Assembly: GCA_013203595.1 (NCBI GenBank)
Contig: JABMNT010000194.1
Coordinates: 1 to 64,000 of the forward strand
From: Rhodospirillales bacterium
Lineage (GTDB): Bacteria; Pseudomonadota; Alphaproteobacteria; Rhodospirillales; Casp-alpha2
Direction of reading: 5' to 3'
Length of the DNA stretch: 64,000 nucleotides
The position numbers and the translations under genes were made by a program. The notes below the pieces were generated by a model. It was not told the origin of the DNA. It saw nothing but the letters and a program-made list of their open reading frames with translations, and did not search any database. Position 1 is the first letter of the stretch. Every line of letters starts with the position of its first letter. Shown here piece by piece: positions 1 to 64,000 of the stretch.

Positions 1-119
1 ATCGCTGAGACGTCCGCACCGGTTCCTCAGGCTGCGGAGCAGTTCGCGCAGCGATGTGGGACATCACAAGCGGGCCGCTTTAACGATCTCAGCTGCTTCC
101 ATATGAACATGAACGGCAC
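1..119 (-). mobile_element. MITE-like element, copy 1 (cut by window start)
   Basis: Seen: bases 1-119 are the reverse complement of bases 10748-10866, with only two mismatches by eye. The inner end reads ...GAACGGCAC followed by TA (120-121). The full copy elsewhere is 141 bp, so about 22 bp (the outer terminal repeat) lie before the window. It has no coding capacity. TA target duplication plus 21-bp terminal inverted repeats fit a non-autonomous IS630/Tc1-mariner type element (family inference); no transposase is in the window. The C of the end plus TA gives CTA, which is the stop codon TAG of the adjacent minus-strand transporter gene. Confidence 0.8.
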
Positions 120-1003
120 TAATCTGTGGCGGGTTTCGGCTTGCCCAGGATAAACAGGTTGCCGAGCAGGATAAGTGCGGTGCCCATGAGAGCCGCCGTG
201 GTCCACTGAAAATTCTCGAACACCATGGACAGGCTGAGGGCAATGATCGGGAACAGGACCGTGGCGTAGGAGGCCCGGTCGGCACCGATGCGGCCGAGCA
301 ACGTCAGGTAACAGCTGAAGCCGATCACCGAGGCAAACACCGCCAGAAAGGCCAGACTGCCCAGATAGGCGGGACTGACATCCACGACAAATGGTTTTCC
401 GCTGATCAGGGCAATTCCCGTCATGTAAATAGCGCCATAGGCCATGGCGATTGAGGTCGTCTCGATAACCGGCAACCCGCGTTTCTGATAGAGCGCCGAT
501 GACAGCATGCCGATCGCCGCGGCCAGGGTACCGCCGATTGCCAGCAGCAAGCCGAGAGAGGTGCGGGTCGACAGATCGAAGGCGGCCAGGTCCTGCCAGA
601 ACACCAGGGTGATGCCACTCACGCCGAGCAGGCCGCCAAAAGCAACACGGCCGGAGATCGCTGTTCGGAACAGGGCGGCATTGCCCAGAATGGAGAACAC
701 GACAACGGTGGAAAACAGCACCGCAACCAGTCCGGTTGTGAGATACTGGGAGGCCAGATAAAGCAGGTAATAATTGGTCCCGAACAGCATCACCCCCTGA
801 AAGGCCATGCGCAGATGATCGCCGGCGTCAAACCGCAGACGGCGTCCGCTGAGCGCGCAATAGCCGAGCATGAAGGTGGCGGCCAGTACGAATCGATAGG
901 CAACGGAGACTTCCGGTGCGACCGTGCCCAGCTGATACTTTATCGCCAGCCAGCTCGATCCCCAGACGGCGACGGTGGTCAGATAAAGAAGTATATTTGT
1001 CAT
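119..1003 (-). CDS. EamA/DMT-family transporter (10 TM)
   Basis: A 294-residue, highly hydrophobic protein with two EamA repeats (about residues 5-140 and 150-288), the usual ten-helix drug/metabolite transporter layout. The first helix starts at once after the ATG (MTNILLYLTTVAVWGSSW), so the start is secure. It begins 6 bp after the DinB-family gene stop, so the two are probably cotranscribed. Substrate cannot be told; the family exports amino acids, purines and small metabolites. Its stop codon TAG is built from the TA duplication and first base of the adjacent MITE-like element. Confidence 0.9.
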   Translation of the reverse strand: MTNILLYLTTVAVWGSSWLAIKYQLGTVAPEVSVAYRFVLAATFMLGYCALSGRRLRFDAGDHLRMAFQGVMLFGTNYYLLYLASQYLTTGLVAVLFSTVVVFSILGNAALFRTAISGRVAFGGLLGVSGITLVFWQDLAAFDLSTRTSLGLLLAIGGTLAAAIGMLSSALYQKRGLPVIETTSIAMAYGAIYMTGIALISGKPFVVDVSPAYLGSLAFLAVFASVIGFSCYLTLLGRIGADRASYATVLFPIIALSLSMVFENFQWTTAALMGTALILLGNLFILGKPKPATD

Positions 1004-1009
1004 CAGCGT

Positions 1010-1513
1010 TCAGGAATTGATTTTGCGCAGATAAACGATCAGGTCGAGGGACGGCGGATCGCTGGGAACCTGCGATAACAGGCCATGAACCTGGCCGCGA
1101 TGGTGGGTCGCATGATTGAACAGATGGGTCAGGACCTGGCGCATGGGTGTGGAAATGGTTGTCGGTTTTACAAGGGTGGTATAGGTCAAAGACCCGTCAA
1201 AGGCGGCATCGGGCATGGCATCGATGACCGCCTCTATGCGCTGGTCTTCACTGGACCGTGCGGCGGCCAGGCCTTCGCGGGTATCGAACAACCGGGCGTC
1301 CAGATCCCGCAGGCCGCTGTCGATCCCGGTGATCCGGCCGAGCCACACACGATCACCCACCAGGATATGATTAAGGGTGCCGTGGATGGAGCTGAAAAAG
1401 GCACCGCGATCGGCGTGATAGGCGTCTTCGCTCAGGGCCCGGCAGGCTGTAACCAGACGCCGATTGGCCCACGCCCCGTAACCGGCCATCATCTGAAAAT
1501 GCGATTTGTTCAT
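1010..1513 (-). CDS. DinB family protein
   Basis: A 167-residue four-helix-bundle protein of the DinB/YfiT fold. The likely metal triad is visible: His49 in the LNHILVGD segment, and His134 and His138 in the HLFNHATHHRG segment near the C-terminus. Known family members are damage-inducible proteins or metal-dependent thiol S-transferases (bacillithiol or mycothiol type); which activity applies here is unknown. It is the upstream gene of a two-gene unit with the EamA transporter, which may hint at stress or detoxification (inference). Confidence 0.85.
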   Translation of the reverse strand: MNKSHFQMMAGYGAWANRRLVTACRALSEDAYHADRGAFFSSIHGTLNHILVGDRVWLGRITGIDSGLRDLDARLFDTREGLAAARSSEDQRIEAVIDAMPDAAFDGSLTYTTLVKPTTISTPMRQVLTHLFNHATHHRGQVHGLLSQVPSDPPSLDLIVYLRKINS

Positions 1514-1584
1514 GGCTGTAAGTCTTGCATGGATGCAACCGGATAAAAAGCACCGCTGTTCAGGCGGCGTGGCCGCATGGCCAT

Positions 1585-1625
1585 AAAAAAAATCCCCGCA
1601 AGGCCGCTTGTCCGGCCCTGCAGGG
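1585..1625 (-). terminator. Rho-independent terminator of the DUF1127 gene
   Basis: Read on the minus strand, a 13-bp stem with a few G-T pairs (1613-1625 against 1594-1606), a 6-base loop, then A and eight T. It lies 20-60 bases after the DUF1127 stop on the same strand. It also separates that gene from the DinB unit. Confidence 0.8.
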
Positions 1626-1646
1626 AAGTGACGGCGATTAACACCA

Positions 1647-1895
1647 TCAGGGGATCAGGAAGGGGTTGTCGGCTTCGGCGTCCGTCATCGCGCGGCTCAG
1701 GCCCACGTCCCTGAGCTGGGCTTCCGACAGGTTGCGAAGCTGGCTGCGATAGTGCTGGCGGGCCTGCCACGTGTACAGCTGGCCAATGGTTTTTTCCGGA
1801 AGCTGAACCACCGCGCGAAACAGGTTTTTTACAGCAGCGTTGATGTGGTTTGCCTGAACGGCCTGATTTAGGGAGTTGTTTTCAATACTGTGCAT
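1647..1895 (-). CDS. DUF1127 (YjiS-like) small protein
   Basis: A short basic protein of about 82 residues ending in a DUF1127 domain (roughly residues 40-80, with the ...LRNLSEAQLRDVGLSR segment typical of the family). Two ATGs are possible, at 1901 and 1895. I prefer 1895 because AAGGA then sits about 8 bases upstream; from 1901 the spacing is only 2-3. DUF1127 proteins are abundant in alphaproteobacteria; some small ones bind RNA or affect phosphate and carbon metabolism, but no single function applies. The gene is divergent from the LysR regulator at 2137 and has its own strong terminator, so it is monocistronic. Confidence 0.85.
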   Translation of the reverse strand: MHSIENNSLNQAVQANHINAAVKNLFRAVVQLPEKTIGQLYTWQARQHYRSQLRNLSEAQLRDVGLSRAMTDAEADNPFLIP

Positions 1896-1997
1896 AATCA
1901 TGTTCCTTTCCGAACGGTCCCGGACTTTCCAAGTGCCGGGGAAGCGGTTGATGTCGATGCCAGATATGTACGTGAATGGGGAAAAAACGACAAACGA

Positions 1998-2019
1998 CTA
2001 ATTTTGATATATAAATTAG
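1998..2019. promoter_or_regulatory. Inverted repeat, candidate LysR operator
   Basis: CTAATTT and AAATTAG form a perfect 7-bp inverted repeat with an 8-base spacer, inside the very AT-rich 235-bp gap between the divergent DUF1127 and LysR genes. LysR regulators typically bind dyads of this size (T-N11-A type) between themselves and a divergent target. That this one is the operator is inference. Confidence 0.4.
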
Positions 2020-2136
2020 TTTTTTTAATGCGAATGTATGGATACAATAGCTGAATATGGCTGAAAACCAGGACAAAAATTGAGCCAGGGCCTGAAAGCC
2101 CTTGTTAAAAAGATAATAATTTTTTATTAGTCCCTT

Positions 2137-3024
2137 ATGGCACGCAGACTTCCCCCTCTGAACGCGTTGAAAGCTTTTGAAGCGACCGCCCGGCATTTGA
2201 GTTTCACCAAGGCGGCGGACGAGCTGTTTGTCACCCAGGCCGCGGTCAGCCACCAGATCAAGACCCTCGAGACATTTTTGGGATTGGCCCTGTTCAAGCG
2301 TCTGAACCGCTCGTTAATGCTGACCGATGAGGGGCAAATCCTGTTCCCGGCCATGAGCGAAGCCCTCGAACTGATCATGCTGACCACCGACCGCCTGCAT
2401 CGGCACCAGCAGTCGGGAATGCTGAACGTGGCGACCATGGATTCGCTGGCGGCAAACTGGCTGGTGCCGCGCCTCGGGCGATTTCGCCGTGCCAATCCGG
2501 ATATTGATGTGCGCGTGTCCACATCGGATCAGCTGGTTGATTATGCCCGCGACGGCATTGATCTGGGGATCCGCTACGGGCGGGGCGACTGGCCGGGCAT
2601 GTATGTCACCCATCTGATGACGGAAGAGGTGTTTCCGGTGTGCAGCCCCAAGCTTCTGGCGGAAGGGCCGCCGCTGAACACTCCCAATGATCTGAAACAC
2701 TACACGCTGTTGCATGACGATATGCGCGAGGACTGGCGGATGTGGCTGATGGCGGTGGGCGCGACCGAAGTTAATCCGACCCGTGGTCCCGGCTTCAAGC
2801 ATTCAAATTTTGTCTACCAGGCGGCTGTGGTCGGCGATGGCGTGGCGCTCGGGCGCAGCGTGCTGGTCGCCGACGAACTGGAGCAGGGCCGGCTGGTCAA
2901 GGTCCTGGATTTCGCCCTGCCCGCCAACTATGCCTACTGGATCGTCTCGCCACGGGCCGCTACCGACAACCCCAAGGTCAAACTGTTCCGCGACTGGCTG
3001 CTGGCGGAAGCGACCGAGAGGTAG
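2137..3024 (+). CDS. LysR-family regulator, GcvA-like
   Basis: A 295-residue protein with an N-terminal winged helix-turn-helix (about residues 5-65; LPPLNALKAFEATARHLSFT and AVSHQIKTLE are the GcvA-subgroup signatures) and a LysR substrate domain from about residue 90. GcvA controls glycine cleavage in enterobacteria, but in alphaproteobacteria this subgroup is large and its members regulate many unrelated neighbours. The only divergent neighbour here is the DUF1127 gene; acetoacetyl-CoA synthetase is convergent. No clear ribosome-binding site precedes the ATG. Confidence 0.9.
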   Translation: MARRLPPLNALKAFEATARHLSFTKAADELFVTQAAVSHQIKTLETFLGLALFKRLNRSLMLTDEGQILFPAMSEALELIMLTTDRLHRHQQSGMLNVATMDSLAANWLVPRLGRFRRANPDIDVRVSTSDQLVDYARDGIDLGIRYGRGDWPGMYVTHLMTEEVFPVCSPKLLAEGPPLNTPNDLKHYTLLHDDMREDWRMWLMAVGATEVNPTRGPGFKHSNFVYQAAVVGDGVALGRSVLVADELEQGRLVKVLDFALPANYAYWIVSPRAATDNPKVKLFRDWLLAEATER

Positions 3025-3050
3025 GCCGTTCGGATAGTTCCGGCTTGCGC

Positions 3051-5003
<1,953 letters not shown>

Positions 5004-5170
5004 AACGCGGTCTCCATGTTTTATTCGGGTCCGGCATCGCCGGGCTTGGCTGTAAGGCGCAGTATGCGGAGCTATCCGGTCGCCTTCAAGTCTGGTTTTC
5101 AGGGGTTATCTGCTGTGTCATAATCGACCATCTGAAATGCGGAACACAGGAAAGCCGGGGTTTAATCAGG

Positions 5171-5932
5171 ATGGATATTAAGGGATTGGCAGCAGTCGTA
5201 ACGGGGGCCGGATCGGGGCTGGGCGAAGCCACGGCGCGGGCCCTGGCCGGCGCCGGCGCCCGGGTCGCTCTCCTCGACATCCATCTCGACAGGGCGGCCG
5301 GGGTTGCCGCCGAGATCGGTGGTATCGCCATTCGCTGTGATGTTGCCGACGCCCGCAGTGCCGCCGACGCCTTGCAGGATGCGCACGATGTCCACGGTGC
5401 CGCACGGGTCGTCGTCAACTGTGCCGGTGTTGCCCCGGCGGCAAAGATTGTCGGCCGTCATGGCCCCCATGATCTGGCGGCCTTCACAAAAACCATAACT
5501 GTCAACCTGGTCGGCACATTCAACATCATGCGGCTGGCGGCGGCCGACATGCAGAGCCTGCCGGCCCTGGCGACGACGGAGCGTGGCGTGATCATCAATA
5601 CCGCGTCGATTGCCGCCTTTGAGGGCCAGATCGGGCAGGCCGCCTATGCCGCATCGAAAGGCGGCGTGGTCGCCATGACCCTGCCGGCGGCCCGCGAGCT
5701 GGCCGCATCCGGGATCCGGGTTCTGGCGATTGCTCCGGGCCTGTTTGCAACCCCCCTGTTGGCCGGGCTGGCCGACGATGTGCAACAGAAACTGGGCGAT
5801 CAAATTCCCTTTCCGGCACGCCTCGGTGCGCCGGCTGAATTTGCCAAACTGGTTTTACACATGGTCGACAATGTCATGCTCAACGGCGAAGTCGTCCGCC
5901 TTGACGGGGCGTTTCGGATGCCACCGAAATAA
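5171..5932 (+). CDS. SDR dehydrogenase, HSD10-like (3-hydroxyacyl-CoA type)
   Basis: A 253-residue classical short-chain dehydrogenase. TGAGSGLG at residues 11-18 is the NAD-binding glycine motif; Tyr159 and Lys163 in YAASK, with the Ser of NTASIAA, form the catalytic site. LLDIHLD after strand 2 favours NAD over NADP. The sequence resembles 3-hydroxyacyl-CoA dehydrogenase type 2 (HSD17B10-like). I chose the ATG at 5171 because the fold begins there; the frame is open further upstream but that part is not SDR-like. The convergent neighbour starts 1 bp after the stop. Confidence 0.88.
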   Translation: MDIKGLAAVVTGAGSGLGEATARALAGAGARVALLDIHLDRAAGVAAEIGGIAIRCDVADARSAADALQDAHDVHGAARVVVNCAGVAPAAKIVGRHGPHDLAAFTKTITVNLVGTFNIMRLAAADMQSLPALATTERGVIINTASIAAFEGQIGQAAYAASKGGVVAMTLPAARELAASGIRVLAIAPGLFATPLLAGLADDVQQKLGDQIPFPARLGAPAEFAKLVLHMVDNVMLNGEVVRLDGAFRMPPK

Positions 5933-5933
5933 A

Positions 5934-6209
5934 TCAGGCGATTTCATTCATGAAGGTCGCCAGCTTGATATCCTTTTCGGTCAGGCCGCCCGCATCGTGG
6001 GTTGTCAACGTCACCTCGACCCGGTTGTAGACATTGAACCATTCCGGATGATGATCGGCCTTCTCGGCGGCGAGGGCGACCCGGGTCATGAAGGCGAAAG
6101 CCTGGTTGAAGGATTTGAAATAAAAGGTTTTCGTAATGGCATCACGGCCAGCCACCGGCTGCCAGCCGGTCAGGCTGGCGAGGGCGTCGGCGCGCCGTTC
6201 GGGGGTCAC
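5934..6209 (-). CDS. phhB: Pterin-4a-carbinolamine dehydratase
   Basis: A 91-residue protein with the family's DHHPEW motif and the following [17 protein letters not shown] segment. It dehydrates 4a-hydroxytetrahydrobiopterin, recycling the cofactor of phenylalanine hydroxylase; homologues also act as molybdopterin-related or DcoH-like dimerization partners. The start is GTG at 6209, and GTGA overlaps the stop of the receiver-domain gene upstream, implying translational coupling. No phenylalanine hydroxylase is in the window. Confidence 0.9.
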
Positions 6210-6556
6210 GACCCGGGCCCTTCAATGGCCGCGATCAACTGGTGCAGGCGAAAGGGTTTTAACAGCATGGCGTTGGCTCCGAGTTTGCCACTGGATTTCA
6301 GGTAGGCGGGATTCCCGGAAATCGCAATGATATGGACGTGGCGGTCAAGATCGCGGATTTGCCGGATCGATTCAATCCCTTCGCCATCGTCCATGACCAG
6401 ATCGGTAACCACAACAGACGGCCGATGCAGGGCGAACAGACGCAGTCCGGCAGCGCCGCTGGCCGCGTCATAGACCTGAAAGCCAGCTTCCGTCATGCCT
6501 TCGCACAGGCTTTGGCGAAAGGGCTGGTTATCCTCAATGATCAAAATCGCCTGCAT
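6206..6556 (-). CDS. Single-domain response regulator
   Basis: A 116-residue receiver domain with nothing attached. The acidic pair Glu8/Asp9, phospho-acceptor Asp52 ([10 protein letters not shown]), Ser80 and Lys100 (LLKPF) are all in place, so phosphorylation should be normal. Such CheY/DivK-like proteins act through protein contacts. No cognate kinase is adjacent. The stop codon overlaps the GTG of the pterin dehydratase gene, an odd partner with no known functional link. Confidence 0.9.
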
Positions 6557-6733
6557 GAATTGATTCTAACCAGAGTTGCCACCGTGATCTGTTCAACCCG
6601 GATCACAGTTTCGCGACAGATTAGGATCGCCCTATACCAATAGAGAATAGTGGCAGGTGATTTTCGAATTTTTATTCATATGCGCATGGCGTTAGCTTGG
6701 CTCAAAATAAACGTATAACCCAAAGGCGAAAAG

Positions 6734-7783
6734 ATGAAACAAATTAACGTGGGGATAATCGGCACCGGCTGGTGTGGCGGAATTCGTGCCCAGACCTGTG
6801 CCTCAAACCCGCTTGTCGACCAATTGCATATTGCCGAAACCAACCCGCAGCGGCTGGCCGAAATGAAGGCCCTGCATGCGCCAACAACAGCGACGGAAAA
6901 TTATCGCACTCTTCTGGAAAATCCCCAGATTGATACCATCATCATCTCGGCAACGCCGGAAACCGCCCATTATCCGATGGCCAAGGAAAGCCTGATGGCC
7001 GGCAAGCATGTGTTTCTGGAAAAGCCGCTGGCGCTGACCCTGACGGAAGCCGATGAATTGGTTGCCCTGGCCCGGGCCCGTAATCTCAAGTTCACCATCG
7101 GTTATTCGCAGCGCTTCAATACCAAGTATGCCTATATCAAGAAAAGCCTGGAGGACGGCGTTATCGGCGATCCGGTCAGTGTTCTGGTCAGCCGTCATAT
7201 CAGCCGCAGTCTGGGCAGCAAGATCGGCGGCCGGATCAAGTTGTCGCCGGCGGCCATGGAAGCCACCCATGATATCGATTTTGTCCTGTGGTGCCTGGAA
7301 CCGGCCAAGCCGGTGCGGGTTTATTCGCAATGGGTCAACAAGGTCATGCATCCAACCCACGGGGTCCAGGATTGCCAATGGATCATGGTGACCATGGATG
7401 ACGGTACGGTCTTCACCATCGGTGCCGGCTGGATACTGCCACCGGCCTATCCCAACTTTTCGCAAACGGCGATTGAATTTGTCGGCTCAAAGGGGGCTCT
7501 GTTTGTTGACGATTCGCATAAGGATGTGATGCTGACAACCATGGATAAGGGTATCGTTTTCCCGATGTCGACCATGCCCGGCGAACAGGTCAATCATGTA
7601 TTTGCCGGCCCCATGCATGCCGAGACCAATCACTTCGTTGACGCCGTCGCCTATGACAAGCCTGTCCTGGTGACACCGGAGCAGGCCCGCAATGCCATGG
7701 AACTCTATGTGGCGGCCGATTTATCGGCCGAACGAAACGAACCGGTTACCTTGCCGCTCAATCATGATCCACTGACGCCCTGA
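6734..7783 (+). CDS. Gfo/Idh/MocA-family oxidoreductase
   Basis: A 349-residue NAD(P)-dependent oxidoreductase. The Rossmann motif GIIGTGWCG is at residues 7-15 and the family EKP motif is at residues 96-98; the C-terminal alpha/beta domain follows. Substrates in the family are sugars, inositols and sugar acids; none can be assigned here. It is the first gene of a four-gene plus-strand operon with a VOC protein, a DctP-like binding protein and an Ldh2-type dehydrogenase. A strong hairpin overlaps its stop codon. Confidence 0.9.
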   Translation: MKQINVGIIGTGWCGGIRAQTCASNPLVDQLHIAETNPQRLAEMKALHAPTTATENYRTLLENPQIDTIIISATPETAHYPMAKESLMAGKHVFLEKPLALTLTEADELVALARARNLKFTIGYSQRFNTKYAYIKKSLEDGVIGDPVSVLVSRHISRSLGSKIGGRIKLSPAAMEATHDIDFVLWCLEPAKPVRVYSQWVNKVMHPTHGVQDCQWIMVTMDDGTVFTIGAGWILPPAYPNFSQTAIEFVGSKGALFVDDSHKDVMLTTMDKGIVFPMSTMPGEQVNHVFAGPMHAETNHFVDAVAYDKPVLVTPEQARNAMELYVAADLSAERNEPVTLPLNHDPLTP

Positions 7784-7818
7784 CCACCTGACCGGCGGGT
7801 CGCCTGTCAGGTGGTCAG
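7780..7818 (+). promoter_or_regulatory. Strong intercistronic hairpin
   Basis: CTGACCACCTGAC (7780-7792) and GTCAGGTGGTCAG (7806-7818) form a perfect 13-bp stem around a 13-base loop. It begins at the stop codon of the Gfo/Idh gene and ends about 28 bases before the VOC gene, with no T-run to make it a standard terminator. It probably stabilises or separates mRNA segments, or attenuates transcription (inference). Confidence 0.75.
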
Positions 7819-7845
7819 CCTATTTACAGAAGGAGACAACGCCCT

Positions 7846-8739
7846 ATGCACACACCTGCATTTCCGGAAGTTGGCGGCGTTGTGCACCTGGAGCACGTCA
7901 ATTTTGTTGTCGCCGATCACGATCTGGCAACCACGTTTTTCATGGGTGGCCTGGGTTTTACCCGCGATCCCTACAAACGGGCCGATGACAGCAATATGGG
8001 GGTCAATGTCGGTAACCAGCAATTTCATTTACCCCGGCGCGGCGCGACGCCGTCGTTTCCCGGTGAAATCGGGCTGGTGGTGCCGGATTTGCCGGGCATT
8101 AAAAACCGCCTGGCCCGCCTGCAGGCCATGGGGCGGTTTGCGGGCACGCCGTTTGCGGTTTCCGATATGGGCAACACCTTTCACGTGATCAGTCCGTTTG
8201 GTATCCCCCTGCGCCTGTTCGCCGCCGGAACGACGCCAAGTTTAAGGCCGCTGGCGATCTCCTATGTGGATGTTTCGATTCCCGTCGGCTATGCCAAAGC
8301 CGTTGTCGCGTTTTATCGGGATATGATGAATTGTCCGGCGGTGCGGACCGTGGTTGATGGCGAGGTGACGGCCTTTGTTCCAGTCGGGCCCTATCAGAGC
8401 CTGCGCTATCACGAACGCGATCTGGACGACTATGATACCCATAACTTTCATATCGCCATTTATGTGACCCACTATAACGAGATCCGTGAAAAACTGTCAC
8501 AACGGGATGCCTTCATGGGCGACGGCCTCAATCAGACGTTTTTCTTCAAAGGGGTCTACGAGCCGTCTTCCGGCAATCAGGTCTGTCCGCTCCAGCATGA
8601 AATTCGCGGCATTTATCATCCCGATTTCATGCGTCCCCTGGTCAACCGCTGGCCCATGAACAGCGAGCCGTTCTCGGATCAGGCGGCGGTTATGGCGTCC
8701 CTTCGCGACGAGAAAGGGGTGCCGTTTGAAAATCGATAA
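7846..8739 (+). CDS. VOC-family protein (two glyoxalase/dioxygenase modules)
   Basis: A 297-residue protein with two vicinal-oxygen-chelate modules: the first opens with HLEHVNFVVADHDLATTFF (about residues 12-125), the second with ISYVDVSIPVGYAKAVVAFY (about 138-260). The family includes glyoxalases, extradiol dioxygenases and epimerases. Probable metal ligands are His and Glu residues, but I cannot assign the reaction. GAAGGAG precedes the ATG. It is the second gene of the operon with the Gfo/Idh oxidoreductase. Confidence 0.82.
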   Translation: MHTPAFPEVGGVVHLEHVNFVVADHDLATTFFMGGLGFTRDPYKRADDSNMGVNVGNQQFHLPRRGATPSFPGEIGLVVPDLPGIKNRLARLQAMGRFAGTPFAVSDMGNTFHVISPFGIPLRLFAAGTTPSLRPLAISYVDVSIPVGYAKAVVAFYRDMMNCPAVRTVVDGEVTAFVPVGPYQSLRYHERDLDDYDTHNFHIAIYVTHYNEIREKLSQRDAFMGDGLNQTFFFKGVYEPSSGNQVCPLQHEIRGIYHPDFMRPLVNRWPMNSEPFSDQAAVMASLRDEKGVPFENR

Positions 8740-8754
8740 CCGGGGCCTATAACC

Positions 8755-9696
8755 ATGACCGACAGCCAGCAGATCGTTCTCAAATTTGGCGGTTACCAGC
8801 CGCCGGCTTCGGTGCACACCCGAGCGGCGGACGTTTTCGGGCGCGAGCTGACGGCGCGCCTGGGCGACCAGATCGTCTTTCAGTTTGACGCCAATATTGT
8901 TGCCGACGGTCATAATGCCAAGGAGTTGTTGAGCCGGGTTGAAAGCGGTGCCTTGTCTATGTGTTATTTTTCGGCCAGCTATCTGGCCGACCGGGTGGCC
9001 GAGTTTGCCTTGCTTGATTTGCCCTTCATGTTCAAGAACCGGGCCCATGCCTATGCGGTTCTGGATGGTCCCCTGCAGGCTTATCTGGCCGATAAACTGA
9101 GCCAGAACACCGGTTATAAACTGATGGGTTTCTGGGACAACGGATTCCGGCATTTTTCCAATTCCGTCCGCCCCATCCGGGTCCCGAAGGACTGTCAGGG
9201 GCTGACCATTCGCACCCTGTTCAGCGATTTGCATGGTCAGGTATTCAAGGCTCTGGGTTTTGATCCGGTGCCACTGGATGTCAAGGATCTGATTGCGGGC
9301 ATCGAATCCGGGGCCGTTACGGCACAGGAGAACCCGTTGACAAATACCTATAATTTCGGCATTCACCACCACCACAAATACATGACCCTGTCGTCCCATT
9401 TTTTTGGCGCTGCGGCGCTGTTGTGCAATGCCCGGATTTATGATGCCTGGCCGCCGCATGTGCAGGCTGCGGTCGATGAAGCGGCAAAATTGGCGACCAG
9501 TGCCCAGCGCGGCTTTGCCGCCCAGGAAGACGCCGTTATGCTGGCCAAACTGGCCGAAACCGATGCCCAGGTTATTGAACTGAGCGTTGTTGAGCAGGCC
9601 CTGTTTGCCGCTGCCGCGGAACCGGTTATGGCGGCGCAGCGGCAACGGTTTGGCGACGATCTGTTCGCCCTGGTGGAAGCGGATATGAAGCCATGA
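8755..9696 (+). CDS. TRAP DctP-like binding protein lacking a signal peptide
   Basis: A 313-residue DctP-fold protein. The hallmark segments are there: LKFGGYQPPASVHTRAADVF at the N-terminus, DLPFMF, the GFWDNGFRHFSNS stretch and the conserved Arg region TIRTLFSDLHGQVFKALGFDP. No signal peptide precedes the mature fold, and an in-frame TAA lies six codons upstream of the ATG, so none can be added. No DctQ or DctM genes are adjacent. The protein should therefore stay in the cytoplasm, which is unusual for this family. Its stop overlaps the next gene's ATG (ATGA). Confidence 0.85.
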   Translation: MTDSQQIVLKFGGYQPPASVHTRAADVFGRELTARLGDQIVFQFDANIVADGHNAKELLSRVESGALSMCYFSASYLADRVAEFALLDLPFMFKNRAHAYAVLDGPLQAYLADKLSQNTGYKLMGFWDNGFRHFSNSVRPIRVPKDCQGLTIRTLFSDLHGQVFKALGFDPVPLDVKDLIAGIESGAVTAQENPLTNTYNFGIHHHHKYMTLSSHFFGAAALLCNARIYDAWPPHVQAAVDEAAKLATSAQRGFAAQEDAVMLAKLAETDAQVIELSVVEQALFAAAAEPVMAAQRQRFGDDLFALVEADMKP

Positions 9697-10748
9697 GTGA
9701 GCCCCAGCGGGTCAGCCAGGCGGCCCTGCAGAGCTTTATATACAACTGCCTTGTTGCCGAAGACATCCCGCCTGACGATGCCGCCGTAGTCAGCCGCCTG
9801 ATGGCGGAAGCGGATGTGAACGGGTCGGACGGGCATGGGGTATTCAGGCTCGCGCAATATATCGAACGGATCCAGGCCGGCGGCATGAACAGGCGCCCGC
9901 AGCTGACCGTGGTCAGTGAACGCGCCGCCATGGCGCTGGTTGACGGCGACAACGGGCTCGGCCACCTGGCGGTCAACAGGGCCGTCGAAATTGCCATGGA
10001 AAAAGCGGCGACAACCGGTGTCGCCTGGGCCGGGACACGGATGAGCAACCATGCCGGACCGGCTGGCCTTTATGCCCGCATGCCCCTTAGAAAGGACATG
10101 ATCGGAATTTACATGGCGGTCGGTAATGCCAACCATCTGCCGCCCTGGGGTGGCACCGACATGCTGCTCAGTACCAATCCGATCGCCGTTGCCGTGCCGA
10201 CAAAATCGGAAACACCGATCGTCCTCGACATGGCAACCACGGTGGCGGCCTATGGCAAGGTGAAAACCAAAGCGCAGCGGGGCGAACCGATGCCGGAAGG
10301 CTGGATGATCGACCGCATGGGCCAGCCGCTGACCGATCCGCAACGGGCCGATGAGGGGTTTCTACTGCCCATCGGCGGACCGAAAGGCTATGGGCTGGCG
10401 CTGATTTTCGGGCTGCTTGCGGGCACCCTGAACGGTGCCGCCTTTGGCAAGGCGGTGATCGATTTCAATGCCGATTCAAAGTCCACTACCAATACCGGGC
10501 AAATGATTATCGCGGTCTCCGTCGAGGCCTTTTGTGATGTTGATGCGTTCAAGGAAGCGGTTGACCAGGTGATTGTTGATATTCGCTCATCGCCGACCCT
10601 GCCCGGGTTCGACAGCATCCGCCTGCCGGGCGAACGGGCCCATTCGGTGCGTCTGGACAATGAAGCCAGAGGAATCCCGGTTCATGGGGCATTGCTTGAA
10701 AAGCTGCATGTGCTGGCCGACAGTCTCGGGGTTGAGCGCCTGCTTTAG
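9693..10748 (+). CDS. Ldh2/malate-lactate-type dehydrogenase
   Basis: A 351-residue member of the Ldh_2 (malate/L-lactate/ureidoglycolate/2,3-diketogulonate dehydrogenase) family, NAD(P)-dependent oxidoreductases without a Rossmann fold. DVNGSDGHGVFRLAQYIERI carries the family's catalytic His; SNHAGPAGLYA and the PKGYGLALIFGLLAGTLNGA glycine-rich part follow. It probably oxidises a 2-hydroxyacid produced by the upstream genes (inference). ATGA overlap with the DctP-like gene shows tight coupling. Its stop codon TAG is made by the TA duplication plus the first base of the MITE-like element. Confidence 0.9.
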   Translation: MSEPQRVSQAALQSFIYNCLVAEDIPPDDAAVVSRLMAEADVNGSDGHGVFRLAQYIERIQAGGMNRRPQLTVVSERAAMALVDGDNGLGHLAVNRAVEIAMEKAATTGVAWAGTRMSNHAGPAGLYARMPLRKDMIGIYMAVGNANHLPPWGGTDMLLSTNPIAVAVPTKSETPIVLDMATTVAAYGKVKTKAQRGEPMPEGWMIDRMGQPLTDPQRADEGFLLPIGGPKGYGLALIFGLLAGTLNGAAFGKAVIDFNADSKSTTNTGQMIIAVSVEAFCDVDAFKEAVDQVIVDIRSSPTLPGFDSIRLPGERAHSVRLDNEARGIPVHGALLEKLHVLADSLGVERLL

Positions 10749-10888
10749 TGCCGTTCATGTTCATATGGAAGCAGCTGAGATCGTCAAAGCGGCCCGCTTG
10801 TGATGTCCCCCATCGCTGCGCGAACTGCTCCGCAGCCTGAGGAACCGGTGCGGACGTCTCAGCGATGCCATATGAACATGAACTGCAC
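10748..10888 (+). mobile_element. MITE-like element, copy 2 (complete)
   Basis: A 141-bp element flanked by TA on both sides (10746-10747 and 10889-10890). The first 21 bases match the reverse complement of the last 21 with one mismatch (position 5), and the dyad continues imperfectly inward (GCTGAGATCGTC against GACGTCTCAGC). No gene is inside. It lies between two convergent genes, and both take their TAG stop from its ends. It is inverted relative to the copy at 1-119 and almost identical to it. IS630/Tc1-mariner affiliation is inferred from the TA duplication only. Confidence 0.85.
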
Positions 10889-11862
10889 TAGACTTTCAGG
10901 ACAATCTTGCCTGTCGCTTTGCGGCTTTGCAGCATCGCCATGGCCTTCGCCGCATCGGCCAGGTCAAAGCAGTGGGAAATATGGGGTTTCAATGCACCGG
11001 CCGCGTACCAGGCAAGCAGCTCCTCGAAGGAGTCTGCCAGCAGGGCCGGGTCAAGGGTGCGATAGGCTCCCCAGTAAAACCCGATGACGCTGAGGTTTTT
11101 GACCAGCAGTAAATTGGCCGGAACCGGGGCCACAGTGCCACTGGCAAATCCCACCACCAGAATCCGCCCGCCCTGGACCGTTGCCCGCAGAGACGCGGTA
11201 AACACATCGCCACCGACCGGATCGTAGACCGCATCAACTCCCCTGCCGGCGGTCAGCATCTTGACCCGGGCGCGAATATCCTCGGTTTTGTAATCAATCA
11301 GATGATCGGCCCCGTAGCTTTTGGCGATCTTCAGTTTGTCGGCACCACCCGCCGTCGCAATGACGGTGGCGCCCATTTTCTTGGCGATTTCCACGGCTGT
11401 CAGGCCAACCCCGCCGGCGGCGCCATGGACCAGCAGGGTTTCCCCCGCCTGCAATTTCAGCTTGTCACGCAAACCCACATGGGAGGTGCCATAGGCAATG
11501 GGGAATCCAGCCGCCGACACATAATCGAGCAGCTCGGGAATCAAGAAAACATCGGTTGCCCGGGCGACAACCTCTTCGGCAAATCCACCATAAGGAACAA
11601 CCGCCATCACCCGGTCACCCGGCTGAAACCGCGAGACATCGGGCGCCACGTCCAGCACATCGCCGGAAATTTCCAGGCCGGGGCTGAACGGAAGCTGGGG
11701 TTTAACCTGATACTCCCCTCTGATCATCAGGCTATCGGCGAAGTTCAGGCCGGCCGCACGAACAGCGATGCGCACACCTCCCGCGGTCAACACCGGCACC
11801 GGCACATCGTCCAGTTCCAACTGGTCCGGCTCGCACCAGTCCCGACAGACAATCGCCCACAT
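10888..11862 (-). CDS. NADPH:quinone oxidoreductase (MDR family)
   Basis: A 324-residue medium-chain dehydrogenase/reductase of the zinc-free quinone oxidoreductase group: an N-terminal GroES-like domain, then a Rossmann fold with HGAAGGVGLTAVEIAKKMGA. The zinc-ligand cysteines of alcohol dehydrogenases are absent. It likely reduces quinones or enoyl-type electrophiles with NADPH. Its TAG stop is provided by the right end of the MITE-like element; without the insertion the same position would read TAA. Confidence 0.9.
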   Translation of the reverse strand: MWAIVCRDWCEPDQLELDDVPVPVLTAGGVRIAVRAAGLNFADSLMIRGEYQVKPQLPFSPGLEISGDVLDVAPDVSRFQPGDRVMAVVPYGGFAEEVVARATDVFLIPELLDYVSAAGFPIAYGTSHVGLRDKLKLQAGETLLVHGAAGGVGLTAVEIAKKMGATVIATAGGADKLKIAKSYGADHLIDYKTEDIRARVKMLTAGRGVDAVYDPVGGDVFTASLRATVQGGRILVVGFASGTVAPVPANLLLVKNLSVIGFYWGAYRTLDPALLADSFEELLAWYAAGALKPHISHCFDLADAAKAMAMLQSRKATGKIVLKV

Positions 11863-11938
11863 AACGTGCTCCTTGAAATTAACCGCCTTATATCCGAGGT
11901 TAGGCGCAAGTCTCTAAATCATCCAGCGGGAATTCAAA

Positions 11939-12514
11939 ATGCGCGGTTATTTTGGCATCGGTGCCGAAGGCATCAACAAGACCATGAACGTGGGCAACCT
12001 GTTTCGCACGGCCCATGCATTTGGTGCCAGTTTCGTGTTTACCGTGGCCGCCACCTATGCCCGCGAAGAAGGTGCCAAATCCGATACCTCGGACAGTCTG
12101 GGCCATGTCCCGTTCTATTCCTTCCCCGATATCCAGACCATCCAGCTGCCGGAAAAATGCGCCCTGGTTGGCATTGAACTGACGCCCGATGCGGTGGAAC
12201 TGCCGAGCTTCCATCACCCCAGCCAGGCGGCCTATGTGCTGGGCCCGGAACGCGGCTCGATTTCCGCCAGCCTGACCGAGCGCTGTGATCACATCATCAA
12301 AATCCCCACGGCCTTTTGCGTCAACGTCGGGATTGCCGGGGCCATCGTCATGTATGACCGGATCAAGAGTCTGGGCAAATTTCCCCGTCGCCCGGCCCGG
12401 CCCGGCGGTCCGAGCCGCTTCGATGCGCTGCCAGCCCATCAACACGGCGAACAGGTTATCCGTTCCAAAATGGCGGCTTTCCGTGACACCCCGCCAGAAG
12501 GATATAACGATTGA
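11939..12514 (+). CDS. SpoU/TrmH-family RNA methyltransferase
   Basis: A 191-residue SPOUT methyltransferase that transfers methyl from SAM to a ribose 2'-O of tRNA or rRNA. The three family motifs are visible: motif 1 NVGNLFRTAHAFGA, motif 2 YVLGPERGSIS, motif 3 IPTAFCVNVGIAGAIVMYDR. There is no N-terminal substrate-binding extension, so it is the minimal form, as in TrmL-like or uncharacterised alphaproteobacterial proteins. Target nucleotide is unknown. The next gene's TTG overlaps its TGA stop. Confidence 0.88.
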   Translation: MRGYFGIGAEGINKTMNVGNLFRTAHAFGASFVFTVAATYAREEGAKSDTSDSLGHVPFYSFPDIQTIQLPEKCALVGIELTPDAVELPSFHHPSQAAYVLGPERGSISASLTERCDHIIKIPTAFCVNVGIAGAIVMYDRIKSLGKFPRRPARPGGPSRFDALPAHQHGEQVIRSKMAAFRDTPPEGYND

Positions 12515-14136
12515 CCCGCGACCTGTTTCCCCTGGCTGCCCTGCGCGCGGTCACCGCCCGATCCTGGCTGATCCTTCTGCTTTTGCCATGCCTTCATCTG
12601 GTTTCCCTGTTGGTCCTGCGCGCCCATGCCGGTCCGTTCTGGATGTGGTCAAATCTGGACCCCGATTACTGGTATTTGCTCGATTCGCTGAACATGATCA
12701 ACCTGCACTGGCCGGTCCATATTGCCCATCCCGGCACACCGGTGCAGTTGCTGGGTGCGGTGCTCATTCGGATCATCCATCCCCTGTCCTCGGCGGACCA
12801 GATTACAGATCTGGTGCTGGCAAACCCGGAAACCTACCTGCACCTGATTTCCGCCGTGCTGATCGTCGTCAATACGGCAGCCTTGGTGTTTGTCGGCCTG
12901 TGCGGCTATCTGCTGTTCAACGACCGGCTTGCTGTCGTCTTATTACAACTGGCACCGTTCATTTCCACCCTGAGTATCAAATGGCTGACCCATGTGGCGC
13001 CCGAACCGCTGTTGATCACCGTTGTCCTGATCCTCGGCGGCGTCGCCCTGCTGGCCCTGCGACCGGGAAGTCTGGCGCAAAACCGCCTGACCTATGCCCT
13101 GGTCTTTGGCCTCCTTGCCGGTTTCGGGATGGCCACCAAAATCACCTCCGTCGGTATTTATTTCCTGCCGGTATTTCTGTTGTGGAGTCCGCGCGCACTG
13201 GCCACCTATGCCGCCGCAGGTCTTGTATCAATGCTGCTGTTCACCCTTCCCGCAGCCGGTTCCTACGGTGCGTTCATGGATCATCTCACCGCCATTTTCG
13301 GCGGCGGCGCCGCGTTGGGTGATATTGAGAAACCGGTTATGGACATCGCCGACTATTCGAGACAACTGCTCCGGGTGTCCAGCCGTCCGGCTTTTTTTGT
13401 GGTGTTTTTCGTCTCTCTTTCGCTGATTGGTTATCTGGGGTTCCAGGCAAAATTTCGGGCCAGGCCGTTTCCCCTGGCGGCGCGCCTGCTGGCCGGACTG
13501 TGCCTTGCCGATCTGGTTCAGGCCCTGATTGTCGCCAAACACCCGTCGGGCCATTACATGATCCCGGTGCTTGTGCTCAGCGCATTGGGCATCACCCTGA
13601 TCTATCGAACCCTCATGGAAACGATGGCCGCCTCGAACTCATCATCCAGGCCCGTTTACGGTATCTTCGGGCTGGTCGGAGCCGGTCTCATCGTCGCCCA
13701 GTCACTGGCCATGGTGAAACTGGACCGGCAGTTTGTGGAACGTGCCACCGTAGCCACAAGCCTGAATGACGACCGGTTTGACAAATGTGCCCGCATTTAC
13801 TTCTGGTCCGCTGCCAGCCCCTCCTATGCCCTGCAACTGGGCAGTCACATGGTTGGAAATCCCTTTGCCGAGGCACTGACGAGAAGCCGGCCGGCGAACG
13901 ACTACTGGTTTGAAATTATGGGCAAGGAATTCCGCAACTGGAGCGGCCCGCAGGACATTGAAAAAATTGCCGCATCCCGGCCCTGCCTGTATGCGCGGGG
14001 ATACTATCCAGGGCATATCCTGCCCACACTGAAAGCCCTGTTGCCCAACCATTCGTTCAGTCGTGAATGTTCGCCCGGCGGCGATCACGAGACACTTCTG
14101 ACCTCTGGTGTCAATTGTCAGGGCGACCTGGAATAG
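12511..14136 (+). CDS. Polytopic membrane protein, possible GT-C glycosyltransferase
   Basis: A 541-residue protein with about ten transmembrane helices in the first 410 residues and a soluble C-terminal part of about 130. The first outer loop carries NLDPDYWYLLDSL, an acidic DxD-like pair placed as in GT-C enzymes of the ArnT/PMT type, followed by HPGTPVQLLGA. This supports a lipid-linked sugar transferase, but I do not recognise a specific family. Start is TTG at 12511, with AGAAGGA 9-14 bases upstream, overlapping the previous stop (TTGA). Nothing around it indicates the acceptor. Confidence 0.65.
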   Translation: MTRDLFPLAALRAVTARSWLILLLLPCLHLVSLLVLRAHAGPFWMWSNLDPDYWYLLDSLNMINLHWPVHIAHPGTPVQLLGAVLIRIIHPLSSADQITDLVLANPETYLHLISAVLIVVNTAALVFVGLCGYLLFNDRLAVVLLQLAPFISTLSIKWLTHVAPEPLLITVVLILGGVALLALRPGSLAQNRLTYALVFGLLAGFGMATKITSVGIYFLPVFLLWSPRALATYAAAGLVSMLLFTLPAAGSYGAFMDHLTAIFGGGAALGDIEKPVMDIADYSRQLLRVSSRPAFFVVFFVSLSLIGYLGFQAKFRARPFPLAARLLAGLCLADLVQALIVAKHPSGHYMIPVLVLSALGITLIYRTLMETMAASNSSSRPVYGIFGLVGAGLIVAQSLAMVKLDRQFVERATVATSLNDDRFDKCARIYFWSAASPSYALQLGSHMVGNPFAEALTRSRPANDYWFEIMGKEFRNWSGPQDIEKIAASRPCLYARGYYPGHILPTLKALLPNHSFSRECSPGGDHETLLTSGVNCQGDLE

Positions 14137-14313
14137 GATGCCGCAGCCATTTCAGAACCGCTCTTCCGTCGGGCACCGGCCGGCGGGCATTGGCCTCGGG
14201 GAAATTCCCGCAGCACCTGGCGTCGATAATAAAATAGCCATTTTCAGTCAAACTCTCTAAGCTGCTGCTCTCCCGGTCTTGCAATAAATGGAATACGTGG
14301 ATATTCAGTCAGG

Positions 14314-16845
14314 ATGCCTAAAAACAACAAAAGCCCAGCCGATGATGTCGCATCGGCCCATAAAAGAATTCTGGAGCTTGAGGCGACATGCGCCGCATTG
14401 CGCAATGATCTCGCCAACCTGCGCGACGAAAAGGGCCTGGCCCGCGACCTGGAGCAGACCAAGGCGCTGCTTCAGCAAACCCATGACGAGCATCGTTTCA
14501 TTTTTGACAGCAGCCCGTTTGGGGTTTCGATCATCCCCACGCAAAACCCCAACCAGCGGCTTTTCGTAAACCGGCGGATGGCTGAATTGTTCGGCTACGA
14601 ATCCGTCGATGAAATGCTGCACGATTCAGCAGCGGACAGTTATGTGAACCCCGAGGATCTGGCGCGCCTGAGAAACTCCGGCACCGGCGCCCAGTTCCTC
14701 TCAGAAATGGACACCGAGCGCTATCGCAAGGACGGGTCGCGCTGGTGGTGCCGGCTGATTCGCCGGCCCGCCACTTTTGAAGGCCAGGATGTGATTGTCG
14801 CCTGGCATGCGGACATAACGGTACGAAAAATAGCCCAGGATAACCTGAAGGCCAGCGAGGCCCGATATGCATCCGTGGTCGACAGTCAGTCCGAGTTTAT
14901 CACCCGGTTCAGGCCCGATGGAACCTATAGCTTTGTCAACGAGGCCTTTTGCGGGTTTACCGGAAAATCTGAACAGGAGATCTTGAAGGGTTCGGTTTTT
15001 GATCATATCCCCGGCCCGGAAATCGAGCGGATTAAAGCCCATTACACCTCCTTTTCAGCAGATACCCCTGTTCAGGAAAGCGACATAAAGTTACCTCGCC
15101 ACGATGGCGAACTGCGCGATATCGAATGGCGCGACACGGCCTATTTCGATGCCCAGGGTGAGATCACCGAGTTCCAGTCCGTGGCCCGCGATGTTACGGA
15201 ACAAAGGTTGGCCAGAAGCGCCCTGGAGCTTGCCAAACAGCAGGCCCAGGAAGCCAACATGGCCAAATCCAGCTTCCTCGCCACCATGAGTCACGAAATA
15301 CGCACCCCCCTCAATGGCGTTCTCGGGCTGGCCCAGCTATTGGGTGCGTCACACCTCGATGACGATCAGCGCATGAAAGTGGACACCATCCTTTCCTCCG
15401 GACAAACCCTGCTGGCGATCATCAACGATGTGCTCGATATGAGTAAAATCGAGGCCGGCGGACTGGAATTTGAAGAAATGGTTTTCAGCCTGCAGGATCT
15501 GGTGGCAACCGTGGCGACACCGTTCCAAAGCCTGGCCGATGACAGAGGGCTGAAGTTGCGGGTAAGCAATTTGTTAAAAACCGATACGCTGCTTGTCGGC
15601 GATCCGGTTCGCCTGCGCCAGATTCTCTGGAATCTGCTGAGCAATGCGATCAAGTTCACATCGAAGGGCGGCGTGACTCTGACCATCAGCGAAGGCGACA
15701 CCGGCGGCGACACGATTGTGCACGAAAAGGACTGTATTCTGAATTTCGCGGTCCAGGATTCCGGGACTGGAATTGATGCGGATCGTGTCGACTCCATATT
15801 TGACGCCTTCACCCAGGAAGACAACTCGATCACCCGAAAATTTGGCGGCACCGGTCTCGGCCTCTCCATTGTCAAACAACTGGCTGAACTGATGGGGGGA
15901 TCGATCCACGTAAAAAGCGAACTTGATGTCGGGACCGTGTTTGTTGTCAATCTGCCCTTCTTCAGGGCGACGCCGACCCAGACAGGCAATTTCCTGACAG
16001 CGCAGCGAGACGATGATGTAAGCACCATGCCGGCCATGAACGTCATTGTCGCGGAAGACAATGCCGTCAATGCGCTGATCGCCAGGGAATTTCTCATAAA
16101 ATTCGGCCATCGGGTCAAGCAGGCCGAGAATGGCAAAATCGCCGTTCAACTGGCCGCAGAAAACTGGGCCGACATTATTCTCATGGACATTCATATGCCG
16201 GAAATGGATGGAATTGAAGCAACGCAAATCATCCGTGCCACCGCGACCGGTGCCCTGTTGCCAATTATCGGTCTCACGGCGGAAGCCTTTTCCGAACGGC
16301 ACGCCCTGTTTCGTCAGGCCGGAATGAACGATGTGCTGACCAAACCCTTCACCGAGAAGCAGCTGGCCCAGATGCTGAGCAAGTATACAGCGAAGGCAGG
16401 CCGTCCGGTACCCGCAGGCGAGGCATCGGCGCCAGCGCCGACCACCCTTTCCCCTGGCCTGGAGACGGAACCGGCCACCGGGGGCGGCACAGATGCCCGG
16501 TCTCTCGACGGCGATCTCAGCCCCATCGGCGATGATGACCAGTTGTCCCAGCTCGGCGAGCAGATGGGCCCGGAGCTGCTGGCCACCCTACTCGGTCAGG
16601 CAAAAACCTCCCTGCAAACCCGAATGCATGACCTGCGAACCGCGCTCCACGATGGCGATGCGGAACGCATCACAGAAGCCGCCCATTCCATAAAGGGATC
16701 ATCTGGGTCACTCTTTGCAGTACGGGTATCGGAACTGGCTGCAGCGATCGAAGCCGATCCATCAGATTTCACCGTGATTAAAACCAGAATGCCAGAGCTT
16801 GAAGAGGCGGCCAGAGACACCATCTCCTGGTGGGCAGGCAAATAA
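14314..16845 (+). CDS. Hybrid sensor histidine kinase (PAS-PAS-HisKA-HATPase-REC-HPt)
   Basis: An 843-residue cytoplasmic kinase with no membrane helix. Order: a coiled coil (about 10-45), PAS 1 (about 50-175), PAS 2 with PAC (about 185-310), HisKA with phospho-His327 (TMSHEIRTPLNG), HATPase with N box near 440 (NLLSNAIKF) and G box near 511 (GGTGLGLSIV), receiver with Asp625 (LMDIHMPEMDG), a Pro-rich linker and an HPt with His791 (AAHSIKGSSGSL). It can thus run a full phosphorelay up to an external regulator. No output gene is adjacent; the closest lone receiver is at 6206-6556 and no link is shown. Confidence 0.93.
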   Translation: MPKNNKSPADDVASAHKRILELEATCAALRNDLANLRDEKGLARDLEQTKALLQQTHDEHRFIFDSSPFGVSIIPTQNPNQRLFVNRRMAELFGYESVDEMLHDSAADSYVNPEDLARLRNSGTGAQFLSEMDTERYRKDGSRWWCRLIRRPATFEGQDVIVAWHADITVRKIAQDNLKASEARYASVVDSQSEFITRFRPDGTYSFVNEAFCGFTGKSEQEILKGSVFDHIPGPEIERIKAHYTSFSADTPVQESDIKLPRHDGELRDIEWRDTAYFDAQGEITEFQSVARDVTEQRLARSALELAKQQAQEANMAKSSFLATMSHEIRTPLNGVLGLAQLLGASHLDDDQRMKVDTILSSGQTLLAIINDVLDMSKIEAGGLEFEEMVFSLQDLVATVATPFQSLADDRGLKLRVSNLLKTDTLLVGDPVRLRQILWNLLSNAIKFTSKGGVTLTISEGDTGGDTIVHEKDCILNFAVQDSGTGIDADRVDSIFDAFTQEDNSITRKFGGTGLGLSIVKQLAELMGGSIHVKSELDVGTVFVVNLPFFRATPTQTGNFLTAQRDDDVSTMPAMNVIVAEDNAVNALIAREFLIKFGHRVKQAENGKIAVQLAAENWADIILMDIHMPEMDGIEATQIIRATATGALLPIIGLTAEAFSERHALFRQAGMNDVLTKPFTEKQLAQMLSKYTAKAGRPVPAGEASAPAPTTLSPGLETEPATGGGTDARSLDGDLSPIGDDDQLSQLGEQMGPELLATLLGQAKTSLQTRMHDLRTALHDGDAERITEAAHSIKGSSGSLFAVRVSELAAAIEADPSDFTVIKTRMPELEEAARDTISWWAGK

Positions 16846-16850
16846 GGCTG

Positions 16851-16880
16851 CCGTCCTGTTTACATCTGAGGGACGGTTTT
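16851..16880 (+). terminator. Terminator after the hybrid kinase gene
   Basis: CCGTCC (16851-16856) pairs with GGACGG (16871-16876) and is followed by TTTT. It sits directly after the kinase stop, in a 56-bp convergent gap. The stem is short and the loop 14 bases, so strength is moderate. Confidence 0.5.
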
Positions 16881-16901
16881 GGGCTGGTCAGGGCAAAGGC
16901 A

Positions 16902-17915
16902 CTAACCGCGCCAGCCGTCCGCCAGCCGGATCTCTCCGGCCACCAGGCCGGCGGCATTTTTGACCGGCGTCGCCAGGTGGGCGACGACCGTCACCTGCGC
17001 CGCCTCATCGAGGCCGCCCAACAGGTCGAGAATATTTGCCGTTGCCACATCCGTGGCCCGCTTTGTGCCATCTTCACATTTGACGGCAATCCCGTAACCG
17101 CTTTTCAGAAAAATCCCCACATGCACACCCTCTGCCCCGGTTTTTGTGACAAACCGGCCTTTTCCCACCGTCATCAGATGGGTATCAAACCGGTTCTGGC
17201 CTGCGACATTGTAGGGATGAGCGGCCATTGCCGCTGTCAGGCGTCGGCTCGCCTGTGCCCGCGCTATGGTCAGGCCGTCCGGCGCCGCCATACGGGCAGA
17301 CGCCAGCGCCAGTGCCGACAGGGGCATGGCGATAACCGGGATTCCGCAGCCATCGATGCCGGTCGGGCTGTTTGATAGATCGCAGTCACCCATTTCGCCC
17401 AGCACCTGGATCAGGCGCTGCTGCACCGGATGCTCAGGGGCGATGTAGTTTTGCAGGGGCTCTGCGCAATGATGCGCCGTCGATAAAAACCCGCAATGTT
17501 TGCCGGAACAGTTGTTGTGCGCATTTGTGATCACCTGATGATCACGCAATTGCGCATAAAGCGACGTTTCCTCATGGGAATAATGGCCGACACATTCGAG
17601 GTCTTCATGGGTCAAGCCAAGGCGGGCGAGCCAGGTGTTGGCCAGTTGCGCATGATGGGTCTCGCCATTATGCGAGGCGCAGGCAAAGGCCAGTTCCTGG
17701 GTGCTGGCAGAGACCGCGTCGGCGGCGCCGGTCTCGATAAACGGCAGCGCCTGCAGCGGTTTTATGGCCGAGCGCGGATAGATCGACATATCCAGATCTC
17801 CCCAGCCATGGACAACCGATCCTCTGGCATCACAGACCAGGGCATGGACCCGGTGGCGGCTTTCGACCATACCACCACGGGTGACTTCGACAATTAACGG
17901 ATTTTTATCTATCAT
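16902..17915 (-). CDS. L-asparaginase, Rhizobium etli type
   Basis: A 337-residue protein of the Asparaginase_II family typified by the R. etli enzyme, unrelated in sequence to the E. coli AnsA/AnsB fold. It hydrolyses asparagine to aspartate and ammonia. Conserved stretches include RSAIKPLQALPF, FACASHNGE and NNCSGKHCGF (Ser-Lys active-site region and zinc-binding Cys), plus GIDGCGIP. No signal peptide, so cytoplasmic. Convergent with the hybrid kinase and divergent from the IalB gene. Confidence 0.9.
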   Translation of the reverse strand: MIDKNPLIVEVTRGGMVESRHRVHALVCDARGSVVHGWGDLDMSIYPRSAIKPLQALPFIETGAADAVSASTQELAFACASHNGETHHAQLANTWLARLGLTHEDLECVGHYSHEETSLYAQLRDHQVITNAHNNCSGKHCGFLSTAHHCAEPLQNYIAPEHPVQQRLIQVLGEMGDCDLSNSPTGIDGCGIPVIAMPLSALALASARMAAPDGLTIARAQASRRLTAAMAAHPYNVAGQNRFDTHLMTVGKGRFVTKTGAEGVHVGIFLKSGYGIAVKCEDGTKRATDVATANILDLLGGLDEAAQVTVVAHLATPVKNAAGLVAGEIRLADGWRG

Positions 17916-17977
17916 TTGTTATCTCTGACATCACAACAATGCCTTGGCAAGGCCACATTCAGGATATAAAAACCCCC

Positions 17978-18493
17978 ATGGTCACGATACGTCATTTCCC
18001 CCGGTTTTTCCTCCTGATCGCCGCCGTTTTCGGCTTCGGCGCAGCCGGCCACGCAGAGCAGCCTCTGGGCAGCTTCGGCGACTGGGACACGTTTACCGAA
18101 CGGGAAGGCAAAAATCTGATTTGCTATATGGCATCAGAAGCCACCAAGGCGCGCGGCGACTATACCAAGCGCGGCCGCACCTATATCATGGTCACCCACC
18201 GTCCGGCGGAAAAAAGCAGCAATGTGGTCAGTGTCGAGGCCGGTTATGCCTACAAGACCGACAGTGAAGTTGAAATCGACATCGGCAAGGATAATTTCAA
18301 ACTTTTCACCGCGGGTTCAACGGCTTTCGCCTACGATTCGAAAGCCGACGACACGTTGATCAAGGCCATGATTCGGGGCGCAGGCATGACCGTCAAGGGC
18401 CTGTCTCAGCGTGATACCCTGACCACGGACACCTATTCCCTGAAGGGATTTACGGCCGCATACAAAGCCATCAGCGCTGCCTGCAAGGTCTGA
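17978..18493 (+). CDS. Invasion-associated locus B (IalB) family protein
   Basis: About 171 residues from the ATG at 17978, which I prefer because it directly precedes a good signal peptide (basic MVTIRHFPR, hydrophobic core, cleavage near GHA-EQ). The mature part starts with the family's SFGDW segment and ends in AACKV; Cys in LICYMAS and the C-terminal Cys probably form a disulfide. IalB-type proteins are periplasmic or envelope proteins named after Bartonella invasion but widespread in non-pathogenic alphaproteobacteria; function is unknown. Confidence 0.85.
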   Translation: MVTIRHFPRFFLLIAAVFGFGAAGHAEQPLGSFGDWDTFTEREGKNLICYMASEATKARGDYTKRGRTYIMVTHRPAEKSSNVVSVEAGYAYKTDSEVEIDIGKDNFKLFTAGSTAFAYDSKADDTLIKAMIRGAGMTVKGLSQRDTLTTDTYSLKGFTAAYKAISAACKV

Positions 18494-18568
18494 AGCTTCC
18501 CGGTTTCTGTCCGATTTTTCATTTTTTCCTTTTGCCGGACCACACGAAGTGCCATATGACGCGGTAGC

Positions 18569-19678
18569 ATGACAGGTCTTTACAAAAATTTAGTCGGATT
18601 AAGTCGCCAGCAACTGGCGGACGAAATGCTGGTGATCGGCGAGCAGCCGTTTCGTGCCAAACAATTGTGGCACTGGATCTACCACCAAGGCGAAACCGAC
18701 TTTGAGCTGATGACCAGCATCGGCAAGCCTTTGCGTGAAAAGCTTCAGGCCGCCTATGAAGTGCGCAAGCCCGCGGTCAGTCTGGAACAGACCTCGAGCG
18801 ACCGGACCCGTAAATGGCTGGTCAAACTGGAAGACGGCAACGAGGTCGAAACGGTCTATATCCCGGAAGAGGACCGCGGCGCCATCTGCATGTCATCGCA
18901 GATCGGCTGCACCCTGACCTGCACCTTCTGCCATACCGGCACCCAGCGCCTGGTCCGCAACCTGACGCCGGCCGAGATTGTCGGCCAGTTCATGGTCGCC
19001 CGCGATTCCTACGGCGAATGGCCAACCCCGACCGATGGCGGGCGGATGATCTCGAACATCGTCATGATGGGTATGGGCGAGCCGCTGTTCAACTACGACA
19101 ATGTGGCAACGGCCCTTAAAATCATCATGGACGGCGAGGGCATCGCGCTGTCGAAACGCCGGATTACCCTGTCAACGTCGGGCGTGGTTCCCGAGATCGA
19201 AAGATGCGGCCGGGATCTGGGCGTCAATCTGGCAATCAGCCTGCATGCCGTGCGCGACGAGTTGCGCGATGTGCTGGTGCCGATCAACAAAAAATATCCG
19301 TTGGTGGAACTGCTCAACGCATGCCGCACCTATCCGGGATCCAACAACGCCCGGCGCATTACCTTTGAATATGTCATGTTGGACGGCATCAACGACAGCG
19401 CCGCCGATGCCCGGGAACTGCTCCGGCTGATCAAGGGTATTCCGGCAAAGTTCAATCTGATCCCGTTTAATCCCTGGCCGGGATCCGCCTATGAATGCTC
19501 AAAACCCCATACCATCCGCAGGTTTTCCGAGATTCTGCTGGATGGTGGTTATTCGGCCCCCATACGGGTGCCAAGAGGGCGCGATATCATGGCCGCCTGC
19601 GGCCAGTTGAAGTCGGAAAGCCAGCGCCTGAAAAGGGCCGCGCGCACGGCAATGCCGGAACAGCCCGCAGGGCTTTAG
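18569..19678 (+). CDS. rlmN: Dual-specificity 23S rRNA/tRNA (adenine-C2) methyltransferase
   Basis: A 369-residue radical SAM enzyme that methylates C2 of A2503 in 23S rRNA and A37 of some tRNAs. The iron-sulfur motif C-x3-C-x2-C is at Cys114, Cys118 and Cys121 (CTLTCTFC). The second, methyl-carrying Cys is Cys344 in AACGQL near the C-terminus, as required for the RlmN mechanism. N-terminal [14 protein letters not shown] is typical. Length is normal. It stands alone between IalB and a convergent PLP enzyme. Confidence 0.95.
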
Positions 19679-19792
19679 CCGCAAATCCGCTGCGCCGTTA
19701 AAACTGGCTGGCGGCACCCTCCCTGCTGATAATCGAAAAACCAGAGAACTCCCCCTTCCATTTGCCCTGACTTCACAGACTGTCGGGACCCC

Positions 19793-20911
19793 CTACCAGC
19801 CGTTACAGCGCGGCCATATCTCAAGCGCTTGGCCGGGAGCCGTGGTCACATGGTATTCCGTGTAGGCGGCAGCCGTCATGCACACGTGATTGGGCAGGAT
19901 CCGCAGTTGTGAGCCGATCGGGTAGCGGTCGAAATCAAGGGCGGTGGTGGCACTGATCTGGCCATGCTCCTGATGCACGGTACTGACTGTCAAGCCGGCG
20001 ATCGGCTGGCCGCTATCGGCCTGGCAAACCAGACCGTAGGCGCAGTCGTTGGCCAGGGCCTGTGTCGAGCGGTCTTTCGACAGGGCCAGCCCGCCGGCAT
20101 CGATAAACATTACATTCTCCTGCCTGCGATGGGCGATCACCGTGGCCAGTACGCTGACGGCAATATCGTCAACCGTGCAGGAGCCGATCCCGGCCTGGAA
20201 CAGATCACCAAACATGTAGACACCCGGCCGGGCTTCGCTGACGCCGGTCAGATCACGGGCATGGGTGGCGGTCGGCGTTGAGCCGACGCTGACAATCGGG
20301 CAGGCCATGCCGGCATCGTGCAATTGCCGGGCAACACCAACCACCGCATCGCGTTCGGTTTCCGCCACCGCCGTCATTTCCGGGGCCTGCCGGGATTGAT
20401 AGGAATGACCGGCATGGGTCAGCACACCGGCCAGGGTGGCGCGTGGCGCCGCGTCCAGGCATCGGGCAATGTCCATGATCTCCGGCGCCGCCGGCAGAAG
20501 TCCGGTGCGATGTTCACCACAGTCGATTTCGATCAGGACATGGTGTTCGCCGGCATGGGCGGCAACGGCTTGTGCCATGCGCGGATGATCAACCAGTATT
20601 TTCAGATCAATACCAGCCGCCCTGAGCGCCGCCGCCCGGTCCAGTTTGGCCGGCGCCAGACAGGCGGCGAGGGTTATGTCGGTGACCCCGAAGGCCGCGA
20701 AATAGTCGGCTTCGCGCAATGTGGAGACGGTGATTCCGCCAAAATTGCCGGCCATGGCCAGGCGCGCCACCTCCATTGATTTACCGGTTTTCATATGCGG
20801 CCGCAAATCCACACCCAGGGCTTTTATGTGGTTTGTCATGCGCGAAATGTTGGCGATCAATTTGGCTTTATCCAGAATCAACGCCGGCGTCGGGATATGG
20901 GAATAGGTCAT
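19793..20911 (-). CDS. DSD1-family PLP enzyme (D-threonine aldolase / D-hydroxyaspartate dehydratase-like)
   Basis: A 372-residue fold-type III PLP protein. The N-terminal alanine-racemase-like barrel carries the PLP lysine in LRPHMKTGK (near residue 41), and the C-terminal domain has HEQHGQIS-like VHQEHGQIS and LPNHVCMT, where His and Cys bind the divalent metal in D-serine dehydratase and D-threonine aldolase. It should cleave or dehydrate a D-3-hydroxy amino acid. Substrate is not decidable from the sequence. It is divergent from argG. Confidence 0.87.
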   Translation of the reverse strand: MTYSHIPTPALILDKAKLIANISRMTNHIKALGVDLRPHMKTGKSMEVARLAMAGNFGGITVSTLREADYFAAFGVTDITLAACLAPAKLDRAAALRAAGIDLKILVDHPRMAQAVAAHAGEHHVLIEIDCGEHRTGLLPAAPEIMDIARCLDAAPRATLAGVLTHAGHSYQSRQAPEMTAVAETERDAVVGVARQLHDAGMACPIVSVGSTPTATHARDLTGVSEARPGVYMFGDLFQAGIGSCTVDDIAVSVLATVIAHRRQENVMFIDAGGLALSKDRSTQALANDCAYGLVCQADSGQPIAGLTVSTVHQEHGQISATTALDFDRYPIGSQLRILPNHVCMTAAAYTEYHVTTAPGQALEIWPRCNGW

Positions 20912-20956
20912 GGCGCCAGTTTACGGAAGCCGGGCATCATCTGACAAGTCTGGTCC

Positions 20957-20984
20957 TTGCTCGATCCGCGCATTTTACTATACT
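20957..20984 (+). promoter_or_regulatory. Candidate promoter of argG
   Basis: TTGCTC and TATACT, 16 bases apart, 46 bases before the argG ATG in the 118-bp divergent region. The -10 is close to consensus, the -35 keeps only the TTG. Assignment is by eye. Confidence 0.4.
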
Positions 20985-21029
20985 GCGCCCGCCTTACTTC
21001 CACATGGACGCAGATAGGATTTTTGCCAA

Positions 21030-22247
21030 ATGACTCACGACGTTAAAAAAGTTGTTCTCGCCTATTCAGGCGGCCTCGATACATCGGTTATTCTGCGCTG
21101 GTTACAGGATACCTACCACTGTGAGGTTGTGACTTTCACGGCTGATCTGGGGCAGGGCGAGGAGCTTGAACCGGCCCGCAGGAAAGCCGAGATGATGGGG
21201 ATCAAGGATATTTACATTGAGGATCTGCGCGAAGAGTTCGTGCGCGACTATGTGTTTCCCATGTTTCGCGCCAACGCGCTCTATGAAGGCACCTATCTGC
21301 TGGGCACATCCATTGCCCGCCCGTTGATCGCCAAACGGCAAATCGAAATTGCCTATGAGACCGGCGCCGATGCGGTGTCGCACGGAGCCACCGGCAAAGG
21401 CAACGACCAGGTGCGTTTCGAACTTGGCTATTATGCCTGCAATTCAGCCATCAAAATCATCGCGCCCTGGCGGGAATGGGATTTGACCAGCCGCACCCGG
21501 CTCATTGAATATGCGGAAAAGCACCAGATTCCCGTACCCAAGGACAAACGCGGCGAAGCCCCCTATTCCCAGGACGCCAACCTGCTGCACATTTCATCAG
21601 AGGGCAAGGTCCTGGAGGACCCCTGGATCGGTGCCGAAGACAGCGTCTATACCCGGCTTGTGCCGCCCTGGGATGCGCCGGATGTTGTCACCGAGATCAC
21701 CATGGATTTCGAGAAGGGTGACCCGACCGCCATCAACGGCGAAAAGCTGTCTCCGGCCGAGTTGCTGACCAAACTCAACAAGCTGGGTGGCGACAACGGG
21801 ATCGGCATTCTCGATATCGTGGAAAACCGCTTTATCGGCATGAAATCCCGCGGCATCTACGAAACGCCCGGTGGAACGATCCTGTTCCACGCCCGTCGCG
21901 CTGTTGAAAGCCTGACCCTGGACCGGGGTGCCATGCACCAGAAAGATGAAATCATGCCGCGCTACGCGGAGATGATTTATAACGGATTCTGGTTTGCTCC
22001 GGAACGCCTGATGCTGCAGGCCCTGATCGACAAGGCCAGCGAGCGGGTGACCGGCACCGTCCGGCTCAAGCTCTACAAAGGCAACGTTATGGTCACCGGA
22101 CGCAAATCTCCCAACAGTCTGTATGATGAGGACATCGTCACCTTTGAGGAGGACGATGTCTATGATCAGCGCGACGCCGAAGGATTTATAAAGCTGAATG
22201 CCCTGCGCCTGCGTCTGGGTCAGAAACCGGGGCAGCGCAAACCGTAA
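21030..22247 (+). CDS. argG: Argininosuccinate synthase
   Basis: A 405-residue enzyme joining citrulline and aspartate with ATP in arginine biosynthesis. The N-type PP-loop [10 protein letters not shown] is at residues 10-19, and [20 protein letters not shown] and [10 protein letters not shown] are family-specific. Normal length. argH and other arg genes are not in the window. A hairpin follows the stop. Confidence 0.97.
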
Positions 22248-22252
22248 GGCCG

Positions 22253-22281
22253 GAGCGCTTCCTATTGCAAGGGAATCGCTC
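22253..22281. terminator. Hairpin shared by convergent argG and unknown gene
   Basis: GAGCG (22253-22257) pairs with CGCTC (22277-22281), with inner TTCC/GGAA pairing and an 8-base loop. It fills the 33-bp gap between the two stop codons and touches the minus-strand stop CTA. No long T-run follows on either strand, so termination efficiency is uncertain. Similar GAGCG...GGAA...CGCTC palindromes are common in alphaproteobacterial intergenic regions, as I recall. Confidence 0.5.
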
Positions 22282-22745
22282 TAGAACAGAGACTTGGCCA
22301 ACGGGCAGGCGCCGCTGACGATGGGCTCACCATTGTAGTGCAGTTGAATCCAGACGGTTTCGTTCTTTGGCAGCTGGCGGTAGACATCGGCTTCCAGTTC
22401 CGGACAGGCCAGTTTCATATAGGAATGGCGAATCCGGCCGGTCCGGGACATGATAAACTTGGCTTTGTCATAGTCAGCCACGTCAACATCCATTTCCAGT
22501 TTATCCTGGTCGGTTACCCGCGTTGCCGTCATCTGCCAGGTGCCGTTGGGCGGATTGCGACGCACATGCTCTTCGAGAACGGCGCGGGCCACTTCCATGA
22601 CTTCCGCCTTCGGTAAATCGGTTGACAGCAGGCGGGCGATGGCCAGTAATAAAATTGGAAACCCGACAACCAGAACAAGAATGACCGCGATCCGTCGGCT
22701 GATGAAGGGGAATTTAATGGTTTCGGGCATGGTTCGCGCTAACAT
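22281..22745 (-). CDS. Membrane-anchored protein of unknown function
   Basis: A 154-residue protein, not recognised. A basic start (residues 1-18) is followed by one transmembrane helix (about 19-40, RIAVILVLVVGFPILLLAIA), then a domain of about 115 residues placed in the periplasm. Two Cys (in MKLACPELEA and SGACPLAKS) could form a disulfide. Convergent with argG. The next minus-strand gene upstream is another exported unknown 213 bp away. Confidence 0.7.
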   Translation of the reverse strand: MLARTMPETIKFPFISRRIAVILVLVVGFPILLLAIARLLSTDLPKAEVMEVARAVLEEHVRRNPPNGTWQMTATRVTDQDKLEMDVDVADYDKAKFIMSRTGRIRHSYMKLACPELEADVYRQLPKNETVWIQLHYNGEPIVSGACPLAKSLF

Positions 22746-22958
22746 GGTCTTTTCCTTTCGATAATTCCGCTGCCTTAGCTCTGTTACAAGCCTTAGACCG
22801 GTTTTTTTGCGTCCCGCCGTTTCCGAGCGGGTTGCCGTTTCGTGGATCGGTGTCGCCTTTTGTTCCTGAATAGTATGTCAAAAACTATCGCATCCGCCAA
22901 CCGGAGTCTGTGACTACAATCACAGGTATTGGGAATTTTTTTGATTTAATTGAAAAAT

Positions 22959-23735
22959 TCAGCGACAACGGACGGTGGCGTCGTATTCAAATCCACGCTT
23001 ATACCAGGAAGGATCAACAAACAGGCCGAGTTGTCCGGTTGGATTTTTTGTCGCATCAATGCGGAAGGTTGACGACTGTTCGCCCTTCAGACGCATCCGG
23101 CGGGAACTGATCACCTGCTTTGTCTGGTCGCCCATGCGGTAGATGGCAAAGATGCTGGATTTCGGCCATTCGCCGCCCCGGTTTGTCACCTTGAAGACGG
23201 AGCTTCCGTTTTCGCAGGAGGTTGTCACCTCAAGCCGCAGGGCGCCGCCGGCAACAGTCACGTTCTGGCGCAGGGGCTGTGGCTTGCGTATCTGCACTTC
23301 AACTTCCCCGGCTTCATCTGTCGCCTCGCCAGCCGCCGTTGCGAAGTCGGCAAGCTGCGCCGCCTGCTGATGCAAAGCCTGCTCGGCCAGACAGGTGACC
23401 ACCTCCAGGCGCTTTTCCGAGGCCGCCAGATAGGCCGTCAGATTTTTTCCGGACAGCTCAATAAGCTCACCCCGGTAACGGATCTGTGCGGATTTTCCGG
23501 CGTCCTGGATGAGACGGACACTTTTCAGCTGGCTGGCCAGATGGTCAATATATGGCTGCCAGTCGCCATGCAGTTTGTTGTCAACATACTGCACCACCCG
23601 TGCATTGGTTACGCCGCCCCAGGCTTTCAGCGCAGGAATCTTGCCACAACTCGATTGCGCAAAGCCCGGCCCGGAAAACAGGACCGCCGCGACGAAGGCA
23701 AAGATTGCGAGAAATTTATGTGCGCTCAGGTTCAT
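22959..23735 (-). CDS. Exported protein of unknown function
   Basis: A 258-residue protein with a clear signal peptide (MNLSAHKFLAIFAF..., cleavage near GFA-QSS). The mature part has about 60 residues of helix (55-120), a linker of small and acidic residues (about 140-150) and a beta-rich C-terminal domain (about 160-258) with two Cys. I do not recognise the family. It lies upstream of the membrane-anchored unknown on the same strand and may be cotranscribed. Confidence 0.7.
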   Translation of the reverse strand: MNLSAHKFLAIFAFVAAVLFSGPGFAQSSCGKIPALKAWGGVTNARVVQYVDNKLHGDWQPYIDHLASQLKSVRLIQDAGKSAQIRYRGELIELSGKNLTAYLAASEKRLEVVTCLAEQALHQQAAQLADFATAAGEATDEAGEVEVQIRKPQPLRQNVTVAGGALRLEVTTSCENGSSVFKVTNRGGEWPKSSIFAIYRMGDQTKQVISSRRMRLKGEQSSTFRIDATKNPTGQLGLFVDPSWYKRGFEYDATVRCR

Positions 23736-23915
23736 TTATTCAATTATTCAATCGACGTTGATTTATGACTCAAGGATGTTCCACCCGATCGGGCGCGAAA
23801 CACAGAATAGCTGCGAATCGTGAAGATAAATTTAACCGATGAAGCTGACAGTAACCTTACAGGCGCGGCTGCGCCGCCGATGGAAATGGGCAATTCAGTG
23901 AACAAGGCCCGGTTA

Positions 23916-25343
23916 TCAGGGTTTCACACTGTGTTTATCGCGTTCCAGCCAGTAGGCATAGAGCGCCATGGGAGCCAGCGTGATGTCGATCCCGCGCATC
24001 GAAGCCGGGCGTGCGATCCCGCCGGTCAGAATGTAGGTATCCGCCTTGCGGTTGGTGCCTTCAACAAAACTGACCAGTTCCTCCGGTCCCTTGCCGGGAC
24101 GCCCATAGCGGTTGTTCCAGTCGATTTCATAGACATGGTCGGGCTTGCCGGTCTCGGGGTTCATAATCAGCAGGTCAATACTGCCGCCACGCCAACTGGC
24201 ATAGGCCAGGTTTTTCATCTCCGGCGAGCCCAGCCACTGGCCGACCAGGGCAGTTTCCGCGAGCCGGTGAAAAAACTGGTCATCCCGGGCAACCGGGGCA
24301 AACAGGGCCGCATACAGGCAGGGTGCGGTTAAATAGACCTTAAATGATACGGCCCGCTGAAACCGTTTGGCATCCCGATCAACGCGCGGCAGCCGGCGGA
24401 TCAGAAATGCCGATTCCAGATAATCCAGATACTTGCGCAGGGTGTTCTTGGCAATGCCCACGGATTTGGCGAGCTCGTCAATGGTCACTTCCCGGGCCGT
24501 ATTGAAGGCCAGAACCCCGAACAGGCGGTTCAGTTCCTGGGCGTCATTGATGCCATGCAGACTGGCCAGATCCTTGTGCAGAACCCGGTCGGCGACGCCA
24601 TCACGGATAAACGTAGGCGCGGGGGTGCCTTCCTTCGACATCACAATGCCTTCCAGAAAACCGCCGAAATTAATGTAGCGATAAAATTCCGTATTCAGGG
24701 CCGGAAGGGCATTGGCCCGCAACGCCATCTTGGAGTGACCACCATCGGCGACGTCACCGAACAGGGCCTGTTCCGAATCGCGAAACCGCAAGAATTCGAG
24801 AAACGACAACGGCGGCAGAACATGGGTGGTGATTTTCCCGTCATGGGTCTTTTCACCGCTGGTAATGGCCGGTGCACCCGACGAAACGGCGGCGACAATG
24901 CGTGCATTTGGCCGCATTTTCGACAGGGTGATCAGCGACTTTTCCCATTCCTTTACGTACTGAATTTCGTCATAGAGGATATAGAGTTCGGCCTCCGGGC
25001 CATGCCGGTAGCGGCGACAGAACATTTCAAACAGGGTTGCCAGATCCGTCGCTGTATAACTGGGCACGGTCATGTTGCAATAAAACACGTGGGTGGGTTT
25101 TACGCCCTTTTCGATCAGCGCCGATACGGCCTGGCGCAACATCACCGTTTTGCCGGCCCGCAGCGGCCCGGCCAGGGCCAGGATCTGACCACTGGCGGAA
25201 CCGGTCAGGCGCGCAAAAAAGCTCTTGAAATAGATACGCCGGGGTGGATTCTTGAACTGGATCTTGGTGTCTTCCTTTAATTCCCACCAGGGATTATCGA
25301 AAGCCAGCCGATGAAACAGGTCGTTGTCTGCAATGGTATGCAT
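23916..25343 (-). CDS. AAA ATPase with DUF4143 domain
   Basis: A 475-residue protein of the AAA_14/DUF4143 family. Walker A is LAGPLRAGKT (near residues 58-66) and Walker B is LYDEIQYV, the family's typical DEIQ form, followed by WEKSL. A winged-helix segment (TIDELAKSVGIAKNTLRKYL, about 300-320) leads into the DUF4143 nuclease-like C-terminal part (VYEIDWNN...). These are often called orphan archaeal/bacterial ATPases that spread horizontally; the cellular role is unknown. Base composition looks like its neighbours'. A palindrome overlapping a CtrA-type box lies 40-60 bp upstream. Confidence 0.85.
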   Translation of the reverse strand: MHTIADNDLFHRLAFDNPWWELKEDTKIQFKNPPRRIYFKSFFARLTGSASGQILALAGPLRAGKTVMLRQAVSALIEKGVKPTHVFYCNMTVPSYTATDLATLFEMFCRRYRHGPEAELYILYDEIQYVKEWEKSLITLSKMRPNARIVAAVSSGAPAITSGEKTHDGKITTHVLPPLSFLEFLRFRDSEQALFGDVADGGHSKMALRANALPALNTEFYRYINFGGFLEGIVMSKEGTPAPTFIRDGVADRVLHKDLASLHGINDAQELNRLFGVLAFNTAREVTIDELAKSVGIAKNTLRKYLDYLESAFLIRRLPRVDRDAKRFQRAVSFKVYLTAPCLYAALFAPVARDDQFFHRLAETALVGQWLGSPEMKNLAYASWRGGSIDLLIMNPETGKPDHVYEIDWNNRYGRPGKGPEELVSFVEGTNRKADTYILTGGIARPASMRGIDITLAPMALYAYWLERDKHSVKP

Positions 25344-25382
25344 ACCTTTGACGACCCTTTCTGTCAGACTTGGACCAGTAAT

Positions 25383-25404
25383 AAGATCATTAAAATGACC
25401 TTAA
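25383..25404. promoter_or_regulatory. Palindrome and CtrA-type box upstream of the DUF4143 ATPase
   Basis: AAGATCATTAAAATGACCTT (25383-25402) is a 9-bp dyad with one mismatch and a 2-base centre. Overlapping it, TTAA at 25390 and TTAA at 25401 are separated by exactly 7 bases, the CtrA full-site spacing. Either could be an operator of the minus-strand ATPase gene; binding is not shown. Confidence 0.4.
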
Positions 25405-25469
25405 GCAAGAATTCGGGATAATTGCCTGCAATGCGTTGGGAAGTCAAGGCGTCTCATGAGGACCCGGAT

Positions 25470-26351
25470 TCAGGCCATTTTTTTCTGACGCTGACGCTCG
25501 CGATAGAAGCTGTAAACCCCCGTACCCACGACAATAAAGCTACCGGTCAGGGTCCATTGATCAAGCGGGTCACCAAAAATCACAACACCGATAAGGATTG
25601 CCCAGATCAGATTGGTATAGCGAAAGGGTGAGGCAAAACTGACCTCACCGATTCGCATGGTCATGACACTGAACAAATAGCCGACAATCAAAAACAGGGC
25701 GGCGATGGCAAGGATCTGGACGTGCCGGGTTTCGACCGGATGCCACTCCATGGATGGTGACAACAGGGCGGCCGTTACGGTGATTCCGAGCGCCGTCGTA
25801 AAGGCAACAAACAGTGATGGCACCGCGGATGACAATTGCCGGGTCGCCAGATCGCGCAGCACGATGAAGACGACCGCGCCGAGGGCCCAGAAGGAATAGC
25901 TGTTAAAGCCGTCCGAGCCCGGCCGGATAACGATCAACACACCGACAAAGCCAACGGCAATCGCCGTATAGCGGCGCCAGCCGACCGGTTCTTTCAGAAA
26001 CACCGCCGAGGCCAGGGTTACCGCCAGCGGCAGGGCCTGTAAAATCGCCGTCGCATTGGCGATGGGCATATGAAACAACGCAGTGAGAAAACAGATGGTT
26101 CCGCCAATTTCGCCGACCAGCCGCAACCCCAAGATCAGCCGGTCCGCCCTGCAGACGCTGACAAACAGGACATGTTTCCGCCATGCCATCAGCCCGATGA
26201 TTGACGTTGCAAAAAGGCCGCGCACCAAAATCGCCTGAAACAAGCTCAGATCCTGCGAGGCAATTTTCATGAAGGTATCGTTGAGGACAAACCCGCCCAT
26301 ACTCAGGCTCATGAACAGCGCGGCGCGGATATTGTCGGAAAGCATTTTCAT
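25470..26351 (-). CDS. EamA/DMT-family transporter
   Basis: About 293 residues in ten hydrophobic segments, two EamA repeats, ending in a basic tail (YRERQRQKKMA). The frame is open to an ATG at 26453, but I prefer the ATG at 26351 (MKMLSDNIRAALFM), where helix 1 begins and which leaves room for the promoter of the divergent FrnE-like gene. Family members resembling this one include S-adenosylmethionine and riboflavin-type carriers; the substrate is unknown. Confidence 0.85.
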   Translation of the reverse strand: MKMLSDNIRAALFMSLSMGGFVLNDTFMKIASQDLSLFQAILVRGLFATSIIGLMAWRKHVLFVSVCRADRLILGLRLVGEIGGTICFLTALFHMPIANATAILQALPLAVTLASAVFLKEPVGWRRYTAIAVGFVGVLIVIRPGSDGFNSYSFWALGAVVFIVLRDLATRQLSSAVPSLFVAFTTALGITVTAALLSPSMEWHPVETRHVQILAIAALFLIVGYLFSVMTMRIGEVSFASPFRYTNLIWAILIGVVIFGDPLDQWTLTGSFIVVGTGVYSFYRERQRQKKMA

Positions 26352-26485
26352 GCGCCATCCATTGGCTTTTCCGGGCAAAAAGGCAAGTGCATTTGACAGG
26401 CTTGCCCCCATTCGTGTGATTGCCGTTTGCAATTTCGGTTTTGTTGCCCACATTGAGGGGGAACTGATACGCAGGAGAGCTAAGA

Positions 26486-27103
26486 ATGCCGGAACCGATT
26501 ACCCTGGAAGTGTTTACCGATTACGTCTGCCCGTGGTGCTATCTGGGCGATAACCGGGTCAAGAAACTGAAGAAAAATTATGATATTGAGGTCAAGATTG
26601 TGCATTTCCCGCTGCATCCGGACACCCCGGCCGCGGGCCGCACCCTGGCCGAGATGTTCGGCACCGGACCGGAAGCCATTGCCGAGAAAAACCGCAACAT
26701 GAAAGGTCTGATGGAAGCCGAAGGCCTGCCCTTCAACGACCGCAGCCACACCTACAACAGCCGGCTTGCCCAGGAAATTGGCAGCTGGGCAGAAACCCAG
26801 CCCGGTGGCAATGCCATCCACGACAAATTTTTTGAAGCCTATTTTGTCGATGGCCGCGATATTGGCGATCCTGAGGTCATTCTCGATGTTGTCAAATCCG
26901 TGGGTCTGGACGTGGCGGCGGCCCGGACCGTGCTTGAGGAGCGCAGCTTCAAGGACGCCGTCGATGCCGACTGGGCAAAATCCCACAGCTACGGGGTTAC
27001 CGGCGTGCCCACCTTTGTCTGCAACCGCCAGGGACTGGTCGGCGCCCAACCCTACGAGGTGCTCGAGCAACTGATGACGGAAGTCGGCGCCGAACAACGC
27101 TAG
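26486..27103 (+). CDS. DsbA-family oxidoreductase, FrnE-like
   Basis: A 205-residue thioredoxin-fold protein without a signal peptide. CPWC lies at residues 14-17 (TDYVCPWCYLG), with a helical insert after about residue 50 and the cis-Pro loop GVTGVPTFVCN near residues 170-180. This is the cytoplasmic FrnE/2-hydroxychromene-2-carboxylate isomerase-like group, linked elsewhere to oxidative-stress resistance or polyketide steps. AGGAG precedes the ATG. Confidence 0.88.
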   Translation: MPEPITLEVFTDYVCPWCYLGDNRVKKLKKNYDIEVKIVHFPLHPDTPAAGRTLAEMFGTGPEAIAEKNRNMKGLMEAEGLPFNDRSHTYNSRLAQEIGSWAETQPGGNAIHDKFFEAYFVDGRDIGDPEVILDVVKSVGLDVAAARTVLEERSFKDAVDADWAKSHSYGVTGVPTFVCNRQGLVGAQPYEVLEQLMTEVGAEQR

Positions 27104-27146
27104 CGCCCTGATGGTGCGGCAAAGCCCGGTGGTTTTGCACCCGCCA

Positions 27147-27731
27147 TCACAGCAGGCCGCGCACCCGCCGCTGCAGGTCAGGTAACAGCTGCGCCTCAAA
27201 CCAGGGGTTTTTCCGTTGCCATCCGACGGTTCGCCAGCTGGGATGTGGCGTTGACAGTACGGCTGGCCCGTAATCGGACCAGGCCCGCACCGTCTCGGTC
27301 ATGGTTTTGCAGGCTTTTTCGCCCAGATAATACTTTTGCGCGTAACTGCCGACCAGTAATGTCAGTTCCACACCAACCAGCTGACGACGCAGCGCCTGGT
27401 GCCATTGCGGGGCGCATTCGGGGCGCGGCGGCAGGTCACCGCCCGCCGCCGCCCGGCCCGGATAACAAAACCCCATGGGCATGATGGCAATGCGCTCTTC
27501 ATCGTAGAAGACATCTGCGGTGACATCGAGCCATTCGCGCAGGCGTTCGCCCGAGCGGTCGTCCCAGGGAATCCCTGATGCGTGCACCCGGGTACCCGGC
27601 GCCTGTCCGATGATCAGGATTCTGGCCCCGGGCCGCCCGCGCACAACCGGCCTCGGCCCAAGCGGCAAATCCGCAGCACATAGTGTGCACGAGCGGATGT
27701 CGGCCAGTAAATCGTCAAAAGCACCAGTCAT
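27147..27731 (-). CDS. Uracil-DNA glycosylase superfamily protein
   Basis: A 194-residue member of the COG1573-type uracil-DNA glycosylase superfamily. Motif A is IIGQAPGTRVHASGIPWDD and the C-terminal DNA-loop motif is TPHPSWR. Cys14 and Cys17 (CTLC), with Cys in GFCYPG and PECAP, could bind an iron-sulfur cluster as in family 4 enzymes (inference). It removes damaged bases or is a related hydrolase; family number is uncertain. Its ATG overlaps the Sir2 gene's stop by 4 bases, so the two form an operon. Confidence 0.82.
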   Translation of the reverse strand: MTGAFDDLLADIRSCTLCAADLPLGPRPVVRGRPGARILIIGQAPGTRVHASGIPWDDRSGERLREWLDVTADVFYDEERIAIMPMGFCYPGRAAAGGDLPPRPECAPQWHQALRRQLVGVELTLLVGSYAQKYYLGEKACKTMTETVRAWSDYGPAVLSTPHPSWRTVGWQRKNPWFEAQLLPDLQRRVRGLL

Positions 27732-28438
27732 GGCGACGCCAGCAGCTGGTCGACAAATTCCGGCACCAACTGGCTGGCCGGACCATAGCGGGCTTGATCA
27801 AACAGCCGGGCCCCTTCGGACGGCTCCAGATTGAGCTCGACGGTTTTCACCCCGGGCCGGTTTGCCGCCCGGGCGACAAAAGCCGCCGCCGGATAGACAT
27901 GGCCCGAGGTGCCGATCGAAACGAACAGACCGCACTGGCCCAGGGCCCGGTAAACAGCGTCCATATGCCGGGGCATTTCGCCAAACCAGACCACATCCGG
28001 GCGCAGGCAGCGGTTGCCGGCGCAGGTGGGACAACAGCTTTCCACCGACAGATCCGTGCGCCACGGATAGCTGGCCGCACAGGTGCTGCAGCGCGCCTTC
28101 AGCAATTCACCATGCATGTGAAGCAGATTTTCCGACCCGGCCCGCTCGTGCAGATCATCGACATTCTGGGTCACGATCAAGACCTCCCCCGGCCAGTTCT
28201 TCTCAAGCCGGGCGAGAGCCAGATGCGCTCCGTTGGGTGCGATCTGGCGCTCGACCAGGGCGGCGCGGCGGGCATTGTAAAAGGCGTGCACGCGGCCCGC
28301 GTCGCGGCGGAAGGCATCCGGTGTTGCCACGTCCTCGATCCGTACGGTCGCCCAGATGCCGTCCGCATCGCGAAAGGTGGCAAGGCCGGATTCCCTGGAA
28401 ATCCCGGCCCCGGTCAGGACCACAATGGTGTCAGTCAT
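27728..28438 (-). CDS. NAD-dependent protein deacylase, CobB-type sirtuin
   Basis: A 236-residue sirtuin. Seen: GAGISRESGLATFRD at the NAD site, TQNVDDLHERAG, the catalytic His in LLHMHGEL, and four zinc Cys (CSTC and CPTC). The FYNARR segment carries the Tyr and Arg that in class III sirtuins such as CobB and SIRT5 accept succinyl- and malonyl-lysine, so desuccinylase as well as deacetylase activity is likely. The reading frame is open far upstream, but the fold begins at the ATG at 28438. It is divergent from the LMW phosphatase gene, 75 bp apart. Confidence 0.92.
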   Translation of the reverse strand: MTDTIVVLTGAGISRESGLATFRDADGIWATVRIEDVATPDAFRRDAGRVHAFYNARRAALVERQIAPNGAHLALARLEKNWPGEVLIVTQNVDDLHERAGSENLLHMHGELLKARCSTCAASYPWRTDLSVESCCPTCAGNRCLRPDVVWFGEMPRHMDAVYRALGQCGLFVSIGTSGHVYPAAAFVARAANRPGVKTVELNLEPSEGARLFDQARYGPASQLVPEFVDQLLASP

Positions 28439-28513
28439 CAGCTCAGCAATTCCTTGTACTTCATCGCCCGGACCATGATAATTGCGAACGCGCTTTCGCC
28501 AAGGGGAAATCCA

Positions 28514-28984
28514 TTGATCAAGGTTCTGTTTGTCTGTCTGGGGAATATCTGCCGCTCGCCGACGGCGGAAGGGGTGTTTCGCCAACTGCTCAAAGATCAG
28601 GGCCTGGCCAAGGCCATCGCCGTCGATTCGGCAGGCACCAGCAACTGGCACGTGGGCGGGCCGCCTGATGCGCGCAGCCAGGCCATCGCCAAAGCCCGTG
28701 GCATCGATTTGAGCGGCCTCGCCGCCCGCCAGGCCGTCGCCGCCGATTTCGATGAATTCGATTACGTCATTGCCATGGACCAGGCCAACTACACGGCGTT
28801 GGCGGCGATCTGTCCGCCCGGACGCGAGCAGCGCCTGCACATGTGTCTGGCTTTCGCCCCCGCCGTCGCCCTGACGGATGTTCCCGACCCCTATTATAAC
28901 GATGGCTTTGACCGCGTCTTCGACATGCTCGCCGAGGCCGCCGGGGGTTTGCTGGCGGCTATTCAAAAAACCCACAACCTGTAG
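28514..28984 (+). CDS. Low-molecular-weight phosphotyrosine phosphatase family protein
   Basis: A 156-residue LMW-PTP. The P-loop CLGNICRS gives nucleophile Cys8 and Arg14; the general acid is Asp125 in DVPDPYYND. Start: TTG at 28514 with AAGGGG 8 bases upstream; an in-frame ATG at 28475 would add 13 residues that are not LMW-PTP-like. It is the first gene of a tight plus-strand operon and sits 4 bp before a fructosamine-kinase gene. In other bacteria such neighbours are phosphatases for ketoamine phosphates, so the substrate may not be phosphotyrosine (inference from context). Confidence 0.9.
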   Translation: MIKVLFVCLGNICRSPTAEGVFRQLLKDQGLAKAIAVDSAGTSNWHVGGPPDARSQAIAKARGIDLSGLAARQAVAADFDEFDYVIAMDQANYTALAAICPPGREQRLHMCLAFAPAVALTDVPDPYYNDGFDRVFDMLAEAAGGLLAAIQKTHNL

Positions 28985-28988
28985 GCCC

Positions 28989-29843
28989 ATGGACCGTTGC
29001 CATACCGATATAATTTCCGAAATCTGCCGGTCACCAGTCCGCTCAATACGCCCGCTGAGCGGTGGATGCATCGCTGCGGTTTTTCAGGTGACCCTGGAGA
29101 ATGGTACGCGGATCGTCGCCAAAGCCGGCAACGGGGCCGGCGTCCTGACCATCGAAGGGCGGATGCTGGGCTATTTGGCGGCCCATACGGAACTGCCGGT
29201 GCCGGCGGTGCTTTATGCCAGCGCCCGGCTTTTACTGATCCAGCATTGTCGCCATGAACCGCCCCTGACCGCCTTGTCCGAGGCCGATGCGGCCCGCCAC
29301 CTGGGCAAACTGCATGCCCTCAGTGCAGATCATTTCGGTTTCGAATGGAACACGCTGATCGGCCCTCTGGACCAGCCAAATCCGAAAACTGAGCGATGGA
29401 TCCCGTTTTTTCGCGATCACCGGCTGTTGTATATGGCGGGTCTGGCAAACCAGGCCGGACGGCTGCCCAATCGCTTACTGGACCGCGTTTTGTTGCTGGC
29501 CGAAGATTTGCCCGACTTTCTGCTGGAGCCGGACCAGCCGAGCCTGATCCACGGCGATCTGTGGGCCGGAAACATGCTTTGTTACGGTAACAAAATATCC
29601 GCCTTTATTGATCCGGCCCTGTATTTTGCCGATGCCGAGATCGAACTTGCCTATGCGACGCTGTTTGCCTCGGTCGGCGATGCCTTCTTTGATGCCTACC
29701 AGCAACTGCGCCCCCTGAAACCGGGTTTCTTTGAGGCACGGCGTGATCTATACAATTTATATCCTCTGCTGGTGCATGTGCGGTTGTTCGGCGGCCATTA
29801 CGTGGCTTCGGTAGAGGCAACACTTGAGCGATACGGATACTGA
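28989..29843 (+). CDS. Fructosamine/ribulosamine 3-kinase family protein
   Basis: A 284-residue kinase of the FN3K family (APH-like fold). The catalytic loop HGDLWAGN gives Asp190; the metal-binding FIDPALYFADAEIELAY segment follows. FN3K enzymes phosphorylate sugars attached to lysine (ketoamines), destabilising them so the protein is deglycated; bacterial forms usually prefer ribulosamines or erythrulosamines. The glycine-rich ATP loop is short (LSGGCIAAVFQVTL). It lies between the LMW-PTP gene (4 bp) and a HAD phosphatase gene (2 bp). Confidence 0.9.
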   Translation: MDRCHTDIISEICRSPVRSIRPLSGGCIAAVFQVTLENGTRIVAKAGNGAGVLTIEGRMLGYLAAHTELPVPAVLYASARLLLIQHCRHEPPLTALSEADAARHLGKLHALSADHFGFEWNTLIGPLDQPNPKTERWIPFFRDHRLLYMAGLANQAGRLPNRLLDRVLLLAEDLPDFLLEPDQPSLIHGDLWAGNMLCYGNKISAFIDPALYFADAEIELAYATLFASVGDAFFDAYQQLRPLKPGFFEARRDLYNLYPLLVHVRLFGGHYVASVEATLERYGY

Positions 29844-29845
29844 AC

Positions 29846-30517
29846 ATGGCCTTTCCTGAATTGATTATTTTCGACTGTGACGGGGTGCTGGTCGACAGCG
29901 AGCTGATTTCCAACCGCATTCTGGCCGGACACCTGAGCGCCCATGGCTTCGCCATTTCGCCGGCAGACTGCCAACGGCGGTTCATTGGCTATTCCATGCC
30001 GACACTGGTCGATGACGTACGCGCCGAGGGCTGCGTCCTGCCCGATGATTTTATTGCCACGCTCAGGCAAAAGGACACCGCCGCTTTTGCCGCCGAATTG
30101 CAGGCCATTGCCGGCATAGGCGAGGCCCTGACCCGCCTGCCCCAGAAAAAATGCGTCGCCTCTTCCGGGCCACCTGCAAAAATTCGCGCCAATCTGGAAC
30201 ACACCGGCCTGCTCGGATTTTTCGACCCCCATTTATACAGCGGCTCGCAGGTCGCCCGCTCAAAACCGGCGCCGGACCTGTTTTTCCATGCCGCAAAGCA
30301 GTTCAATGTGGCGCCGTCGGCGTGTCTGGTGATTGAGGATTCGAAACTGGGCATCAAAGCCGCCAAAGCCGCCGGCATGACCTGCTTCGGCTTTACCGGC
30401 GGGGGCCACTGCACCGGCAGCTATGCCGACGATTTGGCCCGCCTGGCACCCGATCTGATCTTCGACCACATGCGCCAGTTGCCGGATCTTGTTGCCAATC
30501 TGGCGGCAACCGGTTAA
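29846..30517 (+). CDS. HAD-superfamily hydrolase (phosphoglycolate phosphatase/phosphoglucomutase-like)
   Basis: A 223-residue HAD subfamily I protein. Motif I FDCDGVLVDSE has nucleophile Asp10 and Asp12; the helical cap follows; motif II is ASSGPP, motif III Lys is in ARSKPAPDLF, and motif IV is IEDSKLGIKAA. It should be a small-molecule sugar-phosphate phosphatase or mutase. Two bases separate it from the FN3K-like gene, suggesting it handles a product of that pathway (inference). Confidence 0.9.
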   Translation: MAFPELIIFDCDGVLVDSELISNRILAGHLSAHGFAISPADCQRRFIGYSMPTLVDDVRAEGCVLPDDFIATLRQKDTAAFAAELQAIAGIGEALTRLPQKKCVASSGPPAKIRANLEHTGLLGFFDPHLYSGSQVARSKPAPDLFFHAAKQFNVAPSACLVIEDSKLGIKAAKAAGMTCFGFTGGGHCTGSYADDLARLAPDLIFDHMRQLPDLVANLAATG

Positions 30518-30562
30518 TCGGTAAACCCTTTGATTGTCAAAAACCGAACAGGATCAACACTT

Positions 30563-31564
30563 ATGCCAACCGCCCTCGTCCAGGGCCGCATTGCGGTCCA
30601 GTATACGGATTTACTGAAAACCTTTCTCAGTGATGACTGGCAGGTGCTGGTCTGGGATCCGGCGATCAACCAGGCGGATGAGTTTGCCGCCATGGCAGCG
30701 CAGGCTGACTGTATTGTCGGTGGCGGTATTCCCACCGCCCAGTGGCCGGCCATTCCCCGTCTCAAACTGTTTCAGATTCCCTGGACCGGCTATGATTTCT
30801 GTTCACCGGCAACCATGCCGGCCGAGGTTCCGGTGTGTAACTGTTTCGAACACGAAAGCGCGATAGCCGAATATGTGCTGGGCGGCATGCTGGAAATGAG
30901 CCTGGGTCTGCGCAGGCTCGACCGGGATTTCCGCAAAGGCGGCTGGAACGGCAAGGCGCCCGGCGAAAATACACCGCACGGCGAACTGCGCGATCAAACC
31001 GTCGGCATCATCGGTTACGGCCATATCGGTTTTGAAGTGGCAAAACGGGCAAAAGCCTTTGACATGCGCGTCATCGGCACCCGGCGCAGCCAGCAGGAAA
31101 CACCTGAACTGCTCGACTGGCTGGGCACCCCGGACAAAATGCACCAGTTGCTCAGCGAAAGCGATTATGTGGTGGTCGCCTGCGATCTGAATGCCGAGAC
31201 TGAGGGCATGATCGGCGCCGCCCAGTTGGCGCTGATGAAACCGGACGCGATCATCATCAACGTGGCCCGGGGCCGGGTGATCGCCGAACAGGCGCTGTTT
31301 GACGCCCTGCACTCAAAGCAAATTGGCGGTGCCGTGCTTGACGTCTGGTACCATTACAACACGCCGGGCAAACCAGAAGTCCGGCCCAGTGAGCTGGCTT
31401 TCGAGACCCTGGATAATACCCTGCTCAGCGCCCACGAAAGTGCCTCCAGCTACCACATGTGGGAACGCCGCTGGCGGTTTGTTGCGAAAAACTTCGAGCG
31501 CGCTGCGGCTGGTCAGAAACCGGAGAATTTTGTGTTTTTCGGCAGCCAGCAACCGACTGCCTGA
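30563..31564 (+). CDS. D-isomer-specific 2-hydroxyacid dehydrogenase
   Basis: About 333 residues from the ATG at 30563; a TTG at 30530 is possible but overlaps almost the previous stop. The Rossmann motif GIIGYGHIGFEVAKRA is near residue 150; the catalytic Arg (NVARGRVIAE), Glu and His (SAHESASSYHMWE) follow the family order. It reduces or oxidises a 2-keto/2-hydroxy acid with NAD(P). Last gene of the LMW-PTP, FN3K, HAD operon. Confidence 0.88.
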   Translation: MPTALVQGRIAVQYTDLLKTFLSDDWQVLVWDPAINQADEFAAMAAQADCIVGGGIPTAQWPAIPRLKLFQIPWTGYDFCSPATMPAEVPVCNCFEHESAIAEYVLGGMLEMSLGLRRLDRDFRKGGWNGKAPGENTPHGELRDQTVGIIGYGHIGFEVAKRAKAFDMRVIGTRRSQQETPELLDWLGTPDKMHQLLSESDYVVVACDLNAETEGMIGAAQLALMKPDAIIINVARGRVIAEQALFDALHSKQIGGAVLDVWYHYNTPGKPEVRPSELAFETLDNTLLSAHESASSYHMWERRWRFVAKNFERAAAGQKPENFVFFGSQQPTA

Positions 31565-31574
31565 TGGAGTGCCA

Positions 31575-31889
31575 CTAGGCGCGGCCGCTTGACTGGCCGT
31601 CGGCGAACAGACGGTCACCCTGTTCATCGATGATCTGTCTGCCCTTGCGAATGGTGAAATCGACCGCTTCCGCGTGGTCGGCAAAAACATCTGCGCGGAC
31701 AAAATGGCGTTGCAAAGGACCCGTGTCCGTTTCTTTGATGATCAGTCCGGCGAGCCGGAACTGGCTGCCTTCAGGTTCCGGCGCGGCGCGGATGACCAGC
31801 CCGGCATGGACAACCGGATCACCCGGTTCGGGTGTTGCCCTGTCGGCGGCTGAACCGCCGCCAAAAAGTTTTGAGAAAAAAGACGCCAT
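31575..31889 (-). CDS. HlyU-family protein
   Basis: A 104-residue protein matching the short HlyU family of alphaproteobacteria: MASFFSKLFGGGS start, AGLVIRAAPEPEGSQFRLAG centre, and HFVRADVFAD with RQIIDEQGDRLF at the end. The family is annotated as transcriptional regulators after Vibrio HlyU, but it lacks an obvious DNA-binding helix here, so regulation is not established. It lies downstream of the Fe-S protein gene (23 bp) on the same strand. Confidence 0.82.
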   Translation of the reverse strand: MASFFSKLFGGGSAADRATPEPGDPVVHAGLVIRAAPEPEGSQFRLAGLIIKETDTGPLQRHFVRADVFADHAEAVDFTIRKGRQIIDEQGDRLFADGQSSGRA

Positions 31890-31912
31890 GGGCCTAATTT
31901 AACAGAGCCCGG

Positions 31913-33253
31913 CTAACTTGCAACAGAACCGTCCGTACGCGGGTGCAGGGAGCGGTCGAGCGGCAGGTACTGATCTTCCAGCATGTCTTTGAGCACCACG
32001 TCACGCACCTCTTCCAGATCCAGGCCATGGGCCTCGATCATGTCGGTGGTGTCGGCGATCACCGCATCCACATCCTGCATCAACTTCAGGCGTTTGAAGA
32101 TATCGGTCCGGGCCAGGCCCATGGACTGGCCCAGCAGTTCCATATAATTGATGATTTCAAAGGGCCACTGGTTTTCATGGGCGACCAGTTCGCGATGATC
32201 GGCGTGGAAGATGCCAGCCAGCGTGGTGACACCGGCGGCTTCGGCGCGCTGCAGGCTTTCAGCAATATGCCGGTTTTGCCGCTGCGGCATTGCCGACAGG
32301 GAGGTCAGTTGATAACCCAGACTGGTTACCCCCAGATCAACCAGTTCGAGGCCGGGAATAGCCCCAGGCAGGGCCTTTACACTGTCGATAACCCCCGGCG
32401 ATCCCGGGTATTCATGCAGGGCGACGCGTTTGCGCACCGGCTGGGTCATCAGCGGGCGCAACTGATCGAGCCGCCCGGCCAGATAGACCGGCAGCATTTT
32501 CATGGCCACGGCGTCGTCTGCCGCGGCGCCCGCCAGCATGGTTTCGCTGAACTGCATCTGGCAGGTCGGGCACCAGGAGACCAGGGCTGCCGGTTTTCGC
32601 GCCGCGACCCGTTGCAGGGTGCGTCCCGCCTGGCGCGTCGCATTGGCCGTGTCGCCGGGGCGAAGCTGCAAAATCCCGCAGCAATCAGAAGGCCCGCCGA
32701 AGACCTCGTAGCTGGCCCCCAACTGATCGAGCACATCCAGGCACAACAGACCGATATGCGGCGTTTTCAGCATATTGCAGCCGGTGTAAAAAACCAGGTC
32801 CGGCGGCGCTTCCCGGTCCGGGTGAGACGACGGGCTGAGGCGCTCCATCAGTTCAGGTGGCAGTTGCAGGCGGGCCAGCACCCGGACCCCGCGACTCATC
32901 GATTTGAAGGCCTGTTTGCCGGCCGCCCGGCGCACCGGCTGGGCTTCGCTTTCGGTAATCGCCCGACGCGCCATGGTCAGCATGAACCGGGGATTGATGC
33001 CTGCGTCGCAGACATCCAGGCATTGACCGCTGCCGCAGCATTCGGTGGCCCAGCGCCGGGCGTTTTCAGGCGCCGGCCGGCCGCTGAGAAGCGCGATGAT
33101 TCCCGCAGCAACGGCTTTCGGATCCGTAACATCATTACCGGTGACAGCCGGTGTCGGACAGGCCCTTACACAGGCCCCGCAGGCCGTGCAGTCGGCGACC
33201 AGCGCCGCTGTCCGCGCATCAAGGTTTGCCAGTATTTCGTCGGGGTTTAACAT
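31913..33253 (-). CDS. Ferredoxin-type (Fe-S)-binding protein with one intact CCG domain
   Basis: A 446-residue protein of the GlpC/HdrB-like group. Two [4Fe-4S] motifs are seen: CTACGACVRACP (from Cys22) and CCGSGQCLDVC. The first CCG domain is intact (YTGCN..., DCCGIL, WCPTC). In the second, the expected Cys are all replaced: LHEYPGSP, TSLGYQ and FHADHREL. It probably passes electrons between a flavoprotein and quinone or disulfide-type partner, but no flavoprotein gene is adjacent. Confidence 0.82.
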   Translation of the reverse strand: MLNPDEILANLDARTAALVADCTACGACVRACPTPAVTGNDVTDPKAVAAGIIALLSGRPAPENARRWATECCGSGQCLDVCDAGINPRFMLTMARRAITESEAQPVRRAAGKQAFKSMSRGVRVLARLQLPPELMERLSPSSHPDREAPPDLVFYTGCNMLKTPHIGLLCLDVLDQLGASYEVFGGPSDCCGILQLRPGDTANATRQAGRTLQRVAARKPAALVSWCPTCQMQFSETMLAGAAADDAVAMKMLPVYLAGRLDQLRPLMTQPVRKRVALHEYPGSPGVIDSVKALPGAIPGLELVDLGVTSLGYQLTSLSAMPQRQNRHIAESLQRAEAAGVTTLAGIFHADHRELVAHENQWPFEIINYMELLGQSMGLARTDIFKRLKLMQDVDAVIADTTDMIEAHGLDLEEVRDVVLKDMLEDQYLPLDRSLHPRTDGSVAS

Positions 33254-33381
33254 ATCAAGGGTTCTTTCTTGCGCCTGATGAGGATCAGATTATCATTCCC
33301 GCGCATCCCTGCAACAGGCCTTTTGCCGCTGAAACGGTATTTATTGTCCCCATACAATGTTCACGAGAATAAGGCATAGAC

Positions 33382-33603
33382 ATGAAAAACCGGGTCCTCG
33401 CATCCCTGGAAACACCGGACGGAGATCGCTGTGTGGATCTTTTCAGGCGCCCGGACGGCAGTTTTGGTTTTGAGATTTACCGGCGCGATACGGAGGATTT
33501 AACGGGCTGGTTTGCCATCGGCGGACATGTACACAAACCCTATGCCACGCAGGATCAGGCCCGCCAGGCGGCGGCCCGCCTTGCGCCATGGCTGGACACA
33601 TAG
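33382..33603 (+). CDS. Small protein of unknown function
   Basis: A 73-residue soluble protein, not recognised. It is rich in charged and aromatic residues (VDLFRRPDGSFGFEIYRRD, GWFAIGG) and looks like a compact beta-sheet fold. No signal peptide. An AAGG lies about 8-11 bases before the ATG. The next gene, TerB-like, starts 80 bp downstream on the same strand. Confidence 0.65.
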   Translation: MKNRVLASLETPDGDRCVDLFRRPDGSFGFEIYRRDTEDLTGWFAIGGHVHKPYATQDQARQAAARLAPWLDT

Positions 33604-33683
33604 GTGCACCACCACCATTGCGGCGCCAGCAAGGCCCGGTTACCATCGCTGAGATCAAGACCTGAAGCCGCAAAGGAACTTCC

Positions 33684-34145
33684 ATGACGCCCCTGCAAAT
33701 CCTGGCCACCTCCCTGGCCTATGCAATCATGGCTGATGATGACGCAGCAACCGAAGAAAAAGCCAAAATGGTTGGCCTGCTGGGCAAACACCTGGCCGAC
33801 GGCGAAATCTCCGGGCGCGGCCTCAAGGACCTGTCTGCCACCGCCTTCAGTCACGCCCGGCGCGAGAACATGGCGATATTTCTCGAAACCCACAGCCCTT
33901 CCCTCAGCCGCGGTCAGAAATTGTGCATCCTGATCAACCTGTTCGACATGATCATGGCCGATGGCCACCTGAAACTGGGCGAAGCCGAAGTACTGGCCAG
34001 CTTTCGAACGGCCTTCGGCTTCAGCAAAAGCGAGATGCGGCCGATCCAGAAAGTCCTGCAGATGAAGAACGACACAGCCATGTTTTTCGAGCCCAATCAC
34101 CCGGCCAACAGCCCCCAGTTTAAACTCGATCTATCCCCCGAATAG
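33684..34145 (+). CDS. TerB-family protein
   Basis: A 153-residue, mainly helical protein of the TerB/DjlA-N family. Two acidic repeats are typical: AYAIMADDDAATEEKAKMVG near the start and LFDMIMADGHLKLGEAEVLA in the middle, each with the DG/DD and Glu that bind metal in TerB. Despite the tellurite name, most members act in envelope or stress functions. The last 15 bases overlap the end of the convergent ThpR gene. Confidence 0.85.
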   Translation: MTPLQILATSLAYAIMADDDAATEEKAKMVGLLGKHLADGEISGRGLKDLSATAFSHARRENMAIFLETHSPSLSRGQKLCILINLFDMIMADGHLKLGEAEVLASFRTAFGFSKSEMRPIQKVLQMKNDTAMFFEPNHPANSPQFKLDLSPE

Positions 34146-34730
34146 GCGCTCGTCAGCATCTGCCAGCGCCTCTTTGCCGTAATAGACTTTCTGATCCAAA
34201 GGATATTCCGACAACACGTCGTATATGGCGCTGCCATGGCCGAGGCGGCTCTGATAGAGATTGAACCGATCGAACACAAAGGCGCGGCTTGAGAAGGCGT
34301 TATGCATTTCCAGATAGGGCCCGATAACCGGCATGCTGTGCGGCCTGAACCGGGACAAGGTCACATGCGGTTTGAATTTTCGCGCCTCGCAGGGGAATCC
34401 GGCGCGCCGGGCGGCGGCTTCAATGCGGTCATGCAGCGCGATCACCGCCTGCGGGTGGTCCAGCCCCGCCCACAGCATGGTCACATGGCCGCGGCGCTCG
34501 AAGGTACCGATCCCGGACAGGCGGCATTCGATTTCGGGAAAGCGGATCGACGTCAGCTCGGTATGCAGATCATCGGCCTGGCCACGCCCGATCTCGCCGA
34601 TGAAGCGCAGTGTCAGATGAAAATTTTCCGGCTCGATCCAGCGCGTGCCGGCAATACCACCGCAAATCCCCGCGAGGTCCTGGCGCACCTCTTTCGGCAA
34701 TGGCAGGGCAACAAATATCCGCATATCCAC
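34131..34730 (-). CDS. thpR: RNA 2',3'-cyclic phosphodiesterase (ThpR/LigT)
   Basis: A 199-residue 2H phosphoesterase. The two HxTx motifs are HLTLRFIGE (near residue 40) and HVTLSRF (near 127). The family hydrolyses 2',3'-cyclic phosphates to 2'-phosphates and shows 2'-5' RNA ligase activity in vitro. Stop codons of this gene and the TerB-like gene lie within each other's coding ends (15-bp overlap). Confidence 0.9.
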   Translation of the reverse strand: MDMRIFVALPLPKEVRQDLAGICGGIAGTRWIEPENFHLTLRFIGEIGRGQADDLHTELTSIRFPEIECRLSGIGTFERRGHVTMLWAGLDHPQAVIALHDRIEAAARRAGFPCEARKFKPHVTLSRFRPHSMPVIGPYLEMHNAFSSRAFVFDRFNLYQSRLGHGSAIYDVLSEYPLDQKVYYGKEALADADERLFGG

Positions 34731-34941
34731 CTCCGTGAAATCAGTCTACGCCCGAATTTAAACAGCGCAAACCGAAAGATCGAGAACGTCCACCGCAATC
34801 CGCTTTCGCCGCCCGAAAACAAACAAAATCCAGGCTCTTCAGTGGTTTGACGTCGGCCCTTCGGGGGTACGGATTTACCGCCCGGCCGGACCCGATGGTC
34901 ACGGTTTTTGCGAATCCCTGCTTTTTAGGCCCGGCCCAGGC

Positions 34942-36099
34942 CTAGACGAACAGGCAAAGCACGCCGGTATATCCATACAGCCGGTTGTTGGAGATTTCGC
35001 CATTGCCGAAGAAGCCGACCAGCGGGAAATCGCCGAGCGCCCGCGCCAGAATCTCCATTTCCGCCCCTTCCCGGCCGAACAGGCCGGGGCCGCGGCCAAC
35101 GCAGGAGAAATAAAGCCCGCCCTTGGGCACACCCGGCAACCGGCGCTTCAACCCGACCGCCATGCGCAGCAGATCCTCTTCCGCGGCTTTCGGGTCACGC
35201 CGCACAAACATCAACTGGTCGCCGGCCTGCGGATCGCCGGCAATCGCCAGCCAGCCATTTTCCGGATCAACCCCCAGCAGGCCGCGAACCACATAGTCAC
35301 CGGTATCGGAACCGCTGACCGGCAGGGCCGCGTGGATATAGCCATCGACCCGCATCAGATCGCGGGCCAGCAATTCACCGATATCCTCCTTGAAAACCTC
35401 AAGCCCGCGCCGGCCATCGAGTTCCAGAATGACACCGCCGCGGGCATCGGTTATCCGGTGGCTGGGCCCAACCGGCGAGCAGCCCTGACTGAGAGCGGTC
35501 GCCACTTCCACATCGGGGCCGAACAGGACTCCCGAAAGCCCCCCCGCCGTAACCGTCTGTGCCACCTGGTAGGGCGCCTGCTGGGAGGCGCTCAGACCGC
35601 CGACCAGGAAACCGGGGACGTCCAGCGCCATATTCTCGATATCCATGGCAAGCATTTCGATCAGTTCCACGATATTACCGTTCGACGGATCGCCATGTAC
35701 GACACCAAACGGCGCCATCGCCGCCCGTGACCACTGGCGCTTGGCGGCGGGGATTTCATCAATACCGGTGGTCAGGGTGGGGATCACCCGAAACGACGTG
35801 GCGGGCAGTTGCGCAACCATGACCGTCAGCCCGGCCCGGCCGAAAATTTCCTTGCGCCCCGCACAAATACCGGCACCCACACTGCCAACCCAATGGCTGA
35901 TTCCGGATTTCTGTTTCAGATAGACGAGAATGCTCGACAATTGTTCGGCCAGCACGTCCGTCGCATAGATGAACGCCAGCCAGCTGTTGCCGGGCGCCAG
36001 GGCCGGCAGCGGCAGCAACTGGTCTTCGATTTCCCGGGCGCAAACCACCCAGTCGGAAGATTGCGAGAGCGCCTGCCTGAAATGTGAAATCCCTGTCAT
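34942..36099 (-). CDS. FIST-domain protein
   Basis: About 385 residues from the ATG at 36099; a further ATG at 36132 would add 11 residues. FIST_N (about residues 25-215, with HWVGSVGAGICAG) and FIST_C (about 225-370, with YVVRGLLGVDPENGWLAIAG and GNGEISNNRLYGYTGVLCLF) cover the whole protein. FIST is an F-box/intracellular signal-transduction sensor domain thought to bind small ligands such as amino acids. It has no attached output domain, and none is encoded next to it. Confidence 0.87.
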   Translation of the reverse strand: MTGISHFRQALSQSSDWVVCAREIEDQLLPLPALAPGNSWLAFIYATDVLAEQLSSILVYLKQKSGISHWVGSVGAGICAGRKEIFGRAGLTVMVAQLPATSFRVIPTLTTGIDEIPAAKRQWSRAAMAPFGVVHGDPSNGNIVELIEMLAMDIENMALDVPGFLVGGLSASQQAPYQVAQTVTAGGLSGVLFGPDVEVATALSQGCSPVGPSHRITDARGGVILELDGRRGLEVFKEDIGELLARDLMRVDGYIHAALPVSGSDTGDYVVRGLLGVDPENGWLAIAGDPQAGDQLMFVRRDPKAAEEDLLRMAVGLKRRLPGVPKGGLYFSCVGRGPGLFGREGAEMEILARALGDFPLVGFFGNGEISNNRLYGYTGVLCLFV

Positions 36100-36170
36100 G
36101 ACGTCGTCTGTTCCTCCGGCTGTACGGCACACCGGGCTATGGTAGCCGAAAACCGCAAAGCCCGTCCTGT

Positions 36171-36869
36171 CTATTTTTCAATGGCGCTGATCATGGCCTT
36201 TACCAGTGGCAGTAATTTTTTGACAATGACAGCGACGCCGTCCGGGTTCGGATGGATGCCATCGGCCTGGTTGAGGGCCGGGTCGGCGACCACACCATCG
36301 AGAAAAAACGGATACAGAGGTACCCGGTGGCGGGCGGCCAGGTCCGGGTAGATACGGTTGAACTCGTCACCGTATTCCGGCCCCAGATTGGGCGGAGCCC
36401 GCATTCCGGTCAGCAACACCGCCAGACCGGCGGCTTTCGCCTGGCTGATGATAGCGTCAAGATTGGCAAAGGTCTGCTGTGGATCGAGCCCGCGCAGACC
36501 GTCGTTGGCCCCCAGTTCAATGATCAGCCCCCGGGGTCCGTCGGCCAGCGCCCAGGCCAGCCGCGCGCGGCCGCCGGCCGAGGTGTCACCCGACACACCG
36601 GCATTGATAATCTGCACATCCACGCCACCCGCTTTCAGGGCCTGATCAAGCCGGGCCGGCACCGACTGACCCTTGACCAGCCCGTAGCCGGCGGTAAGAC
36701 TGTCGCCCAGCATCAGGATTTTCAGGGGCTCGGCGGCACCGGCGGGCAGGGCGGACAAAAGCCAGCCCACAACCAGCGCCATATTGACAAGCCCGGCACG
36801 CGCCCTATATGGCAGGGAGGACCTGCCTCGCCCCTGTTTGCCGTTTACCTCTGGAACTTGCTTTCTCAT
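36171..36869 (-). CDS. SGNH/GDSL arylesterase, TesA-like
   Basis: About 232 residues from the ATG at 36869. Block I LMLGDSLTAGYGL has the catalytic Ser; block III is IELGANDGLRG and block V DGIHPNPDG gives Asp and His. A signal peptide ends near PAGAA-EP, so the enzyme is periplasmic; the start could lie at 36881, 36875 or 36869, all giving a basic n-region. It is the acyl-CoA thioesterase I/lysophospholipase L1 type. Its start codon overlaps that of the divergent YbbA-like gene, an arrangement also seen around tesA-ybbA in enterobacteria. Confidence 0.88.
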   Translation of the reverse strand: MRKQVPEVNGKQGRGRSSLPYRARAGLVNMALVVGWLLSALPAGAAEPLKILMLGDSLTAGYGLVKGQSVPARLDQALKAGGVDVQIINAGVSGDTSAGGRARLAWALADGPRGLIIELGANDGLRGLDPQQTFANLDAIISQAKAAGLAVLLTGMRAPPNLGPEYGDEFNRIYPDLAARHRVPLYPFFLDGVVADPALNQADGIHPNPDGVAVIVKKLLPLVKAMISAIEK

Positions 36870-37605
36870 GAACATGGTCATCCCCCATTCTTTAGAACCC
36901 GCCCTGAAACTTCAAGACGTGCATTTACAATTGGCCAGCGACGCCGGGCAGGTCCACATCCTGCGCGGCATCAATCTGGAAATTGCCCGTGGCGAAACCG
37001 TCGGCGTGGTCGGGCCATCGGGTTCCGGAAAAACCTCCCTGCTGATGATTGCCGCCGGACTGGAGAACACCACGTCGGGCTCCGTCAGTTCCTGCGGGAC
37101 CCTGTTCAACGGCCTCGACGAAGATGGCCTTGCCGCCTTCCGGCGCGATCACATCGGCATTGTGTTTCAGAACTTCCATCTGGTGCCGTCGATGACGGCG
37201 CTCGAGAACGTCGCCCTGCCCCTGGAGTTTGCCGGCAAATCAAAGGCCTTTGAGCGGGCCCGCAGCGAGCTTGAGTCGGTCGGTCTGGGCCAGCGCGTCG
37301 ACCACTACCCGGGGCAGCTTTCCGGCGGTGAACAGCAGCGCGTTGCCCTGGCCAGAGCCTTCGTTACAGAACCGGCTTTGCTGCTCGCCGACGAGCCGAC
37401 CGGCAGCCTCGATCAGGCGACCGGCGAACAGGTCATGGAGATGCTGTTCGATCTGCGGGACCGCTACGGCACCACCCTGATTCTGGTCACCCATGCTCCC
37501 GAACTGGCCAATAAATGTGCGCGTCTGATCAAGCTGGCGGATGGCCAGGTGGTCAGCGATGCCGCCCCGACGGCAGCGAAACCGGCGCCACAGATCGATG
37601 AGTGA
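36868..37605 (+). CDS. ABC transporter ATPase, YbbA-like
   Basis: A 245-residue LolD/MacB-type ATPase. Walker A GPSGSGKT is at residues 49-56, signature [15 protein letters not shown] near 148 and Walker [12 protein letters not shown] follows. It pairs with the FtsX-like permease whose ATG overlaps its last codons by 8 bases. The start was set at 36868 because the ABC fold begins there. Function of YbbA-YbbP is unknown, with a proposed role in lipid or lipoprotein handling consistent with the TesA neighbour. Confidence 0.92.
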
Positions 37606-40129
37606 ACTGGCCCTGAGCTGGCGTCTGGCGCGGCGCGAACTGCGCGCCGGGTTCGGGCGGTTTCGCATTTTACTGGCCTGCCTGATCCTCGGCGTCGCCG
37701 CGATCACGGCGGTTGGCAATCTCAGCGAATCGGTGCTGGGGGGGCTCCGGGCCGACGGCAAAAAACTGCTCGGCGGTGATATCGACCTGCGCCTGTACCA
37801 CCGCCCCGTGGCACCTGAACAGCTTGAGTTTCTGAAAGCCCGCTCCCGCGCCTTCTCCGAGACCATCACCATGCGGGCCATGGTTCGCCCCGAGACAAGC
37901 CGCGACAAGCGGGCCATGGTCGAATTGAAAGCCGTTGATGCCGCCTATCCGCTGGTTGGCCAGCTGCAGACCGCGCCGGCCAGCCCGGCGGCGGCAACCT
38001 TTGCCCTGGTCGACGGGGCCTGGGGGGCGACCGCCGACGCCAACCTGCTGACCCGGCTTGATCTGAAACTGGGCGATCGGATCAAACTGGGCGGCATCAG
38101 CCTGCAACTGCGCAGCCGCATCGAAAGCGAGCCGGACCGTGTCGCCAGCGTCTTCAGTCTGGGGCCGCGCCTGATGATCGGCCTCGACGCGCTGCATCAG
38201 TCAGGGCTGGTACAGCCGGGCAGCCAGTTGCACTACCACTACAAACTGACACTGGATGAGCGGGTTAACACAGACGCCTGGCAGGAAGCCCTGGCCCGGC
38301 AGTTTCCCCAGGCCGGCTGGCGCCTGCGCACGCCCGAAGAGGCGGCACCCGGCATCAAACGCTTTCTCGAACGCATGACCCTGTTTCTGTCGTTCACCGG
38401 GCTCACCGTTCTGCTGGTCGGCGGGCTTGGTATCACCGGTGCCGTGCGCAGCTATCTGGACACCAAAACCGAAACCATCGCCACCTTCAAATGTCTGGGT
38501 GCACCGGGCAGTCTGGTGTTCAGCATTTATATGATGCAGGTGCTGGTGATCGGCGGCATCGGCATCATCGCCGGTCTGCTGATCGGCGGTGCCGGACCCG
38601 TGATTTTGCTGGAACTGGTCGGCGACCAGTTGCCGGTGCGCCCGGCAATCGGCGTTTATGCGGCGCCAACCGCCATCGCCGCAGTGTTTGGCCTGCTGGC
38701 GACGGTGACCTTTGCGCTGTGGCCGCTGGGCCGGGCCCGCGATGTCAGCGCCGCCCAATTGTTCCGCTTCAGCCTTGATACCGCCAGCCGCCGCCCACGC
38801 ATGGGTTATGTGGTGGCCATGGCTGTGGGCAGCGCCCTGCTGGCCCTGTGCACCCTGCTGACCGCATCGAACCAGTATTTCGCCGCCTGGTTTATCGGCG
38901 GATCGGTCCTCACCCTGGTGTTGCTGCGTCTGGGTGCGCTGCTGATCATGACCGCTGCGCGCAGTTGGAAACCCGATGCCAGTGCGCTGTGGCGGCTGGT
39001 CCAGACCAATCTGTACCGGCCGGGTACACCGACACCCAATCTGGTCGTCTCGCTGGGCCTCGGACTGACCGTATTGGTCGCCATCGGCCTGATCGAGGGC
39101 AACCTCAGCCGGCAGATTTCCGAGCGCCTGCCGGAACGGGCGCCGGCCTTTTTCTTTCTCGATATCCAGCCTGATCAGGTCGCCCGTTTCGATCAGGCGG
39201 TGACCGCCATTGCCGGCACCGGCACCTACAAGCGGGTACCCAGTCTGCGTGGCCGCATCGTCAAGATCAACGGTACCCCGGTCGAAGAGGCTGATGTCGC
39301 CGCCGAAAGCCAGTGGGCGGTGCGCGGTGACCGGGCGCTGACCTATGCCGCCAGCAAGGACGATGTCGCCTCCGACGTCACCAAGGGTGAATGGTGGCCC
39401 GCCGGTTATGCGGGACCGCCGCTGATTTCCCTGGATGCGGGACTGGCCCGCGGCTTCCATGTGGATGTGGGCGATAGCCTGACCCTGAATGTACTGGGTC
39501 GTGAAATTACCGCCCGGATCGCCAGTCTGCGCGAGATTGACTGGCGCAGCCTGCAGTTCGATTTTGCCATCGTCTTCGCACCGGGGGTTCTGGAAGGGGC
39601 CCCGCACAGCCATATCGCCGCCATTGAGGCAACCGCCGCCGTCGAGGATGCGGTCGAGCGCGCCGCCACCGACGGATTCCCCAATATTTCAGCGATCCGG
39701 GTGCGCGATGCCCTGCAGGCGGCAGCGACAATCCTGGCTGGCATCGGTGCCGCGGTCAAAGGCACCGCCGCCCTGACCCTGGTCGCCGGACTGATCGTGC
39801 TGGCCGGGATCATGGCCTCGGAACACCGGCGCCGGGTTTATGAAGCGGTGATCTTCAAGGTGCTGGGGGCCGGGTCGCGGCGGGTCCTTTATATCTACCT
39901 GCTGGAATACGGAGTGCTCGGGCTGCTGACCGGGCTGGTTGCCGCAGCCATCGGCACCCTGACCGCCTGGGCGGTGATCACTTTTCTGATGCGCGCCGAA
40001 TGGATTTTTCTGCCCCAGATCGTGGCCACGACGGTTTTCCTCTGTGTGGTCATGACCTCCTGTGTCGGCCTGATCGGGACCTGGCGGGTGCTCGGACAGA
40101 AGGCCAGCCCCCATCTCAGGAACGAGTAA
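37598..40129 (+). CDS. FtsX-family ABC permease, YbbP-like
   Basis: An 843-residue permease with about ten transmembrane helices: one near the N-terminus (ILLACLILGVAAITAVG), a large outer domain, FtsX core 1 near residues 255-420, a second outer domain, and FtsX core 2 near 710-840. Size and double-FtsX plan match E. coli YbbP. The ATG at 37598 overlaps the ATPase stop. A long minus-strand reading frame opposite it is a codon-bias shadow. Confidence 0.92.
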   Translation: MSELALSWRLARRELRAGFGRFRILLACLILGVAAITAVGNLSESVLGGLRADGKKLLGGDIDLRLYHRPVAPEQLEFLKARSRAFSETITMRAMVRPETSRDKRAMVELKAVDAAYPLVGQLQTAPASPAAATFALVDGAWGATADANLLTRLDLKLGDRIKLGGISLQLRSRIESEPDRVASVFSLGPRLMIGLDALHQSGLVQPGSQLHYHYKLTLDERVNTDAWQEALARQFPQAGWRLRTPEEAAPGIKRFLERMTLFLSFTGLTVLLVGGLGITGAVRSYLDTKTETIATFKCLGAPGSLVFSIYMMQVLVIGGIGIIAGLLIGGAGPVILLELVGDQLPVRPAIGVYAAPTAIAAVFGLLATVTFALWPLGRARDVSAAQLFRFSLDTASRRPRMGYVVAMAVGSALLALCTLLTASNQYFAAWFIGGSVLTLVLLRLGALLIMTAARSWKPDASALWRLVQTNLYRPGTPTPNLVVSLGLGLTVLVAIGLIEGNLSRQISERLPERAPAFFFLDIQPDQVARFDQAVTAIAGTGTYKRVPSLRGRIVKINGTPVEEADVAAESQWAVRGDRALTYAASKDDVASDVTKGEWWPAGYAGPPLISLDAGLARGFHVDVGDSLTLNVLGREITARIASLREIDWRSLQFDFAIVFAPGVLEGAPHSHIAAIEATAAVEDAVERAATDGFPNISAIRVRDALQAAATILAGIGAAVKGTAALTLVAGLIVLAGIMASEHRRRVYEAVIFKVLGAGSRRVLYIYLLEYGVLGLLTGLVAAAIGTLTAWAVITFLMRAEWIFLPQIVATTVFLCVVMTSCVGLIGTWRVLGQKASPHLRNE

Positions 40130-40181
40130 ACGGATAATTATGGCAATTTCGTGATTTTTGCAGTGAAAGCCCCGGTTGTCC

Positions 40182-40211
40182 TTGAATTGCTCCCATATCA
40201 TGCCATATTCA
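40182..40211 (+). promoter_or_regulatory. Candidate promoter of the Bax-inhibitor gene
   Basis: TTGAAT and TATTCA with an 18-base spacer, in the 130-bp gap after the permease gene. A GGGGAG ribosome site lies just before the ATG at 40260. Assigned by eye. Confidence 0.3.
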
Positions 40212-40259
40212 GTCGCAGATTAGAATTTTTCTATTCAACTGTTTATGGGGAGTATTTAA

Positions 40260-40985
40260 ATGGCTGATAACCGTTTCACATTGCGCACGGACCAGATGAC
40301 GGGTGCCCGGGCTGCCACGTCACAAATCGATGAGGGCCTGCGCCTCTACATGCTCAAGGTCTACAACTACATGTGTATCGCGCTCGGCCTGACCGGTGCG
40401 GTTGCCTATGCGGCATCAACCTCACAATCCCTGATGGCGGCCATTTACGGCACGCCGTTGCAGTGGGTCGTGATGCTCGCTCCACTGGGTCTGGTGTTCT
40501 TTCTGAGTGCGCGGATCAACCAGATGAAGGCGCAGACCGCGCAGACCGTGTTCTGGATCTATTCGGCGCTGGTCGGCCTGTCGATCAGCTACATCTTTAT
40601 GATCTATACGGGCGCCAGCATTACCCGGGTATTTTTCATCACCTCGGCGGCCTTTGCCGGCCTCAGCCTCTATGGCTACACCACCAAGCGTGACCTGTCG
40701 GGCATGGGTTCGTTCCTGGTCATGGGTCTGATCGGCATCATTATCGCCAGTGTGGTTAACATCTTCCTGGCAAGCTCGGCTTTGATGTTCGTAATTTCCG
40801 TGGTCGGGGTTCTGGTATTCGCCGGCCTCACCGCCTACGACACCCAGGCCATCAAGGCCATTTACCTGGAATCCGACGGCTCGGAAACCCACGAGAAGAA
40901 AGCCATTATGGGGGCCCTGCGCCTGTATCTGGACTTCCTCAACATGTTCCTGATGCTGTTGCATCTGTTCGGCAACCGCGAATAA
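40260..40985 (+). CDS. Bax inhibitor-1/YccA-family membrane protein
   Basis: A 241-residue protein with seven hydrophobic segments after a polar N-terminus (ADNRFTLRTDQMTGARAA). The typical GLTAYDTQAIKAIY and the C-terminal LYLDFLNMFLMLLHLFGNRE are present; the paired Asp residues are those that bind protons and calcium in BsYetJ. In bacteria it interacts with FtsH or acts as a pH-dependent calcium leak. Monocistronic, with its own promoter and terminator. Confidence 0.93.
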   Translation: MADNRFTLRTDQMTGARAATSQIDEGLRLYMLKVYNYMCIALGLTGAVAYAASTSQSLMAAIYGTPLQWVVMLAPLGLVFFLSARINQMKAQTAQTVFWIYSALVGLSISYIFMIYTGASITRVFFITSAAFAGLSLYGYTTKRDLSGMGSFLVMGLIGIIIASVVNIFLASSALMFVISVVGVLVFAGLTAYDTQAIKAIYLESDGSETHEKKAIMGALRLYLDFLNMFLMLLHLFGNRE

Positions 40986-41005
40986 GCGCCAGCCCACTTG
41001 TAATG

Positions 41006-41039
41006 AAAAGCCGTTCCGGGCAACCGGAGCGGCTTTTTT
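41006..41039 (+). terminator. Rho-independent terminator
   Basis: An 11-bp GC-rich stem (AGCCGTTCCGG, one G-T pair) with a GCAA tetraloop, preceded by A-run and followed by six or seven T. It lies 20 bases after the Bax-inhibitor gene stop. Confidence 0.9.
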
Positions 41040-41141
41040 ATTGTCTCAAACCAACGCCCACCGGGATCAGAAAACCATTTGTGAGCCGCCGCCAACCGCG
41101 CCATTATAGAAGGGCACAAAAATCCAGCAGGAGCAGGGCTT

Positions 41142-41831
41142 ATGGCTGAAAAGGCTTTAATCATCGGTGCCGGCGAGGGCCTGAGCGCCTCGATTGCCCG
41201 TCTGTTTGCCAGTGAAGGCATGCAGATCGGGCTGGCCGCGCGCAATGTGGAAAAACTGCATGGGCTGGCCGCGGAAACCCATGCCCGCACCTACGCCTGC
41301 GATGTAACCAATGAAGCCGAGGTGGTTGATCTGTTCGATGCCTTTGACCGCGAGATCGGCAGCCCGGATATCGTGGTCTACAACCCGAGTGCGCGGGCCC
41401 GCGGGCCGATCACCGAGGTCGATGCCACCGCGACAAAGAACGCCCTTCTGGTTACTGCTTACGGGGCTTTTCTGGCGTCCCAGCAGGCCGCCCGGCGGAT
41501 GCTGAAAGCCGGGGCCGGAACGCTATTGTTTACTGGCGCTTCGGCAGGCATCAAGGGCTATCCACGCTCGGCACCCTTTGCCATGGGCAAATTTGCACTG
41601 CGCGGTCTGTGCCAGAGCCTGGCCCGCGAACTGGCTCCGCAAAACATTCACGTCGCGCATTTTGTCATCGACGGGCAAATCTTCAACAGCCGGCGCGGTG
41701 CCCCCTATAATGATCCGGCGACAACCCTGGATCCCGACGCCATTGCCCGGACTTATCTGCATATTGCCCGCCAGGATTCGAGTGCGTGGACCTGGGAGAT
41801 TGAATTGAGGCCATCGGTTGAGACGTTTTGA
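41142..41831 (+). CDS. SDR-family oxidoreductase
   Basis: A 229-residue short-chain dehydrogenase. The glycine motif is GAGEGLSASIA, a slightly unusual form of TGxxxGxG; the catalytic Tyr of YxxxK is replaced by Phe in the sequence SAPFAMGKFALR. That matches a divergent SDR group in which the Tyr is not conserved, so classic dehydrogenase chemistry is doubtful. AGGAG precedes the ATG. Confidence 0.8.
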   Translation: MAEKALIIGAGEGLSASIARLFASEGMQIGLAARNVEKLHGLAAETHARTYACDVTNEAEVVDLFDAFDREIGSPDIVVYNPSARARGPITEVDATATKNALLVTAYGAFLASQQAARRMLKAGAGTLLFTGASAGIKGYPRSAPFAMGKFALRGLCQSLARELAPQNIHVAHFVIDGQIFNSRRGAPYNDPATTLDPDAIARTYLHIARQDSSAWTWEIELRPSVETF

Positions 41832-41891
41832 GGTTGAATTTGCATTTTGCCACGGCGTTCATAGCCAGCCATAGCGATATTGAAGGAGTAA

Positions 41892-42896
41892 ATGAACATG
41901 ACACCCCCTAAAACCGTCTGTGTCGCCGGCGCCAGCGGGCTTGTCGGATCACACATCATCCAGGCCGCCCTGGGGCGCGGTTACCGGGTCCATGGCACGC
42001 TCCGCGACAGCACCGCCGCCGATAAGGTGCCCTATCTGGCCGGCCTCGACGGGGCCGCTGACGGGCTTGCCCTGTTCGATGCGGAAATGGCCCGCGAGCG
42101 GTCCTTCGATGCGGCCGTTGACGGTGCCGATGGTGTCTTTATCGCCAGCCTGATCCCCACCTATTTCGGGCCCGACGGCAAGCCGGCCAAAGACATGGAC
42201 GACGAGCAGGGTTACCGCGACATCATCATGCCGACAGTCAATGGCTGTCTGAATATCATGGGTTCAGCGGCCCGCCACGGGATCAGAACCGTGGTTATCT
42301 GCAGCTCCACCAGTTCCACCAATCCGCTGCCGGCGGTGGCGGTCAAAAACGAGGTCGAACACTGGTCCGATGAAGACCAGCAGTGCCGGGCCAAAAAATA
42401 CACCTCGGCGGCGAAAACCGTCATGGAAAAGGCCGCCATGGCGTTCGCAAAAGATAACGGCATCCGCCTGTCGATCCTGCTGCCGACCGGCCTCTACGGG
42501 CCGGTAATTCTGCCCGAACAGATGACCACCAACCCCCATGTCTGGCTCAGGCGCCTGATCAATGGCGAGAAGGGATTGCATGACCAAATCCCCAACAATT
42601 CAAGCTCGATGATCCATCTGCATGATCTGGCGGAGCTGTTTCTGGCGGCCTATGAAAACCCCGCCGCCGCAGGCCGCTACTTCGGCGTCTACGACAGCTG
42701 GCACTGGCAGGATCTCTACGGGGAACTGCACAAAATATTGCCTGATATGGTCATGCCAGCGCCATTGACGGAACCGCCCGTCGCCGCCACCGGCTTCGAT
42801 TTCACCCGCCGTGACAGCCTCGGCGTCGCGATCCGCGATATCCCGACCCTGCTGCGCGAAACCATCGACTGGATCAAAACAGATCCGTTCGGATAA
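41892..42896 (+). CDS. NAD-dependent epimerase/dehydratase-family protein
   Basis: A 334-residue extended SDR resembling dihydroflavonol reductase/aldehyde reductases. VAGASGLVGSHIIQAAL is the NAD(P) motif and CSSTSSTNPL plus the YTSAAKTVMEKAA segment (Tyr-x3-Lys) form the active site. AAGGAG lies 4 bases before the ATG at 41892. Possibly cotranscribed with the SDR 60 bp upstream. The substrate is unknown. Confidence 0.85.
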   Translation: MNMTPPKTVCVAGASGLVGSHIIQAALGRGYRVHGTLRDSTAADKVPYLAGLDGAADGLALFDAEMARERSFDAAVDGADGVFIASLIPTYFGPDGKPAKDMDDEQGYRDIIMPTVNGCLNIMGSAARHGIRTVVICSSTSSTNPLPAVAVKNEVEHWSDEDQQCRAKKYTSAAKTVMEKAAMAFAKDNGIRLSILLPTGLYGPVILPEQMTTNPHVWLRRLINGEKGLHDQIPNNSSSMIHLHDLAELFLAAYENPAAAGRYFGVYDSWHWQDLYGELHKILPDMVMPAPLTEPPVAATGFDFTRRDSLGVAIRDIPTLLRETIDWIKTDPFG

Positions 42897-42903
42897 CCTG
42901 CGG

Positions 42904-43866
42904 CTAAGCCAGCCGGTCGCCCGGTTCGCGGCCGGCGAAATAGGCATCCAGGTTATCCAGCGCGCGAAAGCCCATGGCGTTGCGGGTATCGAGCGTGGCC
43001 GAGCCGATGTGCGGCAGCAGAAAGGCGGTGGGGGCCTTCAGGTAACCCGGATGCAGCTTGGGCTCACCGTCAAACACGTCAAGCCCGGCGGCGGCCACCC
43101 GGCCTGACTTAAGGGCGGCAAGCAGCGCTTCGTCGTCAACAATGCCGCCGCGCGCCGTATTGACGATCACCGGAGCGTCCGGCATCAGGGCGATGGTGCG
43201 CGCATTTACCAGCTTGGTGGTGGCCGGCGTCATTTCGCAATGGATGGACAGGAAATCAGCAACCCGGAACAGCTCATCCGCCGTTGCATGATAGGTCGCA
43301 TCGCCTTCCAGATCGGCGGCCAGGCGACTGCGGTTGTGGTAATGGATATCCATGCCGAGTGCGCGGCAGCGCTCAGCCATGGCCCGGCCGATCCGGCCCA
43401 TGCCGATAATGCCTAAGCGTTTGCCGGTCGGCTGCTTGCCCAGCAGATGGGTCGGGCTCCAGCCCACCCAGTCGCCGTTGAGAACCATCTGCAGGCATTC
43501 GCGCGCGCGCCGCGAGGCGGCCAGCAGCAACAGCAGGGCGGTATCAGCGGTGGCGTCGTTGAGCACATCGGGGGAATTGGTAATCACCACCCCCTTAGCC
43601 TTTGCCGCATCCAGATCCACATGTTCATATCCCACCGAATAACTGGCGATTATCTTCACCTCGGCCGGCAGCCGGGCAAAGATGGTGGCGGTAAACCTGT
43701 TGGAGGCGGAGATCAGGGCACCGTCAACGCCCTGCAACTGCTCGATCAGGGCATCGCCATTGGCCGAGGCGTCGTGCTCAGGCAGCACCACCTGGTAGTC
43801 ACGCCGGGCCCGGGCAATAACCGCTTCGGGATAATGGCGCGACAGTAAAAGTCTGGGCAGCGGCAT
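42904..43866 (-). CDS. Glyoxylate/hydroxypyruvate reductase-like 2-hydroxyacid dehydrogenase
   Basis: A 320-residue D-2-hydroxyacid dehydrogenase. GIIGMGRIGRAMAERC is the Rossmann motif, with Arg in NTARGGIVDD, Glu in DGEPKLHPG and His in LLPHIGSA as the catalytic set; YHNRSRL after the motif favours NADP. It resembles D-glycerate dehydrogenase or gluconate 2-dehydrogenase. An SDR gene 11 bp upstream on the same strand is probably in the same operon. Confidence 0.9.
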   Translation of the reverse strand: MPLPRLLLSRHYPEAVIARARRDYQVVLPEHDASANGDALIEQLQGVDGALISASNRFTATIFARLPAEVKIIASYSVGYEHVDLDAAKAKGVVITNSPDVLNDATADTALLLLLAASRRARECLQMVLNGDWVGWSPTHLLGKQPTGKRLGIIGMGRIGRAMAERCRALGMDIHYHNRSRLAADLEGDATYHATADELFRVADFLSIHCEMTPATTKLVNARTIALMPDAPVIVNTARGGIVDDEALLAALKSGRVAAAGLDVFDGEPKLHPGYLKAPTAFLLPHIGSATLDTRNAMGFRALDNLDAYFAGREPGDRLA

Positions 43867-43877
43867 TCAGTGGCTCC

Positions 43878-44621
43878 TCATACGCAGCGACCGCCGTCGA
43901 CTTCGAGGCAGACTCCGGTAATAAATTCGGCCTCATCGGAGGCCAGAAACAGCGCCGCATTGGCCACATCCAGAGGTGTCGACAAGCGGCCCAGCGGGAT
44001 CGTGTTGATAAACTTCTGACGAATCTCCGGGGTATCCTCGCCACCCATAAATTCCGCCAGCAGGCCGGTTTCACCGGCCACCGGGTTGAGGGCGTTGACG
44101 CGGATTTTATCCTTTGCCAGCTCGACCGCCATGGATTTGGTCAGGGTAACCACAGCCCCTTTTGAGCCGTTGTACCAGGTCAGGCCGGGGCGCGGGCTGA
44201 CGGCGGCGGTTGACGCCGTATTGATAATGACGCCGCCCTTCTCACGCATCACCGGCACCGCATGCAGGGCCGACAGATAAATGCTTTTCACGTTGACCGC
44301 ATAAATCCGGTCAAAGACCTCTTCGGGGACATCCAGCATCGGCATGTTGCGCTGAGCGACGCCGGCGTTGTTGACCAGAATATCAATACCGCCAAACTCC
44401 TCGACGGCGGTTTGCACCATAGAACGGACCTGCAGGTTATCGGTGACGTCGACCTTGTAAAAGATCGCCCCGTCGATGGCCGCCGCCACCCGCCTGCCGT
44501 TTTCCTCGTTGATATCGGCCACCATGACCCTGCAGCCTTCCTGGGCAAAGCGTTCCGCCATGCCTTCACCAAAGCCGGAACCGGCGCCTGTGATGATTGC
44601 TGATTTTCCTGCAAGGCGCAT
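43878..44621 (-). CDS. SDR-family dehydrogenase (FabG/glucose-dehydrogenase-like)
   Basis: A 247-residue classical SDR. TGAGSGFG, NNAGVAQ, the Ser of NTASTAAVS and Tyr/Lys of WYNGSKGAV are in order. The frame is open upstream, but AAAGGAG lies 8 bases before the ATG at 44621, where the fold begins. It pairs with the downstream 2-hydroxyacid reductase; a role in sugar-acid interconversion is possible. Confidence 0.9.
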   Translation of the reverse strand: MRLAGKSAIITGAGSGFGEGMAERFAQEGCRVMVADINEENGRRVAAAIDGAIFYKVDVTDNLQVRSMVQTAVEEFGGIDILVNNAGVAQRNMPMLDVPEEVFDRIYAVNVKSIYLSALHAVPVMREKGGVIINTASTAAVSPRPGLTWYNGSKGAVVTLTKSMAVELAKDKIRVNALNPVAGETGLLAEFMGGEDTPEIRQKFINTIPLGRLSTPLDVANAALFLASDEAEFITGVCLEVDGGRCV

Positions 44622-44807
44622 GATAGAATCTCCTTTGCCGCTTGTGTCTGGCTCTCTCCGGTTCCAGTGCGATCCGGTGCCAGGGCTGAGTCCTACGCCG
44701 GACATGGGCGGGGTGCAAGATACAAAACAGCCGGGTTATCCACACCCCGGAAATCTGTTGGTCAGCCGAGCGGGGCTGGATCTGAACAACCTGTTGAGAC
44801 TCCACAG

Positions 44808-45467
44808 CTAGTGATCGCGCAACAGATCCATGGCCGTGTTCAGCTGGCTCATATGGGCGTGGCTGCCATAGCCGGAATCCGGATGAAGGATCGATGCCAG
44901 CATGCGAAAGCGGGTCCGCAGGGCCGCCCTGTCCGGTACCCGGCCCGGCGGAAAGCCGAGCACGTAGATCGCTTCATCAACCCGCTGGATACCGCCCGCA
45001 AGGGGGGCAAAGGCGAGGGCGGAGACGATGGTCTTCAGTTTTTCAGTTTCCTGTTCGGCCTGCTGGCGACGGGATTTTTCATGGATGGCCTCGGGTGCGA
45101 TGCCATGACGCGGGGCTTCCAGATGCAAATGCGCGGCACCGGCATCCAGTTCCAGGGCGACCGCCAGAACCTTGCGCAGGAAAACGACGGTTGAGCCGGC
45201 GGCCATGCGGATTTGTAAACGCGGTTTGCGCTGCCACGGCCGGCCCTTTGATTTTCCGGATTTCAGAATCACCGTCTCCCGGTCCGCCAAATCCGGCTCG
45301 CCCGGGTCCGGAAAGGCATTGATGGCCTCCAGCGGCACCATCAGGGCCACGGAGCGCGCCAGATCTGCCGCGTTAACACCCCGGTTTTCCGCCATTTTCA
45401 GGACCGCGTCGCGAAAACGGCTGGAACAGGTGACGGTATAGGACTGTTTGTTCTGTGTTTCACCCAT
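44808..45467 (-). CDS. J-domain protein of unknown role
   Basis: About 219 residues from the ATG at 45467 (or 231 from 45503). The C-terminal 60 residues form a J domain with the HPD motif in LASILHPDSGYG and the following helix (MSQLNTAMDLLR). The N-terminal part starts with an Arc/ribbon-helix-helix-like stretch (SYTVTCSSRFRDAVLKMAEN) and continues with an unrecognised region. It would stimulate DnaK on a specific client. Its upstream region contains a CtrA-type box. Confidence 0.8.
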   Translation of the reverse strand: MGETQNKQSYTVTCSSRFRDAVLKMAENRGVNAADLARSVALMVPLEAINAFPDPGEPDLADRETVILKSGKSKGRPWQRKPRLQIRMAAGSTVVFLRKVLAVALELDAGAAHLHLEAPRHGIAPEAIHEKSRRQQAEQETEKLKTIVSALAFAPLAGGIQRVDEAIYVLGFPPGRVPDRAALRTRFRMLASILHPDSGYGSHAHMSQLNTAMDLLRDH

Positions 45468-45659
45468 GCCGGCACGGTCCTTTACAAACTGGCGCAATTT
45501 CACTGGTTTTGATTCGATCAGGCAATTTTAAAAAGGGTTAACGGAGAAAAATCAACTGCATATGTTGTTTTTATTGATTATTTTCCCTGAATGTCCCCCT
45601 GATTTCATGGCTTCGCAGTGCAGTGGCATGGCAGTGGCGGAAACCGGGGCCTGCATCTG

Positions 45660-45675
45660 TTAACTTGCTGTTAAC
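45660..45675. promoter_or_regulatory. CtrA-type binding site
   Basis: TTAACTTGCTGTTAAC: TTAA, 7 bases, TTAA, the full CtrA consensus of alphaproteobacteria. It lies about 190 bp upstream of the J-domain gene start. A near copy with 6-base spacing is at about 45527-45540 and a TTAACCAT half site at 46142. Confidence 0.55.
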
Positions 45676-45999
45676 CTTAACGGTAAAAGCCCCCGGCAAA
45701 CTTAATCAAGTCCCAAAAAATGATATTCTCACCCATTCACAATAGTTAACAAAGCGCCGGCGGCGGCCGGTCCGGCCCGCGCCTCGCAAACCCGCTCATC
45801 GCGGACAGGACCGGCAAATTAGCTTTGTTTCCCTGTTAAAACGGAATCAGTGGTAGAACCGGATGGGGTGGTTAGGACAATCATTTTTTTGCTCCCTGAA
45901 ATACTGGCCCAGGGATTCGATTGCCAAATCAGAACAATCGCCGGGCGCAACCGCAAAGGGGATCCGCCGCGACAATCGATAACTCGCGGTCGCTGCATT

Positions 46000-46054
46000 G
46001 ACCGGCAAATAAAAGATCCTGCAGCAAGGGTTTTATTGCGCCCGGTCATTTTTT
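46000..46054 (+). terminator. Orphan intrinsic terminator
   Basis: GACCGG (46000-46005) pairs with CCGGTC (46042-46047), extended inward by AATAAAA/TTTTATT, then A and TTTTTT. No plus-strand gene precedes it, so it may end a small RNA or antisense transcript starting near the CtrA box. Confidence 0.6.
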
Positions 46055-46303
46055 CAAAGCGACAACCGACGCCACCCGTCAACAGGATGGAACCGGCAAA
46101 ACAGCCTTTTCGGTTTTTGTTGTGATCCCGTAATAAACAAATTAACCATTATAAATCAATAAGTTATATGGAAGTTGTTGGGTTATATTAAATCGAGAGC
46201 CGACAACGGTTAATGGCGCACACAGCAATGGGTTATGGCATGCGGTTTAAAATACAACCGATTTCTGGCGTCGGCCTGGCTTTGCTGACAGCCTGCGTCG
46301 GCG

Positions 46304-47908
46304 CTATTTCGACGGCTCGAGAGGGATGTCCGGCAGAATCTCCATTTGCTCGCCGCCGGACGCGGTCCCGAATGAATTCATCTCCGCCCCGGACATGAAG
46401 TCATCGGGGCTGGCGAGATGGAAGTTCACCATTCCGGTTGTGAACAGCCAGCCGAACAGGACAACAATACAGGCCATGGCCAGGCCCGCCGGGAACAACG
46501 GCAGCGGTGGCAGTATAATCTTTTTGGAAACGGCTTCGGCAACGGTGCGTGAAAGGCTGCTTGCCTGTCCACGATTCACGCCCAAACCGCGACCCTGATC
46601 CTGCATGGTCCCGGTTGCCGACACGGCAGCGGTATCACCAAACAAGCGGTAGCCGCGACGACCGTTTCGCTTGACCTCATACATGGCCGCATCGGCATTG
46701 GCAAAAAGGGTTTCCGCACTCACGCCATGCAGCGGATAAATGGCAATGCCAATGCTCGCTGACAGATAATTGGCGACGCCATCACATAAAAAGGGCCGCT
46801 CCAGAGCACCGGCAATTTTCGCCGCAACCTTTTCCGCGGCCCGGTCTTCGCTGACGTCGGTGACGATGACCGCAAACTCGTCGCCACCAATGCGCGCCAC
46901 GGTATCCGATTCCCGGACACAGGCCTGCATGCGGTTCGCCGTTTCAATCAATATGGCGTCACCCCTGGCATGGCCCCAGGTATCATTGACGTATTTGAAA
47001 TGATCAAGATCGACAAACATGGCCGCCACCCGGGTCCTGTTGCGCTTGGCATTGGCCAGCACCTGCGCCATACGATCCTGCAACAGATCCCGGTTCGGCA
47101 GTTGGGTCAGGGAATCGAAACTGGCCAGGCGTTTAAATTCCGCCTCCTGTTCCTTGCGCGCAGTGATATCACTGACGAGCACCGCATAGCCGTCAAAGTC
47201 GCGACTTCCCGCGGACGGCACCGGCGATACCACAACCCAGGCCGGAAATTTCGAGCCGTCCTTGCGGCGAAGTGTGACCTCGCCTCTGCAACCGGCCAGT
47301 TGTTGTTTACAGATCTCCAGCTGTCGTTTTAATCCGCCACCGTCAAGATTGAGCGCCGGTGCTCCTGACAGCTCCTCCGCTGTATATCCGGTCAGAGTCT
47401 CGAAGGCCGGGTTAGGTGACTGAAAGCGCAAGTCCCGGTCAATGACGGCGACCCCCTCGCCAAGGGCCCTGAGCACCTGTTCCTGGCTTGGCGTCAGGGG
47501 TGCTGTTTTCGGAACCAGACGCAAATGCCGATAGGGCCCGATCGCATTGCGGATAACATCAGCAAGGCTGCGCTGGTCATTGACAGCCAGACAATCGATG
47601 GCCCCTGCCTTGATCAGATCGACAGCCTGGGCGGCCGTCAGGTTTTCACCAACGGCCACATAGGGAACCTCACGACATAACCGAAAAACCGCTTTCATGG
47701 CCTCGGCGGGCGGAATCGCCGTTTTGTGGCTGCTGCACACATGCACGACAAGCAGAAATTGCGACTGGCGGAGAAATTGTTCGAGGGCGGCGCGGGTTCG
47801 CACAACGGCGGCATCAGCCAGATGCTCGGCGTTCCGTTGCAGATCAGCGAGGTCTGCCGCTGAAAAACCTGCATCGCCGATAATCAGTGATCTGGTCACT
47901 GCCCGCAT
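46304..47908 (-). CDS. PAS-GGDEF diguanylate cyclase with C-terminal membrane anchor
   Basis: A 534-residue protein. Residues 1-125 look like a degenerate receiver (no phospho-Asp; LLVVHVCSSHKTA at that place). PAS (about 140-255) follows, then GGDEF (about 265-425) with intact GGDEF at 341-345 and an RESD inhibitory site five residues before, so it should make c-di-GMP with feedback control. Residues about 477-499 form one transmembrane helix, leaving about 35 residues outside. This topology, anchor at the C-terminus, is unusual. Confidence 0.9.
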   Translation of the reverse strand: MRAVTRSLIIGDAGFSAADLADLQRNAEHLADAAVVRTRAALEQFLRQSQFLLVVHVCSSHKTAIPPAEAMKAVFRLCREVPYVAVGENLTAAQAVDLIKAGAIDCLAVNDQRSLADVIRNAIGPYRHLRLVPKTAPLTPSQEQVLRALGEGVAVIDRDLRFQSPNPAFETLTGYTAEELSGAPALNLDGGGLKRQLEICKQQLAGCRGEVTLRRKDGSKFPAWVVVSPVPSAGSRDFDGYAVLVSDITARKEQEAEFKRLASFDSLTQLPNRDLLQDRMAQVLANAKRNRTRVAAMFVDLDHFKYVNDTWGHARGDAILIETANRMQACVRESDTVARIGGDEFAVIVTDVSEDRAAEKVAAKIAGALERPFLCDGVANYLSASIGIAIYPLHGVSAETLFANADAAMYEVKRNGRRGYRLFGDTAAVSATGTMQDQGRGLGVNRGQASSLSRTVAEAVSKKIILPPLPLFPAGLAMACIVVLFGWLFTTGMVNFHLASPDDFMSGAEMNSFGTASGGEQMEILPDIPLEPSK

Positions 47909-48104
47909 GCCACCCCCCCCTCAAACAAGATTCGCAAAGTGTACGTCTTTCCTTATTTTGGGTCCATTGGAAAAACGGAAGTTTGGCCTTATAAGCGAAT
48001 TCAGCTCACAAAACTAGCCATTAAGTATCTATAAGGACCCAGAACACTGTAAATCCCGGGGGCTTGGCACGGCTTGTTCCGCTGCAACCGGCGCTTTTCG
48101 GTTC

Positions 48105-49229
48105 TCAGGTTTTCGGTGCCGGCGGATTTCCCGGTATCGGCAGCCCGCGCAGCGAACTATGGGTGCGCATATATTGCGGCGCATAGGCAGCCTCTGCATT
48201 CAGGGCTTCTGCCGCATGCCAGGCCCAGCGGGGGTTGTAAAGCATGCCACGGGCGAGGGCGACCATATCGGCCTGACCGCTGCGAATGATCGATTCTGCC
48301 TGCTGCGGCGATGTGATCTGGCCGACCGCCATGGTGGCGATACCGCTGGTCCGGCGGATGTCGGCAGCGAAGCCCGATTGATAACCGGGTCCGGCGGCGA
48401 TTTCCTGTGCCGGCGAATTACCGCCACTGGAGACATCGACAAAGTCACAGCCGTGGGCTTTCAGGACTGTTGCGAATTCCGACGATTCGCTGACATCCCA
48501 GGACGAGCCGGCGACCCAGTCGGTGGCGGAAAACCGCACACCCAGGGGCAGGCCCTTGGGCCAGACGGCGCGCGCCGCATCAAACACTTCGAGCGGAAAG
48601 CGCATGCGGTTTTCCAGGCTGCCGCCATAGGCGTCGGTACGCTGGTTGCTGATCGGTGACAGAAACTGGTGAAACAGATAGCCATGCGCCATATGCAGCT
48701 CGAGAACATCAAAGCCAATGCGCACACAGCGCTCGGTGGCCTGAACGAAGGCCTGTTTGATGCGCTCCATGGCCTGATCATCCATAGCCGCCGGGGTTTG
48801 CCAGCCATCGGCATAGGGCGTTGCCGAGGCGCTTTCGGTATGCCAGCCCCGGGCATCATCGGCCGGTATCGGTTTTCCACCGACCCAGGGGAAATCGGTC
48901 GAGGCCTTGCGGCCGGCATGGGCCAGCTGCATGCCGATTTTTGTATTGCCATAGGTTTTGCAGAAATCGACAACCCGCTTCAGTGCCGCCTCATTGGCAT
49001 CAGAATAGAGCCCGACACAGCCCGGCGTGATCCGGCCTTCCGGCTCAACACCGGTGGCCTCAACAAACAGCAGGCCGACGCCGGATACGGCAAATTGCCC
49101 GAGATGCATCAAATGCCAGTCCGTGGCAGATCCTCCGTCAGCGCTATACTGGCACATGGGGGCAACGATAATCCGGTTCGGAAGTTCAACATCACGGAGC
49201 GTGATCGGGGTAAAAAGCTGACTGGCCAT
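48105..49229 (-). CDS. NADH:flavin oxidoreductase (OYE family, YqjM-like)
   Basis: A 374-residue FMN-dependent ene-reductase. ITLRDVELPNRIIVAPMCQYSA is the YqjM-type opening with the Cys that tunes FMN; the substrate-binding His pair is in ELHMAHGYLFHQFLSP. The start was set at 49229 (MASQLFTP), with GAGG upstream; the frame opens further but not as part of the fold. Confidence 0.92.
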   Translation of the reverse strand: MASQLFTPITLRDVELPNRIIVAPMCQYSADGGSATDWHLMHLGQFAVSGVGLLFVEATGVEPEGRITPGCVGLYSDANEAALKRVVDFCKTYGNTKIGMQLAHAGRKASTDFPWVGGKPIPADDARGWHTESASATPYADGWQTPAAMDDQAMERIKQAFVQATERCVRIGFDVLELHMAHGYLFHQFLSPISNQRTDAYGGSLENRMRFPLEVFDAARAVWPKGLPLGVRFSATDWVAGSSWDVSESSEFATVLKAHGCDFVDVSSGGNSPAQEIAAGPGYQSGFAADIRRTSGIATMAVGQITSPQQAESIIRSGQADMVALARGMLYNPRWAWHAAEALNAEAAYAPQYMRTHSSLRGLPIPGNPPAPKT

Positions 49230-49373
49230 GGAGGTCCTCAAGTTTGGGTGAATGGATATGTGGGCGCACCCTGCCACGTTATTTGGAAAAGTGCAAAACC
49301 CTTTGATATTAAGTCTTTTTTGTCAACAGACCCTGCTCTTTTCGGCACAAATCGGGAAGCCCTTGAAAGGCAA

Positions 49374-50117
49374 CTAGATACCGCCTAACAGTTTGCCCGG
49401 ATGATCGGTAAAAATGCTTTCCACGCCCCAGCCCAGCAACCGCTTGGCCGTACGTACATCGTTGACCGTGTAACAGCGGACCGGATAGCCGGCCGCCAGA
49501 AAGCCATTGAGCTGGACCCGGGTCAGGTTTTGCTGCCGACAATGGATGGCGTCGGCCCCCACCCGTTCTGCCCGCGCCCGCCAGTCCACCGGCGTTTTAC
49601 CGAACAGCAGCGCCAGAGAAACCCCCGGCATCGCCTCACCGAAGCAGCTCAGGCAGGGTTCGCTGAATGACGAGACAACGATATCACCGGCAAAGTCCGC
49701 CAGTTCCTCTTTGACGACCTGAGACACGGCAAGGGCGGTCGCCGCCTCAAATCCCGGGCAGGGTTTCAGCTCGATATTGGCGCTCAGTCCATACTGGCTG
49801 AGCAGGGCGAAGGCCTGGCCAAGGGTCGGCACCCGTTCGCCGGCAAACCGCGGCGAAAAGGAGCGGCCTGCATCGGCCTTCAGAATCTCCCCGTAGGTCA
49901 TTTCAGAGACATTGCCGCGACCGTCGGTGGTCCGCTCCAGGCGGTCGTCATGCAGCAGGATGACGGTGCCGTCGGCAGTTAATTTAACATCAAACTCGAC
50001 CCAGCGGGCACCCTGTTCGGCCGCCGTCTTCAGCGACACCAACGTGTTTTCTGGGGCCGAGGCGGCGGCACCGCGATGGCCGACGACGGGCGTTACAAAG
50101 GGGCTCATGGACCTCAT
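49374..50117 (-). CDS. Glycerophosphodiester phosphodiesterase
   Basis: About 247 residues, cytoplasmic type without a signal peptide. GHRGAAASAPENT carries the catalytic His and the EFDVKLTADG and LLHDDRLERTT segments supply the metal ligands and second His. It splits glycerophosphodiesters to glycerol 3-phosphate. Start could be 50123, 50117 or 50108; I took the middle ATG without strong evidence. Divergent from the DUF4129 gene. Confidence 0.9.
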   Translation of the reverse strand: MRSMSPFVTPVVGHRGAAASAPENTLVSLKTAAEQGARWVEFDVKLTADGTVILLHDDRLERTTDGRGNVSEMTYGEILKADAGRSFSPRFAGERVPTLGQAFALLSQYGLSANIELKPCPGFEAATALAVSQVVKEELADFAGDIVVSSFSEPCLSCFGEAMPGVSLALLFGKTPVDWRARAERVGADAIHCRQQNLTRVQLNGFLAAGYPVRCYTVNDVRTAKRLLGWGVESIFTDHPGKLLGGI

Positions 50118-50378
50118 GCACAAAAATCCGGGAAAATGTTTCGGCCTTTTCGCGGCGCTGTATTGTCAATAATCGACACCGGTAAACCGAAATACAGATA
50201 GCCCTGCCGATTCACAAGCATTTCAAGTCGATCCGGTTTGAAATTGATCGGGACTTCGGAGGCCGGCGGTCGCTTTGAGGCCCTGCGCTTGTCCGCTGAA
50301 GACATCTGTGCACATATACCGATACGTTTACTGTGGCATTTCGCGCAATCGTTGCTTAACTTCAATTTCATGCTCGAA

Positions 50379-51176
50379 ATGAGACTTTTCAGGGGGAGGC
50401 GAACAATTATACGATTGGCATACGTCGCTTTTGTTGGGTGTATACTTGCAACCTCAACATGGAATCCGGCGGTTTCGCAATCGCTCGCCGAAAACGACAT
50501 TCAAACCGCAGTAAAGAAGGTTTTCGAAAGAGACAATTTTCAAACCGAACTGCCTCTTCCCACAACATACAAAAAGCCCGAGGTGCCGGCTGTTCCGGAA
50601 CCGCCGGCTGCACCGGAATTGTTTCCGGAACCGGAGGCGGAAGCCGAAGTCGAATTGGCGCCGGCCACACACGCAGAGAACGAGCGTATTTCGAAGCCGG
50701 CACAGTTTGTGCTTTGGAGCATCCTGATCATTGCCTGTATCCTGATTGCTTTCAATGTGGCGCGCGAGCTTAAAATGAATCCCGCCCCCAGACTCCGTAA
50801 GGTTCCTGAAGGCGGATCGAATCAGAAGCGCGCGGCCCCCGTCCACCTCCCAAAACCAAACGAGAGGACGTTGCGGGAAGTCGACAGAAATGCCGCTCAG
50901 GGAAATTACAAAGAAGCCATTCATCTTTTGCTGGGCCTGTGTATTGAGCAGGTCCAGGGGCAATTTAACCGGGAAACCCTGCTGTCGATGACCAACCGGG
51001 AAATTCTCGGTAAAGCGGACCTCCCTGAAAACGCCCTGTCGTCGTTTTCAACAATTGTTTCAGCTGAAGAACTGAGTCAATTCGGACACCGCCACGCCAA
51101 CCAAAGCGTTTTTAAATTGTGCCGGGACCAGTTCACTGTCCTGCAAAACCTGCGGCGTGAATCCAATGCTGGCTAA
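50379..51176 (+). CDS. DUF4129 membrane protein (MoxR locus)
   Basis: About 265 residues from the ATG at 50379 (MRLFRGRRTI), which opens a signal peptide (cleavage near AVS-QS). A Pro/Glu-rich stretch (about 60-90) precedes one transmembrane helix (about 108-128), then a cytoplasmic DUF4129 domain with the GNYKEAIHLLLGLCIEQV repeat-like start. The plus-strand frame is open from 50238 but that part lacks any feature. First gene of the locus; it overlaps the next by up to 20 bases. Confidence 0.75.
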   Translation: MRLFRGRRTIIRLAYVAFVGCILATSTWNPAVSQSLAENDIQTAVKKVFERDNFQTELPLPTTYKKPEVPAVPEPPAAPELFPEPEAEAEVELAPATHAENERISKPAQFVLWSILIIACILIAFNVARELKMNPAPRLRKVPEGGSNQKRAAPVHLPKPNERTLREVDRNAAQGNYKEAIHLLLGLCIEQVQGQFNRETLLSMTNREILGKADLPENALSSFSTIVSAEELSQFGHRHANQSVFKLCRDQFTVLQNLRRESNAG

Positions 51177-52407
51177 CGAACAGATCATAAAAACCCCAAC
51201 TCTGGTCTGGCTTATCGTCATCGGCATGCTTTCGTTCGTCGGTGCCGTGTATTTTAGCGCCATCGAAAAGGCCGATGAAGACCTGCAGCGGGCAGGGCCC
51301 AACTCTTATTCGCTGGCAGCCACAGGCCATAAGGCATTTGTGGACTTGCTTGGAGAGCTCAAAATTCCTGTCACCGCCAGCCGCTACAATTCAAAAAACA
51401 AGCTCAACCCGGGCGACGCTCTGATTGTTGCGGAACCCAATCTGGCAGCAAATTTCAAACCTCTCGTCGATGCGCTTCTCGGCACCAATAATGTCCTGCT
51501 CGTGCTACCCAAATGGCACGCACAACCCGCTTCCACAACAACCGGATGGGTCCGTGATGCCAAGCTTTATAAACCCGAAAAGCTCAATCGTTTTATTCGG
51601 GACATCATCCCTGGCGCATCCCTGACAAGGCCTGACCGTATGGATCGTGTACAGGCCGGAGGCAGGAATTATGTCGCGGCAATCACATTTCCGCAGTTAA
51701 TCCCCAGAGGAGTGATTGAACCCATTATCCAGACGCAACAGGGGCAGGTCCTGTTTGGCAGATGGCAAAGCAAGAGCGGATGGTTATGGGTTTTGTCTGA
51801 TCCTGACATCCTGGCCAATCATGGATTGAAAAAGGGCGACAACGCGGCTCTTGCCGTTTTTATAGCCAACACATTGCATCGTTCCGGAGGTGAACTGATT
51901 ATCGATGAGACCGCCCATGGGTTCCGGATTGAACCTAATTTCTGGAAACTGCTGATAAGCCGGAACTATCTGGCGACAACGGTTTTGGTGCTTGTCGCCA
52001 TTGTCTTTGTATTGCTCATCGCTTCCCGGCGATTTGGTAAAGCCCTGCCGGGCCGGCAGGGCCTGTCCCCGGGAAAACAGGTCCTTATCGAGAATACGGC
52101 GGCCTTGCTCGAGTACGGCGGGCACGGACAGGAAATACTGGAGAAATATCTGGAAACGGCAATTCGCGAAGTTGCACAAGCCCTGCGCGCGCCCCCGGGT
52201 TTGGACCAGACAGAACTGGTCGACTGGCTCGACCAGGTTGCCCGAAGCCGGCAGCTGGACATGCATCTGGATGACATGGCAAACCAGGTGCACAGGGCTA
52301 AAAAAGCCGGGCATTCGAGCCGGGATGCACAGATTACAACCGGCACTTTAATACATAGATGGAAGACGGAGATGATCCATGGATCTGGATACAGTACGCG
52401 ACATTAG
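51166..52407 (+). CDS. DUF4350 membrane protein (MoxR locus)
   Basis: About 413 residues. One transmembrane helix at the N-terminus ([20 protein letters not shown]), a DUF4350 domain outside (about 50-250), a second helix (about 270-290) and a cytoplasmic helical tail. Start is ATG at 51166 or GTG at 51157, both overlapping the previous gene. Its end overlaps the MoxR gene by 29 bases. It is known to accompany MoxR/DUF58 loci; role unknown. Confidence 0.82.
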
Positions 52408-53335
52408 TAACCGGCTCAGAGCTCAGGTCGGGAAGGTTATCATCGGTCAGAATACGGCCGTCGATCTGATGCTTATCAGCCTGTTGACAGAAGGACATAT
52501 CCTGCTTGAAGGACCACCCGGCACGGCAAAAACACTGCTTGCGCAGACTTTTGCAAGGACTTTGTCTCTGAATTTTGGCCGCATTCAGTTTACCCCGGAT
52601 TTAATGCCCGGCGATGTGATCGGTACAAATTTATTTGATTTTCAAACCAACCAGTTCAAACTGACAAAGGGCCCCATCTTCACCGATTTCCTTTTAGCTG
52701 ATGAAATCAACCGTACACCCCCAAAAACACAAGCCGCATTGCTGCAGGCGATGGGTGAACGCAGCGTAACGATTGACGGAAAAACCCACGATCTCGGACA
52801 CGGGTTCATGGTTATCGCCACTCAAAATCCAATTGAACAACAGGGCACCTATCCCCTGCCGGAAGCGCAACTGGACCGATTTTTGTTCAAACACCTGATT
52901 GGCTACCCGAGCAAAGAGGAAGAAGTTCGAATTGTTTCCCTGCATGGGCATCGGACAACCATGCCGGAATTAAATGACCACGCGGTTTCGGTTGTATCAA
53001 ATTTGCAGGAGATTGAGCACATCCGCTCTTTTATCAGCCGGATTACGCTGGCTGAAGACATCATAAAATATATCGTCGATATTGTCGGGGAAACCCGTAA
53101 AAATGCATCCCTTCAATACGGCGCATCACCGCGGGCGGCAATCGTATTGGCAGCCACCGCGCGCGCCTATGCCGCCCTTAACGCCAGGGACTATGTGATT
53201 CCCGATGATGTGAAATATCTGGCAAAACCAATCCTCCGGCATCGGCTGGTTCTCTCTCCGGGCGCAGAAATAGAAGGCCTGAAAAGTGATCAAATCGTCG
53301 ATCAGATCCTTGAACTCGTGGAAGCGCCGCGCTAA
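52379..53335 (+). CDS. MoxR-family AAA+ ATPase
   Basis: A 318-residue MoxR ATPase. Walker A GPPGTAKT is at residues 45-52; Walker B is Asp108-Glu109 in FLLADEINR; the sensor 1 part is [20 protein letters not shown], and the lid helices follow. MoxR proteins act as chaperones that remodel metal enzymes or envelope complexes together with DUF58/VWA partners. Here it lies between DUF4350 and DUF58 genes with overlapping ends on both sides (TAATG), so translation is coupled. Confidence 0.95.
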
Positions 53336-54645
53336 TGCAGCCGACACACCGGGCTATTGGTTTGCTGGCGATCGGTGTTCCACTGAGCCTTGCGGCTGTC
53401 CTTTTCGATGAACGCCTGTGGTTTTTCGGGTTTGTGTATTTGGCAGCTGTCCTGGTTCTCATAGGCCTGGATTGTCTTTTAACACCGGCCTGGCAGGATT
53501 TTTCACACCGGTTCAATGCACCGAAAATCGGCTTTATCGGAGACAGTGAAACCTTTGAACTGACGATAATGTCGCCGCACCCGCAGCGGACCACCCAGTT
53601 GACGATTCTGTTTGATTTGAACGGTGATATTGCACCGATTGCCGAATTGACGGTCGTGCTTCCGCCCCGCCTGGAAAAAACCGTCAGAATAGATCTAACC
53701 GCTGAAAGACGCGGCAACATCGAGATAGAGCGACTGTGGTTTCGCTGGGAAGGTCCCGTCAAGCTTGCCAGATCAACAAAAACGATTGACGTTTTCCATA
53801 CCTTTGCCGTGGTTCCAAATGTCCGCTCTGTGCGCAAACAGGCGCTTCGTTTTTTCTCACATGATGCTTTCTTTGGGATGAAGTCCCAGAATCAGCAGGG
53901 CGATGGTTCTGAATTCAGTGCGTTGCGGGAGTATGTCCCGGGACTGGACCATCGCTCCATCGACTGGAAACAGTCGGCCCGCCACAGAGCCCTGGTCTGC
54001 AAGGAGTTTGAAGCAGAACGCAACCATCAGATCATCATTGCGTTCGACACCGGACATCTGATGAGTGAACCCTTTGATGGAATTCCAAAACTGGATCATG
54101 CGATAAATGCGGGCTTGCTGATGGCCTATCTATCACTGCGGTTTGGTGACAGGGTTGGCCTCTTTGGGTTCGATGCAAACGTCAATCACTATGCCGAACC
54201 GGTAAGCGGCACCCATGGTTTCCAGCTGTTGCAACGGGTTTCCGCGGATTTCGACTACCACTACGAAGAAACCAATTTCACGCTCGGTCTCGCCGATCTC
54301 ATGGGCCGTCTGAACCGCCGGTCACTGATCATTATCTTCACTGATTTTGTCGACACGACAACCGCAGAGCTGATGATTGACAGTATTGGACGGCTCTCCA
54401 AACGCCATTTAATTTTATTTGTTTCCCTAAAAGATCCGGCCCTGCATGCGCTGTCAAATAACCAACCCGAATCGACCCGGGACATCGCCAGGGCTGTCGT
54501 TGCCGATGGCATACTGAAAGAGCGGCAGATGGTCTTCGAACGGCTGCGCCGGCTGGGAGCACACTGCCTGGAAGCGCCGGGAAGACTGATCAGTATTGAT
54601 CTGGTTAATCACTATCTTGCGATCAAACGTCAGGAACTTATATAG
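53335..54645 (+). CDS. DUF58-family protein
   Basis: A 436-residue protein with one or two N-terminal membrane helices (GLLAIGVPLSLAAVLF and FGFVYLAAVLVLIGLD) and a C-terminal DUF58/vWA-like domain starting about residue 195. The family signature REYVPGLDHRSIDWKQSARH is present. The metal site expected as DxSxS reads FDTGHLM (Asp near 239), so it is degenerate. It should be MoxR's partner, binding the ATPase at the membrane. Confidence 0.9.
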   Translation: MQPTHRAIGLLAIGVPLSLAAVLFDERLWFFGFVYLAAVLVLIGLDCLLTPAWQDFSHRFNAPKIGFIGDSETFELTIMSPHPQRTTQLTILFDLNGDIAPIAELTVVLPPRLEKTVRIDLTAERRGNIEIERLWFRWEGPVKLARSTKTIDVFHTFAVVPNVRSVRKQALRFFSHDAFFGMKSQNQQGDGSEFSALREYVPGLDHRSIDWKQSARHRALVCKEFEAERNHQIIIAFDTGHLMSEPFDGIPKLDHAINAGLLMAYLSLRFGDRVGLFGFDANVNHYAEPVSGTHGFQLLQRVSADFDYHYEETNFTLGLADLMGRLNRRSLIIIFTDFVDTTTAELMIDSIGRLSKRHLILFVSLKDPALHALSNNQPESTRDIARAVVADGILKERQMVFERLRRLGAHCLEAPGRLISIDLVNHYLAIKRQELI

Positions 54646-54656
54646 GAATCGATGTA

Positions 54657-55670
54657 ATGGCGGAGACTTTTTTAAAAAGCAGCCTGTTTCGAAAGGAGCG
54701 CGAACAGAAATGGCGGGCCCTTGAAAAACTGGTCGATCGCACGGAAAAATCAGGTGTGCAGTCGCTCACCTCGCAGGAAACCCTGGAGCTTCAGTCCCTC
54801 TATCAGGTCGCCATATCGTCGCTGTCTGTCGCGCGCAGCATATCCCTTGATCGAAGTGTGCTGACTTATCTGGAAGCGCTCGCGGCAAGGGCCTATTTTT
54901 GTGTCTATGGCCCACGCTCCAGGCTGCTCATCGCGCTTTGGGGGTTTTTTCGCCACGACTTCCCGTCGGCGGTCCGCGCCATGAAAATGCCGATTTTTTT
55001 CTCCGCCCTTTTCGTCCTGTTTGGTTACGCGGCAGGGTATGCCCTGACCTATAATGACCTCGATTGGTTTCACGCCTTTGTATCTCAGCAAATGGCTTCC
55101 GGCCGCTTACCGAATACCTCGACGGCCGATTTACGGGACGGTCTTTTTACACTTCCGCAGTCGGCTCGGGAGCAACTATCATTGTTCGCTTCCTTTCTGT
55201 TTATTCATAATGCCAAAATCGGTTTCCTCGCCTTTGCTCTCGGTTTTGCGTTTGGTATACCGACGGCTTTGCTTCTGTTTGGCAATGGCCTTTCACTGGG
55301 CGCATTCGCAGGGTTGTTCGTCAGCAAAGGGCTGGGGCTTGAGTTTTACGGGTGGATTTCCATTCATGGGACGACCGAACTTTTTGCTGTGATCTTATGT
55401 GGAGGTGCCGGACTGGCCATTGGCGGCGCTGTGATCTCCCCAGGCAGAAAAACCAGACTTGCAAGCCTGGCACAACAGGGGCGCAGATCCGGCGTCATGG
55501 TGCTGGGTGCCGCCACCATGTTTCTGGTCGCCGGCTTACTGGAAGGGTTCGGGCGTCAGTTGATTGTTGTAACGATGGATCGATATCTGATCGGCGGGGC
55601 TGCGTTCGCACTTTGGCTAGCCTATTTTATCACCTGCGGAAAAAGAGCCAGCCATGCCTCAGCTGACTGA
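54657..55670 (+). CDS. SpoIIM-family membrane protein
   Basis: A 337-residue protein with a soluble helical N-terminus (about 1-95) and about six transmembrane helices. SpoIIM-like segments are visible: FLFIHNAKIGFLAFALGFAF, GIPTALLLFGNGLSLGAFAG and SIHGTTELFAVILCGGAGL. SpoIIM belongs to the peptidoglycan hydrolase complex of sporulating bacteria, but this organism is not a sporulator; in other bacteria these proteins accompany MoxR, DUF58 and RDD. It overlaps the RDD gene by 17 bases. Confidence 0.88.
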   Translation: MAETFLKSSLFRKEREQKWRALEKLVDRTEKSGVQSLTSQETLELQSLYQVAISSLSVARSISLDRSVLTYLEALAARAYFCVYGPRSRLLIALWGFFRHDFPSAVRAMKMPIFFSALFVLFGYAAGYALTYNDLDWFHAFVSQQMASGRLPNTSTADLRDGLFTLPQSAREQLSLFASFLFIHNAKIGFLAFALGFAFGIPTALLLFGNGLSLGAFAGLFVSKGLGLEFYGWISIHGTTELFAVILCGGAGLAIGGAVISPGRKTRLASLAQQGRRSGVMVLGAATMFLVAGLLEGFGRQLIVVTMDRYLIGGAAFALWLAYFITCGKRASHASAD

Positions 55671-56592
55671 AAAAGGAAACCGCCCTGGGCGGTCCGCCCC
55701 TAATCTTCGCGATACCCTAACGCCGGAAGGTGTTGTTCTTAAAATACAGCTTGCCGACCCGTGGGAACGCGCCGCAGCCGTCATCCTGGATCTGGCCTTC
55801 ATCTTGATCATGCTGCTGGTGCTGATCTGTGTTTTCTATTTTTCCGGGTTTTTCACGGCGGCACCTTTTACGGCGTTCGCGATCCTGATCCTGGTGGTTT
55901 TTATCGTCAGAAGTTTTTATTTTATTTTCTTCGAGCTGCGCTGGCGCGGGGTTACGCCGGGTAAACGGTTGCTGGGCCTGCGGGTCATGAATCGAACCGG
56001 CGGACCGCTGAGGAGCGATGCTATTTTTGCCCGTAATCTGCTCCGCGAAATTGAACTGTTTATCCCCATCTCCATCCTGGTTTATATGCAGGGGTCGCAC
56101 GATGAAGGCCTTTCGAGCCTTTTTTCAATGATCTGGTTGTGCATTTTTATATTTTTTCCTTTTTTCAACAAGGACCGAATGCGTGCCGGCGATATGGTTG
56201 CCGGCACCTGGGTTATCAGAACACCGAAAAGCGCTTTACTGGAGGATATTGCGACAACCAGCCAACATCAGCTCATCAGACAGTCCGGCAGCTCACCTCA
56301 ATCGGCAAGCAACCCGGTTCCTCAGGTTTCATTTTCCGATGCCCAGCTGGACGTCTATGGCATCTTTGAGCTTCAGACCCTTGAAACAGTTCTGCGCGTG
56401 AAAGGCCCCGATCTGGTCAAGACCCAGAACGAAGTTGCCATGCGCATTCAAAGGAAAATAGGCTGGCCGGAGAACGCGCCCGGGGTTTCGGACCGGGCCT
56501 TTCTGACTTCTTTTTACGCGGCACTCAGGGCACGGCTGGAAGCGAAAATGCTGTTAGGCAAACGGCGGGAAAATAAATATGACGCGAGCTGA
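55654..56592 (+). CDS. RDD-family membrane protein
   Basis: A 312-residue protein. The RDD domain (about 38-190) has the Arg in PWERAAAVILDLAFI, the acidic residue in the first helix and RMRAGDMVAGTWVIRTP at its end. The long cytoplasmic tail (about 195-312) is predicted to be helical and has no family I recognise. Last plus-strand gene of the locus, facing the tandem membrane protein pair. Confidence 0.85.
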   Translation: MPQLTEKGNRPGRSAPNLRDTLTPEGVVLKIQLADPWERAAAVILDLAFILIMLLVLICVFYFSGFFTAAPFTAFAILILVVFIVRSFYFIFFELRWRGVTPGKRLLGLRVMNRTGGPLRSDAIFARNLLREIELFIPISILVYMQGSHDEGLSSLFSMIWLCIFIFFPFFNKDRMRAGDMVAGTWVIRTPKSALLEDIATTSQHQLIRQSGSSPQSASNPVPQVSFSDAQLDVYGIFELQTLETVLRVKGPDLVKTQNEVAMRIQRKIGWPENAPGVSDRAFLTSFYAALRARLEAKMLLGKRRENKYDAS

Positions 56593-56623
56593 GATGGCGG
56601 TATGTATCGTGACATATCACTTG

Positions 56624-57535
56624 TCAGTCAAAAACAGCGGCGATCTGTTCTGCATCACCCCCCTCTTTGGCAATGCGTAACTCATGATAAATGACGGTTA
56701 TAAGCACACCGTAAAATGCCCAGATCGCTGCTTTTATAAAATAGCCGACGAGCATTCCAACACCTGAAATTTCTGTGAGCAGGCCAGCCCCCCCTGCCAT
56801 ATCAATGAAAACTCCCCCGATGGCGACGCTGCCATTCGAGATTATTCCGTCAATGACCGAGAATAAAAAAATTGCTCCAAACACAGGCCATCGGAAGCCC
56901 CGGGTCAGATATGAACTGCGGGCAAGACTTTTCAGAATACCCTGCCGCTCAACAGTGGCGGCCGGCACGGCTACCATATAAATAGTCGTTATTATCAATC
57001 CGGGAACGACTAACAAAACGAAACCAATCATCGCCAGGATATAGGTGATCAAAGAAATTCCAATAACCGGAAAAACCATCGGTAATCCCCGCCGGACAAT
57101 CGTGCCAAAGGAAACAGTGCGCCCGCACAGGTACTGATAGGTGCCAAAAGCCAGCGCCGCCGCAATCAGATCACCCAGTATTAATTCGGCGTATTCAATT
57201 CCCAGGACCATGATGTTGACGCTGTTTTCGGCGAACCCGGATAAAATCTTCTCTTTCAGAAGCACTGCAAAAATCAGTGTCGGCATGAGAATCACAGCCG
57301 AAATAAACACGAAGGGCAAAAAATTCTGCGTATAGACAATGAACGATTTCGAAAAGACTTTGCCGATCCGGAACTCTGCGTGGCGGGCCGTTGTATCGGG
57401 TATACGCACACCGCCTGCCGGCATGATCGGGGGGGCCGGATCTGCCGTCAATCCACTGACGGCAGTCTCCGGCTCGCCGGTCATTGCCCGGTCATATCGT
57501 TTTCCTGGCTCTTCCACCAAATCATTGGCCGCCAT
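56624..57535 (-). CDS. Polytopic membrane protein, paralogue A
   Basis: About 303 residues from the ATG at 57535, four bases after the upstream gene's stop; 57484 is another candidate and fits the paralogue's length better. A low-complexity N-terminus precedes EFRIGKVFSKSF and six transmembrane helices, ending YHELRIAKEGGDAEQIAAVFD. It resembles the membrane domain of glycerophosphoryl diester phosphodiesterases (weak). It is a tandem paralogue of the broken gene upstream, and convergent with the RDD gene. Confidence 0.8.
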   Translation of the reverse strand: MAANDLVEEPGKRYDRAMTGEPETAVSGLTADPAPPIMPAGGVRIPDTTARHAEFRIGKVFSKSFIVYTQNFLPFVFISAVILMPTLIFAVLLKEKILSGFAENSVNIMVLGIEYAELILGDLIAAALAFGTYQYLCGRTVSFGTIVRRGLPMVFPVIGISLITYILAMIGFVLLVVPGLIITTIYMVAVPAATVERQGILKSLARSSYLTRGFRWPVFGAIFLFSVIDGIISNGSVAIGGVFIDMAGGAGLLTEISGVGMLVGYFIKAAIWAFYGVLITVIYHELRIAKEGGDAEQIAAVFD

Positions 57536-57539
57536 CAAA

Positions 57540-58405
57540 TCAATCGAAGACGGCGGCGATTTGTGCCGCATCGCCACCCTCTTTGGCTATCCGCAGTTCA
57601 TTGTAAACAACGGCATAAAGGACCGCATATAAGGCGGCGGAAATTGCCTGAATAACAAAGACAGCAATCGCAACATAGGTTTGCAGTTCTGCAATTAAAG
57701 CGATGTCCCCGGTGGCGGAAAACTTATTCCGAGCACCGTCGTGAAGGCCAGCAACACCAGCACATTGATAAGGAACATGACGACAAAAGCGCCGAAAACG
57801 CGCCACCGCGACCCCTTTGTCAGCGCGGCGCTGCGCGACAGACTTGCCAACACGCCCTTTCGCTCGACAACCGCAGCGGGGACCGCAACCATGTACATGG
57901 TCATGACAATAAAGCCCGGGATAATTAAGAGAATGAATCCCAAAATACCAGCAAGCATTTGAACGATCGCAACACCGATAACCGGCAGGACCATTGGCAA
58001 TCCACGCCGCAGGATCTCTCCTATTGATGCGGGCCGTCCGCGCAAATCCTGATAAGTCCCGAAAACCAGGGCCGCCGACAGAAGCAGGCCCAGGAAAAAG
58101 CCGAGAACCTCAATGCCTCCCGACATGATAGACAGGTCTTGCTCAGAATAACCGGAAAAGGCTCCGGACCCCTGCAGCAGGGCATAAATAAGTTTTGGCG
58201 ATATAATAATTAAAGCGAGGGTGATGAACGGAATAAAATTACGAAACAAGACAGAAAAGGATTGCGAAATAACCCGGCCAATCCGAAATTCCCCCATTGG
58301 CGGGCTCGCATCCGGCTGGGTCGGATTTGCAACCGGTGCCGCCGCTGTGCCAGCGGCGTTACCCGCGCCCGGATTTAATGACATATTTTCCACAGATTCA
58401 CTCAT
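57540..58405 (-). pseudogene. Polytopic membrane protein, paralogue B, with -1 frameshift
   Basis: Two frames together make one protein of about 288 residues. Frame 1 (58405 to 57695) covers MSESVENMSLNPG to GISF and five helices, then meets a stop; frame 2 continues as SATGDIALIAELQTYVAIAV to NELRIAKEGGDAAQIAAVFD, matching the end of paralogue A. The join is at AGTTTTCC near 57717: a one-base loss in a T-run, a sequencing error, or a -1 slip on UUU. Start ATG has GAGGGGG upstream. Protein B may be full-length if frameshifting occurs. Confidence 0.75.
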
Positions 58406-58627
58406 GACGATCCCCCTCAGTCTGTTTTGATTTTGCAGTGACCCACCCCAATTGTATTTTGTGCGCCGCCTTTAAGGCTTTGAGTCACAGTATCCATTTC
58501 ATACGACCATGGGAAGAGTATTCGAAGGTTAAGTTCGAAAAGAGAGAATTCCCGACGTCTCCTGCGGAGGCGGCTTGGGTAAAAAGAACCCCCTCTCGGC
58601 ACCCGGTGTTAACAGCTGCCGACACCC

Positions 58628-59632
58628 CTAGAGATACGGGTTGACCACCGGTAGCGGAGCCGCGTCATGAACCAGACCGGCGGTCTGCAGGTCCTGCCAG
58701 AAGGCGGCGGGGATGGTCTCGCGGGCCCAGTTCAGGATCCCCGCAAACTCGTCGGCCGAACGCGAACCGGGAATCACGCTGGAGACCAGGGGATGGGCCA
58801 GGGGAAACTGCAGGGCGGCGGCCGGCAGGGAAACCCCGTGCCGGGCGGCCACGGCCTTCAGCTTGCCGACCCGCGAGACGATATCCACAGGCGCCTTTGC
58901 ATAGTTCCACATTTCCCGGCCGACCAGCACACCGGAATTAAACGGACCACCGCAGATGATGCTGGTGCCGGCCGCCTGGCAGGCGGGAAACAGGTCGTCC
59001 AGCGGCGTCTGCTCAAGCAATGTGTAGCGGCCCGCCAGCAGGAACACATCCCATTGACCGATCTCCAGAGCGCGCAGGCAGATTTCATTTTCGTTGACGC
59101 CGAGACCAATGGCACGGACCTGGCCGGAGTCCTTAAGCGCCGCGAGGGCCCGGTAGCCGCTGGCCCGCAGGTCTTCAAAATGCCGGGCATTTTCCGCCGC
59201 GCCATGCTGGAACGCGCCAATATCATGGACCAGCAGGATATCAATGCGATCCAGGCCGAGGCGCTGCTGGCTGTCGGCAAAAGATTTCATGACCCCGTCA
59301 TAGGTATAGTCATAAACCGGATGAAACGGCAGCGGGTCGATCATGCCGTGAGCCATGGGATCGTCCACCGCGCCCGGCGCCAGCAACCGGCCGACCTTGG
59401 TTGAAATCACGTAATCGGTGCCACGCACCGCGTCGCCGATGACCCGTTCGGACCGGCCGAAACCATAAAACGGCGCGGTATCCACATAGCGGATGCCGGC
59501 CCCGAAGGCGGTTCGCAGGGCGGCCAGGGCGTCAGCGGCCCCCAGCTCGGCGAAATTACCGCCAAACGGGGCCCCGCCGACACCCAGCACATCGACCGCA
59601 ACCTGTGTCTGACCTATTTTCCGCTTTTGCAT
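58628..59632 (-). CDS. Aldo/keto reductase
   Basis: About 334 residues from the ATG at 59632 (MQKRKIGQ), with GGGGGA upstream. A TIM-barrel AKR with Asp and Tyr in YVDTAPFYGFGRSERV, Lys in VISTKVGRLL and the NADPH-binding VIPGSRSADEF near the C-terminus. It is related to D-threo-aldose 1-dehydrogenase/pyridoxal reductase types. It lies 74 bp downstream of the sugar ABC importer on the same strand and may use the imported sugar (inference). Confidence 0.9.
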   Translation of the reverse strand: MQKRKIGQTQVAVDVLGVGGAPFGGNFAELGAADALAALRTAFGAGIRYVDTAPFYGFGRSERVIGDAVRGTDYVISTKVGRLLAPGAVDDPMAHGMIDPLPFHPVYDYTYDGVMKSFADSQQRLGLDRIDILLVHDIGAFQHGAAENARHFEDLRASGYRALAALKDSGQVRAIGLGVNENEICLRALEIGQWDVFLLAGRYTLLEQTPLDDLFPACQAAGTSIICGGPFNSGVLVGREMWNYAKAPVDIVSRVGKLKAVAARHGVSLPAAALQFPLAHPLVSSVIPGSRSADEFAGILNWARETIPAAFWQDLQTAGLVHDAAPLPVVNPYL

Positions 59633-59705
59633 TTTTCCCCCGCTCTGCAGCCCTGTGCCCGTCCGCGCCGCGCACCATCTGCCGCCGCTGTCGCTAGTAA
59701 GTGAT

Positions 59706-60806
59706 TTAAACCATAACCACGGCGCAATTGCGCAACCGTGTCCCGGAGCCCGTATTGAACAGATAACCGTGTTCGGCGGCGAACCGGACACCGACCTGAC
59801 TGCCGATATCCGTCTCAAAATCCTTCGGCATTTTGATCACGAAATAGGTCTCATCCAGCTCGATGGTGACCAGGGTCTGCTCGCCGGTCATCTCGGCGGC
59901 GTAGACGATGGCATCAAACAGGCCCTGCCCGGCGTCAACAACTTCCGCGTCTTCCGGGCGAAAGCCCAGGGTGGTTTTGCCATTGTCAGCAACACCGGTG
60001 ACCGCAAGATCAATGCCGGCACCCTGAAACCGGCTGTTCTCAATTTCCCCCTGGATGAAATTCATGGGCGGTGAGCCCATGAAACCGGCGACAAACAGGT
60101 TGGCCGGATCATTATAGACTTCGCGCGGCGTTCCCAGCTGCTGCAAAGCACCGTCATTGATGATGGCGACCCGATGGGCCAGGGTCATCGCCTCGATCTG
60201 GTCGTGGGTCACGTACAGGGTTGTCACCCCCAGCGCGTGCTGCATATGTTTGAGCTCGGCCCGCATGAAACCGCGCAGCTGGGCGTCAAGATTGGACAGC
60301 GGCTCATCCATCAGAAAGACCGCCGGCCGGCGAATGATCGCCCTGGCCAGGGCGACCCGCTGGCGCTGGCCGCCCGACAACTGGCGCGGATAGCGCTCAA
60401 GCAGGGTCTCGAGATGGACCTGCTGGGCGGCTTCGCGCACCGCCTGTTCACGCTCAGTGACGCCGATACCGCGCATCTTCAGGGGAAACCCGATATTCTC
60501 GGCAACAGTCTTGTGCGGATACAGGGCATAGGACTGAAACACCATGGCCACGTCGCGGTATTTCGGCGGCATCGTCGTCACGTCCGTATCGCCGAGCGTG
60601 ATGGAGCCCGACTGCACCTCTTCGAGACCGGCAACCATGCGCAGGGCCGTGGTTTTGCCGCAGCCGGACGGGCCAAGCAGAACCAGAAACTCGCCCGGAA
60701 GCACATCCAGATTGAGGTCCTTGACCACGTGTACGGAGCCGTAGGATTTATTGAGATCCTTGATGACAAGACCCTTGGCCGTTGATACCGTTTTCGTATT
60801 GCTCAC
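59706..60806 (-). CDS. Sugar ABC transporter ATPase (MalK/UgpC type)
   Basis: A 366-residue ATPase. Walker A GPSGCGKT is at residues 45-52, signature [15 protein letters not shown], Walker B VFLMDEPLSNLD; the C-terminal TOBE domain (about 240-366) marks the MalK/UgpC group. Its ATG overlaps the stop of the upstream permease gene by 4 bases. Confidence 0.93.
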   Translation of the reverse strand: MSNTKTVSTAKGLVIKDLNKSYGSVHVVKDLNLDVLPGEFLVLLGPSGCGKTTALRMVAGLEEVQSGSITLGDTDVTTMPPKYRDVAMVFQSYALYPHKTVAENIGFPLKMRGIGVTEREQAVREAAQQVHLETLLERYPRQLSGGQRQRVALARAIIRRPAVFLMDEPLSNLDAQLRGFMRAELKHMQHALGVTTLYVTHDQIEAMTLAHRVAIINDGALQQLGTPREVYNDPANLFVAGFMGSPPMNFIQGEIENSRFQGAGIDLAVTGVADNGKTTLGFRPEDAEVVDAGQGLFDAIVYAAEMTGEQTLVTIELDETYFVIKMPKDFETDIGSQVGVRFAAEHGYLFNTGSGTRLRNCAVVMV

Positions 60807-61876
60807 CCTTTTACCGCCCCCAGCAGAACACCTTTAGAAATAAAACGTTGAAGAACAATGGCCATGGCGACCACCGGAATAATCATGACAATGATGACGA
60901 CCGACATGCTCCACCATAAAATACCGCGCTCGCCGGCGTTCATGGCGGCCACCAGAATGGGCATGGTCTGCGCATTCGACGTTGATATGAACAGCGCCAG
61001 CAAATATTCGTTCCAGGCCAGAATCATGACCAGCAGGGTGGTCGCCGCCAGTCCCGGCCTGGCCATGGGCAGCACGATCTCCCAGAACGTGGTGAACCGG
61101 GTGGCTCCGTCCAACTGCGCGCTCTCCTCCAGATCCTTGGGGATCGAGACAAAAAAATCATACATCAGCCAGACCACGATCGGCAGGTTGACCACCGTAT
61201 AGGTCAGGATCAGCGCGATATGGGTATCGAGCAGATGCAGTTGCTGGAACATCATATAGATGGGCACCACAACCACCACCGGCGGCAGGATCCGCTGGGA
61301 AATCATCCAGAACAGAATATCCCCATTGCCCACCGAGCGGGTAAACCGCCGCGACAATCCACGCGCCATCAGAGCAAAAATCGCCAGCGCCACGGCCACC
61401 GCGATCTTCCAGTCAATGCCATAGCTGCCGACGGCAATGCTGGCAAGAATCATGCTCACCACGAACAGCGCGATGGTCCCGAACTTCGGCTTGTATTCGA
61501 TCCGGGCCAGGGCATAGGCGGCCATTGAGCCGATCATGCTGCACAGCAGGGTCGACGCCAGGGCGATGATGATGGAATTCATATAGGCCGTTAAGGTGTC
61601 TTCATAATCAACAACGAAGAGCTCCTTCCAGGCATGCAGACTCGGCGTGAAATCGATCCACGGCAGGAAATAGGGCCCGCCGTTGACATCGGCAATGTCC
61701 TTGAACGATGTGATCAATACCCAGTAGATGGGAAACAGCACAAACAAGGTCCAGATGACCAGGGCTGAATAGACCAGAATTTGCGTGCCGACGGGCATTT
61801 TGCCAATGACCTGGGGTTCGAACAGACGCGCATAGAGGCTCTGGTTGGCCTGATAGTCGGGCGATGATTTGGTCAT
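60803..61876 (-). CDS. Sugar ABC transporter permease (MalG type)
   Basis: A 357-residue permease, longer than the usual 280. After helix 1 (about 31-55), two extra helices (about 135-175, VVSMILASIAVGSYGID and AVAVALAIFALMARG) are inserted. The EAA loop is EESAQLDGATRFTTFWEIVLP, which contacts the ATPase. Overlaps the MalF-type gene by 4 bases. Confidence 0.9.
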   Translation of the reverse strand: MTKSSPDYQANQSLYARLFEPQVIGKMPVGTQILVYSALVIWTLFVLFPIYWVLITSFKDIADVNGGPYFLPWIDFTPSLHAWKELFVVDYEDTLTAYMNSIIIALASTLLCSMIGSMAAYALARIEYKPKFGTIALFVVSMILASIAVGSYGIDWKIAVAVALAIFALMARGLSRRFTRSVGNGDILFWMISQRILPPVVVVVPIYMMFQQLHLLDTHIALILTYTVVNLPIVVWLMYDFFVSIPKDLEESAQLDGATRFTTFWEIVLPMARPGLAATTLLVMILAWNEYLLALFISTSNAQTMPILVAAMNAGERGILWWSMSVVIIVMIIPVVAMAIVLQRFISKGVLLGAVKG

Positions 61877-63048
61877 GTCTGCCTCACCCGCTGCAATACG
61901 ATGATGTTAAAGAAGGAAACGCAAACCACCACCGTCACGAACAGCAGCAGATAGGAAATGGCGGCCGACTGGCCAAGGTCCAGGGAGCGCCAGGCAAACA
62001 GCGAATGCAGGGACATGGACTCGGTGGCAATGCCGGGCCCGCCCGAAGTCATGATATTGGGCAGATCGACGATCTTGAAGGCCTCGATCATGCGGATCAG
62101 CATCACCGTAACGGCGACCGGCAGAATTTGCGGCCAGGTGATTTCAAGGAATATTTGCCGTTGGCTGGCGCCATCGACTTCCGCCGCCTCGACAAAGTCG
62201 CGCGGTATGTTTTCGCAGGCCGCCAGCAGAATGACAAAGATGAACGGGATCCACTGCCAGCTGTCGCCGATGATAATGAAGGACCGGGCCGCCCAGGCAC
62301 TGGTCGACCAGGCGAAATCGCCCAGCCCGACCCATTGCCAGACGATGGAAAAAGGCCCCTTCGTGGTATCGGCCAGCATACGGAAGGCATAGCCAATGCC
62401 AATGGGCGTGACCATCAGCGGAATAAAGAACACCACCCGGAAAAAATTGCGGCCACGGATTTGCTGTGAACAGAGCAGGGCCAGACCCAGGCCGATGATA
62501 AACTGAATGCTGCAACCGACGAATACATAGAATAATGTGGTGCCAAGGGTGCCAAAATTATTGCCGCTCAACAGCGTGGTCGCGGCCAGGGCGACAATGG
62601 CAAAGGCCAGATTGGCGGTAATCAAGCGGCCGATAAATCCGAGCCACCAGAACTGGCTGCGCACATAGCGGTATAACCACCAGACCAGGACCAGGGCAGC
62701 CAGCACCATAACCACCCAGCCGAGCAGGCTGATCTCTCTGAAGGTGCCGAGAAAATGAAACTGTTCGGAACCGAAAAGCTGTTTTTCAAAATTTTTCGTA
62801 CCCACAAAGCTCACCTTGTAACCACCGGCGCGCAGGCGGATCCGCGATACGGACATGACCAGAGAGGCGACCAGCGGAAAGATCGAGAAGATCAGGATCA
62901 TGACCACAGCAGGCATGATAAAGAAGGTGCCGGCGCGGCGATCTATCCATTCGCTCAGTCTCGCCCGGTGGCTTGTCGGGGCCGCGAGGCCGGCCGGAGC
63001 ATCTGGCTCCGGCCGGGTTACGGGTGCCCCACTGTTTTGTGGAGTCAT
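61873..63048 (-). CDS. Sugar ABC transporter permease (MalF type)
   Basis: A 391-residue permease. Helix 1 (about 40-62) is followed by an outer loop and two extra helices (about 110-130 and 140-162) not found in minimal MalF-type proteins. The EAA loop is EAAEVDGASQRQIFLEITWP. It probably forms a heterodimer with the MalG-type subunit. Twelve bases separate it from the binding protein gene. Confidence 0.9.
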   Translation of the reverse strand: MTPQNSGAPVTRPEPDAPAGLAAPTSHRARLSEWIDRRAGTFFIMPAVVMILIFSIFPLVASLVMSVSRIRLRAGGYKVSFVGTKNFEKQLFGSEQFHFLGTFREISLLGWVVMVLAALVLVWWLYRYVRSQFWWLGFIGRLITANLAFAIVALAATTLLSGNNFGTLGTTLFYVFVGCSIQFIIGLGLALLCSQQIRGRNFFRVVFFIPLMVTPIGIGYAFRMLADTTKGPFSIVWQWVGLGDFAWSTSAWAARSFIIIGDSWQWIPFIFVILLAACENIPRDFVEAAEVDGASQRQIFLEITWPQILPVAVTVMLIRMIEAFKIVDLPNIMTSGGPGIATESMSLHSLFAWRSLDLGQSAAISYLLLFVTVVVCVSFFNIIVLQRVRQT

Positions 63049-63059
63049 TGTTTTCGATC

Positions 63060-64000
63060 TTAGTTGGTGATGCCCAAAGACAGCTTGTACAGCGTGCTTT
63101 GGCGTTTACGATCGAACTCCTCGGTGATTTCTTCCCACCCGGCTTCGATGTTGGCAGCGGCTTCTTCAGCGCTGATTTCACCGGCCAGGAAGCGGGCCAG
63201 TTCCCGGTCAAGAACCACACCCGTGTACTGCTGGGCACCCGGAATGCGGATGTCAGAAGCCATGTTCGGGTTGTTCAGGCTGGCCTTGATGGCGCCCAGA
63301 TAGTTCTCGGCGGCATCTTTCGTGAAGCCGGCCTTGATCCAGGGCTCGACGTTATCCAACTGCGAGTTGCGGTAGGGGTTGTAGCCGGTCCAGCCCATGG
63401 TGACGTCGACGTTCGACTGCGCCGCCTGGTTCATGTAGGACAGGAACTCATAGGCCGCCTGTTTGGTTTTCGCATCGGCCTTGGCATTGATCGCACCGGA
63501 CCATCCACCAAAGGCGGCAAACGGTGCGTAGTTGATGCCGTCGACGGCATGGGGACAGGTGGTGGCGTCACATTGCACCAGTTCGCCCGTCGCCGGGTCA
63601 AGAACTTCGCTGGAGCCCGGCATGATGATCGCGCCCATTTTGTTCTTGATCGCTTCGCCACCCTTGTCCAGGGACAAAGGACCGATATCACCCCAGTCGA
63701 GGGCCAGCGCACAACGACCCGTTGTCACCAGGGCACGGGTATCACCAATGTCCTGGTTAAGCTCGTCCTTGGGACCATAGATGCCGGTCGCCTTGTAAAC
63801 TTTCAGGGCCTTGATGAAGGCTGCGTTATTTACCTTCGGCTTCATGGTTTGCGGATCAAAGAAAATCCCTTCGCCGGTACCCTTGGACTGAATAAAGGCC
63901 GAGGCGACGGACAGAATGGCGAAGTAGGATTGCGCGTTGCGCTTTTTGAACATGCAGGAGCCATAATCGGGGGTTCCGTCACCGTTCAGATCCTTGCCAT
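63060..64000 (-). CDS. ABC transporter substrate-binding protein, partial (N-terminus off window)
   Basis: The last about 313 residues of a family 1 extracellular solute-binding protein. The visible start reads GKDLNGDGTPDYGSC, an EF-hand-like Ca-binding loop, then the body with CALALDWGDIGPLSL, NYAPFAAFGGWSGAINAKAD and ends KLSLGITN. It binds the substrate of the ABC importer in the periplasm; sugar or polyol by context. Start and signal peptide lie beyond the right edge. Confidence 0.88.
   Translation of the reverse strand, partial: GKDLNGDGTPDYGSCMFKKRNAQSYFAILSVASAFIQSKGTGEGIFFDPQTMKPKVNNAAFIKALKVYKATGIYGPKDELNQDIGDTRALVTTGRCALALDWGDIGPLSLDKGGEAIKNKMGAIIMPGSSEVLDPATGELVQCDATTCPHAVDGINYAPFAAFGGWSGAINAKADAKTKQAAYEFLSYMNQAAQSNVDVTMGWTGYNPYRNSQLDNVEPWIKAGFTKDAAENYLGAIKASLNNPNMASDIRIPGAQQYTGVVLDRELARFLAGEISAEEAAANIEAGWEEITEEFDRKRQSTLYKLSLGITN

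Follow-up and report, generated by a model that had tools for sequence, protein, structure and literature searches.

The DctP-fold protein encoded at positions 8755-9696 of the stretch of DNA analysed here (64,000 nucleotides at its full length, hereafter the window) belongs to a clade of homologues that lack a signal peptide. This clade very probably reflects a reuse of the DctP fold inside the cell, where its members would take part in acid catabolism. Our full account is that one old DctP branch lost its signal peptide a single time, became cytosolic, rebuilt its cleft and came to perform an enzyme step in acid catabolism; taken as a whole, we consider this account evenly balanced between right and wrong. 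The proposal of the earlier note, that the fold might have been reused for a carrier, a sensor or an enzyme of the cytosol, is supported at the level of the family, although we infer the location from sequence features.

A complete DctP fold with no signal peptide

The gene is an open reading frame of the forward strand with an ATG start (8755-9696, stop codon included) and specifies a protein of 313 amino acids. The Pfam DctP profile (PF03480) matches this protein with an E-value of 8.9e-58 and 196.3 bits (cut-off 23.4) across profile positions 1-281 of 286, and the AlphaFold model is of high quality (pLDDT 96.2, pTM 0.92). Given this near-whole profile coverage, the predicted fold is complete, as the earlier note had stated. 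The NCBIfam TRAP_S1 model (NF037995) also matches, at 158 bits (cut-off 50), while the score against the dctP subfamily model (TIGR00787), 160.2 bits, falls below its cut-off of 175.05.

In the AlphaFold model the first strand of the fold starts at residue 7, too early for a signal peptide to precede it. An in-frame TAA (8737-8739, forward strand, visible in the sequence and the ORF list), which is also the stop codon of the preceding VOC gene, shuts the frame six codons before the DctP ATG. Both of these points had been made previously and are borne out, as is the reported absence of TRAP membrane subunits nearby: a phmmer search of all ORFs of at least 80 aa found neither DctQ nor DctM in the 64-kb window. 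We therefore place the protein in the DctP fold family and do not class it as a functional TRAP subunit, since a signal peptide and a linkage to permease genes were both looked for and neither was found.

Signal peptides across the family

Among 200 related genomes, the genome of origin included, 24 contained a match at an E-value of 1e-60 or better, and a scan of 84,980 species genomes yielded at least 571 relatives among at least 595 pattern matches, of which the best 80 were kept. The patterns used for the species scan target the central part of the protein, such that the N-terminus played no part in selection. The signal-less branch was delimited by HMM score, where a clean gap separates members (313 bits or more) from other proteins (223 bits or less). 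A signal was called where a start codon, a basic residue and an 11-residue hydrophobic stretch ending no more than 25 residues from the fold were present, and this rule was run on all distinct DctP frames gathered, leaving out two truncated members (L028 and L108).

A signal was called in none of the 108 distinct branch members and, by the same rule, in all 31 ordinary DctP proteins. With looser thresholds one (L089) or two (L058 and L089) of the 108 were called, both having long open frames upstream, and the controls remained at 31 of 31 each time. In 48 of the 108 members a stop codon occurs within 15 residues upstream, so that a signal is impossible in these. The earlier note had named homologues from the same operon with signal peptides as the observation that would speak against it, and no such homologue was called. 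The branch includes proteins from isolates, namely Nitratireductor sp. XY-223, Hoeflea poritis, Phaeobacter marinintestinus and Roseibium album.

A lost start codon, a frameshift, a decayed secreted gene or an assembly error has therefore been ruled out, on the grounds of the upstream TAA, the sister species and a clade that includes isolates. Such errors do occur in this family: the annotated start of an ordinary DctP on a Sulfitobacter pontiacus plasmid (L185, position 2965) is too short, with a leader-like stretch in frame upstream that represents its real signal, and database entries for "signal-less" DctP proteins therefore need checking. For the window gene, an artefact of this kind has a negligible probability, because the same start is used in a homologue of 71% identity and none of the 108 members has a signal, those of Phaeobacter, Roseibium, Hoeflea and Nitratireductor included. 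The absence of the signal thus appears as a trait of the clade, and is neither an error nor a lone oddity.

The composition of the proteins is consistent with this. Signal-less proteins carry a mean of 3.33 cysteines, compared with 0.75 in mature secreted proteins; at least one cysteine is found in 58 of 60 signal-less proteins, while 20 of 32 secreted proteins have none. A higher cysteine content is as expected for a reducing compartment.

The genome of origin encodes further DctP-like proteins. One of them (L002; G000:C114 26902-27807, minus strand), 37% identical to the window protein, likewise starts directly with the fold, in contrast to paralogues with leader peptides, for example L003 and L005. 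L002 adjoins rhodanese-like and GlcG-like genes, and its relatives elsewhere sit near amidohydrolase-like and GMC-oxidoreductase-like genes (the rhodanese-like and GlcG-like labels come from reading the sequence).

Phylogeny and distribution

In a tree of 92 rows (60 signal-less and 32 secreted), built by a quick method without bootstrap and containing several long secreted rows, all 60 signal-less rows fall on one side of a single branch (SH-aLRT 100; stem of 0.96 changes per column). This branch is nested among the secreted DctP rows, its nearest secreted row being a DctP from a Defluviimonas plasmid (L184, support 96). The clustering of signal-less homologues that had been suggested as a check hence returns one clade. 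It is divided into two sub-branches, GGYQ (51 rows, the window protein among them) and GGYG (9 rows), the latter being the branch of L002, and the gene context of the GGYG branch differs from that of the GGYQ branch.

The spread of the family is sporadic. Of 289 genomes sampled evenly across the class, three, the genome of origin among them, had a member at an E-value of 1e-75. The titles of the best 80 of the at least 571 relatives point to Alpha- and Betaproteobacteria, Granulosicoccaceae, Desulfobulbaceae, SAR324, Rokubacteria, Nitrospinota and one Chloroflexi MAG. Several MAG titles are doubtful (L066, L073, L080, L097, L103, L116 and L114): aquatic bins bear the name Bordetella parapertussis, and a contig titled Thermoflexus encodes a DctP similar to the one in a beta-proteobacterial bin. 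In plasmid records the window DctP has no match at an E-value of 1e-50, and at 1e-15 the homologues are about 35% identical or less (among the matches listed, 40 of 702).

The operon around the gene

The window gene lies in a short operon of the forward strand. It is preceded by a Gfo/Idh/MocA oxidoreductase of 349 aa (6734-7783; PF01408, 7.8e-23, with the IolG model TIGR04380 below cut-off) and by a VOC-family protein of 297 aa that resembles glyoxalases and extradiol dioxygenases (7846-8739; PF00903, 9.2e-07). It is followed by an Ldh2-family dehydrogenase of 351 aa, of the malate/L-lactate/sulfolactate type (9693-10748; PF02615, 6.3e-111), which matches the NCBIfam sulfolactate and ureidoglycolate dehydrogenase models, both below cut-off. 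The ATGA coupling described earlier holds for one side of the gene: the stop codon of DctP overlaps the start codon of Ldh2 at 9693-9696 (forward strand), and VOC and DctP are 15 bp apart. The Gfo/Idh/MocA gene, absent from the earlier note, is more informative as a neighbour.

A sister species of the same genus (L010, L149) encodes a DctP 71% identical to that of the window, with the same start and the same gene order, and the overlap of four nucleotides recurs in L149. In the latter, the Gfo-VOC-DctP-Ldh2 series is succeeded by TctB, TctA, a gene labelled c23, a decarboxylase, TctC and a HIBADH-type gene, and this order ties the short operon of the window to the wider pattern of the family. 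The c23 product (L067 5774-6520; L149 15087-15863) is a protein of about 248 aa that neighbours DctP in eight of 107 loci and has no Pfam or NCBIfam matches.

Gene neighbours across the clade

Neighbours were surveyed by phmmer, using the window proteins, Pfam-typed representatives and DctQ and DctM of the genome of origin as queries against the ORFs of 113 sources. One control without a member (L170) was dropped and five of the other 112 were duplicate contigs, leaving 107 distinct loci. The counts within 6.5 kb of DctP are lower bounds, as many contigs end inside this span. Gfo/Idh/MocA is the most frequent enzyme partner (43 of 107 loci), followed by the HIBADH type (30) and Ldh2 (16). TctC is found in 44 loci, although it is abundant in Betaproteobacteria anyway, TctA in 22 and TctB in 16; DctM, cupin and carboxymuconolactone decarboxylase genes occur in nine each, and VOC in two.

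The proposed association of the protein with metabolic enzymes is supported by the gene neighbourhoods of the clade, across which Gfo/Idh/MocA, HIBADH-type, Ldh2 and TctABC genes recur; VOC, at two of 107 loci, is not part of the conserved context. At least one of Gfo, Ldh2 and HIBADH is near DctP in 56 loci and none is in 51, the latter partly owing to contig ends. In 20 of 107 loci Gfo is the immediate neighbour of DctP in the same orientation, eight times upstream and 12 times downstream, and the pairing therefore survives a rearranged order. Ldh2 is directly downstream and co-oriented in seven. As a rough background for Gfo, the 4.58 Mb genome of origin has 16 PF01408 matches, or about 0.05 per 14 kb, against the 43 of 107 loci observed. 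Related loci are not independent, and on the tree the Gfo neighbour (22 of 59 rows) requires at least ten changes.

The genes are arranged as decarboxylase, TctC, TctB, TctA, Gfo, DctP, TctB, TctA, TctC in both Phaeobacter (L068) and Roseibium (L113). Around 10 kb in L068, L112 and L113, the Gfo-DctP pair is enclosed by two TctABC sets, an unusual doubling of an uptake system. In five Nitrospinota-like loci (L084, L091, L096, L098 and L110) a gene for a TrkA/ion-channel protein comes next after that of the signal-less DctP, and the surroundings are conserved.

The proximity of transporter genes raises the question as to whether the protein might work outside the inner membrane without a signal of its own, by non-classical export or hitchhiking, in the service of TctAB or DctQM. 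The TctA and DctM genes found within 6.5 kb of 22 and nine loci, respectively, are compatible with such a role, as is the DctM gene directly upstream of DctP in L063/L156. L156 is an exception, with DctM directly adjacent in one of the 107 distinct loci. Of the 22 TctA loci, 20 also have TctC, the proper receptor of TctAB, within 6.5 kb, and a divergent DctM operon in L154 holds a further ORF of 370 aa with a signal-like start, which is a candidate for that operon's own binding protein. Furthermore, the partner proteins begin at their folds, no Tat-like leader was seen among them, and the cysteine content argues for a reducing compartment. A location outside the inner membrane is, in our estimation, very unlikely. 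By comparison, both TRAP permease genes were adjacent or one gene away in all six secreted plasmid homologues examined (the nearest among the matches listed).

A second possibility is that of a cytosolic sensor, whose opening and closing would signal the acid to a regulator or an enzyme. Binding-protein folds do serve as sensor domains, and some proteins matching the corresponding Pfam models are cytosolic with other functions, according to one report (PMC9602780). The neighbourhoods offer little to such a sensor: no type of regulator recurs, LysR being within 6.5 kb in five of 107 loci and a GntR-like cluster (labelled from reading the sequence) in five of 80, and no fused output domain was seen. 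A sensor role therefore seems distinctly unlikely.

The binding cleft

The residues that matter for ligand binding in this DctP subgroup have been described by 4P47 numbering (PMC11668362). Arg152, Arg173 and Asn213 form the clamp around the carboxylate, the residue at position 196 is an aromatic that shuts the site, and position 76 has an acid that binds a hydroxyl; pantoate, erythronate and sugar acids are given as ligands of the subgroup. By profile alignment, these positions correspond to R132, R153, N193, V176 and, approximately, N54 of the window protein. All three residues of the carboxylate clamp are present in 78 of 78 members in alignment A3 of the signal-less family, from which the other counts out of 78 are also drawn. 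In the window they are encoded on the forward strand at 9148-9150 (Arg132), 9211-9213 (Arg153, the equivalent of the TRAP salt-bridge arginine, which is also found in 32 of 32 secreted controls) and 9331-9333 (Asn193). The ligand is hence probably a carboxylate, and we favor a small hydroxy- or keto-acid.

Other parts of the cleft have changed. The position of the aromatic lid is V176 in the window protein and is aromatic in none of 60 signal-less proteins, versus 30 of 32 secreted ones. The secreted sister L184 also lacks this aromatic and shares D175-V176 with the clade, and the change of the lid may therefore predate the loss of the signal. The loop at 4P47 position 76 bears a two-residue insertion (residues 52-53, a gap in 32 of 32 secreted proteins), which makes its alignment uncertain; no acid is among the commonest letters at position 54, and D57 is present in 74 of 78 members. 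Near-invariant residues new to the signal-less clade are G12-G13-Y14, G52, Y71, H133, C147, D175, H207 and W232. Among these, Y14, Y71 and D/E175 occur in 78 of 78 members and H207 in 73, and all four are rare or absent at the matching positions of the 32 secreted proteins. The alignment and secondary structure suggest that Y14, Y71, D175 and H207 line the cleft, which appears to have been rebuilt while the residues that hold the carboxylate were kept.

A proposed role in acid catabolism

Gfo/Idh/MocA, HIBADH and Ldh2 families act on hydroxy acids or sugar-like polyols. In the proposed scheme, the signal peptide would have been lost once, on a single old branch of DctP, whose members would have worked in the cytosol ever since. 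TctABC, or a TRAP system, would import an organic acid, which the NAD(P)-dependent Gfo/Idh/MocA, HIBADH and Ldh2 dehydrogenases would convert. The DctP-fold protein would hold a carboxylate intermediate by its clamp and might carry out an isomerase, dehydratase, decarboxylase or lyase-like step between the dehydrogenases. Our best reading is that of a cytosolic carboxylate-binding protein that is more likely to be an enzyme than a carrier or a sensor, with the chance that proteins of the window type are enzymes lying at, or slightly under, even.

The retained clamp fits a plain binding protein too. A carrier or buffer in the cytosol would bind an imported acid that is reactive or in short supply and pass it to Gfo/Idh/MocA or Ldh2, performing no chemistry. 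The whole Venus-flytrap fold has been retained along with the clamp, TctABC uptake and oxidoreductase genes lie close by, and the stop-start overlap of DctP and Ldh2, in the window and in the sister species, suggests matched amounts of the two proteins, all of which would suit a carrier. To our knowledge, however, cytosolic carriers of small acids are rare, which counts against this reading. The invariance of Y14, Y71, D128 and N129 across phyla is, moreover, stricter than would be expected from the largely variable cleft of secreted proteins, as described in PMC11668362. We regard a carrier as unlikely. For the enzyme reading, the added polar residues are invariant across phyla in a cleft that is otherwise largely variable, and one fixed chemistry may therefore be favored, and hence an enzyme step.

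If this is correct, the clade would be an enzyme family derived from a TRAP binding protein, having kept the clamp, gained Y14, Y71, D175 and H207 and acquired dehydrogenase partners, and acting in an undescribed organic-acid pathway that occurs in several phyla and is annotated as transport. We offer this fuller statement tentatively, as somewhat less than evenly probable. One could then follow how a transporter receptor became a catalyst from one visible state to the other, since the clade has secreted outgroups, the signal would have been lost only once and the residue changes can be counted. Were the protein a carrier instead, a cytosolic carrier of small acids would have been made from a transporter part.

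Relation to known binding proteins

The structural neighbours listed for the AlphaFold model are TRAP binding proteins, 4P47 with a Z-score of 39.5 and an rmsd of 1.8 over 308 residues, and the closest solved relatives among the matches listed are 4P9K/4PAK, 4P47, 4OVS, 4NQ8, 4PDH, 4XEQ, 4PDD and 7BBR. The window clade shares with DctP-type TRAP binding proteins the two-domain fold and the Arg, Arg, Asn clamp. It differs from these in the absence of a signal peptide and an aromatic lid, in its extra cysteines and clade-specific residues, and, at the window locus, in having enzyme neighbours and no DctQM. The isethionate-binding TRAP protein IseP (8T9T) is similar in fold (Z 37.7, rmsd 1.7 over 305 residues) and in two conserved arginines; in contrast, it is periplasmic and has a native signal peptide that was omitted for expression, as stated in PMC11668362. 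The Defluviimonas protein L184 has D175-V176 in common with the clade, yet it possesses a signal peptide and adjacent DctQ and DctM genes, and it lacks Y14, Y71, C147, H207 and W232.

MqnA, MqnD, HisG and 4,5-dihydroxyphthalate decarboxylase are cytosolic proteins or enzymes with a binding-protein fold, and they resemble the window clade, at the level of the fold, in using such a fold inside the cell. None of these is known to belong to PF03480. The cytosolic reuse of binding-protein folds is known in general: Pfam models of binding proteins also match single-domain proteins of the cytosol that have other functions (PMC9602780). For a signal-less DctP family, no report was found in the open-licence literature searched. 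All 78 members scanned match the NCBI TRAP binding-protein model NF037995 at an E-value of 0.001 or better, and they are therefore likely to be annotated as parts of transporters. Such annotation would conceal a probably cytosolic family together with its surrounding pathway.

Other features of the window

Directly after the Ldh2 gene, positions 10750-10888 of the window form an imperfectly palindromic, MITE-like repeat of about 139 bp, which is also found at positions 1-117. This repeat has 45 matches in the genome of origin, fragments counted, and contig C169 starts inside one copy.
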